Shown here: one piece after another, positions 1-22,919 of the stretch
Layout: every line of letters begins with the position of its first letter
Numbering within the stretch: the first letter of the stretch is position 1
Virus record (IMG/VR): IMGVR_UViG_3300025264_000123
Coordinates: 1 to 22,919 of that record
DNA length: 22,919 nucleotides
DNA from: a virus
Strand: one strand, 5' to 3'
Program-made: the position numbers and the translations under genes
The notes under the pieces: model-generated
Seen by the model: the letters and a program-made list of their open reading frames with translations, nothing else
What the model was told of the DNA's origin: nothing
The model's database searches: none

Positions 1-86
1 TCGTTGATCATATCTGGTACAGTATCGTCTGGCCATCCTGTACTTAATGATTGTAGATCACGGCGTATCTGTTCTTTAATGGTCAT
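1..86 (-). CDS. Small hypothetical protein, cut by the left window edge
   Basis: A minus-strand reading frame starts at ATG (86-84) and stays open for 28 codons to the window edge; it begins MTIKEQIRRDLQSL. The start is supported by an AAGGAGATAACTGGTA leader directly upstream, almost identical to the leaders of the next two minus-strand genes. The visible part is polar with a likely amphipathic helix. No family can be recognised from so short a piece. It is the distal member visible here of a three-gene minus-strand cluster. Confidence 0.6.
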   Translation of the reverse strand, partial: MTIKEQIRRDLQSLSTGWPDDTVPDMIN

Positions 87-130
87 TACCAGTTATCTCC
101 TTATGAATAGTGCCAAGTATGCACTAGCAG

Positions 131-153
131 GAGCATAGCATCGCGCTATGCTC
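131..153. repeat. Perfect 9-bp inverted repeat (hairpin) between minus-strand genes
   Basis: GAGCATAGC (131-139) and GCTATGCTC (145-153) are perfect inverted complements around a 5-nt loop. The hairpin lies 15 nt past the stop of the 63-aa minus-strand gene and upstream of the next minus-strand gene. It has no T-run on either side, so it is not a textbook intrinsic terminator; RNA processing, mRNA stabilisation or attenuation are alternatives. Confidence 0.55.
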
Positions 154-167
154 TAGCCACTACAGAC

Positions 168-359
168 TTATGTGTGCGAATACCCGTCCGATTCTACGCC
201 GACAAACATACCGCACCATTGAATGCCTAGAACGGTATCACCTTGACTAAAACCAAACAGCGTGGCCCTACGTCTAAACTCTAAATAACTGTTCGATCCG
301 TCGCTGTTTCGGCAGTAGAGCCTATGCAGCGATTCTATCTGCGCTCGTGTTATCTTCAT
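168..359 (-). CDS. Small hypothetical protein (63 aa)
   Basis: A 63-aa frame starts at ATG 359 behind ACACAAGGAGAAACTGGTA, a strong Shine-Dalgarno leader shared with its two minus-strand neighbours; this sets the start and supports it as real. The protein begins MKITRAQIESLHRLYCRNSD, a basic/amphipathic helix, followed by a mixed region ending VGVESDGYSHT. No catalytic motif, signal peptide or membrane segment is visible. Its stop is separated from the next gene by about 80 nt holding a perfect hairpin. Small proteins in such divergent clusters are often early phage takeover factors, but that is inference from position only. Confidence 0.7.
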   Translation of the reverse strand: MKITRAQIESLHRLYCRNSDGSNSYLEFRRRATLFGFSQGDTVLGIQWCGMFVGVESDGYSHT

Positions 360-389
360 TACCAGTTTCTCCTTGTGTAGTCGTGTTGT

Positions 390-620
390 TTACCAGTCAA
401 ACGCGGTACAGACAGGGCCACATCCGCATTGCTCACAACTGTGCTTCCGGATATCCGCCATACGTTGAGCTTCTTGGCGCTTCAATCGCTTAATCGCTTC
501 GTACCGTGGGCTTGTCCTAGCTGGAGCGCCGTTCACCAGTTGCTTACATCGTTCACACGTATCCGGTTCATAGCGACCGAAAGCCCCATTGTTGCGGCAG
601 TTGTGTCTTACAAACTCCAT
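390..620 (-). CDS. Small Cys-rich, probably zinc-binding protein (76 aa)
   Basis: A 76-aa frame starts at ATG 620 behind ACACAAGGAGATAACTGGCA, the same leader as the two genes downstream. The protein is basic and carries C-x2-C (CERC, residues 22-25) and a C-terminal C-x2-C-x-C-x3-C group (CEQCGCGPVC, residues 62-71), plus an early Cys at residue 8. This spacing suggests one treble-clef or zinc-ribbon-like metal site. It is first in the minus-strand cluster, directly next to the divergent control region, so it is probably an early gene. The exact family is not recognised; zinc binding is inferred from Cys spacing alone. Confidence 0.7.
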   Translation of the reverse strand: MEFVRHNCRNNGAFGRYEPDTCERCKQLVNGAPARTSPRYEAIKRLKRQEAQRMADIRKHSCEQCGCGPVCTAFDW

Positions 621-675
621 TGCCAGTTATCTCCTTGTGTAGTGCGTAGCCATTTACGCTCCGACTGATACTGTC

Positions 676-705
676 ATATTACAGTACGAAAGCATGACAA
701 CGCAA
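676..705 (-). promoter_or_regulatory. Candidate sigma70-type promoter for the minus-strand cluster
   Basis: Read on the minus strand, TTGCGT (705-700) and TAATAT (681-676) are separated by 18 bases, resembling -35 and -10 elements. Transcription would start near position 668, giving a leader of roughly 50 nt before the ATG at 620. The -35 element is weak, so this is tentative. Confidence 0.35.
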
Positions 706-778
706 TACCTAATATATATAGATACATGCTCATAGGTTAGGGTAATCGACCAAACTACCAATATCAATGTAGCTAGTT

Positions 779-884
779 TTAGGTCAAATGACCCAGGTTC
801 GTTTAGGTCAAACAACCGAAGTAGGTCATATGCCCGAAAGAATCCAGGTCACATGCCCTAAAGCGTTTAGGTCAAATGCCCTAA
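779..884. repeat. Five tandem 18-bp imperfect palindromes (operator or iteron array)
   Basis: Units begin at 779, 803, 821, 844 and 867 (steps 24, 18, 23, 23). All contain AGGTCA. The last unit reads TTAGGTCAAATGCCCTAA and fits the dyad TTAGG-N-CA-NN-TG-N-CCTAA. Unit 1 contains the perfect 12-bp palindrome GGTCAAATGACC; unit 3 is centred on CATATG; unit 2 is the most decayed (right arm CAACC). A possible sixth, weaker unit lies at 737-754. Three steps of 23-24 bp put neighbouring dyads roughly two helical turns apart, suiting cooperative dimer binding. The adjacent HTH gene at 1033 is the obvious candidate binder. A replication iteron array is the alternative, but no replication initiator gene is in view. 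Confidence 0.75.
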
Positions 885-910
885 CGTCGAAACGAGCGCG
901 TGCGTGCATA

Positions 911-926
911 GGGGGGGGGAGGGGGG
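911..926. repeat. G9-A-G6 homopurine run followed by T5
   Basis: Nine G, one A, then six G (911-926), followed by five T. It lies between the palindrome array and the HTH gene. Such a run could form a G-quadruplex or other non-B DNA and is a likely site of replication or sequencing slippage. No function is shown by the sequence itself. Confidence 0.6.
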
Positions 927-1032
927 TTTTTACATTTACTATTACTGTTATATTCCCATTTACAAAATTGAGGACATCGGGATGACTGATTGATGATGTG
1001 CTACACTGACTTACATCATGCGGAGAGTTAGA

Positions 1033-1476
1033 ATGTCAGTATCGTCCCGTCGTTCTGCGGAGACGGGGAGTCCTGGGTCGAGGGTGTTGCGGTATCCGGT
1101 GTCGTCTGAGGGGTTTGGGGAGTTATTGGATGAGATGCGGATGCGAGCGGGGTTATCGGTCCATGAGATTGCGCGGTTATGGAATGTGAAGCCGAATGCG
1201 TTATATCAGTATTTCCATAAGAAGCGTGGGCGTGGGGGGACGGGGACATTGCGGTGGTTTTTGCGATTTGCGTCGTCGTGTGGGTGTGAGGTGACGGTGA
1301 CGTTTCCGAGGACGAGTCGTGGGCAGGAGAAGGTGGTGTTGTCGTATGGAGAGGAAGCTGAACAAGCGGGAAGCGACGGAACTGGCGTCGATGATTCTGT
1401 CGGGCGCACCCATCGCGGAGGCGGTCAGGTATTTTTGGGACGAGGAGATGCCCGAAGAGGTGTTGATCGGGTGTGA
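1033..1476 (+). CDS. XRE-like helix-turn-helix DNA-binding regulator
   Basis: This 147-aa protein has a helix-turn-helix region at about residues 28-66: FGELLDEMRMRAGLSVHEIA followed by a WNVKPNALYQYF recognition-helix pattern, typical of the lambda-repressor/XRE fold. A short beta-like CEVTVTFP segment (85-92) follows. Start 1033 was chosen over the in-frame ATG at 1018 because GGAGAG lies 5 nt upstream of 1033, while 1018 has no ribosome-binding site. The last 44 codons overlap the next gene in another frame, and this Gly/Arg-rich tail looks less protein-like. Sitting beside the palindrome array, it probably represses or activates the divergent promoters and itself; that regulatory role is inference. 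Confidence 0.7.
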   Translation: MSVSSRRSAETGSPGSRVLRYPVSSEGFGELLDEMRMRAGLSVHEIARLWNVKPNALYQYFHKKRGRGGTGTLRWFLRFASSCGCEVTVTFPRTSRGQEKVVLSYGEEAEQAGSDGTGVDDSVGRTHRGGGQVFLGRGDARRGVDRV

Positions 1477-1783
1477 GGAAACGTGGCCCATGCAACCGGA
1501 GGTCTTATCGGCGTTAGAGGAGCAATCTGGTGGGATGCCGTGGCATCGGTTGGGGGACGACCAGCGCATGGATGTCTCGCTCAGGAAGCATTACAACGAG
1601 ATGGCGTATTTTTTGTGGACGACGAATTATACGGAGTGTGATGGGGCGGCGAAATTGAAAGCGGATACCTGTCGGCAGTCGATTGAGGCGAAAGTGGCGG
1701 GCATGGCGGGGAAAGAGTCTCCGTTGGCGTCGTTTTACCATGATTTACTGCAACGGTATGAGCAGCAGGGGAAAGCGAACTAA
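1346..1783 (+). CDS. Candidate terminase small subunit (145 aa)
   Basis: The frame starts at ATG 1346, with GGAGAAGG about 12 nt upstream. A longer start at 1319 lacks a clear ribosome-binding site. The protein is largely helical and acidic N-terminally (MERKLNKREATELASMI), with a conserved-looking segment HYNEMAYFLWTTNY and a helical C-terminus ending EQQGKAN. Position one to three genes upstream of the large terminase, and size, fit a small terminase (DNA-recognition) subunit, but no specific small-terminase motif is decisive. It overlaps the HTH gene by 131 nt, which is unusually long. Its stop overlaps the next ATG (TAATG). Confidence 0.6.
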   Translation: MERKLNKREATELASMILSGAPIAEAVRYFWDEEMPEEVLIGCEETWPMQPEVLSALEEQSGGMPWHRLGDDQRMDVSLRKHYNEMAYFLWTTNYTECDGAAKLKADTCRQSIEAKVAGMAGKESPLASFYHDLLQRYEQQGKAN

Positions 1784-1851
1784 TGGCGAATGACGAGTGT
1801 CAGTGTGCGGCGTGTCGGGCAGCGGAAGTGATTTTACGCGGTGGTCGATGA
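1783..1851 (+). CDS. Possible 22-aa Cys-containing micro-ORF
   Basis: ATG 1783 overlaps the stop of the preceding gene (TAATG), and the frame encodes MANDECQCAACRAAEVILRG plus two residues, then TGA at 1849-1851. The CQCAAC group could bind a metal. Its end overlaps the GTG start (1841) of the next gene by 11 nt. It may be a coupled micro-ORF, or the true N-terminus of the next protein separated by a +1/-2 frameshift; both readings look protein-like across the junction. Function unknown. Confidence 0.35.
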   Translation: MANDECQCAACRAAEVILRGGR

Positions 1852-2128
1852 CGAGGGGTATCGAAAATTAGCGTTGCATGTCGTGGCGAGGGCGGTGAAG
1901 GATTGCGAACGTCGTGTTTCTGTTGACCAGAAGTATGATTCAACGGGATCATTGACAGATCATACGCTGCACACGGCGCAAGCGTTTTTATTGGATGCAC
2001 AGAATGAGCGATTGTCGCTCTGGTGTGCCTGGTTAGGAGTCGATCCGAGGCGTGTCTGTCGAATATACTCAGCAACCTTCGCTGTGGGGCGAAGACCCCC
2101 TCCGTCGAAAAACAAACAGGGCAAATGA
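1841..2128 (+). CDS. Small hypothetical protein upstream of TerL (95 aa)
   Basis: The frame opens after a stop at 1829 and its first usable start is GTG 1841, with GGAAGTG about 10 nt upstream. The central region, about residues 46-70, is helix-like (FLLDAQNERLSLWCAWLGVD, then PRRVCRIY) and looks like genuine, compact protein; the C-terminus is basic and Pro-rich. No family is recognised. It may be an HTH-like packaging helper because it sits between the candidate small and the large terminase genes. The lack of an ATG and the overlap with a micro-ORF raise the possibility of a longer N-terminus joined by frameshift. Confidence 0.6.
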   Translation: MVDDEGYRKLALHVVARAVKDCERRVSVDQKYDSTGSLTDHTLHTAQAFLLDAQNERLSLWCAWLGVDPRRVCRIYSATFAVGRRPPPSKNKQGK

Positions 2129-2139
2129 GATTCTGCTAG

Positions 2140-3720
2140 ATGGCCGATAGAGGGGTACCTCCTGCGCTTCGTGATCGCTTAATGACCGAATTTCGGTTGT
2201 TTTTGTGCGATAAAATCGACTTTGTGCCGTTCGAGCATCAGGCGGCATGGTGGGCGACCACCGATGGGTATGAGTTAACGGACGTGGAGGCTGATCCGCA
2301 CGGCAAAGAACCGTGTGCGAAGATGCGTCTGCCTGATGGGACGATTACGTATCGCCTGTTGACGCCCCGTGAGCAGGGACGCGCCAAAGTGGTCGCAGAA
2401 CTCGGAGCCTACAAGTCAGGCAAATCTGCCGGGGCAGGAATCTGGGCCGCAGCATTCGCGGCGGTCCCCCATGCGACGGTGTATCTGGTCGGGAACGAAT
2501 ACGATATGACGGCTCCTGAATTTGACTATCTGCTGGAGGCGATTTGCTCTGAACGCGGATTGAACCAGAAATATAAATCCCTCCAGAACCGTCCGAAGGA
2601 TGGACGCCTCTGGCTGGAACTCGACAACGGATGCCGGTTCGAGGCACGGTCGTGGGAACGGTCTGAATCACTCAAGGGGAAGGAAGTGGACGCCTATATC
2701 TATTGTGAGGCGTATCAACTCCCTGGCATTGAGTGTTTTACCTCCATCGCACAGAATCTTCGGGTCAGGCAGGGGTATGCGGTCTTTCCGACCACCCCTG
2801 ACCGCCCGTGGGTGCAGGTATTTCACGAACACGGGCATGGACACCCCGATTTTCCAGATTGGGTCTGCAAATGCGGGATTCCCGCGACGGTCAACCCGTA
2901 TAGTTTCGATCAGGCGGCAATGGACCGTGATCGGCAACTGCTGACGCGGGAAAAGTTCTCGATTGCGTATCTTGGGAAACTCGGCAATTACGTCGGGCGT
3001 GTGTATAACTATCAGCGCGGAGATCGCCTGATTTCGTTGCAGGATCATCCACGCCTCTGGAAACGGCAGGAAGCGGGACTGACTCGTGAGAATTTCAGAC
3101 TGCCGAATGACTGGCACATTGAAATCGGGGCCGATACCGGCACCTACTGTGCAGCGGTCGTCGTGGGCGTGTCTCCAGAGGGACAGGCGTATATTCTCGA
3201 CGAATTAACCAATTATCGCTATGTGGCGAACACGACAGAGCTTGATCAGGAGAGTTCCATTGTCAGTTGGTGTCAGAGCCTTGAAAAAATGGCGGCATTG
3301 TGGAAAACGCGCCCGATAGCCTGGGTGGATAGCAATAGTCAGTTCAAACAGGAGTGTTTGCACCACGGTATCCATTTACTGGCAAATCGGCAGGGACGAG
3401 AGGTCAGAACCGAGGCCGCACGGCAATATTTCCAGCATGACCAGATTGCGCTGGCTCCGTGGCTCTCGATTGTGCCGTATGAGCTTGAATACGCGCAATG
3501 GCCTGATAAAACGAGTGCCGCAGGGAAATACGAGCGATTCAAGGTGAATGATCATGCGTTGGATTGCGTAGAGCATGTGTTATCTCGTCATCCCCGTGCG
3601 AAAGGGTCACTTGGTCCCCCGGCCATGCAGCCACCACCGGGAAGTGTGCAATGGATGGGATCACCGTTGAGAAAAAAGAAAAAACATCATGCCGCAGATA
3701 GTCATTTAGGAGGGTTATAA
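2140..3720 (+). CDS. terL: Terminase large subunit (ATPase-nuclease DNA packaging motor)
   Basis: This 526-aa protein has the two-domain layout of phage large terminases. ATPase domain: Walker A-like GAYKSGKS (89-96), Walker B DAYIYCE with catalytic Glu at 190, and coupling motif FPTTP (216-220). RNase H-like nuclease domain: metal-binding Asp in GADTG (D332), AWVDSN (D397) and NDHALD (D471/D475). A basic Lys-rich tail (RKKKKHH, 511-517) follows. It pumps phage DNA into the procapsid through the portal and cuts concatemers. Start ATG 2140 follows the previous stop by 11 nt and has only a weak ribosome-binding site. The length is within the usual range for the family. Confidence 0.95.
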   Translation: MADRGVPPALRDRLMTEFRLFLCDKIDFVPFEHQAAWWATTDGYELTDVEADPHGKEPCAKMRLPDGTITYRLLTPREQGRAKVVAELGAYKSGKSAGAGIWAAAFAAVPHATVYLVGNEYDMTAPEFDYLLEAICSERGLNQKYKSLQNRPKDGRLWLELDNGCRFEARSWERSESLKGKEVDAYIYCEAYQLPGIECFTSIAQNLRVRQGYAVFPTTPDRPWVQVFHEHGHGHPDFPDWVCKCGIPATVNPYSFDQAAMDRDRQLLTREKFSIAYLGKLGNYVGRVYNYQRGDRLISLQDHPRLWKRQEAGLTRENFRLPNDWHIEIGADTGTYCAAVVVGVSPEGQAYILDELTNYRYVANTTELDQESSIVSWCQSLEKMAALWKTRPIAWVDSNSQFKQECLHHGIHLLANRQGREVRTEAARQYFQHDQIALAPWLSIVPYELEYAQWPDKTSAAGKYERFKVNDHALDCVEHVLSRHPRAKGSLGPPAMQPPPGSVQWMGSPLRKKKKHHAADSHLGGL

Positions 3721-3722
3721 GC

Positions 3723-4049
3723 GTGACCACTGACGAACGATTAGACATAATAGAAAAGAAACTGTACTTCGTGATGCAAACCTTGTCGTTGACACAACAA
3801 ACGCCTAATGGACAAACTGACTCTCGTTCCTTGACGGCGCTATTCGAGGAGATGCACAATCATGCTGGAACAGATCCGCAGACGTTTGCTGATGTGGCTA
3901 AACGTGCCTTCGGAAAGTCGGGAACCGGAAGTCAGCCACCACGACCTCAAAGCGCTGATGGACCGGATGGATTCCCTGGAGAGAATGGTGATGACACAGG
4001 TGCAACGGCCAGACGAGGGAACCGGGATAGTTCCATCATCATCGAATGA
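3723..4049 (+). CDS. Hypothetical protein with N-terminal coiled coil (108 aa)
   Basis: Starts at GTG 3723, 8 nt after a very strong TAGGAGGG (3707-3714). The N-terminus (MTTDERLDIIEKKLYFVMQT) has a heptad-like hydrophobic pattern suggesting a short coiled coil. The C-terminal half is Gly/Pro/Asp-rich and probably disordered. It lies 2 nt after the TerL stop. Its last 188 nt overlap a second ORF in another frame (3862-4092) that has its own ribosome-binding site. Function unknown; the slot between terminase and portal often holds small packaging or virion helpers. Confidence 0.55.
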   Translation: MTTDERLDIIEKKLYFVMQTLSLTQQTPNGQTDSRSLTALFEEMHNHAGTDPQTFADVAKRAFGKSGTGSQPPRPQSADGPDGFPGENGDDTGATARRGNRDSSIIIE

Positions 4050-4092
4050 TGAGTTGTCCGTCTTGCCTGACGCCCATTTAGGAGCGCAATAA
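3862..4092 (+). CDS. Hypothetical coiled-coil protein in an overlapping frame (76 aa)
   Basis: ATG 3862 lies 10 nt after CGAGGAG. The protein contains HHDLKALMDRMDSLERMVMT (residues 26-45), with a clear heptad pattern, so this frame looks truly coding. The codons are ordinary for the window. It overlaps the preceding ORF for 188 nt in a different frame. The end, LPDAHLGAQ, resembles the TerL end, DSHLGGL, because both coding ends contain the next gene's CATTTAGGAG ribosome-binding segment. Function unknown; probably a small oligomeric accessory protein. Confidence 0.6.
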   Translation: MLEQIRRRLLMWLNVPSESREPEVSHHDLKALMDRMDSLERMVMTQVQRPDEGTGIVPSSSNDELSVLPDAHLGAQ

Positions 4093-4093
4093 G

Positions 4094-4597
4094 ATGCCTG
4101 AAGGATATGGATACGACAAAGAGGGAATCATTCAATTCCTGATTGATAAATTTGCTGGAGCGCCAGATGTTCAGGCTCCTCCAAGTCAGGTGCAGAATCC
4201 GTTGAATCGTTTTGGGGAACTACGTCGTCCTCAACGTGGACTCGGTGGTCCGAGAAATTCTGAAAATCTGCCGAATGACTGGCACCCAGAGGGGCAACGC
4301 AGCACCAGACGACGCACCCGTGGGACGATTGACCACTCGAAGCGATTGCCTGATATTCCCGGTGAGGGGATTCAGGGATTCTTGAAAATGCTGCAAGCGA
4401 ATCCCCAAGATCCGATGAACCGTCGTTCCGCTGCAACGTTGGCTGGACTAGATCCGTCTCTACTTAGTGGTTTAGATGGTTTAGGTGGGGCAGTCGGCGG
4501 TCGTCTTACCGAATCTGATATTCGTAGTGCTGAGAGAAAACTCCCACAAAGGCGTGGCCCCGCTCCTGTTGGATATGCAAATCCTCGCACTAGATAG
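4094..4597 (+). CDS. Hypothetical protein upstream of the portal (167 aa)
   Basis: ATG 4094 follows TTAGGAG with 9 nt spacing. The N-terminus (YDKEGIIQFLIDKFAGAP, 7-24) looks helical. The middle is rich in Arg, Pro and Gly and probably flexible (RSTRRRTRG, 69-77), and the C-terminus has a Gly/Leu-rich LAGLDPSLLSGLDGLGG (116-132). It shares an exact 18-nt stretch, encoding LPNDWH, with terL. No family is recognised. Gene order suggests a virion or packaging-associated role, inferred only. Confidence 0.65.
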   Translation: MPEGYGYDKEGIIQFLIDKFAGAPDVQAPPSQVQNPLNRFGELRRPQRGLGGPRNSENLPNDWHPEGQRSTRRRTRGTIDHSKRLPDIPGEGIQGFLKMLQANPQDPMNRRSAATLAGLDPSLLSGLDGLGGAVGGRLTESDIRSAERKLPQRRGPAPVGYANPRTR

Positions 4598-4602
4598 CAA
4601 TC

Positions 4603-6807
4603 ATGGCCGACAAAGAGAAGAATCTCGCTGATTACACCGACGATTACGACCGTCTTCGCGCTCAGAAGGCCCGAAATGTCGGTTCTGTCGAATTACGGAT
4701 TCTGACGAATCTGTCCTTTGCGTCTGGTGAGCATTGGGTCGGCACGCAGAATCGGGTGCTATTTACGCGGAAACGCGATCCAAACAAGCTGTATCTGGTG
4801 TTTAATCTCGCCGCACAGATGCTCTACAAGATGATGGGGCGTCTGAGCAGCATTGCGCCGGTCTTCAAGGCCAGAGCCGACAAACAAGACCCGAAATCCA
4901 TTGCGGCGTCCGATGTCGTGAACAAACTCGTTCGCGCTCTTGACGAAAAGCTGGATCAGCCTTCACGCACCTGGGAAATCCTCTGGTGGATGTCCATTGG
5001 CGGCGTGGCGTTTGAATATGTGCCGTGGGTCAAAGACGCCACGATGGAACCGATGCCGCAGTTCGATCCCGAAACCAATGAACTGCAATGGACTGATGCA
5101 CTGACGGGTCAGGTCGTGCCTGAGTCTGAACGGCAACTGATGTTGTCGCAGGGGCGCAATCCAGAGGAATTTCAGGTCATTGAGGATATGGTGCTGGCTG
5201 GAGATGTGGGTAGCGAGATATTAAGTCCGTTACAAGTGTTTATTGATGCTTCTGTGCGGTCGATTGACGATCTGGCTCCTGATCAGGCGGTCTATATCGC
5301 CAAAATACGCACCTTGGGGTGGATTGAAGCCAATTACGATGTAAGTAAAGATTCTATTCAAAATATTAAAGATGCGACGGATGTGCGGATTCTCAGCACC
5401 GATATTAAGCAATTCGGTGATCCGACCGGATCGGTGCATCTCCAAGACCTGATTCCACGGATTCAGGGGAGTCGTACGCAGAATGACCCCGATATGGCGG
5501 TGGTGGTTGAGCGATTCCAGCCTATTTCCGAGAAAAACCCCCGTGGGAAATACAGCGCCTTTATTCCCGGTGAACAGATCCTTCACGATGGGGATAACCC
5601 CTACGAATCCATCCCACTGGTCGATTTCCACTGGAGTCCGACCACAACAAGTTTCTGGAACAATGATTACGTCAGTGACCTCATTGCTCCGCAACGCTTC
5701 CTCAATAAGCGACTGTCGCAGCTTGGGGAACAGGCCAATGCGTCAATTTATGCCGACGAACTGCTTGGACCGACCTTAAAGCGGGACGATATTCCGTCTG
5801 ATTACCCTGCTCCGATTGAAGGGGGATTAACAGATGGTGGCGTCAAAATGGTGCAACGGCGTGATCCTCCGCAATTACCAGCGTGGTTTATGCAATCAGT
5901 GGAACTGACACTGAAATTGATGCGAGAAATCGCTGGTGGCGTGGATTTATTCTCAGAGTCGAAGTTTCCTGGTCAAATGCGTGGTCCGATGGCGGTCCCC
6001 ATGCTTCAGGAGATTATTGATACCCAATGGGGGAATCTCTATCAGCATTTGGGTCAGCGACTCGGCAAAGTCAAGGAAATGCGGATTAACCGTGTGAAAC
6101 AGTATTATCCTCCGTTTCGGACGCTGCATTACACCGATAACAGCATGAAAGATGAAGTATTTATCTTTCAGACCTCAGATATTCTGCGTTCTGGCACGGA
6201 TTACTCTATTACCGTTGAGCGAGGGAGTCTGATTCCAGAGCTTCGAGCTTTACGGGAAGCCCGTATTCGTGAGCATTTACAGTCACCATTGAGTGTGCTG
6301 TATATCGACGAGCGTACAGGGCGTATTGACAAGGAAAAGATTGCGGCTGACCTGAGTATGGGCGATATTGGTCGAGAAGATGAAGAATCTCGCTATCGGA
6401 AGCTCGCCATGCACCTTGTCGAGCGTCTGTGGCAGGGTGAACAGCTTCCAGAGCATATTCCCATGCCCTTCTGGAACCTGAAAGTCATTATGGATGAATT
6501 GGAGTCCGAAATGGCTACGACAGAATGGTTGTCAGCCAGTCCTCCGATTCAACAGGGATTTGTGCAATTCTGGAATAAATGTCGTCAATTCCTTGTCGAT
6601 TCTGCGAAACAGCGACAGGAAGGGATGCAGGATCAGCAGATTCAGGGCGCGGTGGCACAGGCCGCACAACAAGCCGCAGCAAAAGCCGCAGCCGAAGCGA
6701 TTGATATGGCAATGGATCAATTCAAAGCCAGTTCAGAGATTGCGCCTCAAGCCCCTCAAGCCTTAGCTCAGGCCATGTCAGAACAGAATCAGCAAGGACC
6801 GCAGTAA
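4603..6807 (+). CDS. Portal protein (P22-like size class)
   Basis: A 734-aa protein placed directly between terminase and scaffold/capsid genes, the classical portal position. The N-terminal region (YDRLRAQKARNVGSVELRIL) and the long mixed core resemble podoviral portals of about 700-750 aa (P22 gp1 is similar in length). The central region includes SIGGVAFEYVPW (131-142). The C-terminus has a long Ala/Gln-rich helical stretch (about 683-715, AQAAQQAAAKAAAEAIDMAM) that fits a barrel/crown-type coiled coil. Twelve copies would form the DNA entry channel and docking site for terminase and adaptor. The call rests on size, order and fold-like features. Confidence 0.85.
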   Translation: MADKEKNLADYTDDYDRLRAQKARNVGSVELRILTNLSFASGEHWVGTQNRVLFTRKRDPNKLYLVFNLAAQMLYKMMGRLSSIAPVFKARADKQDPKSIAASDVVNKLVRALDEKLDQPSRTWEILWWMSIGGVAFEYVPWVKDATMEPMPQFDPETNELQWTDALTGQVVPESERQLMLSQGRNPEEFQVIEDMVLAGDVGSEILSPLQVFIDASVRSIDDLAPDQAVYIAKIRTLGWIEANYDVSKDSIQNIKDATDVRILSTDIKQFGDPTGSVHLQDLIPRIQGSRTQNDPDMAVVVERFQPISEKNPRGKYSAFIPGEQILHDGDNPYESIPLVDFHWSPTTTSFWNNDYVSDLIAPQRFLNKRLSQLGEQANASIYADELLGPTLKRDDIPSDYPAPIEGGLTDGGVKMVQRRDPPQLPAWFMQSVELTLKLMREIAGGVDLFSESKFPGQMRGPMAVPMLQEIIDTQWGNLYQHLGQRLGKVKEMRINRVKQYYPPFRTLHYTDNSMKDEVFIFQTSDILRSGTDYSITVERGSLIPELRALREARIREHLQSPLSVLYIDERTGRIDKEKIAADLSMGDIGREDEESRYRKLAMHLVERLWQGEQLPEHIPMPFWNLKVIMDELESEMATTEWLSASPPIQQGFVQFWNKCRQFLVDSAKQRQEGMQDQQIQGAVAQAAQQAAAKAAAEAIDMAMDQFKASSEIAPQAPQALAQAMSEQNQQGPQ

Positions 6808-6947
6808 TGGCGGTGAATCGGAAGCGTCTTCAGGGCAATATGAAGATGATGATGAAGGAATATAAAGACAATCCCAAAAAATTCAACGGTGGAAAAAAGC
6901 AAGCGATGGCGATTGCCTATTCCAAAACTCGTCGTCGTAAAACTTGA
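6807..6947 (+). CDS. Basic 46-aa micro-protein
   Basis: ATG 6807 overlaps the portal stop (TAATG). The protein begins MAVNRKRLQGNMKMMMKEY and has a basic end KKQAMAIAYSKTRRRKT. The pattern K-K-Q-A-x-A-I-A-x-S-K resembles short phage proteins of unknown function of the type labelled DUF6496; the assignment is from memory of the motif. Highly basic, so nucleic-acid or procapsid-interior binding is plausible. Its TGA overlaps the -35 element of the promoter at 6944-6973. It is too short for most length cut-offs, but coupling and composition argue that it is real. Confidence 0.65.
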   Translation: MAVNRKRLQGNMKMMMKEYKDNPKKFNGGKKQAMAIAYSKTRRRKT

Positions 6948-6973
6948 CACTAGCAATTATTGATTCTTATACT
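6944..6973 (+). promoter_or_regulatory. Strong sigma70-like promoter for the scaffold/capsid operon
   Basis: TTGACA (6944-6949), an exact -35 consensus, is followed after 18 bases by TATACT (6968-6973), one mismatch from the -10 consensus. Transcription should start near 6980. The scaffold gene begins at 7092, giving a leader of about 110 nt. Placement just before scaffold and major capsid fits the need for hundreds of copies of these proteins. Confidence 0.7.
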
Positions 6974-6989
6974 GCAAAAGACTGCACGA

Positions 6990-7046
6990 TTCGCCTAGAG
7001 CGAACAAGGCACGCGAACACGCGGTTTGGGACTCCCCGGCAGGGGA
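6990..7046 (+). promoter_or_regulatory. Leader RNA with three small tandem hairpins
   Basis: Downstream of the promoter lie three short inverted repeats: TTCGC/GCGAA (6990-7004), CGCG/CGCG (7012-7023) and TCCCC/GGGGA (7033-7046). They precede the AGGAGAG ribosome-binding site at 7081-7087. They could stabilise the scaffold/capsid mRNA or tune translation; each stem is only 4-5 bp, so the structure is tentative. Confidence 0.35.
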
Positions 7047-7091
7047 ATAACCTATTCGGCACTCGCAGACCACTCGACTGAGGAGAGTTTG

Positions 7092-7910
7092 ATGGCAGAA
7101 GATGATGTCAATGTCGCACCGGAACAAACAGAGTCTAGTGCGGCACCAGAAAACACTGAAACAGGAGGCGATACCTCATCATCCGGTTCCTGGCCCGCAG
7201 AGGCTCAAGCCGAATACACGAGGAAAACACAAGCTCTTGCCGACGAACGCAAACAGTGGGACTCTGAGCGTTCCCAACAAACGCAGCAGCTACAGCAATA
7301 TGCACAGCAGTTGCAGCAGCAGCAATATGCGAGACAGGCACAGCAACAATCGCAACAGTCACAGCAATCAAACAACACGATGCTGGATCAGTTACGAACG
7401 ATGCCGTATCTGGATGGGAACACCGCCGCCCAACTGATGGAGCGCATGGTCAATGAGGGAATTAACCCTCTGAATAATGCGCTCAAACAGCGTGATCAAG
7501 CACTGGCGGCGTTGTATAAGGATTACAAGTCCTTAAAAGACAGTGTTGGTGCTTCTCAAGGCAAGCAAGCGGAAAAAGACCTCGAACATCGGTTTACGAA
7601 AATCCGTGAGGAACAGGGACTCCCTGACAATGAGATAGTGAACGAACTGATGCGGGATGTGTATTACTCGCATGAGGGAGATACACTGGATCAGGAATAC
7701 CCCGATATGCTGCGAAAGCGGTGGGAGGGGATTCAAAAAGCGGTCAGGGACGGAGATCGGGCTGCGGCAAAAAAGGCGAAGGAATCACCGTTTCCCTCAC
7801 AAGGGGGACAGATTTCTCCGACGAGCGGCAAGACTGGTGGCTACAAGACGCCTGAAGAACGGGCGAATGAATTGTGGCCGATGATCAGTCCCGGTCAATC
7901 GGGTGAATAG
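7092..7910 (+). CDS. Capsid scaffolding protein (272 aa)
   Basis: Start ATG 7092 is chosen because AGGAGAG lies 4 nt upstream; an in-frame TTG at 7026 has no ribosome-binding site and lies inside the leader. The protein is hydrophilic: an acidic N-terminus (MAEDDVNVAPEQTESS), a very Gln-rich helical section (about 60-95), a predicted helical middle and a Lys-rich region (KKAKES). Lack of a hydrophobic core, coiled-coil character and location immediately before the major capsid gene are typical of phage scaffolds, which guide procapsid assembly and leave or are cleaved before packaging. No protease motif is visible. Confidence 0.75.
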   Translation: MAEDDVNVAPEQTESSAAPENTETGGDTSSSGSWPAEAQAEYTRKTQALADERKQWDSERSQQTQQLQQYAQQLQQQQYARQAQQQSQQSQQSNNTMLDQLRTMPYLDGNTAAQLMERMVNEGINPLNNALKQRDQALAALYKDYKSLKDSVGASQGKQAEKDLEHRFTKIREEQGLPDNEIVNELMRDVYYSHEGDTLDQEYPDMLRKRWEGIQKAVRDGDRAAAKKAKESPFPSQGGQISPTSGKTGGYKTPEERANELWPMISPGQSGE

Positions 7911-7939
7911 ATATCGACCTCAGAAGGAGTTGATTACTC

Positions 7940-9229
7940 ATGGCGAGTACAACTGATGTCGTTGAAGCCTTGAAATACACCTATGGTGTGGATCAAGTCT
8001 CGTACTTGGTCAACCAGGAGGTTGTCTGCTGGAATATGTTCCAGAAGGCGAAAAAACCTGTTGGTGGTCGAGGGCAATTCTTGATGCCCATTATGGTGAA
8101 AAACCCCGGTTCGTGGACAGGTCTTGCGGAAGGTGGTTCGTTGCCGTCTAACCTCAATCCCGATACGACCGAGGCATCCTTCAGTCTGGAAGAATTTGCC
8201 GGACTGTACAACATGTCGTGGAAACTCCTCCAAGACGCACGGAACTCAAAGTTTGCGTTTCAGACGGCGTTGAAAATGATGGAGGCGGGTTTCCGTCGTC
8301 GTGTCCTCAAGCTCCTCAATGCCGACCTCTTGTCTGATGGTCTTGGCAAACTGGCCGTGATGCCAGCCGCCGATAACCAGACGACGATTACCGTCGATGC
8401 TCTACCGAGTCTCGATGTCGGCATGGTCGTTGACTTGATGGATGCGTCGGACAACAACGCGAAGTTAGCTGACTCTGCAACGGTCACAGCGATAGATGCG
8501 CCAAATCGTACTGTTACGATTAGCGGTTCTGCGCCAAGTGGCACCGCCGCAGGTGACTACTTCGTCATTCAAGACACGGTGTCGTCAAGCACCTCATACC
8601 ATACCAATGGTTTGTTGGGCATTATTGACAACGATGATCCGCCAACACCGAAGGGTGACTTTGGTGGGATCGACCGTGGTACCGCAGGGAACGAATTTTG
8701 GGAATCTGTGGTCTTGGCTAATGGTGGCACTAACCGCGCACTGACAGAAGACCTGCTGATGCAGCTAGAAGATTCTGTCCGTGAAAAAGGTGGGGCCAAG
8801 TTGAACTCCTACATCTCCAACCTGCCGATTATTCGCCGGTATCACGAACTTCTCCGCGAAGATGCGTTCTTTGCGATGAGTTCACCGAAGGCGTTTGATG
8901 GTGGGTCTGGTGTGGGGCGTGATGGTGGGGCGCAGCAAAAAGGTAAAGATGGTGGCGATGGCCGCACGATTTACCGTTTTAGCGGCAATCCGTGGCACGC
9001 AGAGCCGTATTTTGCGGCGAATACGATTATCGGTCTGGATACCAAGCATTTCTTCATCGGTCACGGTGAAAATGCGGTGCCTCGTCCGGTATCGGAAATC
9101 TTCGATGGAACACCGTTCTTCCGTCAGACTTCCAACTCCACTTTTGAGGTGGCGTGGTACTGGCAGGGTGAGTTGCTGAGTGATAATCCAGCGGCAGGTG
9201 CGAAGATTGAAGACGTAGCAGAGTCGTAA
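7940..9229 (+). CDS. Major capsid protein, HK97-fold type with inserted beta domain
   Basis: A 429-aa protein behind GAAGGAG, directly after the scaffold. The N-arm (1-60) ends in GQFLMPIMVKNPGSW. An acidic and helical segment, about 74-135, includes EEFAGLYNMSWKLLQDAR, corresponding to an E-loop and spine-helix-like region. Residues about 148-212 (TITVDALPSLDVGMVVDL through GDYFVIQD) are a beta-rich insert like those on some HK97-fold capsid proteins. The C-terminal part has SYISNLPIIRRYHELL and NPWHAEPYF. It should form the icosahedral shell. Fold assignment is by layout, size (P22 gp5 is about 430 aa) and position. Confidence 0.85.
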   Translation: MASTTDVVEALKYTYGVDQVSYLVNQEVVCWNMFQKAKKPVGGRGQFLMPIMVKNPGSWTGLAEGGSLPSNLNPDTTEASFSLEEFAGLYNMSWKLLQDARNSKFAFQTALKMMEAGFRRRVLKLLNADLLSDGLGKLAVMPAADNQTTITVDALPSLDVGMVVDLMDASDNNAKLADSATVTAIDAPNRTVTISGSAPSGTAAGDYFVIQDTVSSSTSYHTNGLLGIIDNDDPPTPKGDFGGIDRGTAGNEFWESVVLANGGTNRALTEDLLMQLEDSVREKGGAKLNSYISNLPIIRRYHELLREDAFFAMSSPKAFDGGSGVGRDGGAQQKGKDGGDGRTIYRFSGNPWHAEPYFAANTIIGLDTKHFFIGHGENAVPRPVSEIFDGTPFFRQTSNSTFEVAWYWQGELLSDNPAAGAKIEDVAES

Positions 9230-9243
9230 ACTGAGTAGGTGCG

Positions 9244-9282
9244 GGGGGATGGAGTCTTACTGGAGAGTCAACTCTGTCCCCC
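9244..9282 (+). terminator. Strong hairpin after the capsid gene, terminator or attenuator
   Basis: GGGGGATGGAGT (9244-9255) pairs with ACTCTGTCCCCC (9271-9282), a 12-bp GC-rich stem with two wobble pairs around a 15-nt loop that could itself form a 3-bp stem. It begins 14 nt after the capsid stop. The following TGTTACTT is only a weak T-run, so partial termination or 3'-end stabilisation of abundant capsid mRNA is more likely than full stop. Confidence 0.5.
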
Positions 9283-9309
9283 TGTTACTTCGCCAGAAAG
9301 TAGGTAACT

Positions 9310-9711
9310 ATGGGTATTAAAGCAATCGCTCGACTTGCGCCGGTTCATGTGGTCTATACCATTTCAGCAGGAGAAGCTGCTGATACGGGGATCTTTGTCG
9401 CAGACCAGGATTACGAAATCATGGATGTGCGCGAGGTTCACAGCACGGCTGGAGCCAGTAGCACGACGTTAGATGTTGGTGTGGCTGCATCGGGGACGGC
9501 CCCGGCGAGTCTGACCACCGCAATAAGTTCAGCATTGGCGTTGGATAGTACGGCAAATACGCCAGTGCAATCGACCCTGACATCGACGCTTGCTAATCGT
9601 AAGCTCGATAAAGGGGAGCAACTGTCGTTGAATTACACCGGAACGGTGACAGCCTACGAAGGATCTGTGCATGTGGTGTTGAAGCCGGTCCGTACGAATA
9701 CAACGTATTAA
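9310..9711 (+). CDS. Putative capsid decoration or head-fibre-type protein (133 aa)
   Basis: A Thr/Ser/Ala-rich, beta-dominated protein with alternating hydrophobics (APVHVVYTISAGEAADTG, then IFVADQDYEIMDVREVHS) and an end SLNYTGTVTAYEGSVHVVLK. This profile, a beta-sandwich placed right after the major capsid protein, matches small decoration or head-fibre-type proteins seen downstream of capsid genes in many phages. It would bind the outer capsid surface. The ribosome-binding site (AGTAGG) is weak, and a terminator-like hairpin lies upstream, so its amount may be set below that of the capsid protein. Confidence 0.6.
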   Translation: MGIKAIARLAPVHVVYTISAGEAADTGIFVADQDYEIMDVREVHSTAGASSTTLDVGVAASGTAPASLTTAISSALALDSTANTPVQSTLTSTLANRKLDKGEQLSLNYTGTVTAYEGSVHVVLKPVRTNTTY

Positions 9712-9719
9712 GGAGGCGT

Positions 9720-10364
9720 ATGGAGGTCTTTGATCCTGTTCGGTACTCGCTAGAGGAAAACAAGTTTTTCCTGTCACATTTAGGTGAATCTCCTGTTTCG
9801 GCTCTTCAGGAAACACTCCCAAATGGGGTGAATCCAGTTGCGGTGCAAGAAGTTCTCGGCCAGTTATATGAACTGGAAGAACTGAACAAGCATCGTGGGA
9901 TTGCATGGGCAGGAAAAGAGGCGATTTCTGACACCATTGGCAAGTATTTACATGAGCATGAGCGGTGGAGTGAAATGTCCACTCGTGGTGCGCCCCGGTT
10001 TCCAACGATGCACGCCTGGGATGGTCGTGGTCGTCCACATCGGGGTGGCATCACTTCTGATGCTGGTTCAGTCAGTACGTATTTTGATGAAAATGGTGAG
10101 CGAGTCTCGTTTCGGGTTTCCTTGAGAGATGCGGCGTCTGAAGTATTTCAGGCACCGTGGGCAAAAAAGGCAGAACCCGTACCGGATGCGTTGATTGAAG
10201 ATACTGAGAATGGCTCATTAAAGTGTCCCGTCGATGGATGGGTGGCAAACTTTAAGCCAGAATCTCGCCAGTCCTACAACATGGCCCGTGCGCGTATGTC
10301 GAAACACTGTAAAACGAGCAAGGATGATCGTGTTCGTGAGTTCGGTATGAAGGTTTTCGGATGA
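9720..10364 (+). CDS. Hypothetical protein with C-terminal Cys/His motif (214 aa)
   Basis: ATG 9720 follows AGGAGG with only 3 nt spacing; no better in-frame start is near. The N-terminal half is helical (EVLGQLYELEELNKHRG, 44-60). The C-terminal end has a single Cys169, then His196-Cys197 in KCPVDGW...RMSKHCKTS, suggesting a zinc-finger-like fold with one ligand outside the motif. A Gly/Arg-rich loop (DGRGRPHRGG, 101-110) lies in the middle. No family is recognised. Position between decoration and adaptor genes suggests a structural or DNA-associated virion part. Confidence 0.6.
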   Translation: MEVFDPVRYSLEENKFFLSHLGESPVSALQETLPNGVNPVAVQEVLGQLYELEELNKHRGIAWAGKEAISDTIGKYLHEHERWSEMSTRGAPRFPTMHAWDGRGRPHRGGITSDAGSVSTYFDENGERVSFRVSLRDAASEVFQAPWAKKAEPVPDALIEDTENGSLKCPVDGWVANFKPESRQSYNMARARMSKHCKTSKDDRVREFGMKVFG

Positions 10365-10846
10365 TAGACACCCCACCGATTGAGGAAAGTCCTCAGTTTT
10401 GGCATCCTAATCGGTTTGGGGTTCAGTTTGCACCGGAGTCCTTTCGACAGCAGCTTCGGGGTATACATCACGATTTGGAGGCCACATGGCATCCTCTTCG
10501 TGAGCGTTGGTTGGTCTGGTACAAGCGTCCTCGTATACAACACCATCGGTCTAAAGGATGGCTGTTGTTGTTTGTGGTGGAAGACTCTAGTGGTCAATAT
10601 GTCCCACTGGACACCCGCGCACTTGCCGCCTGTTATGAACAGAGCGGTTTTAAGTGGGGGTCTGGTAAGAAATATTGGGCTAGGGTTGAAGAAGAGTCAC
10701 AGCGAGAGCAAATGGAACGCGATGCTGACCGAGAGCAAGAGCTTTCGGACGTAGGGTCTGATCGATGGGATCATACGAAAATACAGGTCAGTATGCGTGG
10801 TCATTCCTCTGGCAGTAAATTTGTGAATCACCATGCGGGGGATTAA
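10361..10846 (+). CDS. Hypothetical protein (161 aa)
   Basis: Starts by ATGA overlap with the preceding stop (ATG 10361-10363, TGA 10362-10364), so translation is coupled. It has a compact aromatic N-terminal part (ATWHPLRERWLVWYKRP, 41-57; KGWLLLFVVED, 65-75), a KWGSGKKYW segment, and a charged helical segment EEESQREQMERDADREQELS (110-129), then a His-rich end. The Trp-rich core suggests a small globular beta fold. No known family is recognised. Its steady partner position with the upstream gene suggests they act together. Confidence 0.6.
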   Translation: MIDTPPIEESPQFWHPNRFGVQFAPESFRQQLRGIHHDLEATWHPLRERWLVWYKRPRIQHHRSKGWLLLFVVEDSSGQYVPLDTRALAACYEQSGFKWGSGKKYWARVEEESQREQMERDADREQELSDVGSDRWDHTKIQVSMRGHSSGSKFVNHHAGD

Positions 10847-10851
10847 GTCTT

Positions 10852-11529
10852 ATGGCTACAGGCCAATCGCTGTTGGACACGATGGAAGTGATGGATCGTG
10901 GTCTTCAGCTTCAGTCAGGTGAAACGGGTGTCACGCTCGGTCTTCGTGCCTTAAATTCAGCCCAAGACCACTTTGAGTCCATGATGGCATTACAGACGAA
11001 TGTCATGGCTTCGAGTATCGGCACTCTCACGACATCGGCCAGCACGGAATCGACAGCTTTTCCTACAGGATTGATCCGCCTGGATCGCTTGCAGTTTATT
11101 GATCCGACGACAAGTCGTCCTTCGTGGGACTTAGAGCGTGTGGGATATACCGGAGATCACTACACTTCGCGTACGTTCTATCCGTCAGTGCAATTCAATG
11201 CCACGACGACGGGTCGTCCTGTGCGATACTGGACAAATGGAAGTCACATCTATTGGGATCCGCTTCCTGATGCGACACATACAGTGCGGTATTACGGGAT
11301 GAAGGCCGCTGATGATATTACGGCAAGTGGGACATTTTCGTATCCAGATATTGTGATGCTGCCGATTGCCCAGTTTGCTGTTCGGATGCTGCGTGTTGGA
11401 AAAGATGACGAGGCGGGTCCGGTGATTGACTTAGGGAATCAGATTTTTGGTCCGGTGATACAAACACTGGCACGGTTTAATCGGGATCGTGCGCCTGGTT
11501 ACGATTATCGGTATACACATACAGAATAG
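10852..11529 (+). CDS. Putative head-to-tail adaptor (connector) protein (225 aa)
   Basis: The N-terminus is helical (LGLRALNSAQDHFESMMALQ, 29-48), and the middle is beta-rich with PTGLIRLDRLQFID (71-84) and RPVRYWTNGSHIYWDPLP (121-138). The C-terminal helix has PIAQFAVRMLRVGKDDEAG. A helical N-terminal bundle with this later pattern resembles phage adaptor proteins of the SU10/gp6-like kind that ring the portal and hold the tail. Size and position after the capsid module fit. The call is from layout and motif feel, not a search. Confidence 0.6.
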   Translation: MATGQSLLDTMEVMDRGLQLQSGETGVTLGLRALNSAQDHFESMMALQTNVMASSIGTLTTSASTESTAFPTGLIRLDRLQFIDPTTSRPSWDLERVGYTGDHYTSRTFYPSVQFNATTTGRPVRYWTNGSHIYWDPLPDATHTVRYYGMKAADDITASGTFSYPDIVMLPIAQFAVRMLRVGKDDEAGPVIDLGNQIFGPVIQTLARFNRDRAPGYDYRYTHTE

Positions 11530-11538
11530 GAGTGCCTG

Positions 11539-11892
11539 ATGGCGTTCATTCAGGAAGATTTTCAGGATATCAGAGATACACAACTCATTAAACGCGCCAA
11601 GATTGACGCGGCGAGTAGTGGTGACAATACCCTTGTTGCGGCAGTCACGGGAAAGAAGATTCGTGTCTTGGCCGCATTCTTCACCATGACTGGTACAGCC
11701 GTCACTATTCGATTTGAGGATGGTGCTGGCGGGACCGCTCTCACCGGACAGATGGGACCGACTGCGGGACAGACGATTGTCCTGCCGTTTAATCCGGTCG
11801 GCTGGTTTGAAACGTCTGATGCCACGCTACTGAATATGGAACTTGGTGGGTCACAGTCGGTTGATGGCGCGTTAGTCTATATCGAGGCGTAA
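11539..11892 (+). CDS. Small beta-sandwich virion protein (117 aa)
   Basis: ATG 11539 follows TAGGAGTG. The protein is a regular beta pattern: TLVAAVTGKKIRVLAAFFTM, then TAVTIRFEDGAGGTALTGQM, PFNPVGWFETSD and DGALVYIEA. Small all-beta proteins of this kind are frequent beside tail-fibre genes and may bind fibre, tail or capsid. It resembles the 133-aa protein at 9310 in general build, but not enough to claim duplication. Exact function is unknown. Confidence 0.55.
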   Translation: MAFIQEDFQDIRDTQLIKRAKIDAASSGDNTLVAAVTGKKIRVLAAFFTMTGTAVTIRFEDGAGGTALTGQMGPTAGQTIVLPFNPVGWFETSDATLLNMELGGSQSVDGALVYIEA

Positions 11893-13737
11893 ATGGCTGA
11901 TATTCAAGTCACGAATACCGATGCTGATCTTTCCGACAATACCTTACTGACGGAAGAGAACGCGTACACGATTACCGGATTACATACCTTTAGTCGCAGC
12001 ACCAATGCGCCGTTTGCGGTGAACTCTGGTGCAGCAGTGGTGGCGAATCTGGATGCCGATAAGCTCGATGGGATCGAGGCCACAGGGTTTGTGAAGGCGA
12101 ATGGCACCGTGGCTCTGACGGCGAATTGGGATGCTGGAGCGTATGAAATCCGCGCCCAAACCCTAGAGGCTGATGTCTCCACAGGTACAGCTCCTCTGAC
12201 GATTGCGTCTACGACCAAAGTTGACAACCTCAACGCTGACAAACTCGATGATCAGGAAGGCACTTATTACCTTGATCCGGGGAATCTGAGTAGTGCGGTT
12301 GCCGTCAATAAAGGGGGAACGGGTGCAACATCCCTCACAGATGGCGGTGTGCTACTCGGAAGCGGGACTAGCGCAATCACCGCGATGGCTGTGCTTACTG
12401 ACGGACAAATGATTGTCGGTGACGGATCTGGTGATCCTGTTGCTGAAAGTGGCGCAACCCTCAGAACCAGTGTTGGTGTCGGGACAGGGGACAGTCCTCA
12501 GTTCACAGGTATTGAACTCGGCCATGCGACTGATACGACACTCACTAAAGCAAGTTCTGGCGATGTCAACATCGAGGGCAACATTATTTACCGTGCTGGA
12601 GGCACCGATGTTCCTGTCGCTGACGGAGGCACAGGTGTTGGCACCCTCACCGATGGGGGTGTGTTGTTAGGGAGCGGCACCGGAGCTATTACTCCGATGG
12701 CGGTCCTAGCTGACAGTGAGATGATTGTTGGCGATGGGTCGGGAGATCCTGTAGCCGAGAGCGGAGCCACATTACGCACCAGTATCGGCGTCGGTACCGG
12801 AGACAGTCCAACCTTTACAGCCGTCACAGTTGGTCAAGCTGACATTACGGCTGAAGGTGACTTGCGCTTACAGGATGCGTCCGGTGGACAATATGTAGGA
12901 CTTGATGCTCCTGCCACCGTATCTTCCTCCTATACCTTAACGCTGCCAGCAGCGATTGGTTCCGTGAACCAGTTCCTGTCTATCAACAATACCGATGGCA
13001 CCCTCCAATGGGCATCTGCCTCGGCAGCAACGACCGCTGCGGGATCAGACACCCAAGTCCAATACAACGATGGCGGGACGAACTTTGGGGGTGATGCAGG
13101 ACTGGTCTACAACGACAGCACGGATCTCTTAACGTCAGGCAAGCTCGCCACAACAGATACATCTGCAACCAGCATTGATGTGGCTGGCGGGATTACGGCT
13201 GGTACCGGCAACGTCGCTATTGTGAATGCGGCAGGGAAAATCCCTGAACTCTCATCAACGTACTTGGCAGATTTAAGCGGAGCCAACCTCACCGGAGTTA
13301 GTGCTGGAAAGGTTCTCCAAGTACAGAGCTTCAACTACACCGCGCAGGTCGGATCGACCTCATCGACGTTCGCCACAACAAATGTCCTCGACAAAATTAC
13401 GTTGGCAGACTCAAATAACAAGGTTCTGGTGATCGTGACTATCGGTGGTGTTGGCAAGTCTGGAGCCACTGGCGTTAATATCCGCGTTCGACGAGCGATC
13501 TCAGGTGGCGCAACCAGTACGATGAGCGGTGGAAACATCGAACACAACATGGCATATACCGCGTCATCGGCAACAAACTATGCCGGTGCCTCTTCGTTTA
13601 CGTATTTTGATAACCCGACAACGACATCGGAGTTGACGTACACGGTTGAATTTGCGAATGCTGCCAATGCGTCCAACACCTACGTCATGCTTAGTAATGG
13701 TCGGGGATCAATCACGCTGTTGGAGATAGAAGTATGA
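11893..13737 (+). CDS. Tail fibre protein with a duplicated repeat and C-terminal tip domain
   Basis: The 614-aa product is Gly/Thr/Ser/Ala-rich and shows fibre-type phrases (LDGIEATGFVK, KLDDQEGTYYLDPGN, KGGTGATSLTDGG). Two copies of an about 77-aa unit occur at residues 138-214 and 242-318, period 104 aa, each with GGTG-x3-LTDGGVLLGSG and VGDGSGDPVAESGATLRTS. The C-terminus (about 470-614) looks like a compact beta-sandwich tip (ELTYTVEFANAAN ... ITLLEIEV). Starts right after the previous stop with GAGGCG upstream; the next gene starts inside its end (ATGA). It probably binds the host surface; trimerisation is known for such fibres. Confidence 0.75.
   Translation: MADIQVTNTDADLSDNTLLTEENAYTITGLHTFSRSTNAPFAVNSGAAVVANLDADKLDGIEATGFVKANGTVALTANWDAGAYEIRAQTLEADVSTGTAPLTIASTTKVDNLNADKLDDQEGTYYLDPGNLSSAVAVNKGGTGATSLTDGGVLLGSGTSAITAMAVLTDGQMIVGDGSGDPVAESGATLRTSVGVGTGDSPQFTGIELGHATDTTLTKASSGDVNIEGNIIYRAGGTDVPVADGGTGVGTLTDGGVLLGSGTGAITPMAVLADSEMIVGDGSGDPVAESGATLRTSIGVGTGDSPTFTAVTVGQADITAEGDLRLQDASGGQYVGLDAPATVSSSYTLTLPAAIGSVNQFLSINNTDGTLQWASASAATTAAGSDTQVQYNDGGTNFGGDAGLVYNDSTDLLTSGKLATTDTSATSIDVAGGITAGTGNVAIVNAAGKIPELSSTYLADLSGANLTGVSAGKVLQVQSFNYTAQVGSTSSTFATTNVLDKITLADSNNKVLVIVTIGGVGKSGATGVNIRVRRAISGGATSTMSGGNIEHNMAYTASSATNYAGASSFTYFDNPTTTSELTYTVEFANAANASNTYVMLSNGRGSITLLEIEV
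12304..12846 (+). repeat. Two-copy in-gene repeat in the fibre (312-nt period)
   Basis: The unit at 12304-12534 recurs at 12616-12846. Protein is strongly conserved (for example VGDGSGDPVAESGATLRTS in both) while DNA differs mostly at synonymous positions, for instance GTG CTA CTC GGA versus GTG TTG TTA GGG. This indicates an old duplication kept by selection on the protein. Confidence 0.8.
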
Positions 13738-14090
13738 TTCACTTAAATGAATTGTTCCATAACACGTTGAATGTGATTGTCTGGAAAGTTCCCGGTGCGA
13801 AGTGTGTCGTTGACGGGCCGGGGATGGATGGGGTGTTACGAGAAGGGTCATGGGAAGGGCCGGGAGATCCCCCATCAACAGAAACGATTGAAGGATGGAT
13901 ACAGGAATTCATTGACGAGGAAATCAGTATCGACCTCGACGCTGAGAATCGAGTGACTGAGGAATCCTTAGCTGCAAGCTACGCCGTGTTTGAAGTCACG
14001 ACTGGTTCACCTCCGACTGACGCTGAAAAACAGAGCCTCCATGACTCGATGGTCGAGAACATGAAACAGAGTCTCCATGAAGAAGCCTGA
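13734..14090 (+). CDS. Hypothetical protein between fibre and GH-like genes (118 aa)
   Basis: Begins by ATGA overlap with the fibre stop. The N-terminus (LNVIVWKVPGAKCVVDG, 12-28) is beta-like; the rest is acidic and helical (GWIQEFIDEEISIDLDAENR, 54-73) with a C-terminal helix DSMVENMKQSLHEEA. Position directly after the fibre is where fibre-assembly chaperones often occur, but no chaperone family is recognised. Its end overlaps the next start by 14 nt. Confidence 0.6.
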   Translation: MIHLNELFHNTLNVIVWKVPGAKCVVDGPGMDGVLREGSWEGPGDPPSTETIEGWIQEFIDEEISIDLDAENRVTEESLAASYAVFEVTTGSPPTDAEKQSLHDSMVENMKQSLHEEA

Positions 14091-15540
14091 CTACGACTGG
14101 TGGATTCAGCATTCGCATACGGATAGCGCGTTTCTCCTGCTGGCTGATTCGCCTGAACTCTTTGAACAATCAATTTTGTCGCGGTTGAAAAAAGTCAAGC
14201 GCAAACCAGACCAGGGTGTCATCAATCAAGCGACGTATCGAGCGATTCACGAACAGGATCGGTTCGGGTCGATGTCGTCGATCCTTGATGCTATTCAGCC
14301 TGAGCCAGAGGTGGTTTCCTCTCGCCCTTTTATGGGGAGTTTACGGACTGACCGACACGCTTTACGTGACGATCAGGGTTCATTTCCAGCCGTAGGTGTC
14401 AGTGCGTTCTGGTCCCCGTGGGCGGTCAAATACAATCCCGGTCAACTGGAACGCCTTGCGGAATGGGCGAGTGGATGTGGGATGACGTATGTGCGGTGGT
14501 TTGGCGCACATGACTGGCCGGGAGGTATCAATCCTTACAACGGACACAGTGTCGATCCGTCCTACTTCTCACTCATGCAACAGACGATTGACTCTCTTGC
14601 AGAATATGGTCTGCGCTCTCAGATTACGATGTTTACCAGGCGTAAGATGATCAAGGATGCCGAATCATTGGCGCGAGGATGGGCCGACCTCGTGAAAGAG
14701 AATAGGGATAAGGTCTGCCTCGTTGAGTGTGTGAATGAATGGAACCATACACATAATGATTGGTCGGATAATGAGGTCCGGTCGGCGTCTGCGGCATTTC
14801 AGGAGCGTTGTGATGTTCCATTTGCTTTATCTGCGACTTCCGCTGAGACATGGGAGGACATGAAAGAGCGGTTAACGCATCTCTATACCGGCTCATCGGC
14901 TTCAGCGACAACGATTCATTTCCCTCGTTATCAATCTACACATGAAGGAGCATGGAGATGGGTTCGGCAACCGTGGCATGGACGCTGGCCGATTGAAGGA
15001 TGCCCTGAATTTGTGGTCGATAACGAACACCAACGATGGGATAAAAGCTCTAGCGGAAGAGAAGTCGCGGTGGCTGCGGCGGCTCCGCTCAATGCCTTTA
15101 TTGCGGGTTGTGGGATGTCTACACACCATGATGTCTTTGGGGTTCACATCAAAAACGGCGAGTACAGCTCAGACTTGGCCTCTCAGCGACTCCAGAAGGT
15201 CTTATCGAAGGTTATCCCTCTCTTGCCACCTGATGTCGCTAATTGGCAGTCTACGCGGGTTGGTGAGGGTGGTGGCCCACATCCATTTCCCTCCCTGTTG
15301 AACCAGCAATGGAGTACGGAAGATACGGATACTGGCGTGTCACGCTCATTTGCAGCCGTTCGTGGTGATGATTTTGTCATGTGCCTGAACGGAGTTCGTG
15401 GCTCAGTCACACTCCATGAGTCACATCCCAAAAAATTTCGCGTGATTTCTTTGGACGATGGCGTCACAATTCACGAAGGGCATGGGCCGACCATATTAAG
15501 CGAGGTTAATGGTCAAGCATTCTACGTAGGGACGATGTAA
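14077..15540 (+). CDS. Putative clan GH-A-like glycoside hydrolase, virion-associated (487 aa)
   Basis: The central part (about 100-360) looks like a TIM-barrel glycosidase: GVSAFWSPWAV (107-117), VRWFGAHDWPG (139-149), LVECVNEWNHTHND (215-228) with the N220-E221 acid/base pair expected after strand 4, and CPEFVVDNEHQRWD (309-322) with E317 as candidate nucleophile late in the barrel. A helical N-terminal segment (1-80) may anchor it to the tail, and the C-terminus is beta-like. In a phage tail cluster such an enzyme would cut host surface polysaccharide before or during adsorption. The exact GH family and substrate cannot be told; the start overlaps the previous gene by 14 nt. Confidence 0.65.
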   Translation: MKKPDYDWWIQHSHTDSAFLLLADSPELFEQSILSRLKKVKRKPDQGVINQATYRAIHEQDRFGSMSSILDAIQPEPEVVSSRPFMGSLRTDRHALRDDQGSFPAVGVSAFWSPWAVKYNPGQLERLAEWASGCGMTYVRWFGAHDWPGGINPYNGHSVDPSYFSLMQQTIDSLAEYGLRSQITMFTRRKMIKDAESLARGWADLVKENRDKVCLVECVNEWNHTHNDWSDNEVRSASAAFQERCDVPFALSATSAETWEDMKERLTHLYTGSSASATTIHFPRYQSTHEGAWRWVRQPWHGRWPIEGCPEFVVDNEHQRWDKSSSGREVAVAAAAPLNAFIAGCGMSTHHDVFGVHIKNGEYSSDLASQRLQKVLSKVIPLLPPDVANWQSTRVGEGGGPHPFPSLLNQQWSTEDTDTGVSRSFAAVRGDDFVMCLNGVRGSVTLHESHPKKFRVISLDDGVTIHEGHGPTILSEVNGQAFYVGTM

Positions 15541-17594
15541 TGCCCTATCCAATACAGACTCAGGTTTTCAGCGTCTTCATGGGAACACAGGAGGGGATTC
15601 ATTCTGTGGCGCTCCCTGCGATCTATTCATCCAGCGGTTCTCGGAATCTCTGGATTGATAAGTTGGGTCGGGCAAAGAAGATCCTCGGATACAGCAAACA
15701 GAATAGTTCTGCGGTCACAACCAATACCGGGAGTGCAGCCACGCGGTTGCGTGCGCTGAGAGCCTACCGACAAACTGGTGCGACATTTACTCGCCAGCTT
15801 CTCGGTGTGTTTGAAGCCGCTTCAAGCGAGTATGAACTCTGGTATTCGACCAATGATGGTGATTCATGGACGTTTATTGAAGACTTAGGGAGTGGGTCCG
15901 TGGGGTCTATCCCCGATTTTGCTCAAGTCGATAACACATTGTTCTTTACGAATGGCGTTGTAGCCCCTCAGTCGTGGAACGGCTCATCGCTGTCCACTGC
16001 TGGTCCCGGCTCAAAGTCCCCGACTCCTACTGCTGCCATTCCAGATCCGGTAGTTGTGGGTCAATTAAATGGCGGGTATAGCTGGAAACTTGTGAGTGTT
16101 GACGCCTCAGAAACACGGTCAGCGGGGTCTACGACCTCAAACATTATCCAGTTACAGGATGAACAGGCCAATCTTTCGTGGTTAGCTGATGCCGATACTG
16201 ATATTACGGGATATGAGCTATACCGGACGACTGGCACAGGCGCGACATTCTATTTTGTCACGTATATTGACGGTCGAACGACACTTGCTTATACCGACAA
16301 CGCCTCAGACCTTGATATTTTAGAGAATCGGTCACTTCAGGAGCATGGCGATGCTCCACCAACCGGGAGTTATTTCTGTGAGCCACACAAACAACGCCTC
16401 TGGTGGGGACGAACCAATACCAATCCTCGACGAGTCGCATGGTCAGATCCAGGTTTACCCGATCAGGTGGGAGCGAATAACTACCTTGATTTCACAGACC
16501 AGAGTACCGTCGGGGATGTCGTCACAGGGTTGGTGGGGGATTTCGAGGGTATGCTGGTCGTGTTCTGTGAGCGTTCCATCTGGACGGTCACTGGCACTGG
16601 TCAAATAGTCTCAGACATTATGGACTGGACCCGCACGAAGTCAAATGCGGTGACAGGGTGTGTCTCGCATCGTTCTGTGATTCGTGTGCCGGCAGGAGCC
16701 GTCTATACGGATTCAAGCGGAAATCAGGTATCCACAAGTCGTGTGATGTTGTCCTATATGACTCCCCTCGGAGACATTCGATTATTCGACGGCAACAACG
16801 ATATTGTTATTAGCACACCAGTGAAAGAAACTCTTAAAGATTTTCTGTATACCCAACACAAAAAGGTTCACGCGGTTCACGACATTGAAAACGCGCATGT
16901 GGTCTATTTCTGGCCGGGAACGACACCCTCTGGAGAAGATGCGGAATGCAACAAAGCCGTTGTCTGGAACTATCGGTGGGGTGTCTGGTATGTCTGGCCT
17001 GATATGCCGATGTCGGCATCTACCACGATTGAAACCAGCACAGATACCCAAATTGTCCTGACTGGAGAAGCGCAGACAAGCAAGGGCGGGTTCTGCTACC
17101 AATTTTTCAACGGGGATAGTTTTGATGGCTCAAACATTCCATCCAGGTGGATGACGAAGGTCATATACGGCACTGACAATAGCTGGAGTACTCGCACGCC
17201 TCAAGCTCAGATGGCGTATATCAAGCGATATCGCTGGCTGGATGTAATTGCTGAAGCAGATGCCGATGTGACGCTCAATATTGAATGGATGGGTGGATCG
17301 GCGTCCGATGAAGCTGTGGCGAGAGGTGGGGCAAGTCAATCACTTGAACCGTTGTCCATGCAGTTGATTACCTCAGACGGCAATGGGATACAGACGGTCG
17401 CAGAAAGTAATATCGTGCTGCCGGTGGACTCTGTGCAAAGTATTATTAATCTTGAAGGCACGAATGGCGATTACATTCAGGATGTCGGGTGTCGAATCCG
17501 TATTAGTGACGATTCTCAAAATGGGTCGTGGAGTCTTGAGGGGATGACTCTAGGGTATCAGTTGTTACCAGGAGCCACGCGGAGGTTACAGTGA
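15540..17594 (+). CDS. Tail nozzle / stabilisation-type protein with FN3-like insert (684 aa)
   Basis: Starts by TAATG overlap with the GH-like gene. It shows repeated beta-propeller-like strands (YELWYSTNDGDSWTFIEDLG, EGMLVVFCERSIWTVTG, LGDIRLFDGNNDIVIS), suggesting the propeller of podoviral nozzle or stabilisation proteins. Residues about 165-260 (LNGGYSWKLVSVDASETRS ... TDITGYELYRTTG) look like a fibronectin-III-type insert. The end LEGMTLGYQLLPGATRRLQ is typical of these proteins. It would close the end of the short tail and hold DNA in. The role is inferred from fold-like features and gene order after the fibre. Confidence 0.65.
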   Translation: MPYPIQTQVFSVFMGTQEGIHSVALPAIYSSSGSRNLWIDKLGRAKKILGYSKQNSSAVTTNTGSAATRLRALRAYRQTGATFTRQLLGVFEAASSEYELWYSTNDGDSWTFIEDLGSGSVGSIPDFAQVDNTLFFTNGVVAPQSWNGSSLSTAGPGSKSPTPTAAIPDPVVVGQLNGGYSWKLVSVDASETRSAGSTTSNIIQLQDEQANLSWLADADTDITGYELYRTTGTGATFYFVTYIDGRTTLAYTDNASDLDILENRSLQEHGDAPPTGSYFCEPHKQRLWWGRTNTNPRRVAWSDPGLPDQVGANNYLDFTDQSTVGDVVTGLVGDFEGMLVVFCERSIWTVTGTGQIVSDIMDWTRTKSNAVTGCVSHRSVIRVPAGAVYTDSSGNQVSTSRVMLSYMTPLGDIRLFDGNNDIVISTPVKETLKDFLYTQHKKVHAVHDIENAHVVYFWPGTTPSGEDAECNKAVVWNYRWGVWYVWPDMPMSASTTIETSTDTQIVLTGEAQTSKGGFCYQFFNGDSFDGSNIPSRWMTKVIYGTDNSWSTRTPQAQMAYIKRYRWLDVIAEADADVTLNIEWMGGSASDEAVARGGASQSLEPLSMQLITSDGNGIQTVAESNIVLPVDSVQSIINLEGTNGDYIQDVGCRIRISDDSQNGSWSLEGMTLGYQLLPGATRRLQ

Positions 17595-17647
17595 TGGTAA
17601 TGTCCCGCTCTCAAGCCTATGTCAAAACGAATTTGCCCTATATGTAA
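17594..17647 (+). CDS. Possible 17-aa leader ORF before the phosphoesterase
   Basis: ATG 17594 overlaps the nozzle stop (TGATG) and has GGAGG 8 nt upstream, a far better ribosome-binding site than the following gene has. It encodes MVMSRSQAYVKTNLPYM and stops at 17647, overlapping the first 29 nt of the phosphoesterase gene in another frame. It could be a leader that couples translation, or the original start of the next gene shifted by an indel. Confidence 0.35.
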   Translation: MVMSRSQAYVKTNLPYM

Positions 17648-18785
17648 GAAAAATCCACTTATTCATCCAAAAGCCAAGCGTTGTGGGGAGTGTTATCACA
17701 AACGGATTGGTATTAAATCTACAGCGAAACAGTGGAATTGCTTAAACTGTAAGAAGAAGTGCGCCAAGCACTCGACGCTCTGTTCTAAGTGCCACCGGAG
17801 TAGAGGGCCGTACACAGAAAATAGTCGCGTCCTGCGAAGACAAAAAAACGAACTCCTTAAAGAACTCGCCCAAGAAACTATTCGGCAACCGCTCAGAACT
17901 TTTGAGGAGTCATGGAAGAAGTGGCAGGAAACTATTGGCATGATGAAGGATCGCTATCGCGGTCCTGCCAAGCTGAGAAAGAAGAATTCAAACAGGAAGC
18001 GTATTCTCGTCATCCCTGACCTCCATATTCCTTTCCATGACCCTGAGATGGTGGCGGCAATGCTGGCAAAAGAGGCAGGTCATGTCGATCTTGCTATTTG
18101 TATTGGTGATATTGGGGATGCTTATAGTCACTCTCGGTTTGCGAAGTATGAGAATGTTCCGTATTCGCATGAATGGGCTGAAGTCACGGCTCTGATGCAG
18201 ACATTCTCTGAGTCATTCCCGAAGGTCAAGGTCATTGTCGGCAACCATGATGCGAGATTGCGGAAAGCGATTGCTACTCACCTGACCGTTGATATGGTTG
18301 AGGCTATTTCGTCCATGACAGGAGGAACACTATGTCCTATTACGGCCTTATCGAAGAAATTCCCCAATATCGAGGTCGCAAAGCATGAGGTTCCCAATAC
18401 CAGCCACTCTATTGATTGGCTTTTGGTGGAGGGCGATGCGCTCCTTGCTCATCCCGAAAAATACAGCCGTGTGCCGGGAAGTGCGCTGCGATTTTTTCAA
18501 GAATGGGCAGCGGATAACTCAGCAGCGATAGGACTAGACGCTATTCGGCTCGTGGTGATGGGGCATACGCATACGATGGCGGTGTTTCCGTGGCGATCTG
18601 ACTCATTACTGGTCGAATGTGGGTGTTTGTGTAAGACGCAGGGATATATGACTGGCGCACGGATTGGTGGCCGTCCACAACGACGGGGTTATATTTGGTT
18701 TGAGCAGGAAAATGGGGTTACTGACTTAAATAGTGTTGGATGGAGATGGTTTGATGTCGAAGACGGGCCGTGGCGCAAAAAATAA
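17619..18785 (+). CDS. Calcineurin-like metallophosphoesterase with N-terminal zinc ribbons (388 aa)
   Basis: The N-terminus has two Cys clusters: C6-x2-C9 ... C22-x2-C25, then C41-x2-C44-x3-C48 ... C55-x2-C58, suggesting tandem zinc ribbons. A charged linker (about 66-127) follows. The phosphoesterase core has DLHIPFHD (D134, H136), GDIGD (D164), GNHDARLR (N209, H210, D211), AHPEKY (H278) and GHTH (H316, H318), a complete two-metal set. It should hydrolyse phosphodiesters or phosphomonoesters, perhaps on nucleic acid given the zinc ribbons. ATG 17619 has no clear ribosome-binding site; a leader ORF with a good site overlaps it. Its end overlaps the HExxH gene by 32 nt. Substrate unknown. Confidence 0.8.
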   Translation: MSKRICPICKKNPLIHPKAKRCGECYHKRIGIKSTAKQWNCLNCKKKCAKHSTLCSKCHRSRGPYTENSRVLRRQKNELLKELAQETIRQPLRTFEESWKKWQETIGMMKDRYRGPAKLRKKNSNRKRILVIPDLHIPFHDPEMVAAMLAKEAGHVDLAICIGDIGDAYSHSRFAKYENVPYSHEWAEVTALMQTFSESFPKVKVIVGNHDARLRKAIATHLTVDMVEAISSMTGGTLCPITALSKKFPNIEVAKHEVPNTSHSIDWLLVEGDALLAHPEKYSRVPGSALRFFQEWAADNSAAIGLDAIRLVVMGHTHTMAVFPWRSDSLLVECGCLCKTQGYMTGARIGGRPQRRGYIWFEQENGVTDLNSVGWRWFDVEDGPWRKK

Positions 18786-19095
18786 GAATTTGTGGTTGCG
18801 TCTCTGTGTTGAGCTAGGAGCCGCACCGATTACCGAAGCCTACTTGTCCTCTGATTACGAGTATGTAGATGGTATGTGTGAGGACGACTCTATTACGATT
18901 GCTCCTCACAACCATATTGTAGATACAGTGATCCATGAGCTACTGCATCGCTTATATCCGAAGCGATCTGAGCGTTCGATACGCAGAACAACGAGTATGT
19001 TGCGAAAAACACTTACAGATGAAGAGGTGCAATGGTTCTATGACGAATACCAGCGCAGAAAACAGACCGGAAAAGCCAGGAATGCCGACATTTAA
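18754..19095 (+). CDS. Small HExxH putative metallopeptidase (113 aa)
   Basis: Start ATG 18754 is preferred (GGAGATGG upstream) over a TTG at 18733. The sequence contains DTVIHELLHRLYPK (57-70) with the zinc-peptidase signature HELLH (61-65), preceded by a beta-like DSITIAP (45-51). After the motif comes an Arg-rich helix RSERSIRRTTSMLRKTL. This resembles small SprT- or minigluzincin-type phage proteins, but the third metal ligand is not obvious. It overlaps both neighbours, so it belongs to the accessory operon. Peptidase activity is a motif-based inference. Confidence 0.65.
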   Translation: MSKTGRGAKNKNLWLRLCVELGAAPITEAYLSSDYEYVDGMCEDDSITIAPHNHIVDTVIHELLHRLYPKRSERSIRRTTSMLRKTLTDEEVQWFYDEYQRRKQTGKARNADI

Positions 19096-19369
19096 CGGCA
19101 TTGCTACACCAAAAGAGCATATTTCGAGCATTCTTGGATGGCTCTCAGGTGTGATGACAGGAAAATACCATCGAGGCCAGAAAGAACATGGTGGGAGTCT
19201 CTGGCAAAAACCAGGCGCACTAGCAAACCTCGAAGAAGAGATTATGGATCTACCGGTGTATTACAAGACGGCAAAAGACCAGCTTCGTCAGATGGCGATA
19301 GAAGGTCGAAGCGCGGCAGAAGCCTACGAGTGGTTATACGGAGAACTACCAACGAGTAATAGAGAATGA
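19040..19369 (+). CDS. MazG-like / all-alpha NTP pyrophosphohydrolase-type protein (109 aa)
   Basis: Conserved-looking core: KYHRGQKEHGGSLWQKPGAL (residues about 41-60) then ANLEEEIMDLPVYYKTAKDQL, matching the K-x2-(K)GQ-x-EHGG-x-LW ... EE-x2-DL-x-VY pattern of small phage dATP/dGTP- or MazG-like hydrolases; the LEEEIMD acidic residues would bind Mg. Start 19040 has GAAGAGGTG upstream; 19082 (MPTFNGIATPK) is a good alternative with less overlap (14 nt instead of 56). It may remove nucleotides used by host alarm or repair signals, but substrate is unknown. Its end is coupled to the next gene by ATGA. Confidence 0.6.
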   Translation: MTNTSAENRPEKPGMPTFNGIATPKEHISSILGWLSGVMTGKYHRGQKEHGGSLWQKPGALANLEEEIMDLPVYYKTAKDQLRQMAIEGRSAAEAYEWLYGELPTSNRE

Positions 19370-19608
19370 GGGAGTTTTTTGATATTTTCTGTCGTGGGTT
19401 CCTGATTGTGGCCTTAATTTCCCTGAATACCATTCAGTTATCACAGGGGAGTTGGGCTGCTCCGTTTGTGGGGTTTTGTATTGCGGTGGTCTGGTGGGTT
19501 AATGCGAGGACAGCCAGTAAAGTTGATGGTATTCTTGCAGTTATGGCCTACGCATCTGGTTCAGCTTGTGGAACAGCGATGGGACTCTGGCTTGGTGGGA
19601 TGGGGTGA
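19366..19608 (+). CDS. Small membrane protein, holin candidate (80 aa)
   Basis: Begins by ATGA overlap with the previous stop. Two to three hydrophobic segments are seen: FLIVALISLNTIQLS (12-26), WAAPFVGFCIAVVWWV (30-45), and a weaker ILAVMAYASGSACGTAMGLW (56-75), with a short basic loop NARTASK between. Size and topology fit a phage holin or another inner-membrane effector. No endolysin gene is adjacent, so lysis is only one option. An association with the preceding three accessory genes is suggested by coupling. Confidence 0.65.
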   Translation: MREFFDIFCRGFLIVALISLNTIQLSQGSWAAPFVGFCIAVVWWVNARTASKVDGILAVMAYASGSACGTAMGLWLGGMG

Positions 19609-19611
19609 TTT

Positions 19612-20358
19612 ATGTCGGATACGGACTTTGATCGTTTTAATATCTCTCGCCCTCCACAGCGGAGGGGGTTAACAGAAAGACAAATACAAGAGCTTTTAAG
19701 TTCTGAACCAGTGGATGAGGCTGGAATGCCTCTCGGTCCAGGCACGATTGTTAATTTGTTGAGGTTAGGGAAAAGTGTCCCCGGTGTATTCCGCAGACTC
19801 AGAGGTATGTTTTCTGGACGACCGCAATCGACTGCTCCATCAAATACTCTCAGGGATGTTGTACTTAGCGATAAACCAGTAAATCTAAGCCGTCGCGGAT
19901 TTTTTACGAAACCTGTCCAGACCGCTGTTGATATACCACAGGCATTACGAGAAATAGGCATTTCAGAGGAATCCATCCGTAGTGGAGATGAAGTTGGCGT
20001 GTGGCCTGAACCTGGTTCTATGTTGGAGAAACTGGATCATAAGGCACTGGATACGGCGATGAAATCAGATATCGACGATTACGATACTGGGCCTGATGCT
20101 AGCGATAGACTGCGAGAAGTAATTGAAAAGAAGATTGTAAGGACTGGGTATAGGCCTAAAAGTTACGAGGGGCCAGGTGGCCTTATCCGTGATTTTGAGA
20201 CAATGATGAGAGTTTATAGGGATCAGGCTCTTAAAGAAGCAGCGGAGAAGGCTGGTCGATCATTAGAGGAGCAGATAAAAATCGAGTTAGAGGAGGCAGA
20301 TAAGCCGGGAGTGGTGGCTAAAGCTGCCGATGAGATCCGTCGGAGATATAAGCGATAA
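19612..20358 (+). CDS. Hypothetical protein, possibly virion-internal (248 aa)
   Basis: Starts 3 nt after the membrane-protein stop with GGTGATT upstream. Mostly polar and helical: an N-terminal QRRGLTERQIQELLSSEP segment, a middle with SVPGVFRRLRGMFSGRP (55-71), and a long charged C-terminal helix region (about 205-248, DQALKEAAEKAGRSLEEQIK and AADEIRRRYKR). No enzymatic motif is visible. Podophages often carry internal or ejection proteins around here, but that is position-based speculation. Its stop overlaps the next start (TAATG). Confidence 0.6.
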   Translation: MSDTDFDRFNISRPPQRRGLTERQIQELLSSEPVDEAGMPLGPGTIVNLLRLGKSVPGVFRRLRGMFSGRPQSTAPSNTLRDVVLSDKPVNLSRRGFFTKPVQTAVDIPQALREIGISEESIRSGDEVGVWPEPGSMLEKLDHKALDTAMKSDIDDYDTGPDASDRLREVIEKKIVRTGYRPKSYEGPGGLIRDFETMMRVYRDQALKEAAEKAGRSLEEQIKIELEEADKPGVVAKAADEIRRRYKR

Positions 20359-20891
20359 TGGCACGTTCTAATATCCCGCTCGATTTCCCTGTTCCAGATT
20401 TCGCCCGTATTCGTGAGGAAACAGGTGTGGTCACGGAACAGGCCATGCGTGCCATGTATTTCAATGCGATTGATACCCGTCGCAGGGTGCAACGGATTCA
20501 GCAGGAGCTAGGATGGCACAGCGCACCGTTCGCAGCAGGGAATTTCACAGCAAATTCAGGCACATGGACCGTCGAGGCGGCAGATCAGAAACTCTTGCAA
20601 TACATCAAGGTCGGCCAGTTCGTGACGATCAACTTCTTTCTGGAAGACACGACAACCGGCTCAGGGATGGGGAACGAACTGAGGATACAGATTCCGAAGG
20701 GGTTGAAGGCCACCGCCACGACGTTTACGGGACCGCTCATTATCAAAGGGTCGGTCGATACGGAAGGCTATATTACCACCGGGGGAACCGATAAGCTCTA
20801 TTGCTATCGGACGGATCATAGTTCCTGGCCGTCCAGTATTACGAATAATGTTGACATTCGAGGAATGATTAGCTTCCAGACATCTCAGTAG
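20358..20891 (+). CDS. Beta-sandwich tip or receptor-binding-type virion protein (177 aa)
   Basis: The N-terminal 55 residues are helical (VVTEQAMRAMYFNAIDTRRR, 24-43), followed by a beta domain: NFTANSGTWTVEAADQKLLQ, KVGQFVTINFFLEDTTTGSG, NELRIQIPKGL, and NVDIRGMISFQTSQ at the end. The pattern GTWTV ... Y-x-KVGQFVTINF ... L-x-I-x-IPKG resembles the C-terminal tip domains of phage fibres and base-plate-type adhesins. A helical anchor plus beta tip suggests a short receptor-binding appendage. Exact target unknown. Confidence 0.6.
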   Translation: MARSNIPLDFPVPDFARIREETGVVTEQAMRAMYFNAIDTRRRVQRIQQELGWHSAPFAAGNFTANSGTWTVEAADQKLLQYIKVGQFVTINFFLEDTTTGSGMGNELRIQIPKGLKATATTFTGPLIIKGSVDTEGYITTGGTDKLYCYRTDHSSWPSSITNNVDIRGMISFQTSQ

Positions 20892-20911
20892 GTATACTCG
20901 TAAACGGAGCA

Positions 20912-21370
20912 ATGTCAGATATTCTCCTTCGGTCTTATGGTGTCGGTGATCCACCACGGATTGTAAAGTGGTATGCCAAAGACCGAAAAGGGTTCGAGTC
21001 GTTTATGGGGCAGGTCGTTCCAGATGAACTGGCTTGCACGATGGCGATTACATCGTTATTGAATGCGGTGAACAACAATGTGGCCTTGTTTTACATGATA
21101 GATCACGGGGACCAGACGATTGGGTTTACAGGGTTGACGAATATCACGCCAAGTCGTGATTTCGGGCAACCGCACATTTATATTGAACCTGATTCGCGTC
21201 GGTATAGTTTGCAAGCAGCTCACGCTGCTGAAAATCATGCTGTGCAAATAGGGATTAAGCACTTTATGATTTCAGTAGATTACGACAATAAACGAGGGTT
21301 GGCGTTAGCGAAAAAGCTCGGCTTTAATGAAGTCCAGCGAAAAGCCTTCCTCAAGGAGTTACACGTATGA
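20912..21370 (+). CDS. GNAT-like acetyltransferase (152 aa)
   Basis: Typical GNAT order is visible: beta strands around VALFYMIDHGDQTIGFTGLT (57-76), a central HIYIEPDSRRYSLQAAHAAE (87-106) where the acetyl-CoA pyrophosphate loop would lie, and the motif-B end KRGLALAKKLGFNEVQRKAF (127-146). The usual R/Q-x2-G-x-G/A loop is not canonical, so activity is uncertain. GGAG precedes ATG 20912 with short spacing; the end overlaps the next gene (ATGA). It may acetylate a host or virion protein, or a small molecule. Confidence 0.65.
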   Translation: MSDILLRSYGVGDPPRIVKWYAKDRKGFESFMGQVVPDELACTMAITSLLNAVNNNVALFYMIDHGDQTIGFTGLTNITPSRDFGQPHIYIEPDSRRYSLQAAHAAENHAVQIGIKHFMISVDYDNKRGLALAKKLGFNEVQRKAFLKELHV

Positions 21371-22041
21371 GTGGCACAGAATCAGCGTGGTTTCCGTGGG
21401 TTATGGGTGGCGCGAGAGGCGTCGGGGGGTATTTAGCCGGTGGTGGTGACGATGACAAGATCGTCGGGATGCCATTGCGAGGGACTCCCTATTATGCTCC
21501 AGAACTTTACCAACGAATGATGGGGGATCTTGGTACTGTTGGCGCTGTCGGCGCACAACGGGCTTCAAGAGATGTGTCCTTACCAAGCGCAGTTGTGCAG
21601 CAACCCCCAATGATAAAGGGACCGTTATTTGCTGATGTGGGTCTGACGGGAATGGACCCTGCGTTACGTCGTCCAGAGTTATTGCGTCGGAGTGGCGTTG
21701 ATTGGGGAGACAACCCCCCATTCGGGCAGGAAGTCAGCGGTGATACGGTCTATAAGACTGCGACACAAGAGAATCCTCCACAACCGATGCTCGGAGGAGG
21801 GTTTCAGGAGATTGAAGACGCGCTTGGATTGATTGGTGTCACACGAGATGCGAATAATATGCTGACATTTGCAACAAATCAGTTCGATCCCACTCCTGCA
21901 CAGTTGAGCTTGGAGAGAAAGAGAACTGGAAAGCGTCGAGGCGGCGGTAGTCAGGGACAGAATGAAGGCCAATATCCTTCAGGCGAAAATCCAGGCGATC
22001 AGGGAGAATCTGGTGGTTCCACCAGCGGTATATATAGTTAA
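21367..22041 (+). CDS. Hypothetical Gly/Pro-rich protein (224 aa)
   Basis: Coupled to the GNAT gene by ATGA. The N-terminus is Gly-rich and mildly hydrophobic (WVMGGARGVGGYLAGGGDDD, 11-30); the middle is Pro-rich and probably loosely folded, and the C-terminus is basic then very Gly/Ser/Gln-rich (RKRTGKRRGGGSQGQNEG). No domain is recognised. Low complexity and place among virion-type genes suggest an internal or flexible structural protein. Confidence 0.55.
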   Translation: MSGTESAWFPWVMGGARGVGGYLAGGGDDDKIVGMPLRGTPYYAPELYQRMMGDLGTVGAVGAQRASRDVSLPSAVVQQPPMIKGPLFADVGLTGMDPALRRPELLRRSGVDWGDNPPFGQEVSGDTVYKTATQENPPQPMLGGGFQEIEDALGLIGVTRDANNMLTFATNQFDPTPAQLSLERKRTGKRRGGGSQGQNEGQYPSGENPGDQGESGGSTSGIYS

Positions 22042-22050
22042 GGCATAGCT

Positions 22051-22919
22051 ATGGCGAATGGAAAATACGACTACCAAGACTACCTTACCAATCTTGACGA
22101 AGTAATCGCTGATTATGATTACGAGGGGCAGGGTATAGCTCCAGGGACATATGACGAAGGTTCTCCTTTTTGGGATGACATTGTTGGCGCTTATCAAGCT
22201 GGCAATACGGCACCAATGCCTTCTGATGCCGATATTGGTCACGGATATTACAATGTGTTGGCTGAAGGCAAGGACATTGGTGATATTTGGGGGGTTCAGA
22301 CACCTGATACTGGTGGTGGTGCTAGAAGATATAAACCAGGTTTAGATCCACGACAGGCTGGATACGATGAGTGGTTGAATCCAGAGAGCGGGATAGATCA
22401 ACGGTCCTTACAAGACTACGGGTTCGTAGACAAAAACAGGACTTTTGGTGGCATAACTCAGGAATTAGGCGAGCAATATCAAGCTCAACACGGTAGAGAA
22501 GCCGGTGAACGTGATATCTGGCATGGACTTTATGGTCATCTGATGGAGGATTACCCTCTTCAGGGGATTTACAGTCCAGACAGGACTCGCGGTAGTGGCG
22601 GTGGTGGGGGGATGTATGACCTCACGCCAGAGAACATCAGCTTTCTTGAGCAAAATACTCCACTCGATGCAGGGTGGGGGAGTGGGTTTCAGCGTATTGC
22701 TGAGAATTACGACCCAAATCGTGCTGGTTTCGCTGAGTTTTTAGCAGATATGACCGGTGCGGGTCTTCCGTATACCGAATCAGGCGGTTCTGGCTCCCTT
22801 CAGTTTGGTGGCGGTGGGCCAATCATCGACATTATGCGGAACTACGGAACAGGTGGGGACGCATGGCAGTATCTCTTGCCAGAAACCACTCCTCCCGGCG
22901 GCGGTGGCGGTGGCGGAGG
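22051..22919 (+). CDS. Gly/Asp/Tyr-rich hypothetical protein, cut by the right window edge
   Basis: ATG 22051 follows AAGG with about 8 nt spacing. The frame has no stop through the last base, giving at least 289 codons. The start reads MANGKYDYQDYLTNLDEVIA, the body is acidic with many Gly/Asp/Tyr and Gly-run loops (GSGGGGGMYD), and it ends in a poly-Gly stretch at the edge. Low complexity resembles flexible structural or internal virion proteins. The family and the real C-terminus cannot be told from this window. Confidence 0.65.
   Translation, partial: MANGKYDYQDYLTNLDEVIADYDYEGQGIAPGTYDEGSPFWDDIVGAYQAGNTAPMPSDADIGHGYYNVLAEGKDIGDIWGVQTPDTGGGARRYKPGLDPRQAGYDEWLNPESGIDQRSLQDYGFVDKNRTFGGITQELGEQYQAQHGREAGERDIWHGLYGHLMEDYPLQGIYSPDRTRGSGGGGGMYDLTPENISFLEQNTPLDAGWGSGFQRIAENYDPNRAGFAEFLADMTGAGLPYTESGGSGSLQFGGGGPIIDIMRNYGTGGDAWQYLLPETTPPGGGGGGG

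Follow-up and report, generated by a model that had tools for sequence, protein, structure and literature searches.

What binds a compact cluster of palindromes that lies between the early and the late genes of a phage, and what is it for? The window (the whole stretch of DNA that we analyzed, 22,919 nucleotides) is part of a phage with genes for a large terminase, a P22-like portal, an SU10-type adaptor and a metallophosphoesterase. A longer record, G001 (41,420 bases), includes 22,901 bases of the window at 99.996% identity, and its leftward early region codes for a replication initiation protein, an ERF annealing protein and an endolysin-like protein and contains many small genes. The preliminary description had placed the array between divergent modules, and this layout holds: the array is located in non-coding DNA flanked by leftward early genes and by a rightward block of HTH, terminase and structural genes (Table 1). 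Among the genes examined, neither an integrase nor a lysogeny gene was recognized.

Table 1. Features around the palindrome array (positions in the window unless G001 is given)
Feature	Position	Strand	Remarks
First leftward early gene, small Cys-rich (zinc-ribbon-like) protein	390..620	-	76 aa
AT-rich flank left of the array	661..780	.	62-65% AT
Degenerate sixth unit TTAGGGTAATCGACCAAA	737..754	.	15.4 bits
Dyad unit 1 TTAGGTCAAATGACCCAG	779..796	.	22.6 bits
Dyad unit 2 TTAGGTCAAACAACCGAA	803..820	.	TTAGGTCAAACGACCTAA in strain L004
Dyad unit 3 GTAGGTCATATGCCCGAA	821..838	.	22.4 bits
Dyad unit 4 CCAGGTCACATGCCCTAA	844..861	.	CCAGGTCGTATGCCCGAA in strain L004
Dyad unit 5 TTAGGTCAAATGCCCTAA	867..884	.	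25.5 bits; highest symmetry, 7/9 pairs
G-run GGGGGGGGGAGGGGGG	911..926	+	position conserved in most relatives
Conserved box CCCATTTACAAAATTGAGGA	955..974	+	family form CCCRTCTACRAAATTGAG
TACACT, -10-like element at the place of the family late promoter	1002..1007	+	10 bases before ATG 1018
HTH protein (HipB/XRE-like)	1018..1476	+	PHROG 1373, transcriptional regulator
Gene between HTH and large terminase, small-terminase position	1346..1783	+	function by position only
Terminase large subunit	2140..3720	+	PHROG 2, E 5.7e-12
Replication initiation protein	G001 9754-10512	-	PHROG 270, E 4.5e-32; N-terminal winged-helix domain

Among all 80-bp stretches of the window, the one at 710-789 has the highest AT content (69%). 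We regard the AT-rich flank as a candidate unwinding element and a candidate early-promoter region. A separate 18-bp palindrome (TACTGTCATATTACAGTA, 669-686, 8 of 9 pairs) precedes the leftward early genes and is duplicated in strain L004; it is a possible operator of the early promoter. The contigs of several relatives, G031 included, stop at or near the G-run to the right of the array. It resembles the G-run of mitochondrial CSBII, which primes replication. The conserved box and the promoter that follows it are found at 955-1020 of the window, 1698-1738 of L044 and 4212-4252 of L028; in many relatives this promoter is strong. The late promoter of the family reads TTGACT-N17/18-TAGACT, and the -35 element of the window itself is poor. 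In many relatives the -10 element is located about 10 bases before the ATG of the HTH gene, thus the late operon may begin with a leaderless mRNA. The gene which follows the HTH gene did not match any family.

The five 18-bp imperfect dyads are located exactly where the preliminary description had seen them, at steps of 24, 18, 23 and 23, and their consensus is TTAGGTCAnnTGmCCTAA. With a scoring matrix built from the array units themselves, the five units reach 19.7-25.5 bits and the sixth 15.4 bits, compared with 10.8 bits for the runner-up 18-mer of the 22.9-kb window. In 20 shuffled versions of the 41.4-kb parent genome (828 kb in total) we found no site of at least 19 bits and nine sites of at least 15 bits. 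The hexamer AGGTCA is present five times between 641 and 1020, and five copies of any hexamer were not reached in any of 1000 dinucleotide shuffles. Taken singly, the units are moderately symmetric (5-7 of 9 pairs); the number of strict dyads is by itself not significant, being matched in 152 of 1000 shuffles. We nevertheless read the units as dyads because several of the L044 units (TAGGTCAACTGACCTA, TTGGTCGAATGACCGA) are nearly perfect and because unit 2 of strain L004 is a near-perfect palindrome. The consensus, an independent relative and a strain variant thus all bear out the description of the units as imperfect palindromes. The decayed sixth unit, suggested only as a possibility, also gains support, as it lies 25 bp to the left of unit 1 and was duplicated together with this unit in L004. 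Each dyad would presumably be bound by a dimer. A CRISPR-like array is ruled out by the spacing, since the gaps measure 0-6 bp and are not spacers of about the length of the repeat.

The terminase search retrieved 75 relatives from viral contigs; there was no match among 84,980 host genomes and none in the phage collection. When we compared the readable regions upstream of the terminase genes, we found unrelated repeats at the same place. Type A is present in the window, in L004 and in L044 (five units). Only L044, which likewise carries a large type-A array, has a homologue of the Cys-rich first early gene at the equivalent place. Type B (ATCCA-N6-TGGAT) occurs six times in L006, twice each in L012 and L214, once in L229, and as one clear and one imperfect copy in L013. 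Seven copies of type C (TGTCA-N6-TGACA) are carried by L028, and about five or six of type D (AAACGATCGTTT) by L034 and L035. Direct repeats take this place in L023 (CTGCGATAT), L213 (AATAGGTGGAAAAC) and L205, and in L031, L009, L020 and others there is no array at the locus. Types A and B are mixed within L012 and L013, and the lone A site of L034 and the lone C site of L044 may be due to chance. Searching all viral contigs for type A revealed arrays only in the species of the window, strain L004 included. The other matches were mostly isolated and are taken as chance occurrences; a few contigs (e.g., L086 and L087) have two or three sites. In the literature we found nothing relevant on arrays of this kind in marine phages. 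The contig of L016 starts with a fold-back inverted duplication (1-130) centered in type-B dyads, probably an artifact of assembly or amplification. As unrelated repeats occupy the same spot in relatives, the array appears to be a rapidly changing landing site for a protein.

The array also varies between strains. Over 3.8 kb the window and L004 differ by 13 substitutions, six of which fall into the 106-bp array and five of these six within units. Such clustering has a probability of about 1e-6 (binomial with independent sites, computed by hand). In addition, L004 has a 145-bp tandem duplication which spans the sixth unit and unit 1, and its unit 2 shows higher symmetry than the unit 2 of the window.

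By analogy with known phage and satellite origins, we suggest that the array may represent the iterons of a replication origin, located in the non-coding gap from which the early and late units diverge. We give this reading a probability of roughly 45%. Replication initiation could then proceed in the following steps. A dimer of the phage's own initiator would bind each 18-bp dyad with its N-terminal domain. Assembly of the initiator over the five to six sites would then lead to opening of the AT-rich flank (about 660-780) and to loading of the host replisome. Across the family, the DNA-binding domains of the initiators would differ from phage to phage, and the repeats at this locus would differ accordingly. 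The array, its position, its presence in L044, its turnover and its independence of the HTH gene are established by the sequences; dimer binding, the binder, the origin function and the cause of the turnover are what we infer.

Several observations are consistent with an origin. The initiator gene adjoins the genes for ERF and other replication proteins in G001. Between the first four initiators compared, the N-terminal region is 26-49% identical and the C-terminal region 35-64%, with the N-terminal value lower in all six pairs; with six initiators the N-terminal region is the more divergent one in 10 of 15 pairs. Among the initiator-bearing records, five are readable in this region, and four of these have 4-7 repeats (type A in G001, type C in G018, direct repeats in G005 and G028), whereas in the three polymerase-A records no repeat type reaches four copies (one-sided p = 0.07, computed by hand). 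G001 itself yielded no relative of the DNA polymerase A of this family. The cumulative GC skew of G001 shows a local minimum at 18-19 kb, that is, at the location of the array, and is confounded by gene direction. A pairing between the N-terminal domain of the initiator and the type of repeat is not visible among the cases at hand, which are too few. Searching by pattern for relatives of the initiator retrieved only the initiator itself, and a broader pattern led to a broad superfamily too distant to help.

Two records are exceptions. G003 codes for an initiator and has no array at the locus. Its only notable repeat cluster consists of about seven direct repeats of GGTGGAGA near the replication genes (G003 31735-31805, L060 11735-11805), which are candidates for displaced iterons. 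G012, on the other hand, has polymerase A, and no initiator was found within 20 kb, yet the locus contains a type-A dyad and two type-B dyads. In this record a uracil-DNA-glycosylase domain is fused to DNA polymerase A (G012 6154-8748, L097). The same type of polymerase is also present in G010 and G027, and no initiator was detected in any of these three records. The exceptions G003 and G012, together with a single type-A site at G001 15231-15248, keep a regulatory function of the array alive.

In such a role the array would be bound not by the adjacent HTH protein but by another phage-encoded regulator, for example by an early protein of the ribbon-helix-helix or winged-helix kind. Sitting on the array, this regulator would act on the divergent early and late promoters, and through one single site it would reach a second early operon. 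We consider this the main rival of the origin reading, though less likely. The array is situated between divergent transcription units, and unit 1 of the window provides a weak -35 element (TTGACC-16-GATATT). The extra type-A site (20.6 bits, L054) is found in a gap of 85 bp just upstream of a leftward three-gene operon, compared with no site of at least 19 bits in the 20 shuffled genomes. Being a lone site before an early operon about 4 kb from the array, it suits a transcription factor better than an origin. The third gene of the operon (G001 14474-14659) codes for a protein that looks ribbon-helix-helix-like by eye, but neither Pfam nor PHROG supports this. Type-A sites occur in both G001 and G012, but among the early proteins which the two records share none is obviously a sequence-specific binder, and a copy number of 5-9 is high for a promoter operator. 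Moreover, there is no overlap of the array with the best early promoter (L006, L028, L034) or, where scored, with the late promoter. The distance to the -35 element of the best early promoter is 70-100 bp in these three relatives, and that to the late promoter 80-115 bp in L028 and L034. In those relatives, these distances disfavor a plain blocking switch. In the window the promoters are weak and unit 1 may overlap one of them. Of the multi-operator switch proposed in the preliminary description the position between divergent modules stands, whereas the HTH protein as operator binder (see below) is not supported and, in L006, L028 and L034, the plain blocking of promoters is not favored.

The proposed binder of that switch, the adjacent HipB/XRE-like HTH protein, is not likely to recognize the array as judged from the protein sequences, and we give this possibility little credit. 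Its gene adjoins the array, its predicted fold is HipB-like at moderate confidence (best E 0.008, mean pLDDT 73.5), and each unit has two 5-bp half-sites which are 8 bp apart. The type-B units of L012 and L013 (TATCC-N8-GGATA) also resemble the HipB operator. The HTH gene, however, precedes the terminase genes in most relatives and persists where the array is absent or swapped for unrelated repeats. L044, L028 and L034 share the same 15-residue recognition stretch, yet their arrays are of types A, C and D, so that the sites are not conserved along with the recognition helix; between the window and L006 it is identical in 14 of 15 residues, yet the arrays are of types A and B. The preliminary description itself had named relatives with the HTH gene and no array as a refutation of the switch, and L031 is such a case (HTH gene present, one of the 15 residues different). 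At the level of these sequences the array type follows neither the HTH gene nor its recognition helix. Even if the units are regulator sites, a conserved neighboring HTH gene is therefore a poor guide to the binder of an adjacent palindrome array.

It is improbable that the units are sites for a host-encoded nucleoid or segregation protein which differs from host to host. In favor of this idea type A recurs in three lineages, and host-type parS sites (TGTTCCACGTGGAACA) are present in the same region of G003 and G019 and, with one mismatch, of G006, G011-G013 and L035. The sequence is identical to parS2 and parS3 of P. aeruginosa (PMC4368675). The arrays, however, turn over between close relatives and strains, the terminase search of host genomes yielded no host, and no parS site was found in the window. 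The parS-type sites are located at L031 1422-1437 (G003), G019 21046, G006 15924, G011 3355, G012 20150, G013 5587 and L035 1302, upstream of the terminase genes in relatives with no or with different arrays. Shuffled records did not contain any such site at up to two mismatches, and the phages may exploit the host ParB. Also improbable is a cosB- or pac-like packaging site to which the small terminase would bind, for although the array lies just upstream of the terminase genes, is followed by the conserved box and the G-run, and is a region where the contigs of several relatives terminate, the large terminase is 75-84% identical across phages with unrelated arrays, where a cosB or pac site should be conserved, the contig ends also agree with assembly breaks at G-runs and strain-variable repeats, and the box and the G-run are the better packaging candidates.

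If the array consists of origin iterons, it is tempting to ask why it is replaced. An arms race or incompatibility might drive this family of uncultured marine phages to swap whole origin-recognition arrays at a fixed locus, which we consider rather unlikely. At least five unrelated repeat types, some of them mixed within one phage, contrast with an unchanged promoter, HTH gene and terminase; the driving forces could be origin-directed nucleases or satellites, or incompatibility between co-infecting phages. As iterons, the arrays would make up a natural series in which initiator and origin are matched, in a constant genomic context and with ongoing variation visible between strains; this would allow one to ask what drives the turnover of phage origins.

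How does the array compare with known systems? With HipB operators it shares an adjacent gene that is HipB-like by predicted fold and, in types A and B, half-sites 8 bp apart; it differs in that the array type is independent of the HTH helix and that no toxin gene was recognized beside the array. Lambda OL/OR and the stoperators of cluster A mycobacteriophages likewise have several similar sites with an additional site elsewhere in the genome. Here, however, the sites are clustered in one place and off the promoters in three relatives, and the genes examined include no recognizable integrase or lysogeny gene. Stoperators are furthermore asymmetric, whereas the array units are dyads.

Additional iterons are carried by Stx phages. 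The iterons of lambda are themselves 18-bp imperfect inverted repeats with steps of 20, 24 and 23 (J02459 annotation; PMC7466680), so the premise that dyad repeats differ from simple iterons was wrong. With four to six copies of such repeats, steps of 24/18/23/23 against 20/24/23, an AT-rich flank (here 661-780, for which promoters could also account) and a phage-encoded initiator with an N-terminal DNA-binding domain, the two arrangements are alike. They are unlike in that the single step of 18 falls below the lambda range, that the repeat sequences are unrelated, and that the initiator belongs to PHROG 270 and not to the O family (PF04492/PHROG 277). The G001 initiator has no O-family match, two relatives match weakly (0.004-0.009), and aligning the profiles of the initiators with that of lambda O gave no significant result. 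Above all, the array is not located inside the initiator gene but at a distance of about 9 kb from it, in non-coding DNA; we therefore do not file it as a member of the ori-lambda type.

This separation is known from the PLE satellites (Vibrio cholerae/ICP1), where a non-coding origin lies apart from repA, semi-palindromic iterons covary with the N-terminal domain of RepA, and iteron duplication occurs as a natural variant (PMC8263062). PLE differs in being a satellite with three iterons of about 30 bp and in that the covariation is established there, whereas no such pairing is visible here. The likeness extends to an intergenic origin away from the initiator gene, to semi-palindromic iterons, to origin types which swap between relatives, and to a duplication with a few substitutions as natural variation.
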